A stretch of 64,000 bases of DNA, taken from Streptomyces sp. LUP47B. Lineage in GTDB: Bacteria; Actinomycetota; Actinomycetes; Streptomycetales; Streptomycetaceae. A program made the translations under genes and the position numbers. This document shows, one piece after another, positions 1 through 64,000 of this stretch. The notes under the pieces were generated by a model. It worked only from the letters and a program-made list of their open reading frames with translations, was not told the DNA's origin and did no database searches. The first letter of the stretch is position 1, and each line of letters opens with the position of its first letter. The DNA lies in contig NZ_MJAH01000002.1 of assembly GCF_001746295.1 (NCBI RefSeq), positions 539,762-603,761 of the forward strand, given 5' to 3'.

Positions 1-1
1 C

Positions 2-247
2 CTCCCCGTGGCCCGGGCGGTGTGGAAACCGCGCCCCTCACTCGCGGAGTCCGCCGAGAGCTGGCTGCTGGCCGGCGCCCCGCACCACACCGTGCTCAGC
101 TCGGCCGTCGACGTCGAGACGCTGACCGACTACGCCGCCATGACCGGCGTCGAACTGCTCACCATCGACGAACACACCAGCACCGACCAGTTCGCCAAGG
201 AAATCCGCTGGAACGCCGCCTACCACCGCCTCGCCCAGGCCCTGTGA
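2..247 (+). CDS. araA: L-arabinose isomerase, C-terminal fragment
   Basis: The reading frame is already open at the window edge and ends at TGA 245-247, so only about 81 C-terminal residues are present. The segment [17 protein letters not shown] and the following acidic stretch match the conserved C-terminal region of L-arabinose isomerase, the cytosolic enzyme that converts L-arabinose to L-ribulose. A 4-epimerase gene follows 28 bp downstream on the same strand, the usual arabinose-catabolism pairing. The identification rests on this fragment plus context; the start lies outside the window. Confidence 0.85.
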
Positions 248-275
248 CCTCTCACCGGCACGAAGGAGAACACCG

Positions 276-1004
276 ATGACCACCACTGTCCCGGAGAGCC
301 TGCGCCGGGAGGTACTGGAGGCGAACCTCGCCATCCCCCAGGTCGGCCTGGCGACCCTGACCTGGGGCAACGTGAGCGGAGTCGACCGCGAGGCGGGCGT
401 CTTCGTCATCAAGCCCTCAGGGGTTCCCTACGAGGATCTCGCTCTCGACGACCTGGTGACGGTCCGACTGTCCGACGGCGCCGTGGTGGACGGCGATCTA
501 CGCCCCTCCACCGACACCGAGACCCACCGCTGCCTCTACCGCGCCTTCCCCTCCATCGGCGGCGTCACCCACACCCACTCCACCCACGCGGTCGCCTTCG
601 CCCAGGCCCGCCGCGACATACCGGTCCTCGGCACCACCCACGCCGACACCTTCAACGGCCCCATCCCCGTCACCCGCGACCTCACCCCCGAACAATGCGC
701 GAAGGACTACGAGTACAACACCGGTGTCGTCATCGTGGATCTCCTTGGGGAGGAGGACCAGAAGGCAGTCGAGGTCCCCGCGGCCCTCGTGGCGAACCAC
801 GGCCCCTTCACCTGGGGCACCACCGCCCGCAAGTCCCTGGAACACGCGATCATCTGCGAGGCCGTCGCCGACATCGCCCTCCACACCCTGTCCCTCTCCC
901 CGGCGGCACCGCCACCCGCCCACCTGCTCGAGCGCCACTACACCCGCAAACACGGGCCCGGCGCCTACTACGGCAATCCGGAGGCGGTGCTGCCGAAACA
1001 CTGA
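276..1004 (+). CDS. araD: L-ribulose-5-phosphate 4-epimerase
   Basis: A class II aldolase-fold protein of 242 aa. It should convert L-ribulose 5-phosphate to D-xylulose 5-phosphate in the cytosol, feeding arabinose into the pentose phosphate pathway. Visible family residues are the GNVSG phosphate-binding loop (31-35), Asp80, the metal ligands His99 and His101 in THTHSTHA, Asp124 in HAD, and His175 in NHGPF. The ATG at 276 has AAGGAGAA just upstream. It lies 28 bp after the isomerase gene, so the two are probably co-transcribed. The related class II aldolases (fuculose type) are less likely given length and neighbour. Confidence 0.9.
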   Translation: MTTTVPESLRREVLEANLAIPQVGLATLTWGNVSGVDREAGVFVIKPSGVPYEDLALDDLVTVRLSDGAVVDGDLRPSTDTETHRCLYRAFPSIGGVTHTHSTHAVAFAQARRDIPVLGTTHADTFNGPIPVTRDLTPEQCAKDYEYNTGVVIVDLLGEEDQKAVEVPAALVANHGPFTWGTTARKSLEHAIICEAVADIALHTLSLSPAAPPPAHLLERHYTRKHGPGAYYGNPEAVLPKH

Positions 1005-1174
1005 CGCGGCGGTACGCCGGTGCGGGCCGAGCGGCCGAGCGGCACTCTGCCGAGTCGGCGAACCCGGCGTGTTGAGCGGGTGAAGCTTGGGCCCGCGTGC
1101 GCGTCGCGGGGCATGGATGAAGGTCCCCGCCGTATCCGGACGAGTCGGCGGACACGACGCGCTGGAGGCGAGTG

Positions 1175-2836
1175 ATGAACCAGAAACAGGTCCAGACCGG
1201 CCACACGACCCACCGGGTCCCGGTCCTCATCGTCGGCGGTTCCCTCGTCGGCCTGTCGACCTCGCTGTTCCTGGGCCGATTGGGCGTACGGCACACACTG
1301 GTGGAACGGCACGCCGGCACCTCCATCCACCCCCGCGGACGGGGCAACAACGTCCGCACGATGGAGCTGTTCCGGACGGCCGGCGTGGAAACGGGGATCC
1401 GGGACGCCGCCGCCACGCTGGCCGACAACCACGGAATCCTGCAGACACCCACCCTCGTCGGCGACGCGGGCGAGTGGCTCTTCCGGGACATCGACCCGGG
1501 CGGCGGACTGGCCCGCTTCAGCTCCAGCTCATGGTGCCTGTGCAGCCAGAACGACCTGGAGCCGGTGCTGCTCGAACACGCCGGGCGGCTCGGCGGCGAC
1601 CTTCGGTACGCCACCGAACTGCTGTCGTTCGAGAGCGGGCCCTCCGGCGTCACCGCGGTGGTCAAGAGCCGGGAGACCGGCGAGCACACCACCTTCCTCG
1701 CGGACTACCTCGTCGCCGCCGACGGTCCCCGCAGCCCCGTCCGCGAGCAGCTGGGCATCGGCCAGAGCGGTCCCGGCGACCTGTTCAGCAACGTCAGCAT
1801 CACCTTCCGCTCCCGTGGCCTCGCCGAGGTCGTGGGCGAACGCCGCTTCATCGTCTGCTATCTGACCGACCCGGCGGCCGACGGTGCGCTGCTGCCCGTG
1901 GACAACCGGGAGAACTGGGTCTTCCACGCTCCCTGGCACCCCGAACGCGGCGAGACGCTCGAGGACTTCACCGACGAGCGGTGTGTCGAACACATCCGCC
2001 GCGCGATCGGCGTCGCCGACCTCGACGTGCAGATCACCGGCAGGGCCCCCTGGCACGCCGCCCAACGGGTCGCCCGGAGCTACCGCGCGGGACGCGTCTT
2101 CCTGGCCGGCGACTCGGCCCACGAGATGTCCCCCACCGGGGCGTTCGGCTCCAACACCGGTATCCAGGACGCGCACAACCTCGCCTGGAAGCTCGCCGCG
2201 GTGATCGGCGGCTGGGCCGGGGAGGCGCTGCTGGACACGTACGACGCCGAGCGCCGCCCCGTCGCGGAGGCGACCAGCGCCCGCGCCGCCGCACGGTCGG
2301 TCGAGCACAGCCATCCCGGTTTCGCCCCCTCGCCCGGCGCGGGCGGCGGCGGTGGCCCACAGCGCGGCATCCTCAACGTGGCCCTCGGCTACCGCTATCC
2401 GCAGGGCGCCGTCGTCGGCGCCGACCCGGCGACTCCGGTCGTCCCCGAACGCCTCGACCTGTCCGGCGCACCCGGCAGCAGGGCGCCCCACATGGCCGTA
2501 CGGCACCGGGGTGAGCGGATCTCCACCCTGGACCTCTACGAGACGTCCTTCGTCCTGCTCAGTGCTGCCGGCGACCCAAGTGGCTGGCACCGGGCCGCCG
2601 TCCGCCTCGCCGAGGAGACCTCCGTCCCGCTGACCTCGTACCGGGTGGGCGACGGCTCCGGTGCCGAGCTGACTCCCGAGGGCGACGCGGACTGGTCGGC
2701 CGTCCACGGAACGACGCCCGAGGGGGCCGTACTCGTCAGGCCCGACGGGTTCGTGGCCTGGCGGTCGCCCGGTCCTGTCCCGGATGCCGAGTCGGCGCTG
2801 CGCCAGGTCCTGGCCACGCTGCTGGGGTCGGTCTGA
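1175..2836 (+). CDS. FAD-dependent aromatic polyketide hydroxylase (WhiE ORF VIII type)
   Basis: Group A flavoprotein monooxygenase of 553 aa. Dinucleotide-binding VGGSLVG at residues 20-26, the DG motif in VAADGPRSPVR near 183, and the GD motif in FLAGDSAHEMSP near 312 are all present, followed by a thioredoxin-like C-terminal domain. Members hydroxylate aromatic polyketides using NAD(P)H and O2. GGAGG at 1164-1168 fits the ATG at 1175 better than the GTG at 1172. It probably acts on the pigment made by the genes at 4323-9655. In S. coelicolor the equivalent hydroxylase gene is divergent from the pigment operon; here it runs on the same strand and two unrelated genes lie between. Confidence 0.85.
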   Translation: MNQKQVQTGHTTHRVPVLIVGGSLVGLSTSLFLGRLGVRHTLVERHAGTSIHPRGRGNNVRTMELFRTAGVETGIRDAAATLADNHGILQTPTLVGDAGEWLFRDIDPGGGLARFSSSSWCLCSQNDLEPVLLEHAGRLGGDLRYATELLSFESGPSGVTAVVKSRETGEHTTFLADYLVAADGPRSPVREQLGIGQSGPGDLFSNVSITFRSRGLAEVVGERRFIVCYLTDPAADGALLPVDNRENWVFHAPWHPERGETLEDFTDERCVEHIRRAIGVADLDVQITGRAPWHAAQRVARSYRAGRVFLAGDSAHEMSPTGAFGSNTGIQDAHNLAWKLAAVIGGWAGEALLDTYDAERRPVAEATSARAAARSVEHSHPGFAPSPGAGGGGGPQRGILNVALGYRYPQGAVVGADPATPVVPERLDLSGAPGSRAPHMAVRHRGERISTLDLYETSFVLLSAAGDPSGWHRAAVRLAEETSVPLTSYRVGDGSGAELTPEGDADWSAVHGTTPEGAVLVRPDGFVAWRSPGPVPDAESALRQVLATLLGSV

Positions 2837-2982
2837 CTCCCGTCCGATCCGGGCGCGTTCACCCGGGTGACCGCCCCGAGTGGTGGCGGGGACGCACCTG
2901 GCTGACGGTGGATCACGTCGGGGGAGGGCCCATTTAGCTGACGAAGCACCAGCTGCCCGGCCGCCGACGGAAGGAACGTCAC

Positions 2983-3354
2983 ATGCGCTCTGCTCGCATC
3001 CTCCTGACCACCGCGGCGGCCTCGGCCGTCCTGGCTCTCGGCGCCTCCGGCGCCTACGCGGCCGGGGACGACTGGGATTCGTCGGACTCCTCCTACAGCA
3101 AGGAGAGCAAGGACCCCAAGTACGACCCGGAGACCTACAAGGACAAGGGCGACGAGCACGGCCAGGAATCCGGCGGCAAGCACGACGGCGGCGGCTGGAG
3201 CGGCAGCCACGAGAAGCCCAGCGGCGGCATGCACACCGGGGGCGGCGGGCTGGCCTCCCCGGCGATGACCGCGGGCGGGCTCGCCGTGCTGGCGGTCGCC
3301 GGAACCGGCCTGTACGCGACACGCCGTAGGAAGGTCGCCGGAAGCATGGCCTGA
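2983..3354 (+). CDS. small exported surface protein with C-terminal membrane anchor
   Basis: A 123-aa protein with an N-terminal signal peptide (MRSARILL, then an Ala/Leu core ending near AYA), a low-complexity middle rich in Asp, Ser, Lys, Gly and His, then a hydrophobic segment (about 92-113) and an RRRK tail. This is the layout of a cell-wall sorting signal, but I see no canonical LPxTG or LAxTG before the membrane segment. A sortase gene follows, so it may be that enzyme's substrate; this is inference. The ribosome-binding site GGAAGGAA lies just upstream. I do not recognise a named family. Confidence 0.7.
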   Translation: MRSARILLTTAAASAVLALGASGAYAAGDDWDSSDSSYSKESKDPKYDPETYKDKGDEHGQESGGKHDGGGWSGSHEKPSGGMHTGGGGLASPAMTAGGLAVLAVAGTGLYATRRRKVAGSMA

Positions 3355-3380
3355 GCCATGCCGGACGCGATAGCCGCTGT

Positions 3381-3409
3381 GGCCGCCACGCGCGTGCCGC
3401 GTGGCGGCC
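3381..3409 (+). terminator. GC-rich hairpin between surface protein and sortase genes
   Basis: A perfect 12-bp inverted repeat (3381-3392 with 3398-3409) around a 5-nt loop, starting 27 bp after the surface-protein stop codon. There is no strong T-tract, as is common in Streptomyces. It would reduce or block read-through into the sortase gene. Confidence 0.6.
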
Positions 3410-3473
3410 CGGCCGGCCCTCCCCGTGCCCCGTACGTCCGATCCGCTGCCGTCCCCTGGTGAGGTGGTCTCCG

Positions 3474-4169
3474 ATGGCAGTCCCTCCCCCTCCCCCTACC
3501 CCCGCAGACGATCCCGGCCACGAGGAGCCCGCCCCGACCGGGCAGGGATCCCACACCAGGATCATGCTGAGCGCCGTGGCGATCCTGGTGCTGGCCGCGG
3601 GACTGTTCGGCGGCCACGACGAGTCGTCGTCCGACGCCTCGCCGCCGCCGGCCGCACCCGTCTCCGCTTCGGCTCTGCCACCCCGGCAGGCGGCCGGACA
3701 GCCGGCCGGCCGGCATCTGCCGCGATCGAGGCCCGTGCGTCTGCTCATTCCGAAGATCTCGGTCGACGCGCCGTTCACGGACCTCGCCATCGGTCCCTCG
3801 GGCCGTCTCGAGCCGCCGCCCGCCCACGACACCAACCTCGTCGGCTGGCACGCCAAGGGCGCCTCGCCCGGGGAGACGGGCACGGCGATCATCGCCGGGC
3901 ACGTGGACACGGCGACGTCGGCGGCCGTCTTCGTGAACCTCGGAGAACTCGCGAAAGGCGACGTCTTCCACGTCGACCGGGCCGACGGGCGCAGAGCGTC
4001 CTTCGTGGTCGACAGCGTGGAGACGTTCGACAAGGGCCACTTCCCCAGCCGGCGGGTCTACGAGGACACGGCCACGGCCCAGGTCCGGCTCATCACCTGT
4101 GCGGGTGACTACGACCGTTCGGCCCGGGACTACACGGACAACCTCGTGGTCTTCGCCCACCTCCTCTGA
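3474..4169 (+). CDS. class F-type sortase
   Basis: A 231-aa membrane-anchored transpeptidase. One N-terminal membrane segment (about 31-46) is followed by a Pro/Ala-rich linker and the sortase beta-barrel domain from about residue 87. The catalytic His143 (AGHVD), Cys209 (LITCAG) and a downstream Arg217 are visible. Actinobacterial class F sortases have this short domain. The ATG at 3474 is preceded by GAGGTGG at 3461-3467; an in-frame GTG at 3459 is possible but badly placed. It presumably anchors surface proteins, the upstream small protein being the obvious candidate. Its position inside a spore-pigment locus is unusual. Confidence 0.85.
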   Translation: MAVPPPPPTPADDPGHEEPAPTGQGSHTRIMLSAVAILVLAAGLFGGHDESSSDASPPPAAPVSASALPPRQAAGQPAGRHLPRSRPVRLLIPKISVDAPFTDLAIGPSGRLEPPPAHDTNLVGWHAKGASPGETGTAIIAGHVDTATSAAVFVNLGELAKGDVFHVDRADGRRASFVVDSVETFDKGHFPSRRVYEDTATAQVRLITCAGDYDRSARDYTDNLVVFAHLL

Positions 4170-4178
4170 GCCCGCCCC

Positions 4179-4202
4179 GACCGGCCGCCGGGCCGGCCGG
4201 TC
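4179..4202 (+). terminator. hairpin after the sortase gene
   Basis: An inverted repeat of GACCGGCC with GGCCGGTC (4179-4186 and 4195-4202) starts 9 bp after the sortase stop. It probably separates the sortase unit from the polyketide operon that begins at 4323. Confidence 0.5.
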
Positions 4203-4322
4203 ACCCCCACGGTGCATACGAGTCGCGCGCTTGCGGGGGCGGCCTGACGATCGAGGAACGCCGACGTCATCCCCCGTGAACGACGTTCGTCCGCCTCTGC
4301 CCCCGAAGGAGATGTACCCAGG

Positions 4323-5480
4323 ATGACCACCACGTCCGACCGTGTTTCGAAAGCGCCTGAGCAGCAGGCGTCACAGCGGGTCTCCCAGTCCGTGTTCGAC
4401 GGCTCCAGGCTCCGTGTCGTCCTGCTGGTGGACGTCTACGACGGGGCCCAGCAGCAGTTCCTCGAGGCGTACGAGAGCCTGTGCAGCCAGGTCGCCTCCG
4501 TTCCCGGACATGTCAGCGACCAGCTGTGCCAGTCCATCGAGAACCCCTCCCAGTGGCTCATCACCAGTGAGTGGGAGAGCGCACCACCGTTTCTCACCTG
4601 GGTGAACAGCGAGGAGCACGTGCGGATGGTGGAGCCGCTGCACAGTTGCGTCCGGGACACCAGGTCGCTGCGCTTCCACATCGTCCGCGAGACGGGCGGC
4701 CCGGCGGTGCCGACCGGGCCCGGCGAGCGCCGGCTCCAGGCGTCCCCCAGGATCGGTGACGGGCTGATCCGTCACGCCCTCACCTTCACGGTCAAGCCGG
4801 GCAGTGAGGACACCGTCGCCAAGATCCTCGCCGGCTACACCTCACCGGAGCCGCGGGTCGACGACGCCACCCGGCTGTGCCGCACCTCCCTCTTCATGCA
4901 CGGCAACCGGGTGGTCCGGGCCATCGAGGTGCGGGGCGACCTGCTCGCCGCGCTGCGCCACGTCGCCCGGCAGCCCGAGGTGCGGGCCGTCGAGGAAGCC
5001 ATCAACCCCTATCTGGAGCAGGACCGGGACCTGGACGACCCCGAGTCCGCCCGGCTCTTCTTCACCCGCGCGGCGCTGCCCGCCGTCCACCATGTGACCA
5101 CCGGTCAGGAGAGCCCGGAGGCCGAGCGGCACGCGCTGTACTACCCGGCCCGTGAAGGGTGCGGTATGCGGCTGGCCGAGCTGCTCGCCCGGCAGGACGA
5201 GGCGGCGGCGGACGACCCGCGGGGACCGGTGCTGCGCAGCACGATCTTCCAGCGCGACGACGTCGTGATGCGACTGGTCGACGTACGCGGCGCCCTCGAC
5301 TCCGACCCCGGTCCCGTGCTCGGTCTCACGGACCACGGCCGGGCGGCCGAGCTGACGGCTCTGCTCGACGGCGAACCCCTCGGACTGGACGGCCGGGCGC
5401 TGAAGGACAGCACCCCGGCTCACCTCCTCGCGGTCTCCCGCATGGATCTCGTCACCGACCGCCGCGCGCCCGGCGCCTGA
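4323..5480 (+). CDS. SchA/CurD-domain protein of spore-pigment cluster (WhiE ORF I)
   Basis: A 385-aa protein whose N-terminal part (about 25-120, with the WLITSEWES segment) resembles an antibiotic-biosynthesis-monooxygenase ferredoxin-like fold, and whose central part (about 140-260) matches the SchA/CurD domain specific to spore-pigment clusters. This is the first gene of the conserved whiE/sch/cur order; its biochemical role is not established, though oxygenation or cyclisation of the polyketide is plausible. AAGGAG lies 11 nt before the ATG, a long spacing. The cupin gene follows after 67 bp. Confidence 0.85.
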
Positions 5481-5547
5481 CTCGCCGCCATCGGGCCGTG
5501 ACCGGCCACGCCCTCATGTCGAAGCAGCACATGTTCGGAGGAACGTC

Positions 5548-6009
5548 GTGATCAAACGTCATCCCGGAGTGGTGGATCTCAGCGAGGTCGAGCCCAACAC
5601 CCGGCGCGGAGGCGATCTGCGCGCCATGCTCACCCCCACCACGGTCGGCTCCACCAGCGGTTTCATGGGCGTGGCCATCGTGCAGCCCGGCGACCGCATC
5701 GCCGAGCACTACCACCCGTACTCCGAGGAGTTCATCTACGTCGTCTGCGGACAGCTCGAAGTGGACCTGGACGGCGAGCCGCACCCGCTCCAACCCGAGC
5801 AGGGGCTCCTGATCCCGTCCCACATGCGGCACCGCTTCCGCAACGTCGGCAACGTGGAGGCCCGCATGGTCTTCCACCTCGGCCCGCTGGCGCCGAGCCC
5901 GCCGCTCGGGCACGTCGACACCGAGGACGCCGAGGGCAGGCCGATCCCGGCGGAAGCGGCCCACGCGGGTGCGGGTGGGCCGGCCGAACGATCCCGGATG
6001 CGCTCATGA
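5548..6009 (+). CDS. cupin-domain protein of spore-pigment cluster (WhiE ORF II)
   Basis: A 153-aa single-domain cupin. The metal-binding motif 1 is visible in [14 protein letters not shown], with motif 2 around [13 protein letters not shown]. It is the second gene of whiE-type pigment clusters, where such cupins are thought to assist modification of the polyketide. The GTG start at 5548 has CGGAGGAA at 5536-5543. Its TGA overlaps the ATG of the next gene (ATGA at 6006-6009), so translation is coupled to the ketosynthase. Confidence 0.88.
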
Positions 6010-7274
6010 GGAGGCGCGTGGCGGTCACCGGCATAGGAATCGTCGCCCCGGGCGGCATCGGTGTCCCGGCGTTCTGGGATCTGCTGACCAGCGGTCGTAC
6101 GGCGACCCGCGGCATCACGTTCTTCGACCCGTCCGGGTTGCGTTCGCAGATCGCCGCCGAGTGCGACTTCGACCCGGCGGCCCATGGGCTGGACGCGGAG
6201 CAGATCGCCCGGAGCGACCGCTACCTCCAGTTCGCCCTGGTCGCCGGGGACGAGGCGATACGTGACTCCGGTCTCGACCTCGCCGGGGAGAACCCGTGGC
6301 GGGTCGGCGTCTCCCTCGGCACCGCGGTCGGCGGAACCACCCGGCTGGAGAACGACTACGTGCTGGTCAGCGACCGCGGGCAGCACTGGGACGTGGATCA
6401 CCGCAAGGCCGGCCCGCATCTGCACCGGGCGTTCACGCCCAGCACCCTCGCCTCGGCGGTGGCGGAGCGGTTCGAGGCCCGCGGGCCGGTGCAGACCGTC
6501 TCCACGGGCTGCACCTCGGGGCTCGACGCGGTCGGGTACGCCTTCCACACGATCGAGGAGGGCAGGGCCGACGTGTGCATCGCCGGCGCCTCGGACTCGC
6601 CGATCTCACCGATCACCATGGCCTGCTTCGACGCGATCAAGGCCACCTCCCCGAGCAACGACGACCCGGCCCACGCCTCACGGCCCTTCGACGCCCACCG
6701 CAACGGATTCGTCATGGGCGAGGGCGGCGCGGTACTGGTCCTGGAGGAGCTGGAACACGCCCGGGCCCGCGACGCGCACGTGTACTGCGAGATAGGCGGC
6801 TACGCCACCTTCGGCAACGCCTACCACATGACCGGTCTGACCCGTGAGGGCCTGGAAATGGCCCGGGCCATCGAGGACACCCTCGGCCAGGCCCGGCTCG
6901 ACGCCACGGCGATCGACTACGTCAACGCGCACGGGTCGGGCACCCAGCAGAACGACCGGCACGAGACGGCCGCGGTCAAACGGGCGCTGGGCTCGCACGC
7001 CTATGACACGCCCATGAGCTCCATCAAGTCCATGGTGGGCCATTCCCTCGGCGCGATCGGGGCGATCGAGGTCGTCGCCTGCGCCCTGGCCCTGGCCCGC
7101 CAGGTCGTCCCGCCCACCGCGAACTACGAGACCCCGGACCCCGAGTGCGACCTGGACTACGTCCCGCGCGTCGCTCGCGAGCGCAGACTGCGCAGCGTGC
7201 TCTCCGTGGGCAGTGGGTTCGGCGGCTTCCAGTCCGCGGTGATCATGACCCTGCCGAGAGGGAGGACCGAATGA
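6006..7274 (+). CDS. type II PKS ketosynthase alpha (WhiE ORF III)
   Basis: A 422-aa beta-ketoacyl synthase, the chain-extending subunit of the minimal PKS. It condenses malonyl units on the ACP at 8564 and pairs with the KS-beta encoded next. The catalytic residues fall at the positions familiar from the actinorhodin KS: Cys169 in [11 protein letters not shown], His309 in NAHGSGT, Lys341 and His346 in [10 protein letters not shown]. Its start overlaps the cupin stop, and its stop overlaps the KS-beta start (ATGA at 7271-7274), so the three are translationally coupled. Confidence 0.95.
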
Positions 7275-8521
7275 GCGCAGCGCATCCCCGGCGCGCGGCC
7301 GTCACCGGAATCGGCGTGGTCGCGCCCAACGGAAACAGCACCGAGGCCTTCTGGAAGGCCACCAGTGAGGGTGTCGTCGTCCTGGACCGGATCACCCGCG
7401 AGGGGTGCGAGCACCTGCCGCTGCGGGTGGCCGGACAGATCCGGGACTTCGACCCGCCGGCGGCGATCGAGGAGCGTTACCTCGTCCAGACCGACCGGTT
7501 CACGCACTTCGCGATGGCCGCGGCCGACATGGCGCTGGAGGACGCCGGGCTCAGCCGCTCCGACACCGACGCCGCGCCGTTCTCCGTGGGCGTGGTCACC
7601 GCCGCCGGGTCCGGCGGCGGCGAGTTCGGCCAGCGCGAGCTGCAGCAACTGTGGGGCAAGGGCAGCCGCTTCGTCGGGCCGTACCAGTCCATCGCCTGGT
7701 TCTACGCCGCGAGCACCGGGCAAATCTCCATCCGGCGTGGCCTCAAGGGCCCCTGCGGGGTGGTCGCCTCCGACGAGGCCGGCGGCCTGGACGCCCTGGC
7801 GCACGCGGCGCGGGCCGTGCGGCGCGGCACCGATGTGATGGTGGCCGGCGCGACCGAGGCGCCGCTGGCCCCTTACTCGATGGTGTGCCAGCTCGGCTAC
7901 GACGAGTTGAGCACCGTCGCCGAACCGGACCGCGCCTACCGCCCGTTCACCACCGCGGCCTGCGGATTCGTGCCCGCCGAGGGCGGTGCCATGGTCGTGG
8001 TGGAGGCCGAGAGCTCGGCCCGGGAACGGGGCGTGCCGGTGCGGGCCACGCTGGCGGGACACGCGGCGACGTTCACCGGTGCCTCCCGCTGGGAGCAGTC
8101 CCGGGAGGGACTGGCCCAGGCGATCCGGGGCGCCCTCGACGAGGCCGGGTGCGCACCCGAGGAGATCGACGTCGTCTTCGCCGACGCCCTCGGTGTCCCG
8201 GAGGCCGACCGTGCCGAGGCGCTGGCGATCGCGGACGCGCTTGGCCGGCACGGCACCCGCGTCCCCGTCACGGCGCCGAAGACCGCCGTCGGCCGGGCCT
8301 GCGGCGCGGCACCCCTGCTGGACGTCGCCGCCGCGGTGCTCGCGATGGAGCACGGTCTGATCCCGCCCACCCCCAACGTCTTCGACGTCTGCCACGACCT
8401 CGACCTCGTCACCGCCCGCGCGCGAGCCAGCGAGATGCGCACGGCACTGGTCCTCAGCCGAGGACTCATGGGGTCGAACGCGGCGCTGGTGCTACGGCGC
8501 GGCGCCGCCGACGCCTCCTAG
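7271..8521 (+). CDS. type II PKS chain length factor / KS-beta (WhiE ORF IV)
   Basis: A 416-aa ketosynthase-fold partner of KS-alpha that sets polyketide chain length. The nucleophilic Cys is absent: the active-site segment reads [10 protein letters not shown], with Glu169 where KS-alpha has Cys169. Most chain length factors carry Gln at this point, so the Glu is worth noting. The ATG at 7271 overlaps the KS-alpha stop; the open frame extends upstream but that part is antisense-like shadow. The ACP gene follows after 42 bp. Confidence 0.95.
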
Positions 8522-8563
8522 CGAGGCGTCGCACACACAACACCAAGCAAGGAGAGGAACCGC

Positions 8564-9302
<739 letters not shown>

Positions 9303-9316
9303 GCGGGACGGAGAAC

Positions 9317-9655
9317 ATGACGATGCATCAGTCCCTGATCGTCGCCCGGATGGCCCCGGAGTCGGCCCTGGACATCGCCAAGGTGTTCGAGGAGTCGGAC
9401 CGGGGAGAACTGCCGCACCTCGTCGGGGTCGCCCGGCGCAGTCTCTTCCAGTTCGACGACGTGTACCTGCACCTCATCGAGTCCGAGCGGGACCCCGGGC
9501 CGGCCATCGCGAAGGCGGCCGGACACCCCGAGTTCCGGGACATCAGCGAACGGCTGTCGGCGTACGTCACCGCGTACGACCCGGCGACCTGGCGTTCGCC
9601 GAAGGACGCGATGGCGCGGTGCTTCTACCGCTGGGAGCGGGACGCCGGCTCCTGA
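9317..9655 (+). CDS. polyketide cyclase, TcmI family (WhiE ORF VII)
   Basis: A 112-aa ferredoxin-like-fold cyclase. The opening MHQSLIVARMAPESALDIA and the Asp/Glu-rich segment ESDRGELPH are typical of TcmI-type cyclases, which close later rings. The ATG at 9317 has GGAG at 9310-9313; the open frame extends upstream into the aromatase gene in another phase and that part is not coding. It is the last gene of the pigment operon; a strong hairpin follows. Confidence 0.9.
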   Translation: MTMHQSLIVARMAPESALDIAKVFEESDRGELPHLVGVARRSLFQFDDVYLHLIESERDPGPAIAKAAGHPEFRDISERLSAYVTAYDPATWRSPKDAMARCFYRWERDAGS

Positions 9656-9677
9656 ACCGCCGCGGAGCACCGCGGAA

Positions 9678-9722
9678 CGACGCTCGCCGGGCACGCACTG
9701 TTCGCGTGCCCGGCGAGCGTCG
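9678..9722. terminator. bidirectional terminator, perfect 19-bp stem
   Basis: Arms at 9678-9696 and 9704-9722 are exact reverse complements with a 7-nt loop. The hairpin lies between two convergent transcription units, the + strand pigment operon and the minus-strand methyltransferase unit, and can serve both. Confidence 0.8.
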
Positions 9723-9749
9723 GTCAGGCGGTTCCGTCCGGGGACGGGG

Positions 9750-10778
9750 TCAGGCGGGGATCGTGCAGTCGAACGCGTGCAGATACGGGTTGACCGGGCG
9801 GATGTCGTCGATCACCAGGCCCGCCTCCGTCAGCCTGCCGGTCAGGCTCTCGGTGGTGTGCTTGGCCCCTCCGACGTTCAGGAGCAGCAACAGGTCCATC
9901 GCGGTGCTGAACCGCATCGACGGCGAGTCGTCGACGAGGTTCTCGATGGCCACCACCCGCGCTCCCGGCCCGCCCGCCGCGATGACGTTGCGCAGGACGC
10001 GGGTCGTGCTGTCGTCGTCCCACTCCAGGATGTTCTTGATGATGTACACGTCGGCCCGGACCGGGACGGCCTCGCGGCAGTCACCGGGCACCAGGCGCGT
10101 CCGGTCCGCGAGCGCCCCTCCCGCGCGCAGCCGTGGGTCGACGTTGTCCACCACGCGCGGCAGGTCGAGCAGGGTGCCGTGGAGCGCTGGATACTTCTCC
10201 AGCAGGCTCGCCACCACATGCCCCTGACCGCCCCCGATGTCGGCGACCGAGGTGCTCCCCGACAGGTCGAGGAACTGTGCCACGTCCCGCGCGGACTGCA
10301 CGCTGGAGGTGGTCATGGCGCGGTTGAAGACGTCGGCCGATTCCGGGGCGTCCTCGTTGAGGTACTGGAAGAACTCCTTGCCGTACAGGTCCTGCACGAC
10401 GTTGCGGCCGGTTCGCACCGCCTCGTCGAGCATCGGCCACGCGTCCCAGGTCCACGGCTCGGTGCACCACAGTGCGATGGCGCGCAGGCTGTTCGGATCG
10501 TCCTCGCGCAGCAGCCGGGACATGTCGGTGTGCGCGAACGTCCCGTCCGGCTGCTCGGCGAAGAGGCCGTAGCAGGACAGCGCACGCAGCAGCCGTCGCA
10601 GGGTCTTCGGCTCGGTCTTCACCGCGGCCGCGAGGTCCTCCACGGGCAATGGGCTGTCGTCGAGGGCGTCGGCGACACCCAGCCGGGCGGCCGCGCGGAC
10701 GGCGGCCGCACATGCCGCCCCGAACACGAGCTCCCTGAGCCGCATGGACGGCGGTGGGGCGGTCTGTGCGGTTGTCAT
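9750..10778 (-). CDS. SAM-dependent O-methyltransferase, DnrK/RdmB-like
   Basis: A 342-aa two-domain methyltransferase: an N-terminal winged-helix dimerisation domain and a C-terminal Rossmann domain with SAM motif VADIGGGQGHV (about 178-188). Where plant-type enzymes have a catalytic HDW, this protein reads ILEWDD, so the usual His base is missing; DnrK and RdmB of anthracycline pathways also lack it. It likely methylates a phenolic hydroxyl of the pigment made next door, though it could also be a hydroxylase-like homologue as RdmB is. The ATG at 10778 has AAGGAAGAGGG upstream. Confidence 0.8.
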   Translation of the reverse strand: MTTAQTAPPPSMRLRELVFGAACAAAVRAAARLGVADALDDSPLPVEDLAAAVKTEPKTLRRLLRALSCYGLFAEQPDGTFAHTDMSRLLREDDPNSLRAIALWCTEPWTWDAWPMLDEAVRTGRNVVQDLYGKEFFQYLNEDAPESADVFNRAMTTSSVQSARDVAQFLDLSGSTSVADIGGGQGHVVASLLEKYPALHGTLLDLPRVVDNVDPRLRAGGALADRTRLVPGDCREAVPVRADVYIIKNILEWDDDSTTRVLRNVIAAGGPGARVVAIENLVDDSPSMRFSTAMDLLLLLNVGGAKHTTESLTGRLTEAGLVIDDIRPVNPYLHAFDCTIPA

Positions 10779-10820
10779 GTGCCCTCTTCCTTCTGCGAGT
10801 TCATGAGTGGCCACGGCCGG

Positions 10821-11882
10821 TCAGCACAGTCCCGCGGGCCGGGACGCCCCACAGGTGTTGCCTTCGAAGGTGTTGCCCTTGCCGGTGGTGTCCGTGTTGA
10901 CGAGGTCCGCCGGGGCGTTGCCCTCGAGCACGTTGTCGGCGATCCGGTTCCGCTCGCTGGTGGTGCCCACGAAGCTCTTGAACAGGACGATGCCGCCCGA
11001 CAGCGGGGACGTACCGACGTTGCCGGTGATGCGGTTGCCCGTCACCAGGGTGTCCTCGGCACCGGTCAGCACGATGCCGGAGCCCTGCAGCGCGTCCAGG
11101 CGTGCCGTCTTCGGGCAGGACTTGTTGTTTTTCTCGATGGTGTTGTCGCGCACGGTCAGTGCGCCGGCCTTCGGCTTGTTCTCGTCGCCCACGACGAAGA
11201 CACCCGCGCAGTTGCCGGTGAGGTAATTGTCCGCGACGGTGAGGTTCCTCAGGCGCCGGACGGTGACGCCGATCCGGTTGCCCTCCAGGCGGTTGTGTTC
11301 GACCACGGTTCCCCCGGTGTCCGCGGCGCCCGCCTCCTCCTTGATCGTGTTCGCGAGGAACAGACCGGCGTCACCGTTGTCCCGGGCGGTGTTCCTCTTG
11401 AACACCCCGTGGGTGGAACGCTCCTGGGCGATGCCCCACACCCCGTTCTTCACCGCGGTCACGTGCCGCACGGTCAGCCCGTCGGTCGCCATGGCGAACA
11501 CGCCGCTCCCGGTGAAGCCGGTCACGGTGAGGGAGGCGATGGTGACGCCCTCGACGTCGCGGGCCTTCGTCCCGAGCACGCAGATGCCGTTGCCGGCCTC
11601 GGCACACTTGCCGGTCTGCTTCGTGTCCGGCTCGATGACGGTGCTGCGGCCCAAGCCGGTCAGGGTGATCCCGGGGGTGCTCACCACGACGCTCTCGCGA
11701 TAGGTGCCGGGGGCCAGGAGAACGGTGTCTCCCGGCTCGGCGGCGTCCACCGCCCGCTGGATCGACTGTCCGGGAAAGACCACGTGGGTCATCTGGTCGG
11801 CGGCGACGGGCGGGGCGGCCCCGAACACGGCCCCGATGATCGCCGCGGCGCATGCCAGGCGGGAGATATGAAATCTCATCAT
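10821..11882 (-). CDS. secreted right-handed beta-helix protein
   Basis: A 353-aa protein with a clear signal peptide (about 1-28, ending near PVAADQ) and a NosD/pectate-lyase-like parallel beta-helix made of many N-x-I/V-x-x-N turns (NRLEGN, NYLTGN, NRITGN). The opening FPGQSIQRAVDAAEPGD is characteristic of carbohydrate-binding beta-helix proteins. Function unknown; a polysaccharide or spore-surface target is possible. It lies 42 bp before the methyltransferase gene and 60 bp after the SRPBCC gene on the same strand. No strong ribosome-binding site is visible; Met1 or Met2 could be the start. Confidence 0.75.
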   Translation of the reverse strand: MMRFHISRLACAAAIIGAVFGAAPPVAADQMTHVVFPGQSIQRAVDAAEPGDTVLLAPGTYRESVVVSTPGITLTGLGRSTVIEPDTKQTGKCAEAGNGICVLGTKARDVEGVTIASLTVTGFTGSGVFAMATDGLTVRHVTAVKNGVWGIAQERSTHGVFKRNTARDNGDAGLFLANTIKEEAGAADTGGTVVEHNRLEGNRIGVTVRRLRNLTVADNYLTGNCAGVFVVGDENKPKAGALTVRDNTIEKNNKSCPKTARLDALQGSGIVLTGAEDTLVTGNRITGNVGTSPLSGGIVLFKSFVGTTSERNRIADNVLEGNAPADLVNTDTTGKGNTFEGNTCGASRPAGLC

Positions 11883-11942
11883 ATCCGGTACGTTATGACC
11901 CGAAAGGTCGGGAACATGCTGGATGAGCCATCCGACGGCGTG

Positions 11943-12557
11943 TCACGGCCGGCTCGTGAGCCCGGCCTCCGCGGTGGACTTCAGGTCGCGCAGCCACGCC
12001 TCCAGACCCGCGCCGAGGGCCGCGGTCGCGGTGGGGACGTCCGCTTCGACCTGAGTGCCGGTCCAGGTCTCCTCGGTGTGGACGTGCACACCGCCCCTGA
12101 CCTTCCTGAAGGTCCACAGGTGCACCCCCTCGTCGATGCTCAGCCCCTCCCCGATCGCGGGTCCGCTCCACAGGATGCAGTCGTGGTGCCGGAGTTCGCG
12201 GACCGTGGAGGTGATGCCGAGTGTGGTGGCGGGGGTCGTGGGGGTGGCCGGCACCGGGGTCGTCCACCGGAACCGCGACCCCTTCTCCAGCCGGCCGGGG
12301 TCGAGACGCTCGGCCGTGAGCACCGGGGGCTGCCAGGACGGCCAGCGTTCGACGTCCGTCTGGAGCTTCCACACGGTGCTCAGCGGCGCCTTGATCACGA
12401 CGTCGGACCGGTAGCGGATCCGGGCGTCGGCGTCGACGCCGCGTCCGCCGCACCGGGGAGGCCCGCCCTGGTGGGCCGCTTGCGCGACCGGGACGGTGCT
12501 GGTGAGGACGCCGACGACGGCGAGCGAGACCGCGAGCGTGCGAAGCCTGATGGACAT
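11943..12557 (-). CDS. secreted SRPBCC (polyketide cyclase-like) protein
   Basis: A 204-aa protein with a signal peptide (MSIRLRTLAVSLAVVG, cleavage near AQA-AH) followed by an SRPBCC domain: IRYRSDVVIKAPLSTVWKL at the start and a long C-terminal helix. The domain resembles the polyketide_cyc2 family, which binds hydrophobic ligands, but export is unusual for a cyclase. GAGGGGAA precedes the ATG. It sits 46 bp after the oxidoreductase gene in a four-gene minus-strand run that abuts the pigment operon. Confidence 0.75.
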   Translation of the reverse strand: MSIRLRTLAVSLAVVGVLTSTVPVAQAAHQGGPPRCGGRGVDADARIRYRSDVVIKAPLSTVWKLQTDVERWPSWQPPVLTAERLDPGRLEKGSRFRWTTPVPATPTTPATTLGITSTVRELRHHDCILWSGPAIGEGLSIDEGVHLWTFRKVRGGVHVHTEETWTGTQVEADVPTATAALGAGLEAWLRDLKSTAEAGLTSRP

Positions 12558-12603
12558 GGTGTTCCCCTCGTTGCGATGGTCGGTCCGGGTATGCGCCTGC
12601 TCG

Positions 12604-13635
12604 CTACGGGTTGAGGACGATCTTTCCGGCGACGGTGCCGGACTCGGCCAGCCGCAGGGCGTCGGCGGCCTCGGCGAGCGGCAGTCGGGCCGCGATCCGG
12701 GCGGTGACCTCGCCGCGCTGGAGGGCGGCGAAGACCTGGGTGAGGTCGGCGCGGAGCCGGGACCGGAACCGGTTCCTGGCCAGGGCCCGGCCGGCCCACA
12801 CGTTGAAGAAGTAGGCACGCCGGCGGTTGGGCAGCGCGTTCCACAGCCACACCCGGCCCAGGAGCTTCAGTACGGGCCACTGCTTGGAGCCCTCGGCGTC
12901 AAGGGTGGTCGCGCTGCCGTACGAGACGAGCGTGCCGCCGGGGGCCAGGAGCCGCCAGGAGTCCACGAGGCCGCGGCCGCCGACGTGGTCGAAGACGGCG
13001 TGTACGCCGTGCGGGGCGAGTTCGCGGATCCGCGCGGCGAGGTCGCGGGCGCGGTAGTCGACCGGGACGACTCCCTGTTCCCGCAGGGCCTCGTGGTGGC
13101 GCGGGGACGCCGTACCGATCACATGGGCGCCCGCGGCCCGGGCGAGCTGGACCAGGACCGATCCGACACCGCCGTTGGCGCCGTACACGACGACGGTCTG
13201 CCCGGGGCGGACGCGGGCCTTGCGGTGCAGCATCTGCCAGGCGGTGATGCCGTTGACGACGAGGGTCTCCGCCTCCGCCGCACCGATCCCCTCGGGCACC
13301 GGAACCACGTCCGCCGCGTCCACGAGCACATGGCTGGCCCAGCCGCCGACCTTCACCAGCGCGGCGACCCGGGTGCCGGCCAGGTCCGGCGCCACGCCCT
13401 CGCCGGTCGCCAGGACCGTGCCGACGAGGTCGTAGCCGGGCACGAACGGGAACGGCGGCTGGTCGTAGTAGCGGCCGCGCCGCATCTGCTGCTCGGCGAA
13501 GGAGACACCGGTCGCCTCCATCCGGATCACGACCTGGCCGGGCCCGGCGGTGGGGACGGCTCCGTGCCGGATCTGCAGCCCCTGGGGGTCGACCTTGCCC
13601 GGCAGGACGACCTCGACGAGTTCTTCGGTGTTCAT
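12604..13635 (-). CDS. zinc-free MDR quinone oxidoreductase
   Basis: A 343-aa medium-chain reductase. The GroES-like N-terminal domain is followed by a Rossmann domain with VVYGANGGVGSVLVQLAR (NADPH-binding), and no zinc-ligand cysteines are seen. Such enzymes reduce quinones or enones with NADPH. The ATG at 13635 has GGAGG five nt upstream. A promoter is visible at 13685-13714, overlapped by the inverted repeats in front of the divergent TetR gene. It is the first gene of the minus-strand run ending with the O-methyltransferase. Confidence 0.85.
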   Translation of the reverse strand: MNTEELVEVVLPGKVDPQGLQIRHGAVPTAGPGQVVIRMEATGVSFAEQQMRRGRYYDQPPFPFVPGYDLVGTVLATGEGVAPDLAGTRVAALVKVGGWASHVLVDAADVVPVPEGIGAAEAETLVVNGITAWQMLHRKARVRPGQTVVVYGANGGVGSVLVQLARAAGAHVIGTASPRHHEALREQGVVPVDYRARDLAARIRELAPHGVHAVFDHVGGRGLVDSWRLLAPGGTLVSYGSATTLDAEGSKQWPVLKLLGRVWLWNALPNRRRAYFFNVWAGRALARNRFRSRLRADLTQVFAALQRGEVTARIAARLPLAEAADALRLAESGTVAGKIVLNP

Positions 13636-13677
13636 GACGACCTCCACAGAGACGCTGGGTTACTCGGCTTCGCGTTC

Positions 13678-13737
13678 GTTAGAAGTTATAACCGCCCGAG
13701 CTTGGAAGTGTCAATAACTTCAGTGATAACCTCTAAC
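13678..13737. promoter_or_regulatory. divergent promoters with TetR-type operator repeats
   Basis: Towards the oxidoreductase, a TTGACA -35 (complement of 13709-13714) and a TATAAC -10 (complement of 13685-13690) are 18 bp apart. Towards the TetR gene, TAACCT at 13727-13732 lies exactly 6 nt before the ATG, which suggests a leaderless transcript. Two related 15-mers, GTTAGAAGTTATAAC (13678-13692) and GTGATAACCTCTAAC (13723-13737), are in inverted orientation and each covers one -10 box. This is the layout expected for autoregulated repression by the TetR protein. Confidence 0.75.
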
Positions 13738-13738
13738 C

Positions 13739-14395
13739 ATGGTGAACACGGAGGCGAAGACACCGCGCGAGCGCTACCGCGCCCAGGTGCGTACGGAGAT
13801 CAAGGACCGCGCGTGGGAGCAGATCGCCACGGCGGGCGCGTCCGCGCTCTCCCTCAACGCGATCGCCAAGCAGCTGGGCATGAGCGGACCGGCGCTGTAC
13901 CGGTACTACGCGGGCCGTGACGAGCTGATCACCGAGCTCGTCAGGGACGCGTACCGCAGCCTCGCCGACACCTTCCGCGCCGCCTCCCGCTCCGGCGCCG
14001 ACGTGACCGTGCTGGCTCACACCCTGCGGGCATGGGCCCTGGAGGATCCCCAGCGCTACTTCCTCATCTACGGCACGCCCGTCCCGGGCTATCACGCGCC
14101 GGACGACATCACCGCGATCGCGTCCGAGATCATGGCGACGATCCTGGACGCCTTCACCGCGCTGCCGTCGAACGGCCCGGCGACACCGTTCGACACCCAC
14201 CTGGATGACCACCGGGACTGGGCGGACGGCCACCCCGCCCCCGCCGCCACCCTCCACCGGGCCCTGACCTTCTGGACCCGGCTGCACGGCACCCTGTCGC
14301 TGGAACTCGCCGGCCACTTCAACGGGATGGGATTCGACCCCGCGCTGCTCTACGCCGCCGAACTGGACGCCCTGACCGGCCTCGACCCGATGTGA
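13739..14395 (+). CDS. TetR-family transcriptional repressor
   Basis: A 218-aa regulator. The N-terminal HTH (about 22-68) includes SLNAIAKQLGMSGPALYRYY, the standard TetR recognition-helix signature, followed by a helical ligand-binding domain. No Shine-Dalgarno is present and the -10 box lies 6 nt from the ATG, so translation is probably leaderless. It is divergent from the quinone oxidoreductase run, and repeats over both promoters suggest it controls itself and that run. The ligand may be a quinone or polyketide, but this is inference. Confidence 0.9.
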   Translation: MVNTEAKTPRERYRAQVRTEIKDRAWEQIATAGASALSLNAIAKQLGMSGPALYRYYAGRDELITELVRDAYRSLADTFRAASRSGADVTVLAHTLRAWALEDPQRYFLIYGTPVPGYHAPDDITAIASEIMATILDAFTALPSNGPATPFDTHLDDHRDWADGHPAPAATLHRALTFWTRLHGTLSLELAGHFNGMGFDPALLYAAELDALTGLDPM

Positions 14396-14742
14396 CTTTC
14401 GTCCTGCCGGGCGCACCGGCCGCCGACGCCGGTGACGGCCGGGCATCTCGCGTCCCAGGAGGTCACAGGGCTGTGGAGACAGGCGCACGGCCGGAACACT
14501 CGTGCACGCAGAGCAATATCTGTGCCCGTGGTGTGAGAAATAGAGACGGGGCCCGGCGAGTATTCCTCGAACAGCGGTCGGATTCAGAATCAGTGAAACC
14601 GCAGGTCCGACCCCCCGTGCTAGTGTCGATCTCAGTTGCAGGTGTGGTTGCCAGAAGGTTTTTTCCGACGGGCTAATCAGCACGGCGACACGGAGATTCA
14701 CACAGGGTGAATTTCCGAAACCGCCTCCGAAGGAGAAATGAC
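14396..14742 (+). promoter_or_regulatory. csp promoter and 109-nt leader (first module)
   Basis: This 347-bp gap holds no gene I can support. TAGTGT at 14621-14626 is a good -10 box; 7 nt later comes AGTTGCAG (14634-14641), also found at the same place in front of the second csp gene. If transcription starts there the leader is about 109 nt long, typical of cold-shock mRNAs, and ends with AAGGAGA at 14730-14736. The first 200 bp show no clear structure. Confidence 0.6.
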
Positions 14743-14946
14743 ATGGCTACTGGCACCGTGAAGTGGTTCAACGCGGAAAAGGGCTTCGGCTTCATCGAGC
14801 AGGACGGCGGCGGCCCCGACGTCTTCGCCCACTACTCGAACATCTCCGCCCAGGGCTTCCGCGAGCTGCAGGAAGGCCAGAAGGTGTCCTTCGACATCGC
14901 TCAGGGCCAGAAGGGCCCGACGGCCGAGAACATCGTCAACGCCTGA
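14743..14946 (+). CDS. CspA-family cold-shock protein (first copy)
   Basis: A 67-aa OB-fold nucleic-acid chaperone. The RNP motifs [11 protein letters not shown] and DVFAHYSNI are intact. These proteins bind single-stranded RNA and melt secondary structure. AAGGAGA precedes the ATG at 14743. The first 22 codons are almost identical to those of the csp at 28645, so the two are recent or conserved paralogues. A terminator hairpin and a DEAD-box helicase gene follow. Confidence 0.95.
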
Positions 14947-14972
14947 CACCGGCACCGCAGCGCATACTTCGC

Positions 14973-15008
14973 AGCTGGGGCCCGCACCGTGCGGTGCGGG
15001 CCCCAGCT
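14973..15008 (+). terminator. terminator/attenuator between csp and helicase (first module)
   Basis: Arms at 14973-14989 and 14992-15008 are exact 17-bp complements, followed by CGCGGCATTTTT. The same position in the second module (28871-28901) carries a related hairpin built on GGGCCCGCAC. It probably limits transcription into the helicase gene. Confidence 0.75.
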
Positions 15009-15088
15009 CGCGGCATTTTTCAGGGCGCATCACACATCGCCTTCGGCTCGTTCTCGCGATTCTCTGCGCCGCTCATCGGCTGCGGGAA

Positions 15089-15117
15089 TTCCTTGATACG
15101 CGCCGTATCAAGGAAGG
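15089..15117 (+). promoter_or_regulatory. hairpin covering the helicase ribosome-binding site (first module)
   Basis: TTCCTTGATACG (15089-15100) pairs perfectly with CGTATCAAGGAA (15104-15115) over a 3-nt loop. The right arm contains most of AAGGAAGG (15110-15117), the Shine-Dalgarno of the helicase, whose ATG is at 15124. Folding would hide the site. The second module has a differently sequenced hairpin at the same position. Confidence 0.65.
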
Positions 15118-15123
15118 TTTCGC

Positions 15124-16587
15124 ATGAATCGCACACGCACTACTCCCACCCGTGGCCGCTCCGCCGGCCCGCGCCGTTCCAAGCCGCACGGAAATCGGCA
15201 GGCCGTGTCGGGCGAGTTCGCGCCGCCCAGGACGATCACGCCCGGGCTGCCCCCCGTCGAGGCGTTCGCCGATCTCGACATGCCCGCACGGCTGTTGGCC
15301 ACGCTGGCCCAGGAAGGCGTGACCGTACCGTTCCCGATCCAGGCGGCGACCCTGCCCAACTCCCTGGCCGGCCGTGACGTCCTCGGCCGCGGCCGCACCG
15401 GCTCGGGCAAGACCCTCGCCTTCGGCCTCGCCGCACTGGCCCGTACGGCGGGACGCCGTGCCGAGCCGCGACAGCCGCTCGCCCTGGTCCTCGTCCCCAC
15501 CCGCGAGCTCGCCCAGCAGGTCACCGACGCGCTCACTCCGTACGCCCGCTCCGTGAGCCTGCGGCTGGCCACCGTCGTCGGCGGGATGTCCATCGGCAGG
15601 CAGGCCGGCGCGCTGCGGGCCGGGGCCGAGATGGTCGTCGCGACGCCCGGGCGACTGAAGGACCTCATCGACCGGGGCGACTGCCGCCTTGACCAGGTGG
15701 CCATCACGGTCCTCGACGAGGCCGACCAGATGGCCGACATGGGCTTCATGCCCCAGGTCACCGCCCTGCTCGACCAGGTCCGCCCCGGCGGCCAGCGCAT
15801 GCTCTTCTCGGCCACCCTGGACCGCAACGTCGACCGGCTGGTGCGCAGCTACCTGCACGACCCCGTCGTCCACTCGGTCGACCCCTCGGCCGGCGCGGTC
15901 ACCACGATGGAGCACCACGTCCTGCATGTGCACGACGCGGACAAGCACCGGACGACCACCGAGATCGCGGCACGCGACGGCCGGGTGATCATGTTCCTCG
16001 ACACCAAGCACGCGGTGGACCGGCTGACCAAGCACCTGCTCAGCAGCGGTGTCCGCGCGGCGGCCCTGCACGGCGGCAAGTCCCAGCCGCAGCGCACCCG
16101 CACCCTGACGCAGTTCAAGTCCGGGCACGTCAACGTGCTGGTGGCGACCAACGTCGCGGCGCGCGGCATCCACGTCGACAACCTCGACCTCGTCGTCAAC
16201 GTCGACCCGCCCACCGACCACAAGGACTACCTGCACCGCGGCGGCCGTACGGCCCGCGCCGGCGAGTCCGGCAGCGTCGTCACCCTGGTCACTCCGAACC
16301 AGCGCCGCGACATGAGCCGGCTGATGGCTTCGGCGGGGATCACCCCGCAGATCGCCCAGGTGCGTTCGGGCGAGGCAGAGCTGAGCCGCATCACCGGCGC
16401 CCAGGCCCCGTCCGGGGTCCCGGTCGTCATCGCCGCGCCGCAGCCGGAACGCCCCCGCGGCGCGTCCTCCGCGTCCTCGTCCCGGGGCCGTCGCGGCCGC
16501 CGGAGCCAGTCCGGCCAGGGCCGCCCCGCGGGCGAAGCGGCACGCCGCGGCGGACCGCGACGGACCGGCTTCGGTTCCGCCGCCTAG
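15124..16587 (+). CDS. DEAD-box RNA helicase (first copy)
   Basis: A 487-aa ATP-dependent RNA helicase. After a basic N-terminal tail come the Q motif (PIQAATLPNSLAGRDVL), motif I GRTGSGKT (90-97), PTREL, DEAD (198-201), SAT, and motif VI HRGGRTARAGESG. The C-terminal tail is rich in Arg, Gly and Ser, typical of RNA-binding extensions. It follows a csp gene, as does its paralogue at 29033, and both proteins probably remodel structured RNA in the cold. Its ribosome-binding site lies in a hairpin. A 42-bp palindromic terminator follows. Confidence 0.93.
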   Translation: MNRTRTTPTRGRSAGPRRSKPHGNRQAVSGEFAPPRTITPGLPPVEAFADLDMPARLLATLAQEGVTVPFPIQAATLPNSLAGRDVLGRGRTGSGKTLAFGLAALARTAGRRAEPRQPLALVLVPTRELAQQVTDALTPYARSVSLRLATVVGGMSIGRQAGALRAGAEMVVATPGRLKDLIDRGDCRLDQVAITVLDEADQMADMGFMPQVTALLDQVRPGGQRMLFSATLDRNVDRLVRSYLHDPVVHSVDPSAGAVTTMEHHVLHVHDADKHRTTTEIAARDGRVIMFLDTKHAVDRLTKHLLSSGVRAAALHGGKSQPQRTRTLTQFKSGHVNVLVATNVAARGIHVDNLDLVVNVDPPTDHKDYLHRGGRTARAGESGSVVTLVTPNQRRDMSRLMASAGITPQIAQVRSGEAELSRITGAQAPSGVPVVIAAPQPERPRGASSASSSRGRRGRRSQSGQGRPAGEAARRGGPRRTGFGSAA

Positions 16588-16608
16588 GACGTCCTCTCTC
16601 TCAGCTCC

Positions 16609-16650
16609 CAGTGGGGCCCTTGCCGACACGTGTCGGCAAGGGCCCCACTG
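16609..16650 (+). terminator. 42-bp perfect palindrome after the helicase gene
   Basis: Positions 16609-16629 and 16630-16650 are exact reverse complements with no spacer, beginning 22 bp after the helicase stop. It would form a very stable hairpin and is best read as the module's terminator. Confidence 0.7.
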
Positions 16651-17029
16651 TCGTATCGCCTGCCTCAGGATGTCTGCGTCACTCGAACGCCAAAATCTCC
16701 TCTTGTCAGAGTAGACATTGGCCGTCGGCACGGTTACTGTTTTTCTCGTAGCCAAGGTCGAGCAAGACCCGCAGACATGAACTGGCGGGTAGCAGTACCG
16801 CAGTACGCAGTACCTGTTCAGCATTGGTTCGGAGCAAGGACGGAGGAGCAGACGCCATCAGGATCGCCCGGCCCGAAAGACTCGGTCCGGGTACCGCAAG
16901 ACCCCGGATTGGATGGTGGTCCCCGGTCACGCAGCCGCGATCCCCGCACCCCTCCCGTCATCGGGCCGGGTAGCGGAAACCGAAGGTCGGCGCAGCATGA
17001 GGGCCGACAGATGGTGTTGAATTCCCTTC
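16651..17029 (+). other. non-coding stretch before the MerR-like gene
   Basis: About 380 bp without a gene I can support. An open frame across it lacks family similarity and a ribosome-binding site. Its GC content dips around 16690-16830. Several short GC-rich complementary segments (for example CCCGG/CCGGG around 16870-16900) could make a structured leader for the MerR-like gene, but I recognise no riboswitch class. Confidence 0.35.
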
Positions 17030-17079
17030 GGGGCCCTGGTGCCGTACGGCATCAGGGCCCCTCGACGCGTTGTACAACG
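17030..17079 (+). promoter_or_regulatory. hairpin plus 12-bp palindrome upstream of MerR-like gene
   Basis: A near-perfect hairpin (17030-17044 with 17047-17061, one G-T pair) is followed at 17068-17079 by the perfect palindrome CGTTGTACAACG, which ends 7 nt before the ATG at 17087 and adjoins the GAGG ribosome-binding site. The palindrome could be an operator for the encoded regulator; the hairpin could be an attenuator. Confidence 0.45.
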
Positions 17080-17086
17080 AGGTGAC

Positions 17087-17437
17087 ATGGCAGCAGATAT
17101 TCCCCTGGGCAACCGCCTGGACGACGACGACTACCCGGCGTACACCATGGGCCGGGCCGCCGAGATGCTCGGCACCACACCAGGCTTCCTCCGAGCCATC
17201 GGCGAGGCCCGTCTGATCACTCCGCTGCGCTCGGAGGGCGGACACCGCCGGTACTCCCGCTACCAGCTGCGGATCGCGGCCCGCGCCCGCGAGCTGGTCG
17301 ACAGGGGAACCCCGATCGAGGCCGCGTGCCGCATCGTCATCCTCGAGGACCAGCTCGAGGAAGCTCAGCGCATCAACGCCGAGTACCGCCGCGCCGCGAA
17401 CGCGGCGGCCGACAGTTCCGGGCCGGGTTCGGGCTGA
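17087..17437 (+). CDS. small MerR-like HTH regulator (first copy)
   Basis: A 116-aa protein with a MerR-type winged helix: YTMGRAAEMLGTTPGFLRAI, then EGGHRRYSRYQLRIAARARE, followed by a short coiled-coil-like tail. No effector domain or metal-binding cysteines are present. It is closely similar to the 106-aa product of 28075, and each lies beside a csp-helicase pair, so a role in controlling those modules is plausible. The ATG at 17087 with GAGG is preferred over an in-frame GTG at 17039, which falls inside the hairpin. Confidence 0.85.
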   Translation: MAADIPLGNRLDDDDYPAYTMGRAAEMLGTTPGFLRAIGEARLITPLRSEGGHRRYSRYQLRIAARARELVDRGTPIEAACRIVILEDQLEEAQRINAEYRRAANAAADSSGPGSG

Positions 17438-17473
17438 CCGACGGACGCGATACGGCCCGCCGCGCACCGCGGT

Positions 17474-18754
17474 TCAGAAGGCGGCGATCCCCTCCATCCC
17501 CGACTCGCCGAAGGCCGGCAGGCCCGTTGCCGTCGTCACCTTGGTGAGGGCGCCGTCGGTCTCGACGCGGAAGCCGTCGACGGTGCCGGAGGTGGCGTTC
17601 TGGACGTAGACGAACCTCGCGTCCCTGGTGACGGCCAGGTCGATCACCCCCTGCGACTTGCTCGACGGCGGGGTGGCGATGCCCACCTTGTCGGTCAGGG
17701 AGAGCTTGCCGTGTCCGTCCATGCGGTAGCCGGTGACGGTGGAGTTGCCGGTGTTGCCGCCGTAGAAGAAGTCGCCCGCCCGCTCCAGCCAGCACAGCAC
17801 CTCCTGACCGCTGGCCAGGGGCCGCTGAAGGACCTTCAGCCTGCCGTCGCGCCCCACCTGGTAGGTGGTGACCGTGGACTTCTCGGCCTCGGCGACCAGC
17901 ATCCGCTTCCCGCTCCGGTCGAAGCTGATCGCGAACGGGACACCGCCTGCCGACTTGTTGACCACCGGTGCGGCGACGGCCGGGAGACCGTTCCGCTTCA
18001 TCGGGAACACCTCGACGGTGTTGTTGCCCTTGGTGGTGACCACCAGGTTCCGTCCGTCGGGGGTGAACTCGACCTCGCCCGGAGAGGTGTCGAAGCGCGG
18101 TATGTCCTTGTTGTTCAGCCCCAGTGAGCGGTGGGAGCCGGGCAGCGGCTGAAGTCCGCCGCCGGTGATCCTGAAGCCCTGGACGCTGCCCGCGCCGCCC
18201 GCGTTCATGACGTACGCGATCCTGCCGTGCACCGCGATGCTCGACGGGAACCGTCCGCCGGAGCTCACGACCTTCCGCTCGCCGAGCCGCTGTCCCTCGA
18301 CGCGGAACGAGGTCACCGTGCCGCTGCCGGCGTTGACCGCCAGCAGCATCCCCGAGCGGTCGTCGTAGACGAGTGAGCCCTGGGAGGCGAGCGAGTCGGT
18401 GGGGGCGTCCACCTGGTCGCCGCCCTTGCCGCCGGTCGTGTAGTCCGCCGCGCGTTCGAGCTTGCCGTCGTCGCCCCGTTTGAACACGTGGATGGTGTTG
18501 CCGGCCAGCTCGTTGCCCTGGACGAAGACAGCGTGATCGGCCCCGGCGGCCTTCCCGGAGTACTGACTGGCGGAGGCCAGGGACACGGCCACGGTGGCCG
18601 CCCCGGCGAGCGCGAGAGCGCCACCGCCGATCACGACGCGCCGAGTCCTGGAACGTCCGCGGTGCCCCCTGCGGGTGCCGGAGGACCGGCTCGTGCGGCG
18701 GTGCTCGATGTGGCCGTTGTCCATGTCGCCGTGCCTGCCGGAGTCCATGCCCAT
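17474..18754 (-). CDS. secreted beta-propeller (lactonase-like) protein
   Basis: A 426-aa protein. A basic N-terminus ends in TRRVVIGGGALALAG, a possible twin-arginine signal, followed by repeated beta-propeller blades (for example NTIHVFKRGDDGKLERA, NTVEVFPMKRNGLPAV, STVTTYQVGRDGRLKVL). The blades resemble the 6-phosphogluconolactonase/YncE fold, but I see no basis for assigning catalysis. It is convergent with the MerR-like gene and probably acts at the cell surface. Confidence 0.75.
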   Translation of the reverse strand: MGMDSGRHGDMDNGHIEHRRTSRSSGTRRGHRGRSRTRRVVIGGGALALAGAATVAVSLASASQYSGKAAGADHAVFVQGNELAGNTIHVFKRGDDGKLERAADYTTGGKGGDQVDAPTDSLASQGSLVYDDRSGMLLAVNAGSGTVTSFRVEGQRLGERKVVSSGGRFPSSIAVHGRIAYVMNAGGAGSVQGFRITGGGLQPLPGSHRSLGLNNKDIPRFDTSPGEVEFTPDGRNLVVTTKGNNTVEVFPMKRNGLPAVAAPVVNKSAGGVPFAISFDRSGKRMLVAEAEKSTVTTYQVGRDGRLKVLQRPLASGQEVLCWLERAGDFFYGGNTGNSTVTGYRMDGHGKLSLTDKVGIATPPSSKSQGVIDLAVTRDARFVYVQNATSGTVDGFRVETDGALTKVTTATGLPAFGESGMEGIAAF

Positions 18755-18896
18755 GTCCGTTCCTCGGTGTCCGTGCGGTGTCGTCCGCGGCTGCGAACGA
18801 CACCAGAGTGGCCAGCGGGAACGGTGTGCCTGTAGGGAACGCGGTCCGCGTCAGACTCTCGTAAGAGATCCAGGGCGGCCGGGCGCCCGGGTGGTG

Positions 18897-19640
18897 TCAC
18901 CAGCTCACGGCGTCGTCCATCGACTGCTGCCAGTAGGTGACCTTGAGCGAGTCGTCGACGTAGATGCCCTTCGCGGGCAGCGGCGGGTGGGCGCCCGCGC
19001 CGACGCTCCCGTTGCCGGAGCGGCCCTGGAAGTAGACGGTCAGGGACTTCGCGGTGTAGCCGTTCGCGCCGCTGCCGTCGGTGGCGGACAGGTTCACGGA
19101 GGCGTAGCCGGACTCGCCGGGCTTGAGCGTGACGACCGCCTGCGGCTGCGAGTCCTCGATGACCGGGGGCACCGACTGGGCCTCGCCGAAGCGGACGACC
19201 GGGTAGCCGTACAGGTAGCAGCTCTTGCTGCCGGTGTTGGTCACCGTGAGCAGCATGTGGTTCACGGGACGGGTCAGCGGGGCCGCGACCGTCTTCGTGG
19301 TGGAGCCCTCGCAGGTGACCGGCCGGCCGGAGGAGACGGGCGCCTTCGAAGCAGCGGTGTGCGCCGCCGTCGTCGCGGCGCCGCCTGCCGACCCGCCGCC
19401 CGAGGAGTCCGTGGCGGCCGAGGGGGCCTTGCCGGCCGAGGAGCCCGAGGAACCCGAGGAGGCGGGGGAGTCGGAGGCCGTGGTCGGGGAGGAGGTCGCG
19501 GACGAAGGGCTCGTGCTCGACCCGCTGCCCTCGTCCTGGGCGCCCGTCCCGTCGTTGCAGGCGCTCAGCGAGAGCGTGGCGAGGACGGCGGTGGCGGCGG
19601 CCGCGACGAGACGGGTGCGGGAGGTGCGGAGGCTGGACAT
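18897..19640 (-). CDS. DUF4232 lipoprotein
   Basis: A 247-aa predicted lipoprotein with lipobox LSAC at the end of its signal peptide, a long Ser/Ala/Gly-rich linker and a C-terminal DUF4232 beta-sandwich (about 115-240) containing paired Cys residues (VTCEGS and SCYLYGYP). Function unknown. AAGGGG lies upstream of the ATG at 19640. It is divergent from the membrane-tethered HTH gene at 19828, which may control it. A paralogue with the same architecture lies at 35751. Confidence 0.8.
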   Translation of the reverse strand: MSSLRTSRTRLVAAAATAVLATLSLSACNDGTGAQDEGSGSSTSPSSATSSPTTASDSPASSGSSGSSAGKAPSAATDSSGGGSAGGAATTAAHTAASKAPVSSGRPVTCEGSTTKTVAAPLTRPVNHMLLTVTNTGSKSCYLYGYPVVRFGEAQSVPPVIEDSQPQAVVTLKPGESGYASVNLSATDGSGANGYTAKSLTVYFQGRSGNGSVGAGAHPPLPAKGIYVDDSLKVTYWQQSMDDAVSW

Positions 19641-19827
19641 GTGTGGTGCCCCTTCGGTGTTCCGGTGGCGGTGGTGATTGGATGACCGAAGCTTGTGAGG
19701 TGATCCGTCCCGACCGCCACGTTCAGCGGGCAGTTGGGGACACTGGAACGCCGAAACGGGCTCTGACCAGGGGGAATTCAGTGACCCTGGAATGCGTGAC
19801 TGGGACGCGGGGGGTTGAGGGGAACGG

Positions 19828-21144
19828 GTGTCGGAGGAAACGGGGACCGAGCGGACGGAGGAGTTCGCGCAGCTGCTGCGGGAACTCAAGGACCGGTCGG
19901 GGCTGAGTTACGGGACGCTCGCCAAACGTCTGCACATGAGTACGTCGACGCTGCACCGCTACTGCAACGGCACCGCGGTGCCGGTCGAGTACGCCCCGGT
20001 GGAGCGCCTCGCGAGGGTCTGCCGGGCCACACCGCAGGAGTTGGTGGAGCTGCACCGGCGCTGGATCCTGGCCGACGCGGCACGTGGGCGCAAGGCGGAT
20101 CAGGGCGCGACGCGGGAGCCTGTCCAGGAAGCCGGTTCGGACGGTACGGCGGACGACGGACAGGGCGAGGCCGGGGGCGAGAACACTGAGCCGGTTGTCA
20201 TCGATACGACGGGCGTGGCCGTGCAGGCTCGTCGTCCCTCGTGGCTCCGTCGTCGCCGTACCGCGGTGATCGCCGCCGTCGCGCTGGTCGCCGCGCTGGG
20301 TACCGTCGCCTATGCCCTGCGTCCGACGTACGTCCGCGCCGGGGACACCACGGCGCCGACGGTCACCGGCACCCTGGACGTCGGCGAGCCCGCGCAGCCC
20401 TCCACCACCCCGTCCCCGAGCGGAAGCGGACACAAGCCGTCCGCATCGGCCTCCGCCTCCCCCACCGGGACGGCCGCTTCGGCAGACGCCGGGTCCGGCA
20501 CCTCGAAGGGCGACGGCACGCGGGGCGCGAACCGGCCCACCTCGGCCGTCCCCCTCGCCGTCGCCGTCCGCCCCTATGTCTACGAGGACCCGTGCAGCCA
20601 GCACTTCCTCGTCGACAGCGACCCCGAGCAGGTCGGCCCGCCGGCGAACGAGGAGAACGCGCCGCGCTGGTCCGCCGCCTACGGGGCGGTCTCCTCCGGC
20701 GAGCAGCGGGTCGCGCTCACCGTGCAGGGCACCGGTGAGGACACCGTCGTCCTGAACTCCCTGCACGTCCGCGTCCTCACCAAGGGTGCGCCGCTCGCCT
20801 GGAACGACTACTCGATGGGTGTCGGCTGCGGCGGCGGTGTCGGCACCAAGACGTTCGACGTCGACCTGGACAACGGCAGTCCCACCGTCACCGTCAAGAA
20901 CGGCCAGCGCGACTTCCCGTACAAGGTCAGCGAGTCCGACCCGGAGGTCTTCTACGTCACCGCCCACACCAAGGCGCACGACGTCCGCTGGGACCTCAGC
21001 CTGGACTGGTCCAGCGGTGACCGCAGCGGCACCGTCCACCTGGACAACGCCGGCAGGCCGTTTCGGACCAGCGCCGATGCGGGCCGCCCGGGCTACGACT
21101 ATCCGCTGGGCAGCAGCGAGTGGATCGAGCGGGTGGGCGGCTGA
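19828..21144 (+). CDS. membrane-tethered XRE-type HTH protein
   Basis: A 438-aa protein in three parts: an N-terminal HTH (about 10-75, with SYGTLAKRLHMSTSTLHRYCNG), a single membrane segment (146-163) after RRRR, and a C-terminal external domain of about 270 aa behind a Ser/Thr/Pro-rich linker. The topology suggests a one-component regulator that senses something outside the cell. The GTG start at 19828 has GAGGGGAA upstream. It is divergent from the DUF4232 lipoprotein gene. The external domain is not one I can name. Confidence 0.8.
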   Translation: MSEETGTERTEEFAQLLRELKDRSGLSYGTLAKRLHMSTSTLHRYCNGTAVPVEYAPVERLARVCRATPQELVELHRRWILADAARGRKADQGATREPVQEAGSDGTADDGQGEAGGENTEPVVIDTTGVAVQARRPSWLRRRRTAVIAAVALVAALGTVAYALRPTYVRAGDTTAPTVTGTLDVGEPAQPSTTPSPSGSGHKPSASASASPTGTAASADAGSGTSKGDGTRGANRPTSAVPLAVAVRPYVYEDPCSQHFLVDSDPEQVGPPANEENAPRWSAAYGAVSSGEQRVALTVQGTGEDTVVLNSLHVRVLTKGAPLAWNDYSMGVGCGGGVGTKTFDVDLDNGSPTVTVKNGQRDFPYKVSESDPEVFYVTAHTKAHDVRWDLSLDWSSGDRSGTVHLDNAGRPFRTSADAGRPGYDYPLGSSEWIERVGG

Positions 21145-21175
21145 TCGGGCGGCTGACCCGGGCGCACGCGGCGGT

Positions 21176-22534
21176 TCAGAGCAGTTCGGGCTGCGGCTGT
21201 GGCTGGCGCGCCGGCGCGGTCGCCGGTTCCCGGCGGGCGACGGTGCGGACATAGCCGTAGATCACCGAGGCCATCGCCAGCAGGAGAAGCGGTCCGGCCA
21301 GCCAGGGGTACTCGGCCATGCGTACCGGAAGGAAGCGGTACGACAGCAGGAGTGCGACGAAGACCGTCGCGCCGTAGGCGGTCAGCCGGAGCCCCGGCCG
21401 GTCCCAGCCGCGGTCGAACGAGCGCAGTCCCGCCTCGATGGTGAGGGTGAACACCACGCCGGCGACGAGGTCCACGCCGTAGTGGTAGCCGAAGCCCAGC
21501 GTGGCGCAGAGGGTGGCGATCAGCCAGAAGGTGCCCGCGTAGCGCAGCAGGCGGGGGCCCGTGCGGGAATGGATGAAGATCGCGGTGGCCCACGCCGTGT
21601 GCAGGCTGGGCATGCAGTTGCGGGGGGTGACCTTGTCGAACGGTATGGAGTGCGGGGCGGATATCGGTGGCGGTGTCTGCGGCCACAGGTTCGCCACCGC
21701 CCAGTGCCCGTCGCTCGGTATCTGCGGCGACCACAGGGCTATCGACGCCCAGTGGTCGGTGCCTGTGCCGTACGCGAAGACCGGGCCGACCACCGGGAAG
21801 ATCATGTAGATGGCCGGTCCGAGCAGGCCGATCAGCAGGAAGGTGCGCACCAGGTGGTGGCGCGGGAAGCGGCGCTCCGCCGCCACGTTGCGCAGTTGGT
21901 ACAGCGCGACGACCACCGCGGCCACCGCGAGCTGGCCGTAGATGGTGTCGAGGAAGTTGAACCCGATCGCTCCGGTGGCCGTGACGAGCCGGCCCATGAG
22001 CCACGACGGGTTGCCCAGGGCGTGGTCGGCGTTCGCCAGATACGGGTCCAGTACCTCCGGCCGGCTCTTCGCGGTGATGAGGAGCCAGGTGTCACCGGTC
22101 TTGCGGCCGGCCACCAGCAGCAGGCCCAGCCCGACGCCCTTCAGCAGCAGGACGCGTTCCCGGCCGGTGCGGCGGACGACGGCGAAGACCGCGCAGCCCA
22201 GGAGCACCCACAGCGCGCCGTTGCCGAAGGGGTGGCCGTGGGTCACCTTGACGTCGAAGATCCACCGGACCACCGCGAAGGCGAGGTCGATACCGACCGC
22301 GGCACCCGTCACGACGAACCGTTGCCGCCAGGTGAGCACCACCATCATCAGGGCCAGGCCGGCGTACAGCATGGGGCCTGACTTGGGCGGGCATATCAGC
22401 TCTCGCGCCTGAGTGGTGAGCGGTCCCGGCAGATCGTAGTGACGCGCGGCGAGTTCCAGCGCGACGAAGAACCCGAGGGCCACGACAGCCGCCACGGCCC
22501 AGAGTCTCGCCCGCGAATCAATCTGCGGTGGCAT
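21176..22534 (-). CDS. PAP2-superfamily integral membrane enzyme
   Basis: A 452-aa protein with about ten hydrophobic segments. The PAP2 active-site motifs are CMPSLHTAWATA and GYHYGVDLVAG, whose His residues form the phospho-histidine site; the first R-containing motif is less clear. Family members are lipid phosphatases or phosphotransferases such as inositol phosphorylceramide synthase-like enzymes. The ATG at 22534 is chosen over an in-frame TTG at 22543; neither has a good ribosome-binding site. Confidence 0.8.
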   Translation of the reverse strand: MPPQIDSRARLWAVAAVVALGFFVALELAARHYDLPGPLTTQARELICPPKSGPMLYAGLALMMVVLTWRQRFVVTGAAVGIDLAFAVVRWIFDVKVTHGHPFGNGALWVLLGCAVFAVVRRTGRERVLLLKGVGLGLLLVAGRKTGDTWLLITAKSRPEVLDPYLANADHALGNPSWLMGRLVTATGAIGFNFLDTIYGQLAVAAVVVALYQLRNVAAERRFPRHHLVRTFLLIGLLGPAIYMIFPVVGPVFAYGTGTDHWASIALWSPQIPSDGHWAVANLWPQTPPPISAPHSIPFDKVTPRNCMPSLHTAWATAIFIHSRTGPRLLRYAGTFWLIATLCATLGFGYHYGVDLVAGVVFTLTIEAGLRSFDRGWDRPGLRLTAYGATVFVALLLSYRFLPVRMAEYPWLAGPLLLLAMASVIYGYVRTVARREPATAPARQPQPQPELL

Positions 22535-22746
22535 TTGTATCAATTTCGGCCAATTTCACTAGATGCTCGTCAGAAAACCGCCCGCCCGACTGAGGAAGAG
22601 GGAAGGATCGCGGTCCGGGTTCCTGTGTCCCCCCTGAGAAGCCCGGCTCACCGAAGATGCAGGGTATGGCATGACGCCAACAATCGAACACCGGTCGGCG
22701 GCGTTCCGATTCATGCCGGTGACACCGTGCTGGCTAACCTTCGGGG

Positions 22747-25700
22747 GTGACGACCGAGTTGGTCCTGCTGTCCCGGGTCGCCCATCGCGGGCGGGAGATC
22801 ACCGCACCCCGACTGCGCGGCCTGCTCGCCCTGCTCGCGCAGGATCTGCGGACCGGCTGCAGCACGGGGCGGCTGGCGGAGGGGCTGTGGCCGGAGGAAC
22901 GCCCCGAGCGGCCCGCCAAGGCGGTGCAGGTGCTGGTGTCGCGGCTCAGGGCGCAGGTCGGGGCCGACCTGGTCGTGAGCACGCCCACGGGATACCGGCT
23001 GGCGCTTGAGGAGCGGCAGGTCGACAGTTCCGCGCTGGCGCTGCACGAGGTGGCGAGCGCCGAGCGGGCGCGGGGCGGGGATCACGAGGGCGCTCTCAGA
23101 CAGGCCGAGGCGGGGCTGGAGCTGTGGGACGGGAGCGTGGGCGCCGGAGCGGGCGAGGATCTGCACGATCCGGTGGTGGCGCTGCGGACCGGTCGGGTGC
23201 GGGTCTTCCGGGCTCTGGTGCGTTCCCGCGCGCTCTCGCTCGCCCGGCTGGGACGACGGGAGGAGGCGCTCGCGCCGCTCGCCGAGCTGGCCCGCGAGGC
23301 GCCCCGGGACGAGGAGGTGCTCGCCGAGCTGCTGCGCTGCGAGGCCGCGACCGCCGGGCGAGCCGCCGCGCTGGCCCGGTACGACACCTACCGGCGAGGG
23401 GTGCGCGAGGAACTCGGTACTGATCCGGGGGATGAACTGAGGGCCCTGCACCGGGAGTTGCTGAGCGCCGACACACCCCGCGTCCGCCATGGCGTGCCGC
23501 ACGAACCCAACCCCCTGCTGGGCCGGGACAGCGATGTCGCCGCGGTGGCCGGGCTGCTGCGGGAGGCCAGGGTGGTCACCGTCGTCGGAGCCGGCGGGCT
23601 GGGCAAGACCCGCCTGTCCCACGCGGTGAGCCGGGCCGCCGAGCAGCCCGTGGTGCACTTCGTGGCGCTGGCCGGCGTCACCGCCGACGAGGACGTGGCC
23701 GGTGAGGTGGCCTCCGCCGTGGGGGCGGGGGAAGGGCGGCAGTTCACCGGGGACGCGGTGAGCGGCATCGTCGCCGCGCTGGGCACCGGGCCCGCGCTGC
23801 TGGTGCTGGACAACTGCGAACAGGTGATCGCCGGCGCCGCCGACCTCGTACAGGCACTGGTGTCGCGGTCGAAGGAGCTGCGGATCCTGGCCACCGGCCG
23901 GGCCCCGCTCGGCCTCACCTCCGAGTCCGTGTACGCCCTGCCGGAGCTGTCCCCGGCCACCTCGGCCGAGCTCTTCGTGCAGCGGGCCCGGGCCGCCCGC
24001 CCCGGTGTGGAGCTGCCCGCCGACCGGGTGGCCGAGATCTGCCGGCACCTGGACGGACTGCCGCTCGCCGTGGAGCTGGCCGCGGCCCGGGTGCGGGTGC
24101 TGTCCGTGGCCGACATCGCGCGCCGGCTCCGGGACCGCTTCGCGCTGCTGCGGGGCGGGGCCCGGGACACGCCCGAGCGGCACCGCACGCTCCAGGCCGT
24201 GGTCGAGTGGAGCTGGAACCTGCTGGAACCCGAGGGCCGGGCGGCGCTGCGGGCGCTGTCCGTCTTCCCCGGGGGCTTCACCGAGGAGGCCGCGCGGTAC
24301 GTCCTCGGCGACACCGGCGACGCGCTGGCCCTCCTGGAGCAACTGGCCGGTCAGTCCCTGCTCAAGGTGGACGACAGCCCGTCCGGGGTCCGCTTCGGGA
24401 TGCTGGAGACACTGCGGGAGTTCGGCGCCGCCCGCCTCGCCGAGGCCGGCGGGACGGAGGCGGTGACCGGCCGGTTCCTGGCCTGGGCACGGGACTTCGG
24501 CCGGGCCCACCACGACGTCCTGTTCACCGGCGACCAGTTGCCGGCCCGGATCCGCATCCGGGCCGAGCAGGACAACCTCGTCCTGGCCCTGCGGCACGCG
24601 CTGGCCCGCGCCGACGGTCCCGCCACCGCGGCCGTCACCGCCGTACTCGCCTCCCTGTGGGCCACCGAGACCCACTACGCCCGGCTCGCCGCCCTCGCCG
24701 CCGAGACCGGCGGACCGCTGTCGCACTTCCTCCCCGGCCCCGGTAACCCCGAGGACGTCGAGCCGGCCCGCAGCGCGGCGGCGGCGTGCGCGGCCAGTCT
24801 CGTCATGGGTCAGGGCACCCGCGCCGTACGGCAGTTCGTGACCCTGCGCCGACTGCCGCCCGCCCCGCCCGACACCCTGCTGCGGGCGGTGAACGTGGTG
24901 CTGAACGCGGTACCGGACATGCATCCGCCGCACTACGCACGGCTCCAGGAGCTCTGCGACGCCGGGGAACCCCTGCTGGCGGGCGTCGCGACCTGCGTCG
25001 CCAGCTATGTGTGGGAGTCCGAGCACGAGCCGGAGCGCGCGCTGGAGTGCGCCCGCCGGATGACCGGCACGCTGGGCCCGCTCCGCAACCCGTCCATGAT
25101 GCTGCTCACCCACGGCCGGATCAGCCAGCTGTGTCTCCAGTCCGGGCGGGCCGAGGAGGCCTACGACCATCTGCGCGCCCTGCTCGGCACGCTCGACGCG
25201 TTCGGCGACCGGTGGGACTCGATCGGCGTGCGCTGGAGTCTGGTGCAGGCGTGTCTGCAGCGCGGGGAGGTCGACGAGGCCGAGTACTGGCTGGGGCTCG
25301 CCGCTCTGGACCGGCAGCCGGAGGGCATGCAGCTCTACACCCCCGACCTGTCCTCCCGGGCGGAGCTCGCGCTGGCCCGGGGGCTGACCGAGACCGGGCT
25401 CGGGCTGTGGCGCCAGGCGGTGGCGCGTACCCGGGAGGCCGTACCGCTGCACGCCGGTGACCCGTTCCTGGAGCCGTGGTCCCTGGAGGTGTGCGCGGCC
25501 GCGCTCGCGGCCCACGTCCAGCACGGCCGCCCGGAGCCGGTGGCCGGTCTCGCCGACGAGCTGCGCGAACGGCTGCTGGTCATGCTGACCGCCGACTCCG
25601 ACGACAGGTCTCCGGCCGGCTTCCCGGTCTACGGCACCGTCCTGCTGGCCCTCGGCTTCGCCGGGCTGGCCCGGGGCGACACGGCGGCCGTACGGCTGGT

Positions 25701-25890
25701 GGCGCTGGCGGAACGGATGCTGGTCGGGCGGGAGTACCCCACCCTGTCCGCCGCCCGGTCCCGGCAGGCCGCGGAGAACGCCGACAGGGCGGCGTACGCC
25801 GAGGCCCGCACGGCGTACGCCGCCCTGGGGCGGGAGGAGCTGCGGGCCGAGGCCCTGCGCGAACTGGTCAGGTCCGCGGCTCGCGGGTGA
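22747..25890 (+). CDS. AfsR/SARP-like regulator with NB-ARC ATPase
   Basis: A 1047-aa regulator. An OmpR-type winged helix (about 1-90) and BTAD domain (about 95-240) form the SARP head, followed by an AP/NB-ARC ATPase with Walker A GAGGLGKT (281-288) and Walker B LLVLDNCEQ, and a long helical C-terminus of TPR-like character. Such proteins activate secondary-metabolism genes by binding short direct repeats. The start is a GTG with only a GGGGG run upstream. Its last 23 bp overlap the 3' end of a convergent ABC permease gene, and 11-bp repeats lie upstream of that exporter. Confidence 0.88.
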   Translation: MTTELVLLSRVAHRGREITAPRLRGLLALLAQDLRTGCSTGRLAEGLWPEERPERPAKAVQVLVSRLRAQVGADLVVSTPTGYRLALEERQVDSSALALHEVASAERARGGDHEGALRQAEAGLELWDGSVGAGAGEDLHDPVVALRTGRVRVFRALVRSRALSLARLGRREEALAPLAELAREAPRDEEVLAELLRCEAATAGRAAALARYDTYRRGVREELGTDPGDELRALHRELLSADTPRVRHGVPHEPNPLLGRDSDVAAVAGLLREARVVTVVGAGGLGKTRLSHAVSRAAEQPVVHFVALAGVTADEDVAGEVASAVGAGEGRQFTGDAVSGIVAALGTGPALLVLDNCEQVIAGAADLVQALVSRSKELRILATGRAPLGLTSESVYALPELSPATSAELFVQRARAARPGVELPADRVAEICRHLDGLPLAVELAAARVRVLSVADIARRLRDRFALLRGGARDTPERHRTLQAVVEWSWNLLEPEGRAALRALSVFPGGFTEEAARYVLGDTGDALALLEQLAGQSLLKVDDSPSGVRFGMLETLREFGAARLAEAGGTEAVTGRFLAWARDFGRAHHDVLFTGDQLPARIRIRAEQDNLVLALRHALARADGPATAAVTAVLASLWATETHYARLAALAAETGGPLSHFLPGPGNPEDVEPARSAAAACAASLVMGQGTRAVRQFVTLRRLPPAPPDTLLRAVNVVLNAVPDMHPPHYARLQELCDAGEPLLAGVATCVASYVWESEHEPERALECARRMTGTLGPLRNPSMMLLTHGRISQLCLQSGRAEEAYDHLRALLGTLDAFGDRWDSIGVRWSLVQACLQRGEVDEAEYWLGLAALDRQPEGMQLYTPDLSSRAELALARGLTETGLGLWRQAVARTREAVPLHAGDPFLEPWSLEVCAAALAAHVQHGRPEPVAGLADELRERLLVMLTADSDDRSPAGFPVYGTVLLALGFAGLARGDTAAVRLVALAERMLVGREYPTLSAARSRQAAENADRAAYAEARTAYAALGREELRAEALRELVRSAARG

Positions 25891-26674
25891 AGCGGGACCT
25901 CGACCAGAAGTAGCCCAGCACGGTCAGGGCCACACACCAGCCGACGGTGAGCAGCGCGTTCTTCGTGCCGATGGCGCTGCCCAGCAGCAGTCCGCGCAGG
26001 GTCTCGGTGGCGGGTGAGAAGGGCTGGTACTCGGCGAACCAGCTGAACCACCCCGGCATGGCGTCCACCGGCACGAACGCGCTGGACAGCAGCGGCAGCA
26101 CCATCAGGGGCAGGGCGAGGTTGCTGGCCCCTTCGGCGTTGGGGCTCACCAGTCCCATACCGACCGCGATCCAGATCAGCGCGAGACTGACCAGCGTCAG
26201 CAGTCCGGCCGCCGCGAGCCATTCCACCGGTGTGGCGTCGGGCCGGAAGCCGATGGCCAGCCCGACGGCCAGCACCACCGCGAGCGCCATCAGGGTCTGG
26301 ATCACACTGCCGACGACATGCCCGATCAGCACCGAGGCGCGGGAGATGGCCATGGTGCGGAACCGGGCGATGATGCCCTCGGTCATGTCGGAGGCCACGG
26401 ACACCGCGGTGCCGATGGCGGTCCCGCCGACGGTCATGAGCAGGACGCCGGGGACGACGTAGGCGATGTACTCGGAGCGGTCCCCGGGGCCGCCGGTGAT
26501 GCCGGCGCTCATCACGTCACCGAAGACGTAGACGAAGAGCAGCAGCAGGATGACCGGGGTGAGCAGGAGGTTCAGGGTGAGGGAGGGGTAGCGGCGGGCG
26601 TGCAGGAGGTTGCGCCGCAGCATCGTGACGTGGTCACGCAGGGCGTGGGTGGCGGGAGCCGCGGGGGCGGTCAT
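25868..26674 (-). CDS. ABC-2 exporter permease, DrrB-like
   Basis: A 268-aa permease with six hydrophobic segments and the ABC-2 family core (AIGTAVSVASDMTEGIIARF and the SSAFVPVDAMPGWFSWFAEY region). It pairs with the ATPase gene just upstream through a 4-bp overlap (26671-26674). Homologues export anthracyclines and other drugs. Its 3' end overlaps the convergent SARP-like gene by 23 bp. Confidence 0.88.
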   Translation of the reverse strand: MTAPAAPATHALRDHVTMLRRNLLHARRYPSLTLNLLLTPVILLLLFVYVFGDVMSAGITGGPGDRSEYIAYVVPGVLLMTVGGTAIGTAVSVASDMTEGIIARFRTMAISRASVLIGHVVGSVIQTLMALAVVLAVGLAIGFRPDATPVEWLAAAGLLTLVSLALIWIAVGMGLVSPNAEGASNLALPLMVLPLLSSAFVPVDAMPGWFSWFAEYQPFSPATETLRGLLLGSAIGTKNALLTVGWCVALTVLGYFWSRSRFTREPRT

Positions 26675-27639
26675 CGGACGGTCTCCTTGGGCTGGTCGGT
26701 GACGTCGGCGCTGCCGGTCAGGGCGAAGAACACGTCGTCCAGGTCGGGGGTGTGCACGGACAGCTCGTCGGCCTCGACTCCGGCCGCGTCCAGCCAGTCG
26801 AGTACGGCCCGCAGTTCGCGCTGGCTGCCGTCGCTGGGGATCTGCAGGGCGAGGGCCTGGTCGTCGCGGCCGGCCTCACGCAGTGCGGTCGCCGCCTGTT
26901 CGTAGGCCTGCGGGTCGGAGAAGCGCAGTCGTACGTGACCGCCGGGGACGAGCCGCTTGAGCTCCTCGGCGCTGCCCTCGGCGACGAGTCTGCCGTGGTT
27001 GAGCACCGCGATGCGGTCGGCGAGCTGGTCGGCCTCGTCCAGGTACTGGGTGGTCAGGAGGACGGTCGTACCGCCCGACACCAGCTCGCGGATGATCTGC
27101 CACATGGTGTGGCGGCTGCGCGGGTCGAGGCCGGTGGTGGGCTCGTCCAGGAAGATGATCCGCGGGTCGCCGACCAGGGTCATGGCGATGTCGAGACGGC
27201 GTGCCATGCCTCCGGAGTAGGTGGACGCGGGCTTCTTCGCGGCCTCGGCGAGGTCGAAGCGTTCCAGCAGTCCGGCGGTGACCCTTCGGCCCTCCCGCTT
27301 GGAGAGGTGGTGCAGGTCCGCCATCAGGAGCATGTTCTCCTCGCCGGTGATCAGCCGGTCCACGGCGGAGAACTGTCCGGTGACCCCGATGGCGGCGCGT
27401 ACCGCCTGGGCCTCGGCCGTGAGGTCGTGGCCGCCGACCCTGGCCTGTCCGGCGTCCGCCGAGATCAGCGTGGACAGGATGTTGACCACCGTGGTCTTGC
27501 CCGCGCCGTTCGGCCCGAGGAGCGCGAAGACCGTCCCGGCGGGCACCCGGATGTCGATGCCGTCGAGGACGGTCTTGTCCCCGTAGGACTTGCGCAGCCC
27601 GTTGGCCGCGATCGCGAGTTCATGGTCCGTCGTCGTCAT
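26671..27639 (-). CDS. ABC exporter ATPase, DrrA-like
   Basis: A 322-aa ATP-binding subunit. Walker A GPNGAGKT (42-49), signature YSGGMARRLDIA (141-152), Walker B IIFLDEP, and the C-terminal extension typical of DrrA-type drug-resistance ATPases are present. It drives the DrrB-like permease encoded next. No good ribosome-binding site precedes the ATG, so the mRNA may be leaderless or nearly so. TTCA direct repeats at 11-bp period start about 24 bp upstream. Confidence 0.9.
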   Translation of the reverse strand: MTTTDHELAIAANGLRKSYGDKTVLDGIDIRVPAGTVFALLGPNGAGKTTVVNILSTLISADAGQARVGGHDLTAEAQAVRAAIGVTGQFSAVDRLITGEENMLLMADLHHLSKREGRRVTAGLLERFDLAEAAKKPASTYSGGMARRLDIAMTLVGDPRIIFLDEPTTGLDPRSRHTMWQIIRELVSGGTTVLLTTQYLDEADQLADRIAVLNHGRLVAEGSAEELKRLVPGGHVRLRFSDPQAYEQAATALREAGRDDQALALQIPSDGSQRELRAVLDWLDAAGVEADELSVHTPDLDDVFFALTGSADVTDQPKETVR

Positions 27640-28074
27640 GCCGCAGAGCGTGGGGCCAAGGCGATTCAGTACGGCTTCACTACGGTTTCAGCCGTCTGCG
27701 GTGACCTCTGAGTACTGAAACCAGCAGATCAGAGGCTGTACGGGACGGTGCCGTGCCGGTGACGGCGTGACGGCGGCACTCGTCTCCCGGTGCGTGCCCC
27801 CGACGGCCGCGCATCGGGAGGCGCGCGTAGGCATTCCGCGGGTGCCGGGGGACACAGGGAGGCACCTGCGATCACCCCTGCGGAAGATGCGTTGTGGATC
27901 ACCTCACGTCTCAAGGCCACTCGCGAAGTCTTCCGCGGGCCGTAAAAGTCTGCTCCGGTGGCGTCACATATGCATGTGCGCCGCCGTTAGGGTTGTGACC
28001 ACTGTGAGCATCTGGGGACCGCATCGGCGCCGAGTCCGCCGGGCCCCTGGACGCGCCCCCGAAACGAAGGTGCC
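27640..28074. other. 435-bp divergent intergenic region
   Basis: It separates the ABC exporter from the second MerR-like gene. Near the exporter it holds the 11-bp repeats at 27663-27695 and a copy of CTGAAACC (27715-27722) that mirrors GGTTTCAG (27684-27691). Near the MerR-like gene, CACATATGCATGTG at about 27965 is an imperfect palindrome. I see no gene. Confidence 0.5.
27663..27695. promoter_or_regulatory. three 11-bp direct repeats (SARP or PhoP box-like)
   Basis: GATTCAGTACG, GCTTCACTACG and GTTTCAGCCGT follow one another without gaps, so TTCA recurs at 27665, 27676 and 27687. An 11-bp period is the hallmark of SARP operators and also of Streptomyces PHO boxes. The block is 24 bp from the ABC ATPase start codon, close to where a -35 region would lie, and the nearby gene encodes a SARP-type protein. 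Confidence 0.5.
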
Positions 28075-28395
28075 ATGCCCGCCGAGACCTCTCCCGCCGG
28101 CAATCTCGATGACGACGACTACCCGGCCTACACGATGGGGCGGGCCGCCGACATCCTCGGCATCACCCCCGCCTTCCTCCGGGCCGTCGGTGAGGCGGAG
28201 CTGATCACGCCGCTGCGTTCGGAGGGCGGTCACCGCCGGTACTCCAAGGGTCAGTTGCGTATCGCCGCCCGGGCCCGTGAACTCGTCGACCAGGGCACCC
28301 CCGTCGAGGCGGCCTGCCGCATCATCGCCCTGGAGGACCGGCTCGCCGAGGCCCTCCGTCTGAACGAGCGGATGCGTCGACGGCCGGACGAATAA
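28075..28395 (+). CDS. small MerR-like HTH regulator (second copy)
   Basis: A 106-aa paralogue of the 17087 product. It shares DDDDYPAYTMGRAA, the LRSEGGHRRYS wing and the following helix RIAARARELVD. No ligand domain is present. AAGG precedes the ATG. It lies 250 bp upstream of the second csp gene on the same strand, whereas the first copy lies downstream of its module, so the association has survived a change of gene order. Confidence 0.85.
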   Translation: MPAETSPAGNLDDDDYPAYTMGRAADILGITPAFLRAVGEAELITPLRSEGGHRRYSKGQLRIAARARELVDQGTPVEAACRIIALEDRLAEALRLNERMRRRPDE

Positions 28396-28497
28396 CTGTC
28401 ACGGCGGCAACAGATTCACGTGCGGGGCGCGTCGAAGTTTTCAGCCCGGCCCCCACCAGAATTCGGGGCGGCGTAGATCCGCCTACCTACCGTGTGT

Positions 28498-28644
28498 TAC
28501 CGTGATAAAAGTTGCAGTTTTGGTTTCCGGAGAATTTCTATGAAGTTCCCCGGCGTCTTTCCGGTCTTCCGGAGGGGAGTCCATCGCGGCGACTCGGGGT
28601 CCGTACAGTGCGGGTCCCGGCACTGCCCCCTAGGGAGATTCAAT
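28498..28644 (+). promoter_or_regulatory. csp promoter and 135-nt leader (second module)
   Basis: TACCGT at 28498-28503 is a likely -10 box; 6 nt later comes AGTTGCAG (28510-28517), the same octamer found at the predicted start of the first csp transcript. The leader would be about 135 nt and contains several GC-rich complementary stretches; it ends with AGGGAGA before the ATG. Confidence 0.6.
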
Positions 28645-28848
28645 ATGGCATCTGGCACCGTGAAGTGGTTCAACGCGGAAAAGGGCTTCGGCTTCATCGA
28701 GCAGGACGGCGGCGGCGCCGACGTGTTCGCGCACTACTCGAACATCGCCACCTCCGGCTTCCGCGAGCTTCAGGAAGGCCAGAAGGTTACCTTCGACGTC
28801 ACGCAGGGCCAGAAGGGCCCGCAGGCCGAGAACATCGTTCCCGCCTGA
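28645..28848 (+). CDS. CspA-family cold-shock protein (second copy)
   Basis: A 67-aa cold-shock-domain protein with RNP motifs [11 protein letters not shown] and DVFAHYSNI. It differs from the first copy at few residues (for example ATSG for SAQG and TFDVTQ for SFDIAQ). The ATG at 28645 has AGGGAGA upstream; open frame further upstream belongs to the leader. It is followed by a terminator-like hairpin and a DEAD-box helicase gene, as in the first module. Confidence 0.95.
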
Positions 28849-28870
28849 CGCTGACGCGTATCTTCACGGC

Positions 28871-28901
28871 TGGGGCCCGCACTCTTGGGGTGCGGGCCCT
28901 G
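28871..28901 (+). terminator. terminator/attenuator between csp and helicase (second module)
   Basis: GGGCCCGCAC (28873-28882) pairs with GTGCGGGCCC (28890-28899) over a 7-nt loop, with two flanking G-T pairs. The left arm is nearly identical to that of the first module's hairpin at 14973, while the distal part differs. No T-tract is present here. Confidence 0.65.
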
Positions 28902-28989
28902 TCCCATTGTCCCGAAGAATCTGAATTCTTCGTTTCTCCCCGGCTCTTTCTTGCGAATTCTCGTGCGGTTTCGCCGCGCCCCGGAGGAA

Positions 28990-29022
28990 TTCCTCGACAC
29001 GTGCCGCACGCATCGAGGAGGG
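28990..29022 (+). promoter_or_regulatory. hairpin covering the helicase ribosome-binding site (second module)
   Basis: TCCTCGA (28991-28997) pairs with TCGAGGA (29013-29019); after a small internal loop CGTG (29000-29003) pairs with CACG (29007-29010). The outer right arm overlaps the GAGGAGGG ribosome-binding site (29015-29022) of the helicase at 29033. The structure is kept relative to the first module while the sequence differs. Confidence 0.6.
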
Positions 29023-29032
29023 TTCCGCTCCC

Positions 29033-30478
29033 ATGAACCGCACCCGTCGCACCGGGAACAGCACCGGAAACAACGGGAACAACACGTCCCGTTTCCGCTC
29101 CTCCCGCGGCGCGAGCCACCAGCGCTCACGCCCGGCCGCCGCACCCGGCGGCGAGTTCACGCTCCCCACCACCGTCACCGAGGCGCTGCCCGCGGTGGAG
29201 GCGTTCGCCGACCTCGACCTGCCCGAGCGCCTGCAGGCCGCGCTCCGCACCGAGGGAGTGACCACACCCTTCCCGATCCAGGCGGCGACCCTGCCGAACT
29301 CCCTGGCCGGCCGTGACGTCCTGGGCCGTGGCCGCACCGGTTCGGGCAAGACGCTCGCCTTCGGTCTGCCCCTGCTGGCCCGCCTGGACGGCCGGCGTGC
29401 CGAGCCCCGGCATCCGCTCGCCCTGGTCCTGGTACCGACCCGCGAACTGGCCCAGCAGGTCACCGACGCGCTCACCCCCTACGCGCGGGCGCTGCGCCTG
29501 CGCGCGGCGACCGTCGTCGGCGGCATGTCGATCGGCCGTCAGGCGTCCGCGCTGCGGGCCGGCGCCGAGGTCCTCGTGGCGACCCCCGGCCGGCTCAAGG
29601 ACCTCATCGAACGCGGCGACTGCAGTCTGAGCCAGGTGACGATGACCGTCCTGGACGAGGCCGACCAGATGACCGACATGGGCTTCATGCCCCAGGTCAC
29701 CTACCTGCTCGACCAGGTCCGTCCCGACGGCCAGCGGATGCTGTTCTCCGCCACGCTCGACCGCAACATCGACCTGCTGGTGCGCCGCTATCTGCACGAC
29801 CCGGTGGTCCACTCGGTCGACCCGTCCTCGGGCACCGTCACCACCATGGAGCACCATCTCCTGCACGTCCGCGACGACGACAAGCACGCCACCGCCACCG
29901 AGATCGCCGCCCGCGACGGCCGCGTGATCATGTTCCTGGACACCAAGCACGCGGCGGAGCGGCTGGCCAAGCACCTGCTGTCGGTGGGTGTACGGGCCTC
30001 GGCGCTGCACGGCGGCAAGTCCCAGCCGCAGCGCACCCGGACCCTCGGCCAGTTCAAGGACGGTCAGGTGACGGTCCTGGTGGCCACCAACGTGGCGGCC
30101 CGCGGGATCCACGTCGACGACGTCGACCTCGTCGTCAACTTCGACCCGCCCGGCGACCACAAGGACTACCTGCACCGCGGCGGCCGTACGGCCCGCGCCG
30201 GCGAGTCCGGCACCGTCGTCACCCTGGTCCTGCCGCACCAGCGGCGCGCGGTGGACCGTCTGATGTCCGACGCCGGCGTCACCGCGCAGACCACCCGGGT
30301 CCGCCCGGGCGAGGCCGAACTGAACCGCATCACCGGAGCCCGCACTCCCTCCGGCGTGCCCGTCGTCCTCCCGGTCCCGGCCGCCGCCGAGCCGCCCAAG
30401 CGCTCCGGGGCCCCCGGGCGGAGCCGCAGCGGCCGTCCCGCGCGGGGCCGCCGCCGCTCCACCCCCACCAGCCGATAG
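29033..30478 (+). CDS. DEAD-box RNA helicase (second copy)
   Basis: A 481-aa paralogue of the 15124 product with intact Q motif, GRTGSGKT, PTREL, DEAD, SAT and HRGGRTARAGESG. N- and C-terminal tails are basic and low in complexity (Asn/Gly-rich at the front, Arg/Gly/Ser-rich at the end). The protein unwinds RNA at the expense of ATP. It is preceded by csp and a hairpin over its ribosome-binding site, and followed by a terminator and a small conserved gene. Confidence 0.93.
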   Translation: MNRTRRTGNSTGNNGNNTSRFRSSRGASHQRSRPAAAPGGEFTLPTTVTEALPAVEAFADLDLPERLQAALRTEGVTTPFPIQAATLPNSLAGRDVLGRGRTGSGKTLAFGLPLLARLDGRRAEPRHPLALVLVPTRELAQQVTDALTPYARALRLRAATVVGGMSIGRQASALRAGAEVLVATPGRLKDLIERGDCSLSQVTMTVLDEADQMTDMGFMPQVTYLLDQVRPDGQRMLFSATLDRNIDLLVRRYLHDPVVHSVDPSSGTVTTMEHHLLHVRDDDKHATATEIAARDGRVIMFLDTKHAAERLAKHLLSVGVRASALHGGKSQPQRTRTLGQFKDGQVTVLVATNVAARGIHVDDVDLVVNFDPPGDHKDYLHRGGRTARAGESGTVVTLVLPHQRRAVDRLMSDAGVTAQTTRVRPGEAELNRITGARTPSGVPVVLPVPAAAEPPKRSGAPGRSRSGRPARGRRRSTPTSR

Positions 30479-30492
30479 CCGTACGACCCACG

Positions 30493-30529
30493 GACGGGGT
30501 CCGGTGGCCGCGCCACCGGCGTCCCCGTC
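30493..30529 (+). terminator. hairpin after second helicase gene
   Basis: GACGGGG (30493-30499) and CCGGTGG (30501-30507) pair with CCACCGG (30513-30519) and CCCCGTC (30523-30529), leaving small bulges. It begins 15 bp after the helicase stop. Confidence 0.6.
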
Positions 30530-30602
30530 GAGAAGGAGACGAACAGGGCCGCACCCTGGCCGTTCTCACCGTCACGTCCCGACCGCTCCCCGTGGAGGCA
30601 CC

Positions 30603-30905
30603 ATGCGCATCGTCATCGCACGTTTTCCCTTCGACCTGACCATGAGCGAGGTCGAGAGGTCGATGGAGGGCGTTCAGCCCGAACCCGCCACCGGCACGTG
30701 TGTGACCGTCGGCCGCCATGTCTACCCGGTCAAGCAGGTCGGCCAGGTGATCACCCGGCAGGACCGCCGCGACTTCACCGCCAACGAGGTGAGCAGGGCC
30801 CTGACCCGGCTCGGCTTCACCTGCCACGAGGTCCAGCCGCCCCGCCCGGAGGCCTTCAACGACCCGTCGGCGTCCCTCCCCTGGGCCGACACCCCGCTGG
30901 GCTGA
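30603..30905 (+). CDS. conserved small protein of unknown function
   Basis: A 100-aa soluble protein beginning MRIVIARFPFDLTMSEVE, with a compact alpha/beta pattern and no recognised motif. GGAGG at 30594-30598 fixes the ATG at 30603. It follows the second csp-helicase pair on the same strand, so a link to RNA metabolism is possible, but nothing in the sequence proves it. The first module has no counterpart. Confidence 0.75.
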   Translation: MRIVIARFPFDLTMSEVERSMEGVQPEPATGTCVTVGRHVYPVKQVGQVITRQDRRDFTANEVSRALTRLGFTCHEVQPPRPEAFNDPSASLPWADTPLG

Positions 30906-31197
30906 ACCGCCGGGCACCACGGCCGACGCCGTGGAGCCTGCGGGAACAGGAGTACGACCCGGCCCCCGACCCCCGTCCGGCTCGCGTCCACCCACCCGGC
31001 CCCCACCCGCTCGCCGGTCAGCAGGTTCCACACCTGTACTCCGCACTCCGGGTGCCCAGATCGCTCCGTTCCGTTTCCCAGCCCCGCCAAGCGTGCAAGA
31101 CTGCGGCTCCGCACGGCAGAGCCGCCGTGTGCCTCCTGTCCTCGCGTGCCTCCTGTCATCGCTTGAGCGGGGAGCTGCGCGGCGCGACGCTGGGGGC

Positions 31198-33633
31198 ATG
31201 GACAGCAGGGGCAGCACACCCGGAGGCACCGTGGACGGACGCGTACCCGAGGACCTGGCGGTCGTCGTCGACGCGGTCGGGACGGTCACGGTGTGGAGCG
31301 CCGGGGCACGGCAGCTGCTCGGATACGAGGCCGAGGAGGTCGTAGGACGTCCTGCGGCCGGACTGCTCGCGGCCGATCTGCCCGAGTCCGCGCGGCGCCA
31401 TGTGGCCGTCGGCCGGCGCTGGGCCACCGAGGTGGCGCTGCGGCACCGGGACGGCGGCCGGGTCGTCGTACGGCTGACGGGGACACCGCTCGCGGACGGC
31501 GACGGCGGGCGGCCGTGGCTGGTGACCCCCGCGGCCCCGGAGCATGTGGCCGGACCCGTCGAACCGGACGCGGAGGCCCTGTGGGACCTCACGCTCGCCC
31601 AGCTGCCCGTGCCGGTGGCGGTCTACGACCGTGAGGCCCGGCTGGTGTCGGCCAACGAGGCCATGACCCGGGTGATGGGCCGCAGCCTGACCGAGATGCG
31701 CGGCCTGACCCTGTGGGACATAGAGCCGAACCCGCCCTTCGACGAGTACGACCGCCTCCAGCGGCAGGTCCTGCGCACCGGCGAGCCGGTCTTCCACGAG
31801 AACTTCGGACAGGCGCCCGGCGAGGTCCGGGACCACGCCTGGTCGATGTTCCTCTCGCCGCTGAAGGACGAGAGCGGGGCGGTGCGGGGCGTGTCCGCGG
31901 CCGTCTTCGACACCACGGAGCAGTACTGGGCCCGCCGTCGCCTCGCCATCCTCAACGACGCCAGCATCCGCATCGGCAGCACCCTGGACGTGACCCGGAC
32001 CGCCGACGAGCTCGCCGAGGTGGCGGTGACGGGCTTCGCGGACTTCGTCACCGTGGACCTGCTGGAGTCGGTGGCGCTCGGCGAGGAACCGGAACCGGTG
32101 CCGCCGGACCGGCCGGTCACCCTGCGCCGTACGGCCCAGCGGTCGGTCCTCGACGGCTGCCCCGAGTCGGTGGTCCCGACCGGCGCGACGACGCTCTACC
32201 CGGTGGACACACCCCCGATGCGGGCCCTGATCGCCGGCCGCGGCACCCTGACGTCGGCCGCGGACCCCGGGATGCAGCGGTGGATCGAGGCCTCCCGGGG
32301 CCGCGCCGAAGCCGTGAGCAGGCACATGATCCACTCGGTGATGATGGTGCCGCTGCGCGCCCGTGGGGTCACCCTGGGCCTGGTGCACTTCCTGCGGCAC
32401 CGTACGGCGGAGCCCTTCAGCGAGGACGACGTGCTGCTCGCGGAGGAGATCGTCGCGAGGGCGGCGGTGAGCGTGGACAACGCCCGCCGCTACACCCATG
32501 AACGCCGCACCGCGCTCACCCTCCAGCGCAGCCTCCTCCCCGAGCGCCCGCCGGACCTGGCGGCGATGCAGGTGGCGTACCGCTATCTCCCTGCGGGCTC
32601 CGGCGCGGACGTCGGCGGGGACTGGTTCGACGTCATCCCGCTGTCCGGCGCCCGGGTCGCCCTGGTCGTGGGTGACGTGGTGGGCCACGGCATCCACGCC
32701 TCGGCGACGATGGGCCGCCTGCGGACGGCCGTACGGACACTCGCGGACGTGGACCTCGCCCCCGACGAGCTCCTCACCCAGCTCGACGACCTGGTCGTCA
32801 GGCTCGACCGGGAGGAAGGGCCGCAGGCCGGCGGGCGGGCTCAGGCCCCGACGCCGGGCGAGGTGGGGGCCACCTGCCTGTACGCGGTCTACGACCCGGT
32901 TTCCCGCCGCTGCACGATGGCCCGTGCCGGCCACCCGCCGCCGGCCGTGGTCACCCCCGACGGCGAGGTCCGCTTCCTGAACCTCCCGACCGGCCCCCCG
33001 CTCGGCCTGGGCGGTCTGCCGTTCGAGTCCGTCGAGGTGGAACTGGCGGAGGGCAGCCTGCTCGCCCTCTACACCGACGGCCTGGTCGAGGCGGCCGACC
33101 GCGACATCGAGGACGGCCTGAACCTGCTGCGCGGGGCGCTCGCCGAAAAGGCGGGCCCGCTGGAGGAGACCTGCGACCGGGTCCTGCGGACGGTCCTGCC
33201 GGCCCGCCCCGCCGACGACATCGTCCTGATGCTGGCCCGCACGTCGGCCCTGGACACCGCGAGGGTCCGCACCTGGCAGCTCCCGCGCGACCCGGCGGCC
33301 GTGGCGCGGGCACGGAAGTCGGCGAGCGAGCAGGTGACGGCGTGGGGGCTGGGCGATACGGCTTTCGCGACGGAACTGATCGTCAGCGAGCTGGTCACCA
33401 ACGCCGTCCGCTACGGCGACGACCCGGTCGTCCTACGGCTGATCCGGGACACGGCGCTGATCTGCGAGGTGTCCGACGGCAGCAGCACGGCTCCGCATCT
33501 GCGGCGGGCGAGGGTGTTCGACGAGGGTGGGCGGGGGCTGCTGCTGGTCGCGCAGATGGCGGAGCGATGGGGGAGCCGGCAGACGGCCACGGGGAAGACG
33601 ATCTGGGCGGAACTGGGGTTACCGGGCGATTAG
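31198..33633 (+). CDS. PAS-PAS-GAF-PP2C (SpoIIE) phosphatase with HATPase domain
   Basis: An 811-aa multidomain regulator: two PAS domains (about 15-115 and 130-240), GAF (about 255-440), a SpoIIE-type PP2C phosphatase (about 455-665, with DVGGDWFDVI, GDVVGHGIHAS and ALYTDGLVEAADRD), and an RsbW-like ATPase (about 690-805, with ELVTNAVRYG). Such proteins control anti-sigma/anti-anti-sigma switches in stress and development. Codon 808 is TTA (33619-33621), the rare leucine codon read by bldA tRNA in Streptomyces, so full-length protein may appear only late in development. The ATG at 31198 has GGGGG upstream; the preceding open frame looks non-coding. Confidence 0.88.
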   Translation: MDSRGSTPGGTVDGRVPEDLAVVVDAVGTVTVWSAGARQLLGYEAEEVVGRPAAGLLAADLPESARRHVAVGRRWATEVALRHRDGGRVVVRLTGTPLADGDGGRPWLVTPAAPEHVAGPVEPDAEALWDLTLAQLPVPVAVYDREARLVSANEAMTRVMGRSLTEMRGLTLWDIEPNPPFDEYDRLQRQVLRTGEPVFHENFGQAPGEVRDHAWSMFLSPLKDESGAVRGVSAAVFDTTEQYWARRRLAILNDASIRIGSTLDVTRTADELAEVAVTGFADFVTVDLLESVALGEEPEPVPPDRPVTLRRTAQRSVLDGCPESVVPTGATTLYPVDTPPMRALIAGRGTLTSAADPGMQRWIEASRGRAEAVSRHMIHSVMMVPLRARGVTLGLVHFLRHRTAEPFSEDDVLLAEEIVARAAVSVDNARRYTHERRTALTLQRSLLPERPPDLAAMQVAYRYLPAGSGADVGGDWFDVIPLSGARVALVVGDVVGHGIHASATMGRLRTAVRTLADVDLAPDELLTQLDDLVVRLDREEGPQAGGRAQAPTPGEVGATCLYAVYDPVSRRCTMARAGHPPPAVVTPDGEVRFLNLPTGPPLGLGGLPFESVEVELAEGSLLALYTDGLVEAADRDIEDGLNLLRGALAEKAGPLEETCDRVLRTVLPARPADDIVLMLARTSALDTARVRTWQLPRDPAAVARARKSASEQVTAWGLGDTAFATELIVSELVTNAVRYGDDPVVLRLIRDTALICEVSDGSSTAPHLRRARVFDEGGRGLLLVAQMAERWGSRQTATGKTIWAELGLPGD

Positions 33634-33708
33634 GTTGGCCGGGTTGCCCGATGTGCAAGGGACTGCAAATGGAACGGTGACTTCACCCTCCTGTGCGACG
33701 ATGCGCCC

Positions 33709-34800
33709 GTGAACGCACCCTCCAGCCCTCCCTCAGGCGGATCCCCTACGGCGCCCGCCTCCAAGTTCCCTGGTTTCGCGGCGGAGTTCAAGGACGCCGT
33801 GACGCTCAGGGCCTTCGGCCTGGTGCTCGGCGGCCTGCTGGTCCAACTGGCCTTCATCGTCTCGTACGTGGGCGCCTTCCACTCCCCCACCCCGCAGCGG
33901 ATCCCGGTGGCCGTGGTGGCCCCCCAACAGGTGTCCGCGAAGATCGTCGCCCAGCTGAACGCCCTGGACGGCGACCCGGTGAAGGCGACGGCGGCTTCCA
34001 GCACGGCTGTTGCGCGCGAGTGGGTCCTGACCCGGCGTACGGACGCGGCCTTCCTCTTCGACGCGACGGGCACCCATGACACCCTGCTCGTCGCCTCGGC
34101 GGGCGGCCCGTCGGTCTCCCAGACGGCGACCCAGATCGCCCAGCGGATCGAGGCGTCGGAGAAACGCGGGATCGCGGTGACGGACATCCGCCCGCCCAAC
34201 CCCGGCGACGGCCGCGGCATGACGTCCTTCTACCTGGTCCTGGGCTGGGTGATCGGCGGCTATCTCACCGCGACGATCATGGGCATGGCGTCGGGCTCCC
34301 GCCCGGCGAACCGTCCCCGCACCCTGATCCGCCTCGCGGTCCTGATCCCGTACGCGGTGGTGTCGGGCGTGGCCGGAGCGGTGATCGTGGGCCCGGTGTT
34401 CGACGCGCTGGGCGGCCACTTCTGGGCACTGAGCGCGATCGGAGCCCTCACGGTCATGGCCTCGGCGGCGACGGCGCTGGGGTTGCAGACCCTGCTGGGC
34501 CTGCTCGGCACGGGACTGGTCGTCCTGCTGTTCGTGGTCCTCGGCAACCCGAGCTCGGGCGGCGTCTACCCGGCCCCCCTGCTCCCCGACTTCTGGAGCG
34601 CCATCGGCCAGGCGCTGCCGCCGGGTGCGGGGACGACGCTGGTCCGCAACACGGTGTACTTCTCGGGCCATGCGACGAGTTCGGCGCTGTGGGTGCTGGG
34701 CGCGTACGCGGTGGGAGGAGCGGCGCTGGCGTGGGGCGCGTCCTGGTGGCGGGAAGGCCGGGGGGCCGACGCGGGGGCGCGGGCGTCGGCGGCTGCCTGA
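33709..34800 (+). CDS. ABC-2-like polytopic membrane protein
   Basis: A 363-aa protein with one membrane segment near residue 40, an external domain of about 120 aa, and five more segments in the C-terminal half, matching YhgE/Pip-type or ABC-2-like permeases. No ATPase gene adjoins it. The GTG start lacks a convincing ribosome-binding site. Function unknown; transport or envelope maintenance is possible. Confidence 0.75.
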   Translation: MNAPSSPPSGGSPTAPASKFPGFAAEFKDAVTLRAFGLVLGGLLVQLAFIVSYVGAFHSPTPQRIPVAVVAPQQVSAKIVAQLNALDGDPVKATAASSTAVAREWVLTRRTDAAFLFDATGTHDTLLVASAGGPSVSQTATQIAQRIEASEKRGIAVTDIRPPNPGDGRGMTSFYLVLGWVIGGYLTATIMGMASGSRPANRPRTLIRLAVLIPYAVVSGVAGAVIVGPVFDALGGHFWALSAIGALTVMASAATALGLQTLLGLLGTGLVVLLFVVLGNPSSGGVYPAPLLPDFWSAIGQALPPGAGTTLVRNTVYFSGHATSSALWVLGAYAVGGAALAWGASWWREGRGADAGARASAAA

Positions 34801-35044
34801 CGGGCGGTACGGCGTCCGCAGGGGGACGCGTGATGGTCGAGCGGCTCGGGTGAAGGAGGGTGCGTCAGACCATGGCCGGCCGGTCCACCAGCAACGCCGT
34901 CCTCCACCGGGTGTCCTCCGGCGACAGCTCAGAAAGACGGCGGCCGCGTGCCGCTGATCCTGTCCCGATCCCTGGTGACGACCGCAGACAGTACGCTGAA
35001 ACCAGCGGGATCGCGCCCGCGACTCAGTGTCCGGGAGGTGCTTC

Positions 35045-35611
35045 GTGACGGCCGAGATGGTGGCCCCGGCGTGGATGCATGAGCAGATCACGGCGGAGGA
35101 GTACGAGTCCTGGTCCGAGGAGCAGTGCGCCGGCATCGAGATCGTGGACGGGATGGTGGTCGTGACTCCGAGCGCGTCCAAGCGACACAACCGGCTGGCA
35201 CGGATTCTGGCGAACTCCCTGGATGCCGCCGCGGGCCCGGAGTGGAACGCCGACACGGACTTCGACGTCCGGCTTCAGGACGTCCCGCTCACCAATCGCC
35301 GCCCGGACGTCGTCGTGTACCGCGCGGACACGATCGACATCGCGCCCACCCGCCCCGAGCACGTTCTGCTGGTCGCGGAGGTGGTGTCACCAGGCTCGGA
35401 GACCACCGACCGGATCGTGAAGGTCGACCAGTACGCCAAGGCAGGCATCGGCTTCTACTGGCGGATCGAGCAGGCCGCGACAGGCGTCCCCCTCGTGTAC
35501 ACCTACGTACTCGACCCCGCGACGAAGACCTACCGGGACGGAGACGTGTTCACCGGCGTACTGAAGGCAGCGGCCCCCTTCCCGGTGGAGATCGACCTCG
35601 GTCAGGTCTGA
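35045..35611 (+). CDS. Uma2-family (DUF820) putative endonuclease
   Basis: A 188-aa PD-(D/E)XK-fold protein. The core residues are visible in RRPDVVVY, LLVAEVVSPGSETTDRIVKVDQYA and FYWRIEQ. The family is very common in Streptomyces and cyanobacteria, and is predicted to be a nuclease with unknown targets. GGGAGGTG lies before the GTG at 35045; an upstream in-frame GTG at 35027 would put that site inside the gene. Confidence 0.85.
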   Translation: MTAEMVAPAWMHEQITAEEYESWSEEQCAGIEIVDGMVVVTPSASKRHNRLARILANSLDAAAGPEWNADTDFDVRLQDVPLTNRRPDVVVYRADTIDIAPTRPEHVLLVAEVVSPGSETTDRIVKVDQYAKAGIGFYWRIEQAATGVPLVYTYVLDPATKTYRDGDVFTGVLKAAAPFPVEIDLGQV

Positions 35612-35750
35612 CCCGCGCTCCGCTCAGCAGCTCTTGTGATCATGTCACCGGCCTGTGACAACGCTGTCCTCAAATGATGGCTCCGGGATCCCTCCGGCTC
35701 GTAGGCGCCTCATATGGATCGAGCAACCAATCGATTCCCAGGGGGATTTC

Positions 35751-36431
35751 ATGTCCGACAACCGTCGCAAGGCCTTCCTCGTGTCCGCCGCTCTGATGGG
35801 TGGAGCCATGTTGATGACGGCGTGCCAGAACGCCGACGCGGTCACGGACTCCGGCGCCTCGCAGGGGTCTTCGTCCAGCAATCCGGTCGCCACCGCGGCC
35901 ACTCCGTCCGGTTCGTCGACCGGGGGCGGCCAGGGCTCTCACGCGGCGAACACCGGGACGAGCAAGGGCAAGGGCTCCGAGGACGGCGTCGGTTCCGGCG
36001 TCGACACCGGTGACGGCAAGCGCGAGCCCGTCGAGCAGGGCTGCGGGGCCAACGACATCTCCTGGAGCACCAGGTCCGAGAGCCAGGCCGGCGGGTACAT
36101 CCTGGTCGTCGCGAAGGCGAAGCCGGGGATCACCTGTTACCTGCCCGCCGCGCTGCCGACCGTGGCGTTCGGATCCGACGGGACCCAGGCGGGTCCCGCG
36201 GAGCAGTCCGTCGGGCAGCAGATCAAGCTGAGCGGGAGCACCGCCGCCTACGCCGGGGTGAACCCGAAGACCACCGGCACCGACGGCGGCAAGGAGCTGG
36301 ACAGCATCATCGTCGCCGTCGGTGACGACGACCCCGACCCGGTCTCCCTGCCGGTCGGCACCATCACCGTCGACGAACCGGTCGTCACCAACTGGCACAC
36401 CGACCCCGCGGACGCCGTTCCCTTCAACTGA
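35751..36431 (+). CDS. DUF4232 lipoprotein (second copy)
   Basis: A 226-aa lipoprotein with lipobox MTAC (LMTACQNAD), a Gly/Ser/Thr-rich linker and a C-terminal DUF4232 domain (about 95-225) with the two conserved cysteines in GCGAND and ITCYLP. The ATG at 35751 has GGGGGA upstream. It has the same architecture as the lipoprotein at 18897. Function unknown. Confidence 0.8.
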   Translation: MSDNRRKAFLVSAALMGGAMLMTACQNADAVTDSGASQGSSSSNPVATAATPSGSSTGGGQGSHAANTGTSKGKGSEDGVGSGVDTGDGKREPVEQGCGANDISWSTRSESQAGGYILVVAKAKPGITCYLPAALPTVAFGSDGTQAGPAEQSVGQQIKLSGSTAAYAGVNPKTTGTDGGKELDSIIVAVGDDDPDPVSLPVGTITVDEPVVTNWHTDPADAVPFN

Positions 36432-36453
36432 GGTGCTGCACAAGGGGAACCGG

Positions 36454-36678
36454 CTACACCTCGTCCGTGGCGAACAGTTCGAGGTGTCCGCACTTGGGGC
36501 AGCGGAGTGCCGCTATCTGCCGCCGGGGGCGGCCCATCCGCTTGGCGCCCCCGAAGAGTCCCCGCTCCAACGCGCCCTCGATCCAACGCGCATACCCGCG
36601 CGAGTGCTCGCCGGCGTCCTCGATGAAACCGTCCGTCAGACCGACTGTGCCGCAGTGGGTGCATGTGTAGTTGTTCAT
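36454..36678 (-). CDS. small zinc-ribbon protein
   Basis: A 74-aa protein with two CxxC pairs (CTHCG near the N-terminus and CPKCG near the C-terminus), a likely zinc ribbon. TACACT lies exactly 6 nt before the ATG, with no ribosome-binding site, so the transcript is probably leaderless. Function unknown. Confidence 0.75.
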   Translation of the reverse strand: MNNYTCTHCGTVGLTDGFIEDAGEHSRGYARWIEGALERGLFGGAKRMGRPRRQIAALRCPKCGHLELFATDEV

Positions 36679-36702
36679 CGTGCGAGTGTAGGAAACGGTG
36701 CC

Positions 36703-37938
36703 CTACGTCACCGCCAGCGCAGGCGCAGGCGTCGGCGCCCTCCCCACCCGCGCCCTCCGCAGGAACGGCTTCTCGACGGCGTAGTACGACAGCAGCGCCA
36801 TCAGCAGCGTCAGCACCACCGTCGCCGCGAGCCGTCCCTCCTGCACGCCGAGGGAGGCCAGGAGCCGTACGACCGGGTAGTGCCAGAGATAGATGCCGTA
36901 GCTCAGGTTGCGGCCCACCCAGGCCAGCGGGGTCAGGGCCAGCAGCCGGGACATGCGGGCCTCGGGGCGTAGTTCGAGCGCCGTGACCAGGGTCGCGGAC
37001 AGGGCCGCCACCGCGAGGAAGCCGACCGTGTACCACGCGGCCGTCCAGGCGCCGAGGTCCTCCGTCACCGGGACCTGCCAGGCGACCAGTCCCAGCAGGG
37101 CGAGTGCCGGCCACGCGAGGCGGCCGGACCAGGTGCGCAGGAGGGCCAGGCGAGGGTCGTCGGACCGCAGTCGGGCCAGGGCCACGGCGACCAGGGCGCC
37201 GGCCAGCAGCTGGTCGGCGCGGGTGTCGGTGCCGTTGTAGATGCGGTGGGCCGCTTCCGGGTTCCACAGGACGCAGCGCCACAGCAGGGGCAGCACGCAC
37301 AGGGCCGCCGTGCACAGGAGGACCGTACGGGCCCGGAACCGCCGTAGGGCGAAGAGCAGAACGAGCGGCCACAGCAGGTAGAACTGTTCCTCCACGCCCA
37401 GCGACCAGGTGTGCGCGAGCGGGCTGGTGAGGTCGGAGTAGGGCCCGGACTCCATGGCCCGTACGACATTGGTGAGGAAGACGGCCGACAGGCCCGCGGC
37501 CTGGATCGAGCCGTCGAAGCCCCACAGGGACGTCGTCGACGCCAGCAGTACGCAGACCGCGCACAGGGCCAGCAGCGCGGGGACCAGCCGCAGCCAGCGG
37601 CGCCGGTAGAAGGACATCAGGGAGATGCCGCCGCGGCGGACGTACTCGGCGAGCAGGAGGCGGGTGATGACGAAGCCGCTGATGGTGAAGAAGACGTCCA
37701 CGGCGACCGCGCCGCCCGGCAGCACGTCGGGCTCCACGTGGTGGACGATGACCAGCGCGACCGCGAGGGTGCGCAGTCCGTCCAGTCCGCTCACCCGGCC
37801 GGTGCGGGAGACCGCGGACGGAAAACCCCGGCTCGCACGGGGTGCGACCGGGGCTGGGGGTCTGCGGACGCCGACCGCCGTGTCCGCTCCTTCCTGCTCC
37901 TGTTCCGCCTCGGCCGTCGAGTCCGGTGCCTTCGCCAT
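36703..37938 (-). CDS. acyltransferase 3 (OafA/YrhL-like) membrane protein
   Basis: A 411-aa integral membrane O-acyltransferase with about ten hydrophobic segments. The N-terminal GLDGLRTLAVALVIVHH (conserved His), DVFFTISGFVITRLL, the FYRRRWLRLVPALL segment and WSLGVEEQFYLLWP are family signatures. Such proteins acylate surface glycans or secondary metabolites. GAGAAGAGA precedes the ATG. No biosynthetic partners adjoin it, so the substrate is unknown. Confidence 0.88.
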   Translation of the reverse strand: MAKAPDSTAEAEQEQEGADTAVGVRRPPAPVAPRASRGFPSAVSRTGRVSGLDGLRTLAVALVIVHHVEPDVLPGGAVAVDVFFTISGFVITRLLLAEYVRRGGISLMSFYRRRWLRLVPALLALCAVCVLLASTTSLWGFDGSIQAAGLSAVFLTNVVRAMESGPYSDLTSPLAHTWSLGVEEQFYLLWPLVLLFALRRFRARTVLLCTAALCVLPLLWRCVLWNPEAAHRIYNGTDTRADQLLAGALVAVALARLRSDDPRLALLRTWSGRLAWPALALLGLVAWQVPVTEDLGAWTAAWYTVGFLAVAALSATLVTALELRPEARMSRLLALTPLAWVGRNLSYGIYLWHYPVVRLLASLGVQEGRLAATVVLTLLMALLSYYAVEKPFLRRARVGRAPTPAPALAVT

Positions 37939-38081
37939 GAAAGAGATCTCTTCTCACCTGCCCGCTGAATCGAGTAATCCCGGTGCGCCTAACCGGAAAT
38001 CACGCTCGCATGCCTCTCTGGGCGTGGGCTGTGAGAACGGATTGGATGACGTGTTCATGACAAGTAAGCGCCCATAGCTAT

Positions 38082-38126
38082 AAAAGAGCCCGGGCCCCTG
38101 GCCGGCGCGTACGGCGCGGGCCAGGG
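38082..38126 (-). terminator. rho-independent terminator after the CarD-like unit
   Basis: Read on the minus strand, CCCTGGCC (38126-38119) pairs with GGCCAGGG (38103-38096), with an inner GCGC stem, and is followed by GGGCTCTTTTAT. This fits termination of the unit starting at 38547. Confidence 0.65.
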
Positions 38127-38160
38127 TGACGGCCCCGACCCGGAAGCGCGTCCGAACGAG

Positions 38161-38307
38161 CTAGGCCGCCTCGGGTCGCGGGAAGTCCTCGTCCTCGTCC
38201 TCCCCGAAGTCCGGGGCCTGGAACGGGTTCGTGGTGGGAGGCGGCAGAGCCACGGGGGTGCGCTGGGGCTGTCCTTCCGGAGCGGAGAACAGCGAGGTCA
38301 GATCGAT
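38161..38307 (-). CDS. 48-aa acidic protein or in-frame extension, no standard start codon
   Basis: After the TAG stop of the CarD-like gene the same reading frame stays open for 54 sense codons to TAG 38163-38161. From an ATC codon at 38307 it encodes IDLTSLFSAPEGQPQ, a Pro/Thr-rich middle, and an acidic tail with GEDEDEDFPRP. Codon composition is that of a Streptomyces gene. GGAGAAAGGA lies 9 nt before the ATC. No ATG, GTG or TTG is available except a GTG 18 codons in. It could be a gene with a non-canonical start, a TAG read-through extension of the upstream gene, or a gene that lost its start. Confidence 0.5.
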   Translation of the reverse strand: MDLTSLFSAPEGQPQRTPVALPPPTTNPFQAPDFGEDEDEDFPRPEAA

Positions 38308-38325
38308 GAGAGGGGGTCCTTTCTC

Positions 38326-38547
38326 CTACAGCTTGGTCATCTTGGAGTACGGACTCAGGATCCGCATCTGCGACGAGCCGAAATCCACGAGCACGGCGAT
38401 TCCGTCCTCGACGCCGATAACCCGGCCGAGACCGTACATGTCGTGGGTGACCTGGTCGCCGACGGCGAAGTGCTTGGGCGCGGGGGCGACCGGGGCCTTG
38501 AAGGGACTGGTGGGCAAATGACGCTTCGGTGCAGCAGGCTTTGTCAT
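38326..38547 (-). CDS. small CarD-like (Tudor-fold) protein
   Basis: A 73-aa protein. A basic, Pro-rich N-terminus (KRHLPTSPFK) precedes a single SH3/Tudor-like domain: FAVGDQVTHDMYGLGRVIGV and VLVDFGSSQMRILSPYSKMTKL, the pattern of the CarD/TRCF RNA-polymerase-interacting domain without the DNA-binding part. GAGGAGG abuts the ATG directly, and CATACT lies 7 nt upstream, so initiation may be leaderless. Its TAG is followed in frame by the open stretch to 38161. Confidence 0.8.
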   Translation of the reverse strand: MTKPAAPKRHLPTSPFKAPVAPAPKHFAVGDQVTHDMYGLGRVIGVEDGIAVLVDFGSSQMRILSPYSKMTKL

Positions 38548-38777
38548 CCTCCTCAGTATGCGCCTACGGGGGCCCCGCCCGCTCCGTCTGTCCAGGTCCC
38601 GATTCGAACACGGACGGGCTACGGACCGTGGAGCGCGTCACAACCTCCGCTCCAGCCGATCAAGAAGTCGGTAAGAACCCCTCCCCACCTACAACTTTCG
38701 CTCCAGCCGTGTCGTCCAACTCGCGCCCGGTGCCGGATCACCGCGCCGGGATCCTTTTGTCCCATGTGGGGTATGTC

Positions 38778-40094
38778 ATGATTTTTGTCCGTGCCGGGGT
38801 CGTGGGGGCGCTGGTCGTCGCCGGGCTCGGGAGTGGGGTCGCGTTCGCCGATGACGCGGCGCAGAGCGACGGGCTGGAGATCCAGGCGCCGTACGAGCAG
38901 GCGGTCGTCGTCGCGCCCGGTGACGGCGGTGCGGCGCAGTACCGGTCGCTGGCGCTCGGCCTGCAGCACTACAACAGCGACTTCACCGTGACCGACGGGC
39001 GGCTGACCGTCGACGCCTCCGGGCTCGCCGGGGTCGCCGAGATCGCCTGGCCCGGCAACTGCGCGCCGGACGACGCCGGCACCGTCGCCGTGTGTGACAC
39101 CGGTGACGTGCCGGTCCGCTACAGCCCGCAGCTGCAGCTGAAGGTGCGGGCCGCGGCGGGCGCCGCCGTGGGCGCGCAGGGCGCGATCGAGTACTCCGCC
39201 ACGGCCACCGGCGGCCCCGACGGCACACTGACCGCCCCCGAGTACTCCGCTGAGACCTTCGTCACTGTCGGCTCCGGCCCCGATCTCGGCGTCAGCGCCC
39301 CGCAGGACGTCACCGGTGTCGCGCCCGGCACCGGCCTCACCGTGCCGTTCTCCGTCACCAACACCGGCGACGAGACCGCCCACGGCTTCAGTGTGAAGCT
39401 GTGGGCGACGTACGGCCTCGGCGTCACCACCCGCTTCCCGCAGTGCACCTACACCGGCCCGGACGACACCGACGCCCAGTACCCGGCCATGACGTACGTG
39501 ACCTGCTCCTTCGACACCGAGGTCGCGCCCGGCGCCACCGTGGAACTGCCCGAGCCGCTGCGGCTCGCCGTCACCGGCCACGCGCTGTACGAGCGGTTCG
39601 ACTACGAGGTCGAGCCCGGCGGTGACGTCCCCGACCTCGACACCTCGGACAACGGCCGCGCCTGGCACATCGACGCCGACAACACCGCCGACTTCGCCGT
39701 GCACGGCACGGAGGTGAGCGGCGCGCAGGGCGACACCGTCGCCGCCGGTTTCCGCTTCGTCAACCGCGGCCCCGCCTGGGTCGCTGACGTCGCCTCGGGA
39801 GACCCGGTCCCCGCGATCGACTACTACCTCCCGCCGGGCACCACCGCCACATCCGTGCCCGGCACCTGCCGGACCGGCCCGGCCTCCGACGTCCCCCATT
39901 ACGTGTGCACCCTGCCGACCTGGACCAGGCCCGACCTGAAGGTCGACTTCCCGTTCCGGCTGCGCGTCGACCAGGTCGTCCCCGACGCCAGGGGCCGGGT
40001 CGTCGTCCGTCCCTACGACGGCAGCGCGTCCTTCGCCTTCGACCCGAGGACCAGGAACAACTCGGCGAAGGTGGTCGTCAACCCGTCCGCCTGA
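38778..40094 (+). CDS. secreted protein with CARDB/DUF11-like beta domains
   Basis: A 438-aa exported protein: signal peptide (about 1-24, ending near AFA), then two or three beta-sandwich domains, including GLTVPFSVTNTGDETAHGF and DTVAAGFRFVNRGPAWVAD, which resemble CARDB/DUF11 repeats of surface proteins. No catalytic motif is seen. The ATG at 38778 has GGGG six nt upstream; the earlier open frame is unlikely to be coding. It is divergent from the CarD-like gene. Confidence 0.7.
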   Translation: MIFVRAGVVGALVVAGLGSGVAFADDAAQSDGLEIQAPYEQAVVVAPGDGGAAQYRSLALGLQHYNSDFTVTDGRLTVDASGLAGVAEIAWPGNCAPDDAGTVAVCDTGDVPVRYSPQLQLKVRAAAGAAVGAQGAIEYSATATGGPDGTLTAPEYSAETFVTVGSGPDLGVSAPQDVTGVAPGTGLTVPFSVTNTGDETAHGFSVKLWATYGLGVTTRFPQCTYTGPDDTDAQYPAMTYVTCSFDTEVAPGATVELPEPLRLAVTGHALYERFDYEVEPGGDVPDLDTSDNGRAWHIDADNTADFAVHGTEVSGAQGDTVAAGFRFVNRGPAWVADVASGDPVPAIDYYLPPGTTATSVPGTCRTGPASDVPHYVCTLPTWTRPDLKVDFPFRLRVDQVVPDARGRVVVRPYDGSASFAFDPRTRNNSAKVVVNPSA

Positions 40095-40130
40095 CGGCGG
40101 CGAGGGGGGCGGGCCCGCGGCCGGTCCCCC

Positions 40131-40661
40131 TCATCCCCGTACGTTCCCCATCTCCGCCATGAATCCCGTCGGGTTGCTGTCGAACCCCCGGATCAGCTCC
40201 TTGGCGTGCCACGCCCCGGACGCGTCCCTGGTGAACTCCGCGATGGTCGCGGCGGTGGCGTCCGCGACGCCCGCGAAGTCGTCGGCCAGCAGCCTGCGGT
40301 AGCCCTCGACGACGAGCACCCCGGCGTGGGAGAGGTCGCCGAAGGTGCGGGGCCCGCCGGTCTGGTGGATGGCGACGCCGACCACCACCCGCCCGTAGGC
40401 GGACGACAGGCGCTCGAACTCCAGCTCCATCACCTCGACGACCCCGAGGCCGAGGCCGGTCTCGCTGTGCCGGATCATGGTGATGGTGCCGTCCGGCGAG
40501 CGGCTCTCGGTGTGCACGACGTACTCCGGCCGCCCGTACGGGTCGTCCACCGCGTAGGTCGCGGCGACGATGTCGAGGTGCCGGGCCGGCTCCCCGTAGG
40601 GGCTCGGGTCCCACTTGAGCCGCACCTGGACCTTGCCAAGTCCCACACCGTCGGCACGCAT
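40131..40661 (-). CDS. TerD-family protein
   Basis: A 176-aa TerD-like protein. The family core is visible in LDIVAATYAVDD and the FGDLSHAGVLVVEGYRRL region. TerD proteins bind calcium and are linked to stress and tellurite resistance; in Streptomyces many act in differentiation. The usual Asp-rich calcium motifs are partly replaced, so binding is uncertain. GGGGAGCGG precedes the ATG at 40661, which is preferred over a longer frame. Confidence 0.65.
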   Translation of the reverse strand: MRADGVGLGKVQVRLKWDPSPYGEPARHLDIVAATYAVDDPYGRPEYVVHTESRSPDGTITMIRHSETGLGLGVVEVMELEFERLSSAYGRVVVGVAIHQTGGPRTFGDLSHAGVLVVEGYRRLLADDFAGVADATAATIAEFTRDASGAWHAKELIRGFDSNPTGFMAEMGNVRG

Positions 40662-40780
40662 CAGACCGCTCCCCGTCAGAGTTCCCCCGGGACCCTCCCG
40701 CTTGCTGAAGTATGTGCTCCGATCAGCCTCTTGACGCCTCACTGACGGTTATCTCCTGGTCAGATCTCGACCAGGAGCCG

Positions 40781-41575
40781 TCAGCCGGCCGCCGCCCCCG
40801 ACCTGTGCCAGAGATCGGTCATCTCCTCGGCGGCGCCCGGCGCCACGAGCAGCAACGGCTGATTGTGGGAAGGCAGTTCGGGCAGCGCCACCGCTCCCGC
40901 CTCCTGGGCGATCAGCAGCGCAGGGAGTCCGTCGACCGCGTGGAAGGAGCCGATCGCGGCCGCGGTCGCCCGGCCCGCCGCGACCTGCGCGAGGGACAGG
41001 GCCGTGGAGCCCATCACCCGAACCGTGCAGTGCCGGTCGGCGAGTTCGGCGAGCAGGGCGTCCATGCCGGGCCAGTGGGCGTGCGCCGCCCACTCGGTGA
41101 GGAAGACATGGCCGGTGAGGGTGGTGTGGGCGGCCGCGTGGACCCGGGTGCCGTTCAGATACGCCCCCCTGCCGCGGACCGCGGTGAACGTCTCACCGCG
41201 CCACGGGTCCGCCACCACACCGAGCAGCGGGGTGCCGTCGGCTGCGGCCAGGCCCAGCGAGAAGGAGCACCAGCCCAGTCCGTGGGCGTAGTTGGTGGTG
41301 CCGTCGACCGGGTCGATCACCCAGTGCGGGGCACCGGCGGAGCCCTCCGTCGTGCCGTACTCCTCGCCGACGATCCCGTGGTCCGGGAAGGCCCGCCCGA
41401 GCACCTCGCGGGTGTGCGTCTCCACCGCCTCGTCGGTGGCGGTCACGATGTCCGCGGGGCCGTCCTTCTCCCGCACCTCGGCCCCCGGGTCACGTGGGCG
41501 CCGGATCGCCTCCGACGCCCGGGCCGCGAGTTCTGTCGCGACCTCCAGCGCCCGGTCGAGATCCACGTCAGCCAC
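40781..41575 (-). CDS. inositol monophosphatase family protein
   Basis: A 264-aa Mg-dependent phosphatase. Metal-binding residues are Glu71 (VGEEYG) and Asp88/Asp91 in WVIDPVDGTTNYAHG; the C-terminal metal Asp lies in HAVDGLPALL, where the usual Trp is replaced. Likely substrates are inositol phosphate, histidinol phosphate or PAP-like compounds; sequence alone does not decide. It is followed by the TerD-like gene on the same strand. Confidence 0.88.
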   Translation of the reverse strand: MADVDLDRALEVATELAARASEAIRRPRDPGAEVREKDGPADIVTATDEAVETHTREVLGRAFPDHGIVGEEYGTTEGSAGAPHWVIDPVDGTTNYAHGLGWCSFSLGLAAADGTPLLGVVADPWRGETFTAVRGRGAYLNGTRVHAAAHTTLTGHVFLTEWAAHAHWPGMDALLAELADRHCTVRVMGSTALSLAQVAAGRATAAAIGSFHAVDGLPALLIAQEAGAVALPELPSHNQPLLLVAPGAAEEMTDLWHRSGAAAG

Positions 41576-41715
41576 AGCTCGTCACCCGTCCCTCCACGTA
41601 CTTGCCGATGATCGCGTGCAGCAGGAAATCCACTGCCCAGGAAAGCAGCACAACGGGCACGGGGCCCCGCGGGCGGCAACCTCCCGGTGAACCCGGAGTG
41701 ACACCTGTCCGCCGC

Positions 41716-42948
41716 TCATCCCGCACTCTCCTGCCCGCTCGCCGTCGGCTGCAACGGCAACGCGGTGCTCACCTCGAAGCCACCCTCGGGCCGCGGCCCG
41801 ACCCGGAGTTCACCACCGATGGAGTGGGCGCGTTCGCGCATGCCCATGACGCCGAAGCCCTTCACGGGCTCGTGGGCGGCCGCGGCGGGCGGCCCCTCGT
41901 CGGTGACCGTGATGATCAGACGGGTGCCGGAGTAGACGAAGCGGACGTGCGCGGTCTGGGTGGCCGCGTGCTTGGTGACGTTGGTGAGCGCCTCCTGCAC
42001 GATCCGGAAGGCCGTCAGGTCCACGCCCGGCGACAGGTCCTGCGGCTCCCCCTCCGTGGCGACGGTGACGGTGATGCCCGCGGAGGCGCACGAGGAGACC
42101 AGTTCGGGCAGCCGGGCGAGGCCGGGGGCCGGTTCCGGCGGTGCGGAGCCCTCGTCGCCGGTCTGCCGCAGCAGGCCCAGCGTGGCCTTCAGCTCACGCA
42201 GCGCGGACGAGGTCGTGCCGGTGAGGTCGTGCAGGATCTGCTTGGTCTGCGGCGGGTTGACCAGCGCGAGGTGCTCGGCGGTACCGGCCTGGGCGTTGGC
42301 GAGGGCCAGGTGGTGGGCGACGACGTCGTGCAACTCCCGGGCGATCCGCATGCGTTCCTCGGTGACCCGGAGTCGCGCCTCCTCCTCCCGGGTGCGTTCG
42401 GCGTGTTCGGCGCGGGCCTGGGTGGCCTCGAGATAGGCCCGCCGCAGCCGGGTCATGGTGCCGGCCGCCAGCGGCAGCAGCAGCCAGAAGAACGGGCCGA
42501 TCGTGCGGAGCAGCAGCGACAGGTGGTCCATGGAGTCGGACACGGCCGCCGCGATCGTCAGCGCCGCCATCGTGGCGATGCCGTAGCGGCGGATCGTCTC
42601 CCGTTCGGTGCGGGTGGCCAGCCAGTACAGGGACGACATGACCGGGGCGAGGAGGAGGGGGGTGAGCAGATAGCCCTGGGCGATCACGACGGTGGCGCAG
42701 AGGGCGTTCACCACGACGGTGACGCGCGGGTGGGTGCGGTGCAGGAACAGGGCGAGGCAGGAGATCCCCAGGAGCAGGACGGCGGTCCTGTCGTCGCCCG
42801 GCGTCTCCGCGTTGGGCAGGGTGAGCGAGGCTCCGAGGGTCGCGGAACCCATCAGTACCGCGATCAGCGCCAGGTCGACGAGGAACGGATGGCGGTCCGC
42901 GAACTCCTCCAGGCGGTCCGTGTAGCGCCGCTCCGGGCTGGTGGTCAT
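41716..42948 (-). CDS. NarL-type sensor histidine kinase without adjacent regulator
   Basis: A 410-aa kinase with several N-terminal membrane segments, a coiled coil, a HisKA_3 domain with His207 in RELHDVVAHHLAL, and a HATPase_c domain (ALTNVTKHA, FGVMGMRERAHSIGG). Such kinases normally sit beside a LuxR-type response regulator; none is encoded within the neighbouring genes here. A terminator at 42993-43026 separates it from the MMPL gene upstream, so it has its own promoter. Confidence 0.88.
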   Translation of the reverse strand: MTTSPERRYTDRLEEFADRHPFLVDLALIAVLMGSATLGASLTLPNAETPGDDRTAVLLLGISCLALFLHRTHPRVTVVVNALCATVVIAQGYLLTPLLLAPVMSSLYWLATRTERETIRRYGIATMAALTIAAAVSDSMDHLSLLLRTIGPFFWLLLPLAAGTMTRLRRAYLEATQARAEHAERTREEEARLRVTEERMRIARELHDVVAHHLALANAQAGTAEHLALVNPPQTKQILHDLTGTTSSALRELKATLGLLRQTGDEGSAPPEPAPGLARLPELVSSCASAGITVTVATEGEPQDLSPGVDLTAFRIVQEALTNVTKHAATQTAHVRFVYSGTRLIITVTDEGPPAAAAHEPVKGFGVMGMRERAHSIGGELRVGPRPEGGFEVSTALPLQPTASGQESAG

Positions 42949-42992
42949 CGGGTTCTCCGGTGGGTGGACTCAGGGACCCATGGTGAGGGAAC

Positions 42993-43026
42993 GGGGCCGC
43001 CCGTGCCGTACGACACGGGCGGCCCC
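42993..43026 (-). terminator. hairpin after MMPL gene
   Basis: GGGGCCGCCCGTG (42993-43005) pairs perfectly with CACGGGCGGCCCC (43014-43026) over an 8-nt loop, downstream of the minus-strand MMPL gene. Confidence 0.7.
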
Positions 43027-43201
43027 TGGTGGGGGGTGGGGGTCGGCGGAGCTCTGGGACGACCGGGTCAACGTGATCGTGCGATCCGGGACGCCGGGTA
43101 CGGCGTCGGCTTGCAGGGCCTGCGTCAGGCAGTGGGGGAGTGCCCAAGACCGTTCGGGTGTGCGGCTGATCAGGCTCACCCTGCTCGGTCTTCAGGAACG
43201 G

Positions 43202-45406
43202 TCAGACGGGTGCGGCCTCCCGGTCGGCGGGGGCGGGCTCGGGGTCGGCGGTGCCCCTGGTGAGCGCCTCGCCCTCCACGTCCACCCGGGGCAGGATCCG
43301 GTCCAGCCACTTCGGCAGCCACCAGGCCTTGTCGCCGAGCAGGGCGAGCACGGCCGGCACGATGGCCATCCGGACCACGAAGGCGTCGAGCAGGACGGCG
43401 GACGCGAGGCCGAAGCCGATCATCTTGATCATGGAGTCGCTCTCGCCGATGAACCCGGCGAAGACCGCGATCATGATCAGCGCGGCGGCCACGACCACCC
43501 GGGCGCTGTGCCGGAATCCGGAGGTGACGGCCTGGTGGGCCGTCTCTCCGTGGACGTAGGCCTCACGCATCCGCGAGAGGAGGAACACCTCGTAGTCCAT
43601 GGCGAGGCCGAAGACGATGCCGACCAGGAAGATCGGCATGAGGCTCATGATCGGGCCGGTGGTCTCCACGCCCAGCAGTCCGGCGCCGTGCCCCTCCTGG
43701 AAGACCACGACGACCGCGCCGAGGGAGGCCAGGACCGAGAGCAGGAAGCCGAGAGCCGCCTTGAGCGGGACGAGCAGGGACCGGAAGACAACCAGCAGCA
43801 GCACGATCGCGAGGCCCACCACGACGATCAGATAGGGCACCAGCGCGGACTGCACCTTCTCCGAGATGTCGATGTTCAGCGCGGTGGTGCCGGTGACCTC
43901 GTAGGTCGCCCCGGTCTCGGACTCGATGCCGGGGCGCTCGCCGCGGATGGCCGTGACGAGGTCCTTGGTCTTCTCGTCGGTCGGCGCGGTGGACGGCACG
44001 ACCGAGAAGACGGCGGTGTCGCCGGCCTCGTTGAAGCGGGCCGGGGAGACGGACACGATCCCCTTCGTCGCACCGATGTCCTTCGAGATCGCCGCCGCGG
44101 CCGCCTGCGCGTCGTCGTCGCCCTTCGCGTCCACCACGACGGTCAGCGGACCGTTGAAGCCCGGCCCGAAGCCCTCGGCGAGCGCGTCGTAGGCCCGGCG
44201 CTCGGTGGTGGAGGTCGGCTTGGCCTCGTCGCCGGGCATGCCCAGCTGGAGGGAGGTCATCGGCAGGGCGAGGGCGCCGAGGCCGACCACGCCGAGGATC
44301 AGTACGGGCAGCGGGCGGCGCAGGACGAACCGGGCCCAGCGGGTGCCGCCGTTGTCCCTGGCCTCTTCTCGGATATGGCGCGGCCCGCGGTCCTTGCGGC
44401 GCAGCACCGCGTTCGGCCAGAAGCCGAGGAACGCCGGAACCAGGGTCAGCGCAATCAGTACGGCGACGACGACCGCGCCCGCCGCGGCCAGGCCCATCTT
44501 GGTGAGCATCGGGATGCCGACCACCGCGAGCCCGGCCAGGGCGATGACGACGGTGAGACCCGCGAAGACGACCGCGGAACCGGCCGTACCGACCGCGAGG
44601 GCCGTCGCCTCCTGGGGCGCCCTGCCCCTGGCGCGTTCCTCCCGGTACCGGGAGACGACGAACAGGGCGTAGTCGATGCCGACGGCGAGCCCCAGCATCA
44701 TCGCGAGGGTGCCGGTGGTGGTGGACAGGCCGAGGGCGTCGGAGAGGGCGAGGATCGTGGCCATGCTGACGCCGACGCCGATGAGCGCGGTCAGCAGAGG
44801 CAGTCCGGCCGCGGCCAGTGAGCCGAAGGTGACGAGGAGGACGACCGCGGCGATCGCGACACCGATCAGCTCGGCCGCACCGCCCGCGCCACCGCCGTCG
44901 GCCATGGCGGAGCCGCCCGCGTCGACGGTCAGCCCGGTGTCCCGGGCCTCCTCGATGGCGTGCTCCAGCTGCTCCTTGCTCGCGTCGGTGAGGTCGTTCG
45001 CGGCGACCTTGTAGGTGACGGTCGCGTACGCGGTCGTACCGTCCTTGCTCACGGCCTTCGCCTGGAACGGGTTCACGGCGCTCGCCACCTGCGAGCCGTC
45101 GGCCAGGTCGGCGACGGTGTCCTCGACGGCCTTGCGGTGGTCGGCGGCGGTGACCTTCTGCCCCTTCGGCGCGACGAAGACGACCCGCGCGGTGGCGCCG
45201 TCGGCCGTGGCCCCCGGGAAGCGCTGTTCCATCAGGTCGAACGCCTTCTGGGACTCGATGCCCGGCATCGAGAACCCCTCGTCGGCGGCGCCGGGCGCCT
45301 TCAGCGCTCCCAGCCCGACGGCGGCCAGGACGGCCGCCCAGACCAGGGCGACGTACCAGCGTCGCCGGAAGGCCAGGCGGCCCACGCGGTAAAGGAAAGT
45401 AGCCAC
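43202..45406 (-). CDS. MMPL-family RND-type transporter
   Basis: A 734-aa exporter in two repeats, each with one membrane segment, an external domain and five further segments. Family motifs are the GIDYALFVVSRYREE segment and its counterpart GLAMDYEVFLLSRMREAY. Members export lipids, pigments or drugs using the proton gradient. The GTG at 45406 (VATFLYRVGRLAF) is preferred, with GGAGA upstream; the open frame continues further without coding character. No biosynthetic partner adjoins it. It is divergent from the aminopeptidase gene. Confidence 0.88.
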   Translation of the reverse strand: MATFLYRVGRLAFRRRWYVALVWAAVLAAVGLGALKAPGAADEGFSMPGIESQKAFDLMEQRFPGATADGATARVVFVAPKGQKVTAADHRKAVEDTVADLADGSQVASAVNPFQAKAVSKDGTTAYATVTYKVAANDLTDASKEQLEHAIEEARDTGLTVDAGGSAMADGGGAGGAAELIGVAIAAVVLLVTFGSLAAAGLPLLTALIGVGVSMATILALSDALGLSTTTGTLAMMLGLAVGIDYALFVVSRYREERARGRAPQEATALAVGTAGSAVVFAGLTVVIALAGLAVVGIPMLTKMGLAAAGAVVVAVLIALTLVPAFLGFWPNAVLRRKDRGPRHIREEARDNGGTRWARFVLRRPLPVLILGVVGLGALALPMTSLQLGMPGDEAKPTSTTERRAYDALAEGFGPGFNGPLTVVVDAKGDDDAQAAAAAISKDIGATKGIVSVSPARFNEAGDTAVFSVVPSTAPTDEKTKDLVTAIRGERPGIESETGATYEVTGTTALNIDISEKVQSALVPYLIVVVGLAIVLLLVVFRSLLVPLKAALGFLLSVLASLGAVVVVFQEGHGAGLLGVETTGPIMSLMPIFLVGIVFGLAMDYEVFLLSRMREAYVHGETAHQAVTSGFRHSARVVVAAALIMIAVFAGFIGESDSMIKMIGFGLASAVLLDAFVVRMAIVPAVLALLGDKAWWLPKWLDRILPRVDVEGEALTRGTADPEPAPADREAAPV

Positions 45407-45662
45407 GGCGGGGGTCTCCACATCTGGTGCCGGACGGTCCACCAAGACTGTCCGGACGAGACCCGCCAAGTCGTCGTGCGCCTGCCGACAATCCCCGCTA
45501 CTGAGAACGCAGTACACGGCCGCCCCCGGGTCCACCTCCGGGACTACGGCCTTTTCCGTTCCCTCACGGCCCGGCGGGAACCGGAACGCGTGTTCCCCTG
45601 TGTGTTCTGTGTGAGACCACCAGTTCTTTGAGGCTCGACCAGCCCAAGGGGGAACAAACACA

Positions 45663-47264
45663 GTGAAGTTCAGACGACTCAGACTCGCCGGAGCCACGGC
45701 GAGCGCGCTCGCCGTGGCCTGCACCGGTCCGCAGGTGTGGGCCTCCGAGCAGCACGAGACCGCCCCGGTACCGACCCTGACCTGGTCGGACTGCCAGGGC
45801 GGTTTCGAGTGCGCCGACGCACAGGTGCCCCTGGACTACCGGGAACCGCAGGGCAGGACCATCACCCTGGCCGTCATACGCAAGAAGGCCGCCGACCCCT
45901 CGAAGCGCAAGGGCACGCTGTTCCTGCAGCCCGGCGGCCCCGGAAACTCCGGCGTGGACTTCGTGCGCGGCAACTACGACGACCTGCCGGCCGCGCTGCG
46001 CGACGATTTCGACGTCTTCGGGTACGACGTGCGCGGGGTGGGCCGCAGCTCCCAGGTGGTGTGCTGGGACGACGCGACGTACACGAACGCCGTCACCGCC
46101 GCCAAGGGCGTCCCGGGCCCCGGCGCCTACAAGCCCGCCGTCCAGCAGGCCGCCGACTTCGACCAGGCCTGCCAGGACAACGCCGGCGACCTGCTGCCGT
46201 ACGTCGGCACCCAGTACGTGGCACGGGACATCGACCTCCTGCGGCAGGCGCTCGGTGAGGACCAACTCACCTACTACGGCCGCTCGTTCGGGTCCTACAT
46301 CGGTACGGTCTACGCCGCGATGTTCCCGGACCGGGTCCGCGCGCTGGCGCTCGACGGGGCGTACGACCCGGAGCACTACACCAGCCGGCCCTACGCCTAC
46401 GACCGGCCGCAGTACCTCGCCCTGGACGGCGCGATGGGCCGCTTCTTGGACTGGTGCAAGGCCGACCAGGCGACCTGCGGTTTCGGCGACGGCGATCCGC
46501 GGGCCGCGTTCCAGAAGCTCAAGGCGGACCTGGACGCCAACCCGGTGCCCACCGCCAACGGGGGCCAGGCCAACGGCTACACCCTCGTCTACCGGCTGAT
46601 GTTCAACATCAACGAGGGCAAGGTCATCTGGCCCTCCTTCGGCGAGGCCCTGCGCAAGGCGCAGCAGCGCGACAACACGTCGTTCCTGCTGCGGCCGCCG
46701 TCCCCGGCCAGCTACGACTTCCTCAATCCGAACGTCGTCGTCGAGTGCGTCGACAAGAAGTACCCGACCGACCGGGCCCTGCTGAGGAGCCAGGTCACCA
46801 CCAACGCCAAGCTGGCCCCGCTGCTGGGCCCCGCCATGGCCTACGGCCCGCCCACCTACGACCACCAGCACGCCACCGCGTGCGTGCAGTGGAAGGGCGA
46901 GCACGTCAGCCGCTACAGCGGCTCCTTCCGGGCCAAGGGCTCCGCACCGATCCTCGTCATCGGCAACACCGGTGACCCGGACACCCCGTACCAGGACGCG
47001 GTGGCCCTCTCCCGTGAGCTCGACAACGGCCGCCTGCTCACCTTCAGGGCCGAGGGGCACACCGCCTTCGGCCGCAGCGCCTGCGCGTCGGACGCGATCA
47101 CCGGCTACCTGGTGGACCTCAAGGTCCCGGCCCGTGGCGCGAGTTGCGCGGACGAGACCCAACCGCCGTCGGCCACACCGACGGTGGCACCGCCCGGTAC
47201 GACGCTCACGGAACTCCGCAACGGCGTGAGCGACCGGATCGACCGGATCGGCTCGCTGCGATAG
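45663..47264 (+). CDS. secreted tripeptidyl aminopeptidase (alpha/beta hydrolase)
   Basis: A 533-aa exported peptidase of the Streptomyces Tap/SlpD type. After the signal peptide (about 1-28) come the oxyanion-hole segment LQPGGPGNSG, the nucleophile Ser208 in YYGRSFGSYIG, Asp438 in GNTGDPDTP and His466 in EGHTAFG. It should release tripeptides from protein N-termini outside the cell. The GTG start has GGGGGAA upstream. A Cys at residue 20 makes lipidation conceivable but the lipobox is poor. Confidence 0.88.
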   Translation: MKFRRLRLAGATASALAVACTGPQVWASEQHETAPVPTLTWSDCQGGFECADAQVPLDYREPQGRTITLAVIRKKAADPSKRKGTLFLQPGGPGNSGVDFVRGNYDDLPAALRDDFDVFGYDVRGVGRSSQVVCWDDATYTNAVTAAKGVPGPGAYKPAVQQAADFDQACQDNAGDLLPYVGTQYVARDIDLLRQALGEDQLTYYGRSFGSYIGTVYAAMFPDRVRALALDGAYDPEHYTSRPYAYDRPQYLALDGAMGRFLDWCKADQATCGFGDGDPRAAFQKLKADLDANPVPTANGGQANGYTLVYRLMFNINEGKVIWPSFGEALRKAQQRDNTSFLLRPPSPASYDFLNPNVVVECVDKKYPTDRALLRSQVTTNAKLAPLLGPAMAYGPPTYDHQHATACVQWKGEHVSRYSGSFRAKGSAPILVIGNTGDPDTPYQDAVALSRELDNGRLLTFRAEGHTAFGRSACASDAITGYLVDLKVPARGASCADETQPPSATPTVAPPGTTLTELRNGVSDRIDRIGSLR

Positions 47265-47270
47265 CGGCGT

Positions 47271-47305
47271 GAGGGCCCGGGTCCCGGAAGGAGGCCCGGG
47301 CCCTC
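47271..47305. terminator. bidirectional terminator between convergent genes
   Basis: GAGGGCCCGGG (47271-47281) pairs exactly with CCCGGGCCCTC (47295-47305) over a 13-nt loop, 7 bp after the peptidase stop and 19 bp from the stop of the facing gene. Confidence 0.75.
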
Positions 47306-47323
47306 TCGCGTCACAACAAGCGG

Positions 47324-47827
47324 TCAGTAAAGCGCGATCCTCGGCTGCACGGTGCCCTGGGCGTCGGGGTCGACGACCGTGATCCGGTAGACCTGGGTGA
47401 GGGTCTCACCGGCGTGGAGCGTGCGCTGAGCGGTCGTCAGGTCGGTGAAGAGCGTGCCGGTCTGGCTCGCGGTCTGCACCGGTCGCCAGCAGCCGTGCGC
47501 GGTGCGCTGCTCGACCACGACGTCCGACGGGGTAAGGAACGGACCGGCGTCCGGCGACTCCACGAGGAGCTGCGGGGCGACCGTCCGGTCCGCCGAGGAG
47601 TCGTTGCGGTAGGTGACGGTGACCTCGTGCCGCTCGCCGTCGGCGACGAGGGCCGTGGTGGGCAGGTCCACGAAGTCGACGGGTACGGCGGTCTGCTGGG
47701 CCTGCGCGGTGGCCGGGGCAGACCTGGCCGGGGCGGCCGCGGCGGCGGGACCGGCGGCTGCCAGACCCGCGAGGGCCACGGCGACGGAAACGAATGCGAT
47801 CTTGAGACGTCTGCTGCTCTTCGACAC
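47324..47827 (-). CDS. small exported beta-sandwich protein
   Basis: A 167-aa protein with a signal peptide (VSKSSRRLKIAFVSVAVALA, Ala-rich end) and a single Ig-like domain (VTVTYRNDSSADRTVAPQLL). No enzyme motif is visible. The GTG at 47827 has GAGGAA at an 8-nt spacing, which is better than the GTG at 47833. Function unknown. Confidence 0.7.
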   Translation of the reverse strand: MSKSSRRLKIAFVSVAVALAGLAAAGPAAAAAPARSAPATAQAQQTAVPVDFVDLPTTALVADGERHEVTVTYRNDSSADRTVAPQLLVESPDAGPFLTPSDVVVEQRTAHGCWRPVQTASQTGTLFTDLTTAQRTLHAGETLTQVYRITVVDPDAQGTVQPRIALY

Positions 47828-48095
47828 GTTCACTGTTCCTCGTAATGCGTGGGGGGTTTCAGGGGTTACCTGTAGATGAGACCTCAACGAGGAGTAATAC
47901 GTTGCCGGGATCTCGTGGACATTCCGTGGATACCGCCCGGTAGCCCACCTCGAACGCCCGTTGCCTTCATGGCGGACTGATAACTTCCGCGTCACCGGCC
48001 TGGGGGAACGTTGCCGGTACCCGACCTTCACAAATGAATCCAGGCGGAATTCCTTGCGCACCACTCGTGAATATCCAGGAGGAAGGCACCGCTGG

Positions 48096-50996
48096 GTGCC
48101 GAAAAGCCGGCGCGGGAGAATACTCGCGGCCTCGGGCATGTCCGTACTGGCATTGGCCCTCGTCGCCCCTCTCGCGTCCGCGGCCCTGACCAGCCCCTCC
48201 GACCCGCCCACTCCGACACCGGGCGACCGTGTCACCGACACCTCCCAACTCCCCTCCGGCTGGCAGAAGTCCGGCGACCGGATCGTCACCTACGACGGTG
48301 ACGGCACCGGACTGCACGTCCTGGTCGCCGACGCGGCCGACGCCTACACGTGGCACACCGCGGCCACCCTTTCCGAGCCGGGCGTCGACACCGACCAGTG
48401 GATCGGCCAGACCTGTGTGACCGGGTCCGGCGACCGTGCCGTCGTGGTGTACGCGCCCCGGCAGGCCGTCAACGACCAACAGGGCTTTCAGCAGGGCGCG
48501 TTCGCGGCCGTGGTCGACCTGGCCGACGGCACCGTGACCAAGCTGCCCGAGCTGGTCTCCCTCGCCTACTTCAACCCCGGCTGCGGCGACGGCGAACAGG
48601 CCGTCCTGACCCGCTCCGAGGGCGAGGGCACGCAACTGCTCACCGTCGACGCCCAAAAGGGAGAGCTGGTCCGGCAGCAGACCGTCGCCGGTCAGCTCAC
48701 CTCCGCCGTGCCCCTCGGGAACAAGATCGCGGCCGCTCGGGGCGACTCCGTGGTCTCGGTGGACGCAAAGGGCGCGACCAGCACCCTGGCCAGGACCGAC
48801 GGCACACCGTTCCGGCTGGTGCCTGACGCGCACAGCGGGCTCGCCTACCAGGTCCCGGCCGGAAAGAAGGTGCAGGTCCGACGGGTCACCTCGGCGGGCT
48901 CCGACAAGCTCCTCGGCTCCGGCGCGCTCGGCGCCCTCGCGGTGCACGGCAACGGCGGCCGGGTCTTCGTGACCGGCAAGGACGCCGAGGACGCCGTGCC
49001 GGCCCTGCCGAAGAGCTGGCGGACGCTGGACGTGCCGGCCTGGGCCGAGGTCTCCACCACCGGCGACCTCGCGCTGACCTCCGTCGGCAACGGCACCGAG
49101 GCGGCCGGCGGCAGGAAGGCCGCCGCGGACATCGCCCAGTCGGTCGGCATCGACGCGGTGGTGCCCGGCTCCGACACCGCCTTCGGCTTCCGGGTGAAGC
49201 CCAGGGCGCCGAAGGGGAATCAGGGCGAGGAGCAGTCCCCGGCCCTGACGGACGGGATCCACACCAACAGCGTCACCCCCGGCGACGACGACCCGTCGAC
49301 CTCCACCACCGACCCCGACCGCGCCTGCGCCGTCACCCGCAACGACCCGAAGCTCCAGTCGCTCCAGCCCTCGACCGCGCAGGCCGAGTGGGCGACGGAC
49401 CTCGCCGTGCAGGGCAAGCTCGACGTGCGGCGCCGCAGCGGCTGGAACGGCAGCGACCTCCCGTCGTACACCCCGCAGGGCCTGTTCCCGTCCACCCAGC
49501 TCAAGGGCGGCGGCCGGGTGCCCGCGCAGATCATGCTGGGAGTGCTCTCCCAGGAGTCCAACCTGCTCCAGGCAAGCTCCCGGGCGGCCGCGGGCGAGAG
49601 CAGCAACTTCATCCAGGGCGGCTACTACGGCAACGCCGGCAGCGTGCACACCGTCAACTGGGCGGCCGCCGACTGCGGTTACGGCATCTCCCAGGTGACC
49701 AGCGGCATGGCCGCGGCGGACACCACCTACACCGCCGAGCAGCAGCAGGCGATCACCGTGGACTACGCGGCCAACATCGCCGCGGGGCTCCAGATCCTCC
49801 AGGACAAGTGGAACCAGCTGTACGACAAGGGTCTGCTCGTCAACGGCGGCGACCCGCAGTACCTGGAGAACTGGTGGCTCGCGCTGTGGGCCTACAACAG
49901 CGGCTTCAACCTGCCCAGTTCGACGGACGCGAGCGCCCCCTGGGGCCTCGGCTGGTTCAACAACCCGGCCAACGGCCTCTACCCGGCCGACCGGAAGATG
50001 TTCCTCTCCTCCGGCTACGACGACGCCCGCAACCCCAACCTGTGGTCGTACCCGGAACGGGTGCTCGGCTGGGCGGCCTACTCCCAACAGAAGACCGACC
50101 CGACGACCGGAGCGACCGTGCGGGCGTTCACCGTCGGCGACTGGCCCACCGGCAACGCGCCCGACGCCCAGCCGCCGCACGACACGTTCTGCAAGCCCAC
50201 GCTCAACGACTGCGACATCACCAAGCCGCGCAAGGTCGAGGGGTCGACCCAGCCCGAGGGGCCCTGCCAGCGGGACGACTTCAAGTGCTGGTGGCACCAG
50301 CCGGTGAGCTGGACGGACTGCACGACCACCTGTGGCACAGAGGTGCTGAAGTACCAGGCGACCGACCCCGAGCCGGCGGTCGCGGCTCCGCACCCGGCGG
50401 CCTGCGCGTCCACCCTCCCGGCGAACGCGCTGATCGTGGACGACGTGCCGAACACGGTGAAGTTCCGGGTCGGTGGCGCCAACCCCTGTGCGGGCGAGAA
50501 GAACTGGACCAGCCGGGGGACGTTGACGTTCACCTTCGGCTCGGCGCAGCAGAACGGCGCGACCGTCTATCCCTCGAAGATCGACTTCCATCAGCTGGGC
50601 GCGGGCTTCGGCGGGCACTTCTGGCTCACCCACACCCGGGTGCCGAGCTACACCGACTCGGTCGTCACCGGCACCTGGACGCCGGACCGGAAGCTCGGCG
50701 GCCGGGCGGAGGTCATGGTGCACCTGCCCGACCACGAGGCCAACACCCCGTCGGCGACGTACCGCATCGACGTCGGTGACGGCACGGTCGTGGAGAAGAC
50801 GATCTCCCAGGACACCGGCGGCAGGAACACCTGGGTCTCCCTGGGCTCCTACGAGTTCAAGGGCACCCCGAGCGTCTCACTGAGCTCGGCCACGGCGGAC
50901 GGCACCGGCGACGCCTCGATCGCCTGGGACGCCCTGGCGTTCGTCCCCCAGAAGGGGGAACCGGCGGACGCGGTGACGCCGTCGGCGTCGAAGTAA
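48096..50996 (+). CDS. large secreted protein with transglycosylase-like and golvesin-like domains
   Basis: A 966-aa exported protein. Signal peptide at 1-29, then a beta-propeller-like N-terminal region (about 40-370), a lysozyme-like SLT domain around Glu487 (GVLSQESNLLQAS) with YGISQVTSGM and WAYNSGFN near 600, and a Cys-rich segment before a C-terminal domain (about 790-950) resembling the golvesin/xly carbohydrate-binding type. It probably binds or cleaves peptidoglycan at the cell surface. The GTG at 48096 follows AGGAGGAAGG; the open frame before it is less likely coding. Confidence 0.75.
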   Translation: MPKSRRGRILAASGMSVLALALVAPLASAALTSPSDPPTPTPGDRVTDTSQLPSGWQKSGDRIVTYDGDGTGLHVLVADAADAYTWHTAATLSEPGVDTDQWIGQTCVTGSGDRAVVVYAPRQAVNDQQGFQQGAFAAVVDLADGTVTKLPELVSLAYFNPGCGDGEQAVLTRSEGEGTQLLTVDAQKGELVRQQTVAGQLTSAVPLGNKIAAARGDSVVSVDAKGATSTLARTDGTPFRLVPDAHSGLAYQVPAGKKVQVRRVTSAGSDKLLGSGALGALAVHGNGGRVFVTGKDAEDAVPALPKSWRTLDVPAWAEVSTTGDLALTSVGNGTEAAGGRKAAADIAQSVGIDAVVPGSDTAFGFRVKPRAPKGNQGEEQSPALTDGIHTNSVTPGDDDPSTSTTDPDRACAVTRNDPKLQSLQPSTAQAEWATDLAVQGKLDVRRRSGWNGSDLPSYTPQGLFPSTQLKGGGRVPAQIMLGVLSQESNLLQASSRAAAGESSNFIQGGYYGNAGSVHTVNWAAADCGYGISQVTSGMAAADTTYTAEQQQAITVDYAANIAAGLQILQDKWNQLYDKGLLVNGGDPQYLENWWLALWAYNSGFNLPSSTDASAPWGLGWFNNPANGLYPADRKMFLSSGYDDARNPNLWSYPERVLGWAAYSQQKTDPTTGATVRAFTVGDWPTGNAPDAQPPHDTFCKPTLNDCDITKPRKVEGSTQPEGPCQRDDFKCWWHQPVSWTDCTTTCGTEVLKYQATDPEPAVAAPHPAACASTLPANALIVDDVPNTVKFRVGGANPCAGEKNWTSRGTLTFTFGSAQQNGATVYPSKIDFHQLGAGFGGHFWLTHTRVPSYTDSVVTGTWTPDRKLGGRAEVMVHLPDHEANTPSATYRIDVGDGTVVEKTISQDTGGRNTWVSLGSYEFKGTPSVSLSSATADGTGDASIAWDALAFVPQKGEPADAVTPSASK

Positions 50997-51042
50997 CCCA
51001 AGTAGCCGCGTCCGCCGACCGGTTCGGCGGACGCGGCACACT

Positions 51043-51358
51043 CCCAGGGGCGCGGGCAACGGCAGCCCCGAACGGAAAGCCGACGAACACGGCACGTCCC
51101 CAGGGGCGCGGGGAACTGCGCGACAAGCCACGACCAACCCGCACTCGACAACGGGCCGCACCGACTTTCGGAGCCCCCAACGGGAAGCCGACGAACACGG
51201 CACACCCCCAGGGGCGCGGGGAACTGCGCGACAAGCCACGACCAACCCGCACTCGACAACGGGCCGCACCGACTTTCGGAGCCCCCAACGGGAAGCCGAC
51301 GAACACGGCACACCCCCAGGGGCGCGGGGAACTGCGCAACAAGCCACGACCAACCCTC
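51043..51358. repeat. 108-bp tandem repeat array
   Basis: The 424-bp gap between the transglycosylase-like gene and trpF holds a tandem repeat. Units begin with GCCGACGAACACGGCA at 51079, 51187 and 51295, an exact 108-bp period; two units are complete and nearly identical, the third stops near 51358, and a degenerate half-unit precedes them (51043-51078). Each contains CCCCAGGGGCGCGGGGAACT, a motif common in Streptomyces intergenic DNA. No gene is apparent on either strand. Confidence 0.85.
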
Positions 51359-51420
51359 ACCCGGCAACGACGACCGTCCCCCCACGGCGCTGCCCCTGCC
51401 GAGCACCGACGCCCCGAGAC

Positions 51421-52038
51421 TCACCCCGAGGTGGCGGCCCCCGCCCGTGCCGCCTCGACGAACGCGGTGATCAGGGTCGGGTCCTTGACGCCCCGGCTTG
51501 CCTCCACGCCGCTGGAGACGTCGACGCCCCAGGGGCGGGTGACGTCGACGGCCTCCCGGACGTTCTCCGGCGTGAGGCCCCCGGCCAGGAGCCACTTCTC
51601 CCCGGCCCCGGCCACCTGTTTGCGGGACCAGTCCCAGGCGATGCCGGACCCCGGCACCGGGGCGTCGAGGAGCAGCATGTCCTCGCCCAGTTCGCCGCAG
51701 CGCGGCACGGAGTCGCCGAAGGCGGCCGCGCGGATCAGGGTCCAGCCGCCGGACGCGAGTTCGGCGTAGTAGTCGCGGTCCTCGGGGCCGTGCAGCTGGA
51801 CGGCCCCGATGCCCGACTCCGCGGCCACGGAGCGTACGTACTCCAGGGGTTCGCGGCGGAACACACCCACCGTCACGACGCTCTCGGGCACCCTGGCGGC
51901 CAGCCGCGCCGCCGTCGCGGGGTCGATGCGGCGCGGGCTGTCGGAGAAGACGAACCCGATGGCGTCGGCGCCGGCCTCGACGGCCGTGTCGACGTCCTGC
52001 TCGGTCCTCAGGCCGCAGATCTTCACGAAGAGCGTCAT
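51421..52038 (-). CDS. trpF: phosphoribosylanthranilate isomerase
   Basis: A 205-aa TIM-barrel isomerase of tryptophan synthesis. The active-site Cys8 (VKICGL), Asp125 (LLLDAPVPGSG) and the phosphate-binding LLAGGLTPENV and GVDVSSGVE segments are intact. Most Streptomyces have no trpF and rely on bifunctional PriA (HisA/TrpF), so a complete stand-alone gene is noteworthy. No other trp gene lies nearby. It is divergent from the pectate lyase gene. Confidence 0.9.
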   Translation of the reverse strand: MTLFVKICGLRTEQDVDTAVEAGADAIGFVFSDSPRRIDPATAARLAARVPESVVTVGVFRREPLEYVRSVAAESGIGAVQLHGPEDRDYYAELASGGWTLIRAAAFGDSVPRCGELGEDMLLLDAPVPGSGIAWDWSRKQVAGAGEKWLLAGGLTPENVREAVDVTRPWGVDVSSGVEASRGVKDPTLITAFVEAARAGAATSG

Positions 52039-52090
52039 GCCGCCACCGTATCCAATTCACGCCCATGAACAACGATCACATACATAACCG

Positions 52091-52119
52091 TTGACGCGGC
52101 CATGGCAAGCGCTTACCTT
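52091..52119 (+). promoter_or_regulatory. pectate lyase promoter with LacI-type operator
   Basis: TTGACG (52091-52096) and TACCTT (52114-52119) are 17 bp apart. The spacer carries TGGCAAGCGCTTACC, whose AAGCGCTT centre (52107-52114) is a perfect palindrome and touches the -10 box, the usual form of a LacI-family repressor site at Streptomyces carbohydrate genes. Confidence 0.65.
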
Positions 52120-52164
52120 CCCAACGATACGTGCCCCCGTCGCCGCACACCATGGAGACGAACG

Positions 52165-53736
52165 ATGCACCTGAGACCAGTCATCACATCCGTCGGCCTC
52201 ATCGCCGGCACGCTCGTCGCACTGTCCGGCACCACAGCGCAGGCCGCCACCACCCGCTACGAGGCCGAGTCCGCGCCCGCCACCTGCACCGGAGCCGTCG
52301 AGACCGAGTACGCCGGCTACTCCGGCAGCGGCTTCTGCAACGGCACCAACGCCACCGGCGCCTACGCCCAGTTCACCGTGTCCGCACCCGCATCGGGCAC
52401 GGCGACCCTGAGCGTCCGCTTCGCCAACGGCACCACCACCGCCCGCCCCGCGGACATCATCGTGAACGGCACGACGGTCTCCTCGGCGTCCTTCGAGTCC
52501 ACCGGCGCCTGGACCGGCTGGACCACCAAGACCCTCACCGTCCCGGTGAACTCCGGCAGCAACACGATCCGGCTCAACCCCACCACCGCGAACGGCCTGC
52601 CCAACGTCGACTACCTGGACGCCGAGACGTCCGGCACGACGACCCCGCCGCCGTCGAGCAGCGCCCTGTACGTGTCACCGAGCGGCACCGACGGCGCGGC
52701 CGGCACGGTGACCGCCCCGACCACCCTCACCTCGGCGATCAGCCGTATCTCGGCCGGCGGCACGATCTACATGCGCGGTGGGACGTACGCCTACTCCTCG
52801 ACGGTGACCATCCCGGCCGGCAGCAACGGCACCTCGTCCGCACGCACCACGCTCTCCGCCTACCCGGGCGAGACACCGGTGCTCAACTTCTCGGCACAGA
52901 GCGAGAGTTCCACCAACCGGGGAATCCAGCTCAACGCCAACTACTGGAAGATCTACGGCCTCGTCGTCGAACGCGCCGGGGACAACGGCATCTACGTGGG
53001 CGGCAGCAACAACGTCGTCGAGCGCACGGTGACCCGCTTCAACCGTGACACCGGCCTCCAGCTGGGCCGGATCGCCTCCTCCACCCCGGCGAGCCAGTGG
53101 CCGGCCAACAACCTGATCCTGAGCGCCGAATCCCACGACAACGCCGACTCCGACGGCGAGGACGCCGACGGCTTCGCCGCGAAGCTCACCACCGGCACCG
53201 GGAACGTGTTCCGGTACACCGTCTCGCACAACAACATCGACGACGGCTGGGACCTCTACACCAAGACCGACACCGGCGCGATCGGCCCGGTGACCATCGA
53301 GTACTCGCTGTCCTACGGCAACGGCACGCTCACCGACGGCTCCCAGGCCGGCAACGGCGACCGCAACGGCTTCAAGCTCGGCGGCGACGACATCGCGGTC
53401 AACCACGTGGTGCGGCACAGCGTCGCCTACGGCAACGGCCACCACGGGTTCACCTACAACAGCAACCCCGGCTCGATGACCATCACGAGCAACGTCTCCA
53501 TCGCCAACACCGAGCGCAACTTCAACTTCGAGACCGGCACCTCGGTCTTCCGCAGCAACACCTCGTGCAACAGCGGAGGCAACGACCGGTACGCCGGTGA
53601 CGCCGACAGCTCCAACCAGTTCTGGTCCGGCACCAACGGCTCCCGCTGTTCCACCTACGCGGGCGCCCTGGGCTGGTCCTACGCCTCCGACGGCAGCCTG
53701 GTCGTGACCTTCGGCGGCAAGCCGGTCACGCTGTAG
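52165..53736 (+). CDS. secreted pectate lyase, family PL9, with CBM35-like domain
   Basis: A 523-aa exported protein. Signal peptide at 1-27, a CBM35-like carbohydrate-binding domain (about 31-155) beginning RYEAESAPATC, a short Pro/Ser linker, and a parallel beta-helix catalytic domain starting ALYVSPSGTDGAAG. The segment EDADGFAAKLTTG, with Lys340 as the likely base, and DDGWDLYTK match PL9 lyases, which cleave polygalacturonate by beta-elimination with calcium. The ATG at 52165 has GGAGA upstream. A sugar-responsive promoter precedes it. Confidence 0.85.
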   Translation: MHLRPVITSVGLIAGTLVALSGTTAQAATTRYEAESAPATCTGAVETEYAGYSGSGFCNGTNATGAYAQFTVSAPASGTATLSVRFANGTTTARPADIIVNGTTVSSASFESTGAWTGWTTKTLTVPVNSGSNTIRLNPTTANGLPNVDYLDAETSGTTTPPPSSSALYVSPSGTDGAAGTVTAPTTLTSAISRISAGGTIYMRGGTYAYSSTVTIPAGSNGTSSARTTLSAYPGETPVLNFSAQSESSTNRGIQLNANYWKIYGLVVERAGDNGIYVGGSNNVVERTVTRFNRDTGLQLGRIASSTPASQWPANNLILSAESHDNADSDGEDADGFAAKLTTGTGNVFRYTVSHNNIDDGWDLYTKTDTGAIGPVTIEYSLSYGNGTLTDGSQAGNGDRNGFKLGGDDIAVNHVVRHSVAYGNGHHGFTYNSNPGSMTITSNVSIANTERNFNFETGTSVFRSNTSCNSGGNDRYAGDADSSNQFWSGTNGSRCSTYAGALGWSYASDGSLVVTFGGKPVTL

Positions 53737-53744
53737 TACACCGC

Positions 53745-53782
53745 GGGGACCCCGGGCCGCGTGATCCGTACCCGGGGTCCCC
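53745..53782. terminator. bidirectional terminator after the pectate lyase gene
   Basis: GGGGACCCCGGG (53745-53756) pairs exactly with CCCGGGGTCCCC (53771-53782) over a 14-nt loop, between convergent genes. Confidence 0.75.
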
Positions 53783-53788
53783 TCGTCT

Positions 53789-54109
53789 TCACTGCTTGGG
53801 CGCGGCCTGCTGGACGACCTCGAAGGTCCACAGCGTCGAGCCGGAGGCGGCGGGCCTGGGACGGCCCTGCTCGCCGCCGCCCCCGTGCGAGGCCTGCGAC
53901 ATCCCGGACATCCACTTCTGGAAGTCCTCCTCGCCACGCCAGCGCGTGTAGACGAGGTAGGTGTCGGTGCCCTCGACGGGGCGCAGCAGCTCGAACCACT
54001 CGAATCCGTCCGAGTTCTCGACGGTCCCCGCGCGAGAGGCGAACCGCTTCTCCAGCGTCTCGCGCTGCTCCTCGGGGACCGTGAGGACGTTGATCTTGAC
54101 GATGCTCAT
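53789..54109 (-). CDS. antibiotic biosynthesis monooxygenase-like protein
   Basis: A 106-aa dimeric ferredoxin-like protein of the ABM/HmoB type, beginning MSIVKINVLTVPEEQRETLE and containing the WRGEEDFQKWMSG segment. Such proteins act as small oxygenases or heme-degrading enzymes; this one is probably a general actinobacterial type rather than part of a biosynthetic cluster. The start at 54109 is chosen because homologues begin MSIVKI; an in-frame ATG lies at 54118. Confidence 0.8.
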   Translation of the reverse strand: MSIVKINVLTVPEEQRETLEKRFASRAGTVENSDGFEWFELLRPVEGTDTYLVYTRWRGEEDFQKWMSGMSQASHGGGGEQGRPRPAASGSTLWTFEVVQQAAPKQ

Positions 54110-54145
54110 GACGGCCATTGTGCGCCACCGGGCATCAGAGGGACG

Positions 54146-55138
54146 TCAGCGTGCCGCGGCCCGGGCGGGCACCTCGCCCTTCCCACCGACGACGGCGGTC
54201 TTCATCACGGCGGTGGTGCCGAACAGGGTCTCGGTCGTGATGCCCCGGTCCGGGTCGGTGACGTAGAAGCGGGAGCCGAGCAGGGCGAGGGTCTCCTTGT
54301 CGAAGATCCACTCGTCGCGGGTGGCGAAGCCGGTGTCGTCGAGGGTGATGGCGATCCCGTGCCGGCCGGCCGCGTCGACGGCGTCGGGGATCTCCCGCAC
54401 ACCTGGCAGCTTCGCGGCCGCCTTGTAGAAGGCGGCGGCGTTCGCGGGCGGCATGATCGTGCCGCCGATCAGATCGCCGATCAGGGAGAAGACCGCCTGG
54501 TCCCGCGATTCGCCCTCGACCGGCCTGGCCTCCTTGCGGAGCCTGGCGAGCAGGGCGTCGGGGTCGGTGGGCAGCGAGGCCAGCCACCGGTAGGTGGGGT
54601 GGTCGACGCCCGCCGGACGGGGATCGGGGGACTCGATGGGGAGCATCTGGTCCGGCATGATCGCGTCCTTGCCGCTGGCCTTGATCCACCCGGTGACCCG
54701 GAGCGGGCCGGGGTCCTGGGAGGTCCAGCGCTCCTCGGTGTGCAGGGCGCCGAGCCGCACGGGGCCACTGAAGTCGCCCTTGTTCTCGCGCTCCAGCGTC
54801 CTGACGTACACGAACTGGTCGTCCCGCACCCGGACCGTGTCGCTGGCCATGGCGGCCGTGGCGATCCGGTTGAGGGTGACGGAGGCGCCGGCCGTGGTCA
54901 CCGACGGGGCGGACCCGGTCGCCGGGCCGCGGCCGTCCACGGAGAGGGTCACGAGCAGGGCGCCGGCCAGGGCCGCGGAGGCCAGCGGAACCAGTACGGC
55001 GGGCCGCAGGAACCGGCTCCGCCGAGGCGTGACCGCTGTGTCGTGATCGATCTGCTGCATCAGTACGTCCTTGAAGTGACGGTGGCACTCCGGCGGGAGG
55101 TCCCACTCCGCCGACAACAGTTCCTCGGCCTCGCTCAT
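54146..55138 (-). CDS. CU044_5270-family membrane protein, sigma-factor partner
   Basis: A 330-aa protein with one membrane segment (about 46-66), a short cytosolic N-terminus and a large external domain typical of the CU044_5270 family. Its ATG overlaps the stop of the ECF sigma factor gene (ATGA at 55135-55138), so it is a candidate anti-sigma factor or sensor. No zinc-binding anti-sigma motif is visible in the N-terminal 45 residues. Confidence 0.85.
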   Translation of the reverse strand: MSEAEELLSAEWDLPPECHRHFKDVLMQQIDHDTAVTPRRSRFLRPAVLVPLASAALAGALLVTLSVDGRGPATGSAPSVTTAGASVTLNRIATAAMASDTVRVRDDQFVYVRTLERENKGDFSGPVRLGALHTEERWTSQDPGPLRVTGWIKASGKDAIMPDQMLPIESPDPRPAGVDHPTYRWLASLPTDPDALLARLRKEARPVEGESRDQAVFSLIGDLIGGTIMPPANAAAFYKAAAKLPGVREIPDAVDAAGRHGIAITLDDTGFATRDEWIFDKETLALLGSRFYVTDPDRGITTETLFGTTAVMKTAVVGGKGEVPARAAAR

Positions 55139-55767
55139 CGGGTCTCCTCCCGCAGGAACAGGGCCGCGAGCGCGGCCTCACTCTCCATCTCTCCGTGGGC
55201 CCGGGGTGGTTCCGTCCTGGTTCGCCCCTGTTCCTCCGCGCTCAGTCGCGCGAGCCGGGCCCGGGCGCGGGACAGCCGGGAGCGCACCGTGCCGACCGGG
55301 ACGCCGAGCGCTTCTGCGGCCTGCCGGTAGTCGAGCCCGGCGGACACGCACAGCGCGAGCACCTCACGGTCCTGCCGTCCGATCCGGCCCAGCGCCCGGT
55401 GTACGACGGCCAGTCGGCGGGCGTCGTCGATCCTGCCCGCGGTCTCCTCGGCGAAGTCCTCGACCGGGCGCGGCTCGGGGCTGCGGGCCAGGAAGGCGAG
55501 CCTGCGCCGCAGACCCCGGTTGGCGTTGTACGCCTTGTGCGTGGCGATGCCGAGCAGCCAGGGCTTGAGCGAGCCGCCCTCCGCCTCCACCGTCTGTCTC
55601 GTCCGCCAGGCGGCGAGGAAGGTCTCGGACATCGCCTCCTCGGCCTCCGCCCAGTTCCCGGTCAGCCGCAGGGCATGGTTGTAGACCGCCCGCGCGTACC
55701 GGTCGTACAGCTCCCCGAACGCCGCCCGGTCACCGGCCCGGATCCGTGCCCGGTCCGGTTCCGCCAC
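55135..55767 (-). CDS. ECF-type RNA polymerase sigma factor
   Basis: A 210-aa sigma factor with region 2 (FGELYDRYARAVYNHALRLT, then EEAMSETFLAAWR) and region 4 (LDYRQAAEALGVPVGTVRSR). It is co-transcribed and translationally coupled with the CU044_5270 gene. The GTG at 55767, preceded by GAGGGAA, gives the usual N-terminus; longer starts are possible. The absence of long extensions places it among simple ECF factors. Confidence 0.9.
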   Translation of the reverse strand: MAEPDRARIRAGDRAAFGELYDRYARAVYNHALRLTGNWAEAEEAMSETFLAAWRTRQTVEAEGGSLKPWLLGIATHKAYNANRGLRRRLAFLARSPEPRPVEDFAEETAGRIDDARRLAVVHRALGRIGRQDREVLALCVSAGLDYRQAAEALGVPVGTVRSRLSRARARLARLSAEEQGRTRTEPPRAHGEMESEAALAALFLREETR

Positions 55768-55888
55768 TTCTGTTTCCCTCACACCCGTAACGCTCCGCAC
55801 CTCGACCCGCAGTTCCTGTGCTCTGCGCCACACACCCCGCCGACATCGCCCCGCACAAGCCTGCCCGCGCAGCGCTTACGCTGCGTCC

Positions 55889-56236
55889 ATGGAGCAGCGA
55901 GAGGTCATGCAGAACGTCGTCGGCATCCTCACCGAGGCACTGGAGATGCGCCGGCAGGCCCGCGAACACCCCGACCGGCAGGCCGCGCTGACCGGGGCGA
56001 TCTCCGCGCTTCTCGTGGAGACCCTCCCACGGATCCACCTGCCCGCGGACGCCAGTGGCCTCGCGGCGGCGGACGCCGTGGCCGAGGAGCTGGGGCCCGC
56101 CATCGCGAGCATCGCCAACTGTTTCGCGTTCGCCTTCGTACGGCTGGCCGAGGTCCACGACGAGGGCCGCACCGACACCTCCGCGGAGGTGCTGCGGCAC
56201 ATCTCCCTCCAGTTCGCGGGCGGCGCGCAGAACTAG
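55889..56236 (+). CDS. small helical protein of unknown function, leaderless
   Basis: A 115-aa mostly helical protein without recognised motifs. TACGCT at 55877-55882 lies exactly 6 nt before the ATG and no ribosome-binding site is present, so the mRNA should begin at the start codon. It is divergent from the sigma factor gene and could be part of its regulon. Function unknown. Confidence 0.65.
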   Translation: MEQREVMQNVVGILTEALEMRRQAREHPDRQAALTGAISALLVETLPRIHLPADASGLAAADAVAEELGPAIASIANCFAFAFVRLAEVHDEGRTDTSAEVLRHISLQFAGGAQN

Positions 56237-56376
56237 CCGCGAGCCCGTCGACATTCCCGCGGCGAATCGACATCCGATCCGGCGCGAGCGACGAACAGCA
56301 TCAGGGAAGCACCGGAACGGGCTCCCGGGGCGACGAGGGAGGCACCGGGCGCCCGTTCGTGTGCGGTGGGGCGGGG

Positions 56377-57291
56377 TCACCGTTCGGACAGGCCCAGCCG
56401 GCCCCGGGTCGCGGCCAGCAGGATCAGGGCCGCCGCCGTCGTGCTGAGGAGGAGGGCGTGGGCGAGGTCGCGGTCGGACAGCGAGGGGAACATGTCCGAC
56501 CAGGCGATGGAGAAGAAGTTGTTGACGCCGGTGTGCAGCAGCATGACCAGCGGCATGCTCTCGCCGGACTTGTTGAACACCCAGGTCATCACGCAGCTGA
56601 ACGTGATCGTCATCGCGATGAACTCCACCGGCACGGTCCACGCCACGTGCGGCCCGCCGCCCCACTCCGTGAGGAACAGCGGCAGGTGCCAGCAGCCCCA
56701 CAGCGCGCCGACGAAGAGGGTCGCGTGCAGAGGGCCGTAGCGGCGCTGCATCCGCGGCATCGCGAACTCCCGCCAGCCGGGCTCCTCCGCGAGACCGGTG
56801 GTGATCATCTGGATGAGCAGTCCGGGAAGGAAGGCGGCGAGGACCGTCACGGGCGGCAGGGCGGGACCGCGGCCGGCCAGCGCGGCCGAGGCGAGGGTCA
56901 GCGTGGCCGGCACCGCGAGCAGGACGATCAGGTACCAGCGCCAGCTCACCTTGAACTTGGTCATCCTGGCCCGCCAGGTCCGCAGGCCCGCGCGTCCCTC
57001 CGTGATGCCGGTGACCAGCAGGGCCGAGGCGATCGGGCCGAGGTAGGCGCCGGGCAGGACGCCCGTGACCTGGGTGGTGCCGCCGGAGCCGGGGAAGGCG
57101 AAGTGCCAGACGCCGAGGCCGTTCTCGGAGAGGACGTACGGCGTCCAGGCGGCCCAGCTCAGTGCGAAGGCCAGTGTGAAGAACCAGGTCAGGGGGTTGC
57201 GGCGGATGCTGCCGCGCAGCCCGCCGTCCGCCTGCGGAGCGGGTCGGTTCTCGGTGCCGGTGTCGGTGCTCACGGGGACTTGGACGCTCAC
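56377..57291 (-). CDS. CPBP-family intramembrane metalloprotease
   Basis: A 304-aa protein with about eight membrane segments. The CPBP/Abi motifs are EE at 169-170 in AEEPGWREFAMPRMQRR and His202 in LWGCWHLPLFL, followed by LHTGVNN. Related proteins (Rce1-like) cleave membrane-linked substrates or protect against peptides. The GTG at 57291 has AAGGGA upstream. It follows the response regulator gene on the same strand. Confidence 0.85.
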   Translation of the reverse strand: MSVQVPVSTDTGTENRPAPQADGGLRGSIRRNPLTWFFTLAFALSWAAWTPYVLSENGLGVWHFAFPGSGGTTQVTGVLPGAYLGPIASALLVTGITEGRAGLRTWRARMTKFKVSWRWYLIVLLAVPATLTLASAALAGRGPALPPVTVLAAFLPGLLIQMITTGLAEEPGWREFAMPRMQRRYGPLHATLFVGALWGCWHLPLFLTEWGGGPHVAWTVPVEFIAMTITFSCVMTWVFNKSGESMPLVMLLHTGVNNFFSIAWSDMFPSLSDRDLAHALLLSTTAAALILLAATRGRLGLSER

Positions 57292-57397
57292 CGCGGATCC
57301 CTTCGGAGGGGGCTGATGTGATGGCTCCAGCACACCAGCGCGGCGCCCTGGGATCATTGCCGCGCACGCCCCGACTCCCGGTACAGCAGGCTGTACC

Positions 57398-58057
57398 TCA
57401 GCGGGCCCGGCGCGCGTCCTCCAGGTAGCGCAACACCGCCGCCACCCGCCGGTCCACCTGGTCCGTGGGCGCCAGGTCCAGCTTCGCGAAGATGCTCCGG
57501 ATGTGCTTGTGCACGGCCCCGTCGGTCACGAACAGCTTCTCCGCGATGGCGCTGTTGCCCAACCCCTCGGCCATCAGGGCGAGTACGTCCTTCTCGCGCG
57601 GGCTGAGCCGCTCCAGTCGGGTGTCCTCACGGGACCGCGTGAACAACTGCGCGACGACCTCGGGGTCGATGGCGGTGCCGCCGGACGCCACCCGGCGCAG
57701 CGCGTCGAGGAACTCCTCGACCCGGCCGACCCGTTCCTTGAGCAGATAGCCCAGCCCGCCGACCCCGCCGGTCAGCAGCTCGGTCGCGAAGCTCTGCTCG
57801 ACGTAGGCGGAGAGCACGAGGACGGCGAGCCCGGGCCTGCGCCGCCGGGCCTCGACGGCCGCGCGGATCCCCTCGTCGGTGTGCGTGGGCGGCATCCGTA
57901 CGTCGAGGATGGCCACGTCGGGCTGGTGCGCGTCGATGGCGTCGAGCGCGCCCTCGGCGGTGCCGGCGGTGCCGACCACGTCCAGCCCCTCGGCACGCAA
58001 CAGGAGGGCGAGCCCCTCCCGCAGCAGGGCGTCGTCCTCGGCGATCACGATCCGCAT
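57398..58057 (-). CDS. NarL/LuxR-type response regulator
   Basis: A 219-aa regulator: receiver domain with Asp52 (AILDVRMPP) as phosphoacceptor and acidic pair near EDD, then a LuxR HTH (LSPREKDVLALMAEGLGNSAIAE). Its partner is the kinase encoded at 58392. In most such pairs the genes overlap; here 334 bp with duplicated sequence intervenes. Confidence 0.93.
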   Translation of the reverse strand: MRIVIAEDDALLREGLALLLRAEGLDVVGTAGTAEGALDAIDAHQPDVAILDVRMPPTHTDEGIRAAVEARRRRPGLAVLVLSAYVEQSFATELLTGGVGGLGYLLKERVGRVEEFLDALRRVASGGTAIDPEVVAQLFTRSREDTRLERLSPREKDVLALMAEGLGNSAIAEKLFVTDGAVHKHIRSIFAKLDLAPTDQVDRRVAAVLRYLEDARRAR

Positions 58058-58417
58058 GGCAGGTCCATCTCCAGGTTCATCCGGCCGCCCGACGAACTCG
58101 CCGGACGAGCAACGTCCTCACACAGGGCCACGGCCCCACCCCGCACGACGAAGCGCCCAGTCACAGACAGCCGCTCGGCGCTCCTACCGGCAGATCCGCC
58201 ACTGCCGCCAACGGACACGCCCGGCGGCCCCGCCGAACGAAGAACGCCCTCACACCCGGCCACGCCCCACCCCACACAGCCACTCACACACCGCACGGCA
58301 GGTCCGCCACCCCAGCCAACGGGCACGCCCGGCGGCCCCGCCGAACGAAGAACGCCCTCACACCCGGCCACGCCCCACCCCACACAGCCGCTCACACACC
58401 GCACGGCAGGTCCGCCT
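58058..58417. repeat. 108-bp duplication between kinase and regulator genes
   Basis: AACGGRCACGCCCGGCGGCC recurs at 58210 and 58318, and CTCACACACCGCACGGCAGG recurs from 58283 to 58391, an exact 108-bp period. The second copy's end is the 3' end of the kinase gene. A more diverged copy of the same 3' end (GGCAGGTCCATCTCCAG) touches the regulator start. The remaining 150 bp carry no gene. Confidence 0.75.
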
Positions 58418-59597
58418 CCAGTACCGTCGGGCCGCCCGGTGGGCTCGTCAGGTGGAGGGTGCCGTCGTGGGCGGCGAGGCGGTGGCGGATGCCGGTGAGG
58501 CCGGAGCCGGCGTGCTCGTCGGCGCCGCCCCGGCCGTCGTCCGTGATCCGCAGCAGGAGCCGTGAGCCGGGGGCGCGGACCGTGATCGTGGCCCGGGACG
58601 CCCTGCTGTGCTTGGCGATGTTGGTCAGCGCCTCGGCCGCGACGAAGTACGCGGTCGCCTCGACGGAGGCCGCACATCGCCGCGGCATCTCGACGTCGAC
58701 CGTGCACGGCACCGCGCTCTCCGCCGCGAGCCCGGTGAGCGCCCCGGCCAGCCCCCGGTCCGCGAGCACCGGCGGCAGGATGCTGCGGGAGACGGTCCGC
58801 AGCTCGGCCAGCGCCTGTTCGGCCGCGGACTGGGCCCGCTCCAGGAGTTCGTCGGCCCCGACCGGATCGCGGGCGACCATGCGGCGGGCGGCCCCGAGCA
58901 GCACGGTCACCGTGACGATCCGGTTCTGGGTGCCGTCGTGCAACGAGCGCTCGATGCGCCGCAGTTCGGTGGCGTGGGCGTCCAGCGCGGCGGCCCGGGT
59001 GGCGGTCAACTCGGCGACGCGCAGGGACAGATCCGCGTCGGGACCGGCCGACAGCAGCCGGCGCCCCGGGCTCGCCTGGAGCCGTGCCATGCCGGGCGTG
59101 AGCCCCAGCATGATGGCGATCCAGCCCACGCCGAGCAGGCACACGGCCAGGGCCTCCGGCCAGGAGTGCGCCACACCGACCCCGATGGACGTGGCGGTCG
59201 CGTCCTTCGGGGTGAGCCGCCAGTACAGCGGAAAGGCGATGTCCCGTACGGCGAGCACCGGCAGGACGAAGCCGAGCAGCCCCAGCGGCAGGCCCACGAC
59301 GAGATGGCGGACCAGCCACAGCAGTTCACGCCGGGTCGTGGGGTCGGCGCGGGCGGCCCACAGCCGCGTCGGCGGGGGCGCGGGGGCGATGACCTCGGGG
59401 CCCCACCGCGCGAGCCGGACGCGTTCCATGCCGGCCAGGGCGTGCAGCACGCGCACCCCGCCGGGCGCCAGCACCAGCCACAACAGCACGAACGGCGCCA
59501 GGACGGCCGTACCGAGTCCGGAGACCAGCTGGCCGAGCGCGGCGGCCGCGGTCATGGCGGTCCCCAGGGCAAGGCTCCTGACGTCGGCGCCGGCCAT
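58392..59597 (-). CDS. NarL-type sensor histidine kinase
   Basis: A 401-aa kinase with about four N-terminal membrane segments, a HisKA_3 region with His220 in IERSLHDGTQNRIV, and a HATPase_c domain (ALTNIAKHSRAS, GGADEHAGSGLTGIRHRL). It pairs with the response regulator at 57398. Its C-terminus (LEADLPCGV) is repeated in the intergenic DNA. The upstream gene on the same strand encodes a sugar-binding lipoprotein. Confidence 0.93.
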   Translation of the reverse strand: MAGADVRSLALGTAMTAAAALGQLVSGLGTAVLAPFVLLWLVLAPGGVRVLHALAGMERVRLARWGPEVIAPAPPPTRLWAARADPTTRRELLWLVRHLVVGLPLGLLGFVLPVLAVRDIAFPLYWRLTPKDATATSIGVGVAHSWPEALAVCLLGVGWIAIMLGLTPGMARLQASPGRRLLSAGPDADLSLRVAELTATRAAALDAHATELRRIERSLHDGTQNRIVTVTVLLGAARRMVARDPVGADELLERAQSAAEQALAELRTVSRSILPPVLADRGLAGALTGLAAESAVPCTVDVEMPRRCAASVEATAYFVAAEALTNIAKHSRASRATITVRAPGSRLLLRITDDGRGGADEHAGSGLTGIRHRLAAHDGTLHLTSPPGGPTVLEADLPCGV

Positions 59598-59691
59598 CCG
59601 AACCCCCCCTCTGGCTGCAGGACAACGACCCTAGGCGGAAAAGGAGTTCGGAGTACGGCCGGAAGGCGGAAAGTACAGCCTGCTGTACCCG

Positions 59692-60786
59692 CTACTTGAG
59701 GCCGATCGCCGCACAGTCCGCCGCGTACTGGGCGGTGCAGATCTGCTTCACGGTGTACACGTCGTCCTTGATCACCGTCTGCCGGATGTTGTCCCTGGTC
59801 AGCGCGACCACCGGCACCAGCAGGGACGGGATGTCCTTCTGGGTGGGGCTGTCGACCTTGTCGCGGATGAGCGCGTCGAACTGGAGGTCGCGGCCCTGGA
59901 TCTTGTACACCGCGATCTGCGCCGCGTTGGTCGCCTCCAGCAGGAAGGACTTGTACACGGTCATGTACTGCTCGCCCGACACGACCCGCTGCACCGCGGC
60001 GAGGCTCGCGTCCTGCCCGGTCACCGGCGGGATCTTCGTGGCCCCCGCCTCCTTGAGCTCGTCGATGACCGCGCCCGCCATGTCGTCGTTGGCCGAGTAG
60101 ACGGCGGCGATGTTGTTCAGTCCGAACGAGGCGATCGCCGCCTTCATGTTGGCCTTGGCGACCGACGGCAGCCAGTCCTTGGTGTCGTACTGCTTGGCGA
60201 TGACGACCTTGCCGTTGAGCTCGTCCAGCGCGCCCTTCTTGAAGAGGGCGGTGTTGGGATCGGCGAGGGAGCCGTTCATCATGACGATCTTGCTTTTCTC
60301 GGCCTTGTCGCCGAGCGCCTCGACGACGGCCCGGCCCTGCACCTCGCCGACGAGCTCGTTGTCGTGCGAGACGTAGGCGTCGATGGGGCCCTGGGCGAGC
60401 CGGTCGTAGGCGATGACGGGTATGCCCGCGTCCTTCGCCTTCTGGACTTCCGGCTCGATCGCCTTGGAGTCCACCGCGTCCACCAGGATCACGTCCACCT
60501 TGTCGGCGACCATCTGCTGGAACTGTTGGCTCTGCCGCTTCTCGCTCGCCCCGGCGTTGGCGTAACTGACCTTGCCCTTGCCGCGGGTGAGGGTCGCGAC
60601 CTCCTTCTTGATGAGCGGGTAGTCGAACCGGTCGAAGCGGCTGGTGTCCCGGTCGGGGAGCAGCAGGCCCAGCGTGATGTCGTCGCCCTTCTTGGGGCTC
60701 ACCGCGGTGTCGCTGCTGCCCACCGAGCAGGAGGTGAGCACAAGGGCCGAGACACAGACGGCCATGACGGAGGGGATGGGGCGCAT
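59692..60786 (-). CDS. XylF-like sugar-binding lipoprotein without transporter genes
   Basis: A 364-aa periplasmic-type binding protein of the pentose/ribose class (peripla_BP_4), with lipobox LTSC and the characteristic ADKVDVILVDAVDSKAIEP and DAGIPVIAYDRL segments. It should bind a sugar at the cell surface. No ABC ATPase or permease gene lies in the neighbourhood, so it may deliver substrate to a transporter elsewhere or act as a sensor for the kinase encoded next. Confidence 0.85.
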   Translation of the reverse strand: MRPIPSVMAVCVSALVLTSCSVGSSDTAVSPKKGDDITLGLLLPDRDTSRFDRFDYPLIKKEVATLTRGKGKVSYANAGASEKRQSQQFQQMVADKVDVILVDAVDSKAIEPEVQKAKDAGIPVIAYDRLAQGPIDAYVSHDNELVGEVQGRAVVEALGDKAEKSKIVMMNGSLADPNTALFKKGALDELNGKVVIAKQYDTKDWLPSVAKANMKAAIASFGLNNIAAVYSANDDMAGAVIDELKEAGATKIPPVTGQDASLAAVQRVVSGEQYMTVYKSFLLEATNAAQIAVYKIQGRDLQFDALIRDKVDSPTQKDIPSLLVPVVALTRDNIRQTVIKDDVYTVKQICTAQYAADCAAIGLK

Positions 60787-60836
60787 GGCGATCCTGTGGG
60801 TGGGGGGCTGTCACGTAGGCGCAACAGTAAGTGCCC

Positions 60837-61547
60837 TCAATCCCGATCAAACGCCCTGACCGTTTCCTTCAAGGGATCACCACTTGGTGTACGCAACTGA
60901 GCACCGATGTCCACAAGTTGCGTTGCGGTCAGCGTGCGCACCATGAGGATCCCGGCGACGGCAGCGCCGACGACGGCGAGATCGGAGACCAGCAGCGTGG
61001 TCACGCCGTGGTAGGCGCGGGCGATGAGGTCGTCGGTGTCGCCGTCGTACATGAGGCCGAGCCCGGTGACCATGCCGACCAGCCACAGCGCCCACCACAC
61101 GTTCACCACGACGGGCAGCTTCCGGTCCGGGGCGCTCTTGTGGTGGATGTCGGCGACGATGCCGCGCGGGATCCAGAGGTTGGCGATCGGCACGAGCCAG
61201 GCGGCGTAGACCCAGATGCCGGCGTAGCGCGGGCGCTCGCCGGACAGGGCCCGCGCGTTGTCCCGCATCCGCCACAGCCAGCCGATGAACAGGGCCGCGC
61301 ACACCAGCGTGAGGATGCTTCCGGCCGAGCTGATCTGGTGGTACGAGTCCTCCAGGGCGTTCAGCGGCCGGTGCCGGCCCTCGCCCTGGTCCGGCGGCCC
61401 GGAGGCGGGCTCCCCCGCGACGGCGAGCCGGATGTCCCACACGGCCCGCAGCGCGTAGGCGGCACCCGCGAGCCCGAGGCCGGCGACGGCGAGGCGGGCG
61501 GAGCCACGCGCCGAGCGCACGGCGGGCCGGACGGTGTTCTCACTCAC
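60837..61547 (-). CDS. DUF4328 membrane protein
   Basis: A 236-aa protein with about five membrane segments, including AGIWVYAAWLVPIANLWIPRG, the signature of DUF4328. Role unknown. GAAGGGGG precedes the GTG start at 61547. It is 50 bp upstream of the binding-protein gene on the same strand. Confidence 0.8.
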   Translation of the reverse strand: MSENTVRPAVRSARGSARLAVAGLGLAGAAYALRAVWDIRLAVAGEPASGPPDQGEGRHRPLNALEDSYHQISSAGSILTLVCAALFIGWLWRMRDNARALSGERPRYAGIWVYAAWLVPIANLWIPRGIVADIHHKSAPDRKLPVVVNVWWALWLVGMVTGLGLMYDGDTDDLIARAYHGVTTLLVSDLAVVGAAVAGILMVRTLTATQLVDIGAQLRTPSGDPLKETVRAFDRD

Positions 61548-61958
61548 GGAGTCCCCCTTCGGAACGATCGGTTCACCCCCTCATCGTCGCGAACCCGGCG
61601 ATCGGTTCACGCGGACGTTCTCCGGGGTCCGTTGGAGAAATGGGGTGCTTGGCGAGCCCGAGCGGGGAAACAGGGTGCCCCGGGCCCTGGCGGTGGAAGG
61701 ACGCGTGGAACTCGGCGCACGGCGGGCAGGTGGAAAGGCGGGAAGCGGCTTCCCCGCGGAAGAGCGGGGAGCGGGCCCGGCAGGCCCCGCGACAGGGCAG
61801 AGAACAAGCCCGGCGGGCCCCGCAGGGGAGCAGGCCCGGCAGGCCTCGCAGAAGAGCGAGGACCAAGCCCGACGGCCCCCACGCAGAGACAGGATGTCCG
61901 GCGGGCCCGAAGACCAGAAGCCGAGAGGAAATCCCGCGGGGCGAGGATCGTGGGGGCC
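61548..61958 (+). repeat. intergenic region with imperfect GCCCGGC repeats
   Basis: In this 411-bp gap a GCCCGGC(A/G)GGCC core recurs at 61775, 61808, 61834 and (diverged) 61867, spacing 33, 26 and 33 bp. The spacers share AGAG..GA..AA. It is a decayed tandem repeat without coding character. Upstream of 61730 I see no feature. Confidence 0.6.
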
Positions 61959-62738
61959 ATGGACGGACAGCGATACGACGTGTGGGCGTCCGGCGCCGCC
62001 TACGACCGTTACATGGGCCGCTGGAGCCGGGCGGTCGCGCGCGAGTTCACGGCCTGGCTCGGCCGGCCGGGCGGACTGCGGTGGCTGGACGTGGGGTGCG
62101 GCACCGGGGTGCTGTCGGCGGTGGTCCGGGAACGCTGCCGGCCCGGCCTCGTCGTGGGCTGCGACCGCTCCGAGGGCTTCGTCCGCGCGGGCCGGGCCGG
62201 GGTCGTGGCGGACGCCATGGCGCTTCCCGTCCGGGACGGCGCCTTCGATGTGGCGGTCAGCGGTCTGACCCTGAACTTCCTGCCCGACCCCGCGGCGGCG
62301 GTCAGCGCGATGGCCCGCGCGGTCCGGCCGGGCGGCGCTCTGGTGGCCGGGTACGTGTGGGACTACGCCGACGGGATGCGCCTGTTGCGCCTCTTCTGGG
62401 ACACCGCCGCCGAACTCGACCCGGCCGCGGCCGAGTTGGACGAGGGTCTGCGGTTCCCCGGCTGTCGTCCCCAGCCGCTGCACGACCTGTGGACGACCGC
62501 GGGGCTCACCGACGTGATCGTGCGCGCGATCGAAGTACCCACCGTCTTCGCCGACTTCGCCGACCTGTGGGGTCCCTTCCTGGCCGGCCAGGGCCCCGCG
62601 CCGGGCTATGTCACCGCCCTCCCCCCGGCCGCCCGGGACGACCTGCGTGAAGCCCTGCGCGTGGCCGCCCCCACCGCCCCCGACGGTTCGATCCCGCTCT
62701 CGGCACGCGCCTGGGCCGTACGCGGACGAACCACGTGA
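61959..62738 (+). CDS. class I SAM-dependent methyltransferase
   Basis: A 259-aa methyltransferase_11-type protein. The SAM-binding motif is WLDVGCGTGVLSAVV (about 44-58), with acidic motif II and the SGLTLNFLPDPAAAVSAM segment. Substrate unknown; a small molecule is likely. The ATG at 61959 has GGGGG upstream. It is divergent from the DUF4328 gene. Confidence 0.88.
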   Translation: MDGQRYDVWASGAAYDRYMGRWSRAVAREFTAWLGRPGGLRWLDVGCGTGVLSAVVRERCRPGLVVGCDRSEGFVRAGRAGVVADAMALPVRDGAFDVAVSGLTLNFLPDPAAAVSAMARAVRPGGALVAGYVWDYADGMRLLRLFWDTAAELDPAAAELDEGLRFPGCRPQPLHDLWTTAGLTDVIVRAIEVPTVFADFADLWGPFLAGQGPAPGYVTALPPAARDDLREALRVAAPTAPDGSIPLSARAWAVRGRTT

Positions 62739-62834
62739 AACAGACCTCGAGCGAGGTCCCCGCGACACCTCACGCCCCGGTTACGTTTCGCTCAACCTCT
62801 GGTTGCGAGGCGGTGAGCGGGCGACGATGGGCGC

Positions 62835-63233
62835 ATGACTCTGGCCGAGCGCGCCCTGGAGCGCCTGGAGGCGTGGTCCGACCTCAGCACGGGCCTGCCC
62901 AGCTGCGGAGCGGGGCTGGCACTGCGCTCCGGGCACAGTGAGATCGTGCACTTCCACCCGGGGCGGGACGTGGATCTGCACCTCACCGAACCGGCCATCC
63001 GCCGATTCCACGACGATCTCCAGGAATCGACCGCGGTCCGGCTGCTGCCGGGCTCCCGCTGGGTCACCGTCCACCTCGACTGCGAGACCGACGTCGACCT
63101 GCTGATGAGCCTGGTCAGCATGGCCCTGAAGGCCCACCAGGCGGGGTCCCGGCCTGTCGGACCTGCCGCATGCAACTTCCACCGGGTCACCGTGGTCCCC
63201 CGAGACTCCCCTTTCGTCCCGATTAGGCGATAA
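62835..63233 (+). CDS. DUF5519 (luciferase-family) protein
   Basis: A 132-aa protein beginning MTLAERALERLEAW and containing LALRSGHSEIVHFHPGRDVD and the WVTVHLDCETDVDLLMSLVSMAL segment, the DUF5519 pattern. Databases call the family luciferase-like, but no enzyme activity is established. The promoter of the next gene overlaps its 3' end. Confidence 0.75.
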   Translation: MTLAERALERLEAWSDLSTGLPSCGAGLALRSGHSEIVHFHPGRDVDLHLTEPAIRRFHDDLQESTAVRLLPGSRWVTVHLDCETDVDLLMSLVSMALKAHQAGSRPVGPAACNFHRVTVVPRDSPFVPIRR

Positions 63234-63240
63234 TCGGACT

Positions 63241-63612
63241 ATGAGTACCGCGACGTTTGTCCTGGCGGCCTCGTCGAGCGAAGTGGTCAACGTGATCGCC
63301 GCCTTTGCCGGTGGGTTGTTCATCGCCGGCGCACTGGTGTGTGCCGTGGTGTTCGGCATGAGGGTCCAGGAACGGGAGCTTCCACGGCCGCTCAGCAAGG
63401 AGCAGCCGCACCTCCCGGAGACCGGGCCGATCCGTGAGATGCGGGAGATGCGCGAGCCGGACGAGCTGCCGGTCACCGCGGACGAGCAGGAACGGCTGAT
63501 GCCGTACCAGCTCCATCACTCGGGAAGCAGACGAGGAAAGGACCAGGACCGCAAACGCTGGCTGCCCGGCTCCAGTGGCGGCTTCGGCAGCGGCGGCCTC
63601 GGACACGTGTGA
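63241..63612 (+). CDS. DUF6479-type membrane protein, leaderless
   Basis: A 123-aa protein with one membrane segment (about 18-40) and a charged, cytosolic tail with acidic and Gly-rich parts. It resembles DUF6479. GATAAT at 63229-63234 lies exactly 6 nt before the ATG and there is no ribosome-binding site, so the mRNA is probably leaderless; the -10 box overlaps the stop codon of the previous gene. Function unknown. Confidence 0.7.
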   Translation: MSTATFVLAASSSEVVNVIAAFAGGLFIAGALVCAVVFGMRVQERELPRPLSKEQPHLPETGPIREMREMREPDELPVTADEQERLMPYQLHHSGSRRGKDQDRKRWLPGSSGGFGSGGLGHV

Positions 63613-63645
63613 CCGGGCCTGCGACACGGCTCCCGCTGTTCGGGA

Positions 63646-64000
63646 TCAGACCCGCGTCTCCGGCCGGTACACCGCCAGCGACCAGATCACGAAGAAGTCG
63701 ACGCCGACCATGATGAGCGACCAGAACGGGGCGTAGGGCAGGAAGAGGAACTGGGCGATCATGCTCAGCGAGGCCAGGAATATGCCGGTCATCCGGGCCC
63801 AGGCGGCGCCCTTGAGGACGAACGCGCCGGTGACGACCGCGAGCGCGCCCAGGCAGAGGAGGATCACGCCCCAGCCGGTGAGGTTGATCTTGTAGACGTA
63901 GTCGCCGACGCGGCTCCAGACGTCGTCCTTCGCGAGCAGGGAGATGCCCTGGAAGATCGCCAGGACGCCGTTCATCAGCATCAGCACACCGGCGAAGACG
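63646..64000 (-). CDS. DUF7144-type membrane protein, N-terminus beyond the window
   Basis: At least 118 aa of a four-segment membrane protein (GVLAIFQGISLL, GWGVILLCLGALAVVTGAFVL, MTGIFLASLSMIAQFLFLP, GVDFFVIWSLAVY), the DUF7144 pattern. The reading frame is open to the window edge and the true start probably lies outside, since homologues have more residues before FAGVLMLMNG. Function unknown. Confidence 0.75.
   Translation of the reverse strand, partial: VFAGVLMLMNGVLAIFQGISLLAKDDVWSRVGDYVYKINLTGWGVILLCLGALAVVTGAFVLKGAAWARMTGIFLASLSMIAQFLFLPYAPFWSLIMVGVDFFVIWSLAVYRPETRV

Follow-up and report, generated by a model that had tools for sequence, protein, structure and literature searches.

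A candidate translational leader RNA with two competing predicted folds upstream of DEAD-box helicase genes in Streptomyces and related actinobacteria

The DNA analyzed here, referred to below as the window, is a stretch of 64,000 nucleotides from a Streptomyces genome of 11.0 Mb in 56 contigs. It contains two modules in which a cold-shock gene (csp) is followed by a DEAD-box RNA helicase gene, both on the + strand and 14 kb apart. In module 1, csp (14743..14946) encodes a 67-aa cold-shock domain protein (Pfam PF00313 CSD, E 1.4e-30) and the helicase gene (15124..16587, ATG at 15124) encodes a protein of 487 aa (PF00270, E 1.5e-43; PF00271, E 5.9e-28). Module 2 has its csp at 28645..28848 (PF00313, E 5.1e-31) and a 481-aa helicase at 29033..30478 (ATG at 29033; PF00270, E 1.6e-45). 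PF00313 scored above its curated cut-off for both csp products, as did PF00270 and PF00271 for both helicases, which are 76% identical to each other; the closest helicase among the best 80 named loci, from S. canus, is 98% identical. A third csp-helicase unit of this genome is found on contig C21 (20435-23667), where an extra csp gene lies just 3' of the helicase on the same strand. Between and after the modules, at 22747-25887, 25871-27639 and 30931-33630, the window encodes a BTAD/NB-ARC protein, an ABC transporter pair and a PAS/GAF/SpoIIE/HATPase protein, as assigned by Pfam.

The space between csp and helicase holds two hairpins in each module. Hairpin A, which is terminator-like, lies just 3' of csp at 14973..15008 in module 1 (+ strand; 16 bp, fold -38.4 kcal/mol) and at about 28868..28904 in module 2 (+ strand; -29.4 kcal/mol), and a similar hairpin is present 3' of csp in the listed relatives. 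Hairpin B covers the Shine-Dalgarno (SD) sequence of the helicase. In module 1 it occupies 15089-15115 on the + strand, with 12 complementary base pairs, 11 of them in the predicted fold (-15.3 kcal/mol). Its two arms, delimited by fold and covariation, are TTCCTTGAT on the 5' side (15089..15097) and ATCAAGGAA on the 3' side (15107..15115); the apical loop between them, ACGCGCCG (15098..15105, from aligned columns), is complementary to a box further upstream. Most of the SD, AAGGAAGG (15110..15117, 6 nt 5' of the ATG), lies inside the 3' arm. Hairpin B of module 2 (28990-29020, + strand; -15.2 kcal/mol) consists, by sequence and fold, of the 5' arm TTCCTCGA (28990..28997) and a 3' arm containing the SD, TCGAGGAG (29013..29020), around a loop read from the sequence, ACGTGCCG (28999..29006). 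An earlier note on this DNA had described a hairpin after csp and an SD-hiding hairpin in both modules, and folds and sequence bear this out at the positions given. In each module the intergenic sequence folds more stably than any of its 200 dinucleotide shuffles (z -5.23 in module 1 and -2.85 in module 2).

Hairpin A looks like an ordinary terminator-like hairpin of csp. A terminator pattern scan left hairpin A itself uncalled and marked only a short stem over its 3' arm (14995-15012), at chance level (1 found vs. 0.6 expected). This genome has eight csp genes, and by eye each of them except L016 has its own terminator-like hairpin directly downstream; the hairpins after csp genes without a linked helicase differ in sequence. 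The suggestion that hairpin A is a special, Csp-controlled attenuator, and with it that of an attenuator specific to the module, is not supported, since such hairpins follow csp genes with or without a helicase. Read-through of hairpin A into the helicase, the other part of that suggestion, is plausible. In five csp-helicase paralog pairs (L304-L308) the spacer measures only 89-131 nt and is mostly occupied by hairpin A, and since little room for a promoter is left after it, read-through is likely in these pairs. At two further loci, L184 and L256, the csp reading frame is gone and the csp promoter region is still found 5' of the element described below (as the exact motif in L256, by eye in L184). 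This retained region is CTAGTGTCGATCTC-like and stands there as if for the helicase; the conserved csp promoter or leader motif, TAnnnTCGATCTCAGTTG-like, lies at 998-1015 of L001, and the fetched loci, some of which overlap, contain 65 matches to it. In the consensus of 39 loci with spacers of 300-390 nt, no conserved -10-like hexamer was seen in the spacer, and conservation falls to about 0.5 between hairpin A and the element, which weakens a spacer promoter for the helicase and makes read-through the simpler view, though this is not proof. Read-through of this kind would leave the helicase scarcer than Csp.

Two stretches stand out as strongly conserved in the same 39 loci, one being hairpin A and the other the ~90 nt that lead up to the helicase. 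A covariance model of the latter (R1), built from 45 sequences, gave three strong matches in this genome, all before csp-linked helicases; a weak fourth match (21.3 bits, E 0.07) precedes a csp-less helicase paralog, where CCUUCC and GGAAGG can be paired over the SD by eye. R1 matches were found in 91 of 101 genomes of the genus (E<=0.01), G008 only at 0.003, with up to four copies per genome among the matches listed. In the family, 54 of 61 genomes and 15 of 17 genera had matches (E<=0.05), one of the 54 (G435) being a single match at E 0.005 without a helicase that looks like chance. Across the class there were matches in 34 of 296 genomes, 25 of them from the same genus; outside the family, G274, G190 and G290 are clear, with csp and helicase, and six others are weak (E 0.009-0.048). 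The element also occurs in a second family of the order. In one set of 49 source loci, seven were without a match (L293, L296, L304-L308). A search of named genomes returned, among its best 80 loci, Streptomyces entries and one titled 'Actinobacteria bacterium'. A csp match lies upstream in 78 of these 80; L088 starts inside the end of csp, and in L063 csp looks broken by eye. Hairpins A and B are visible in nearly all loci whose sequences were inspected. An exception is L093, in which short repeats have taken the place of the upstream part and hairpin B no longer exists; no element match was obtained there at the search threshold. Of the R1 matches from the genome, genus, class and family searches, a part was fetched for closer examination.

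In the loci compared, the element follows the helicase and not csp. Of 239 elements, 233 have a helicase downstream; the other six comprise four short stretches fetched from helicase matches, one element at a contig edge and one without a helicase. The best 80 loci and 20 later ones are no test of this association because they were found through the helicase, whereas the genome searches with R1 do test it. Among 148 clear-match loci (L097-L099, L103-L155, L158-L227, L238-L259), 145 have a helicase; L111 lies at a contig edge, and L222 and L255 have none. L222 keeps the element before what is apparently an AGG in place of the helicase start and is probably a decayed copy. In L255 the element and csp are present and another reading frame (MNPERRNERSS...) occupies the position of the helicase. 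An occurrence of the element before other genes was considered and set aside: among the fetched matches with genome E >0.005, a helicase is found only at L231, L100 and the antisense L102.

A csp match lies upstream in 225 of the 239 elements. This frequent neighbourhood is one reason to consider that the adjacent Csp might melt hairpin A by antitermination and hairpin B by release of the ribosome-binding site, thereby switching on its own helicase, as the earlier note had proposed; antitermination of the CspA type is known in E. coli, and helicase transcription by read-through is likely where spacers are short. Of the 14 loci without a csp match, four have little or limited upstream DNA (L088, L212, L298, L300). 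The other ten are informative, nine with at least 1300 nt upstream and L063, whose csp is the seemingly broken one, with 1243 nt, and the element is retained in every one of them, in one case as a weak match only. They are L063, L184, L256, L225, the weak csp-less copy of this genome and five loci of one genus (L190, L192, L193, L194, L195) in which a tRNA-Met(CAT) gene lies directly 5' of element and helicase in place of csp. L225 has a diverged helicase (60% identical). Conversely, the csp-helicase pairs L304-L308 have hairpin A and no element at E<=0.005. The element thus neither depends on an adjacent csp nor is guaranteed by one. The neighbouring Csp is accordingly not required, although Csps may act in trans. 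Considering also that terminator-like hairpins follow csp genes without a helicase and that nothing sets hairpin A apart from an ordinary terminator, we regard a switch operated by the neighbouring Csp as improbable.

For the analysis of pairing, 244 aligned rows were reduced to 239 by dropping the antisense second rows of L161, L248 and L162 and the duplicates L282 and L226; near-identical rows remain among the 239, and 196 are non-redundant. L222, with its lost start codon, is outside the alignments by the choice of sources. The tree null was computed with a custom script that places Fitch events on random branches, on a tree built from the element itself in all tests except those with a helicase-protein tree, which covers those 180 of the 196 rows whose helicase sequence was sufficient. 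The alignment model includes hairpin B and a mini-hairpin, U, and their counts lean towards it; the helix P0 described below is absent from the model.

The earlier note had also held that the pairing of hairpin B is kept by compensatory change. Between modules 1 and 2, the lower stem offers one clean compensatory pair (CUUGA/UCAAG to CUCGA/UCGAG), and the two sequences alone therefore give little. Across relatives, the claim was confirmed. The 196 non-redundant elements contain 88 doubly changed, still-paired cells in hairpin B, against 16.7 +/- 10.0 under the tree null (0/1000), and at least seven of the nine pairs form in 190 of them. On the independent helicase-protein tree, doubly changed cells numbered 87 vs. 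29.0 (1/1000) and the paired fraction was 0.935 vs. 0.758 (0/1000). In 100 sequences, 13 of the 15 model pairs (12 of B and 3 of U) are changed on both sides, compared with 8.0 in shuffles, and there are 97 doubly changed cells vs. 40.8, with 0 of 500 shuffles as high. A structure-blind alignment of 100 sequences, which serves as a check free of the lean towards the model, gave weaker results for B, both for the 12 bp (paired fraction, 75/1000; doubly changed cells, 3/1000) and for the lower 8 bp (41/1000 and 100/1000, respectively). An all-pairs covariation scan of the 100 sequences yielded no individually significant pair among 3570, the best helix pair having an E of about 2.0. A covariation search within Streptomyces had been named as a check. 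In a Streptomyces-like subset (n = 103), the paired fraction of B is high (6/1000), yet the number of doubly changed cells equals what the null predicts (4 vs. 3.7), and the compensatory signal therefore comes mostly from the wider comparisons. The range given for hairpin B in the earlier note holds, but only the lower ~9 bp form a conserved stem; the apical ACG/CGU stem of single-sequence folds has no support (286 and 85 of 1000). Mini-hairpin U (GYR-AUUCUCYR-YGC) shows some covariation and was set aside, as it overlaps helix M, introduced below. An outer helix, GCGGGA/UUCCGC, was rejected as well, with 87.7% of cells paired yet only one of its six pairs changed on both sides.

Since hairpin B of module 1 is a perfect 12-bp inverted repeat, its arms could in principle be a DNA operator for a regulator of helicase transcription. 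At pairs 48-52 of B, however, GU and UG wobbles together number 69 and AC and CA mismatches 3, and over all nine pairs of B the excess is smaller (wobble, 95; A-C mismatch, 43). The preservation of wobbles, with A-C mismatches rarer, is specific to one strand and argues for RNA rather than DNA structure; the inner part of P0 behaves likewise, with 74 GU and UG against 12 AC and CA. As the repeat also overlaps the SD, an operator is hardly believable. In the folds of 99 of the 100 sequences, the mean pairing probability of the SD was 0.80 and exceeded 0.5 in 97%, a level of pairing that on average 14% of upstream shuffles reach, and the fold energy of the last 62 nt was only moderately out of the ordinary (mean z -1.9, with 37% of the 99 sequences below -2). 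With a conserved, covarying stem over its SD, the element qualifies as a predicted SD-sequestering translational leader, in which hairpin B would block translation.

The picture of two hairpins proved right for A and B and incomplete, since it missed a conserved box upstream of hairpin B, within the range that the note covered, and the competing pairing of that box with the loop of B. The box, CGGCYCRU, lies ~80 nt before the start codon, at 15044..15053 in module 1 (+ strand; CGGCTCGTTC, from aligned columns and pairing tests) and at 28941..28950 in module 2 (+ strand; CGGCTCTTTC, within the R1 match 28941-29041 of 53.1 bits). The box sequence by itself is no rarity: with one mismatch allowed, the window has 22 occurrences of it vs. 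11.8 expected, although the only exact copy is at 15044. The loop of B, AYGYGCCG, is complementary to the box. An in-frame GTG in many of these loops was rejected as an alternative start, since the loop base there varies between T and C. Box and loop could form a helix, P0, of seven pairs flanking a conserved pyrimidine-pyrimidine mismatch. P0 was first drawn by clade-wise consensus folds, then read from the columns, and tested on the same data in which it was found. All seven pairs are retained in 115 of the 196 elements and six in 59 (at least six in 174), while in module 2 box and loop share six of the seven pairs by eye and five in aligned columns. The central position is Y-Y in 186 of 196, as if full pairing were avoided there.

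Of the two variable interior pairs of P0, pair 7-56 is GC in 149, AU in 27 and AC in 9 elements, and a box with CAU mostly accompanies a loop with AUG. Pair 4-59 is CG in 153, UG in 34 and UA in 4, and all four ACCG loops go with a CGGU box (L070, L188, L202, L253). For these two pairs, doubly changed cells number 31 vs. 2.8 on the element tree (3/1000) and 30 vs. 6.0 on the helicase tree (19/1000). For the whole helix, the paired fraction and doubly changed cells stood at 50 and 17 of 1000 on the element tree and at 40 and 19 in a repeat run, after 18 and 168 of 2000 in an earlier tree-null run; the helicase tree (180/196) gave 36 and 52 of 1000. In the Streptomyces-like subset, the paired fraction is unexceptional (208/1000) and doubly changed cells reach 7/1000. 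Slid controls for P0 fell below the null mean, the terminal pair 1-62 is often CA (19), and P0 pair 7-148 ranked third in the all-pairs scan of 100 sequences (E about 5.7). Statistical support for P0 is thus real but modest, about 1 to 8% for the whole helix. Beyond the loop, box position C10 is complementary to G52 in 182 of 196 and G13 to C49 in 183 of 196, both in the 5' arm of B, and these positions hardly vary. In the predicted fold in which P0 forms, it is extended by helix M (5' strand, 15058..15067; 3' strand, 15082..15090; + strand; from folds and alignment tests), which shows no excess of double changes.

From conservation, covariation of hairpin B, the weaker covariation of P0, wobble pairs, helicase association and computed energies, we think it rather probable that the stretch of ~90 nt up to and including the helicase start codon serves in cis as a translational leader RNA, one that can adopt either of two folds but not both at once. 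In the OFF fold, hairpin B would pair UUCCUUGAU with AUCRAGGAA and bury the SD. In the ON fold, the box, CGGCYCRUUC, would pair with the loop of B and also with the uppermost bases of the 5' arm, the first 62 nt would form one long hairpin through helix M, and the SD would be single-stranded. Transcription would enter the leader either by passing through hairpin A or from a promoter closer by. Since the polymerase completes the box, helix M and the loop ahead of the SD arm, ON is expected to be the first fold to appear; OFF, mostly the more stable of the two, should then replace it unless a ribosome has already bound.

In nascent prefixes ending with the loop, mean P0 pairing over the 196 sequences was 0.89 and exceeded 0.5 in 92%; loop-to-box pairing was 0.89 vs. 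0.50 with shuffled boxes. At 37 C, OFF is the more stable fold by an average of 4.9 kcal/mol in the 196 sequences, with gaps of 8.6, 5.2 and 13.8 kcal/mol for the three copies of this genome, and ON is favoured in 9% of sequences; ON must therefore be kinetic or helped. Two competing pairings are both conserved, the covariation of P0 being modest, and the layout is probably that of a kinetic switch, in which the SD would be open first and then hidden unless used. We infer that the leader is transcribed as drawn, that OFF blocks translation and that ON comes first.

The conserved complementarity of box and loop could be read in other ways. It is possible, if somewhat unlikely, that the pairing of box and loop coexists with the lower stem of B in a pseudoknot, the two jointly shutting the SD and perhaps creating a structure to which the helicase, a Csp or a ribosomal factor binds. 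With such a lock, mutation of the box would raise expression, the opposite of what the switch would show. The geometry is compatible with it: 13 nt lie inside pair 52-66 in 129 of 195 sequences, and linkers of 2 and 3 nt surround the eight loop bases in 154 of 174. Moreover, the lower stem and P0 both covary and the apical ACG/CGY stem does not. On the other hand, the complementarity of the conserved box positions 10 and 13 to the 5' arm fits exclusive folds, although positions so nearly invariant prove little. Alternatively, hairpin B could simply set a constant, low translation of the helicase relative to Csp, with no switching. The same conservation of hairpin B would be expected from such a static leader, and we know of no ligand or factor for it, but the strongly conserved box, the complementarity of the loop and the conserved central mismatch would be left unexplained, and we consider a static leader most improbable.

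Temperature is an obvious candidate signal, the genes being of the cold-shock type and the E. coli cspA mRNA being a known structural thermosensor, and either hairpin B could melt on warming or the balance of ON and OFF could shift with cold. For L002, the copy of this genome outside the window, the predicted ON-OFF gap does narrow in the cold, from 5.9 at 45 C to 3.1 at 4 C. In both copies of the window, however, the gap widens in the cold, and over the 196 sequences it is almost constant, with a mean of 5.2 at 4 C and 5.0 at 45 C and a fraction favouring ON of 0.16 and 0.07, respectively. Predicted pairing of the SD in module 1 is nearly flat (0.874 at 4 C, 0.868 at 37 C and 0.809 at 65 C), with module 2 alike, and from 4 to 37 C it stays at about 0.87-0.90 in both modules, so that no melting of the zipper type is predicted. 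Since hairpin B is predicted to be stable from 4 to 65 C, it would be no simple thermometer, and we hold an RNA thermometer of either kind to be very unlikely.

If the two-fold leader is right, it would be a cis-regulatory RNA, undescribed in the literature searched, controlling an RNA helicase in 91 of the 101 sampled genomes of the main antibiotic-producing genus. What it might respond to can be put forward tentatively: the leader could be a kinetic sensor, with nascent RNA trapped in ON and the helicase, Csps or both speeding its decay to the SD-hiding hairpin. A protein that remodels RNA, such as the one encoded by the downstream gene, would be expected to accelerate this decay. That helicase or Csps catalyze the refolding, and so provide feedback, is speculative. 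Were it true, ample remodelling activity would shut down helicase synthesis and a shortage, for instance in the cold, would leave the RNA in ON, with feedback operating through folding kinetics and not through a ligand or binding site. This raises the question of whether a bacterium can gauge its capacity for RNA unfolding from the folding kinetics of a single mRNA leader.

No Rfam 15 family reached its gathering score in the 64-kb window, and in six loci searched at E up to 1 only a tRNA in L190 exceeded it. RF01766, the E. coli cspA leader (cut-off 78 bits), matched in three of these six loci, always below the cut-off (best, 39.8 bits) and overlapping csp genes. In the E. coli leader, competing folds expose or hide the ribosome site. 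The element described here is similar in its cold-shock gene neighbourhood and in having competing folds at the ribosome site, and differs in that it precedes a helicase rather than csp and has no clear predicted response to temperature.

In the literature, we found no description of the element in the set searched, outside of which most subscription-journal papers fall. From their neighbouring locus numbers, SCO3731 (csp) and SCO3732 (helicase) of S. coelicolor M145 appear to be this pair. According to the available portions of the respective reports, SCO3732 is a DEAD/DEAH box helicase listed as methylated at 18-24 h, and 5-aza-dC increased its transcription, though the rise at 24 h was not significant (PMC10148868), and SCO3731 is one of six csp genes with increased translational efficiency after heat shock, while transcription of the group fell (PMC6009599), and is among the genes under putative HrdB-RbpA control (PMC6344877). 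Such an element is unmentioned in the accessible passages on S. venezuelae RNase III and J (PMC12096830) and on H. pylori RhpA (PMC5874925).

Among other systems, Streptomyces leader motifs such as dauA, livJ, pntA and asfR are likewise RNA motifs, several of which include the SD of the next gene, but the genes named in the available text are others, its sole 'helicase' passage being a remark on a mobile element (PMC11109978). The actinobacterial LEU element of leuA and the SD-hiding T-boxes of ileS, as far as the accessible account describes them, also use alternative structures or pseudoknots near the SD, and differ in genes and layout and in having leader peptides or T-box parts, which were not seen here (PMC1262725). 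Finally, the RNA helicase CrhR of Synechocystis is autoregulated; in the sections available, control in this unrelated organism concerns the accumulation and half-life of transcript and protein, and no SD-hiding switch is described; the parallel to the sensor proposed here is that an RNA helicase governs the expression of its own gene (PMC3485376).
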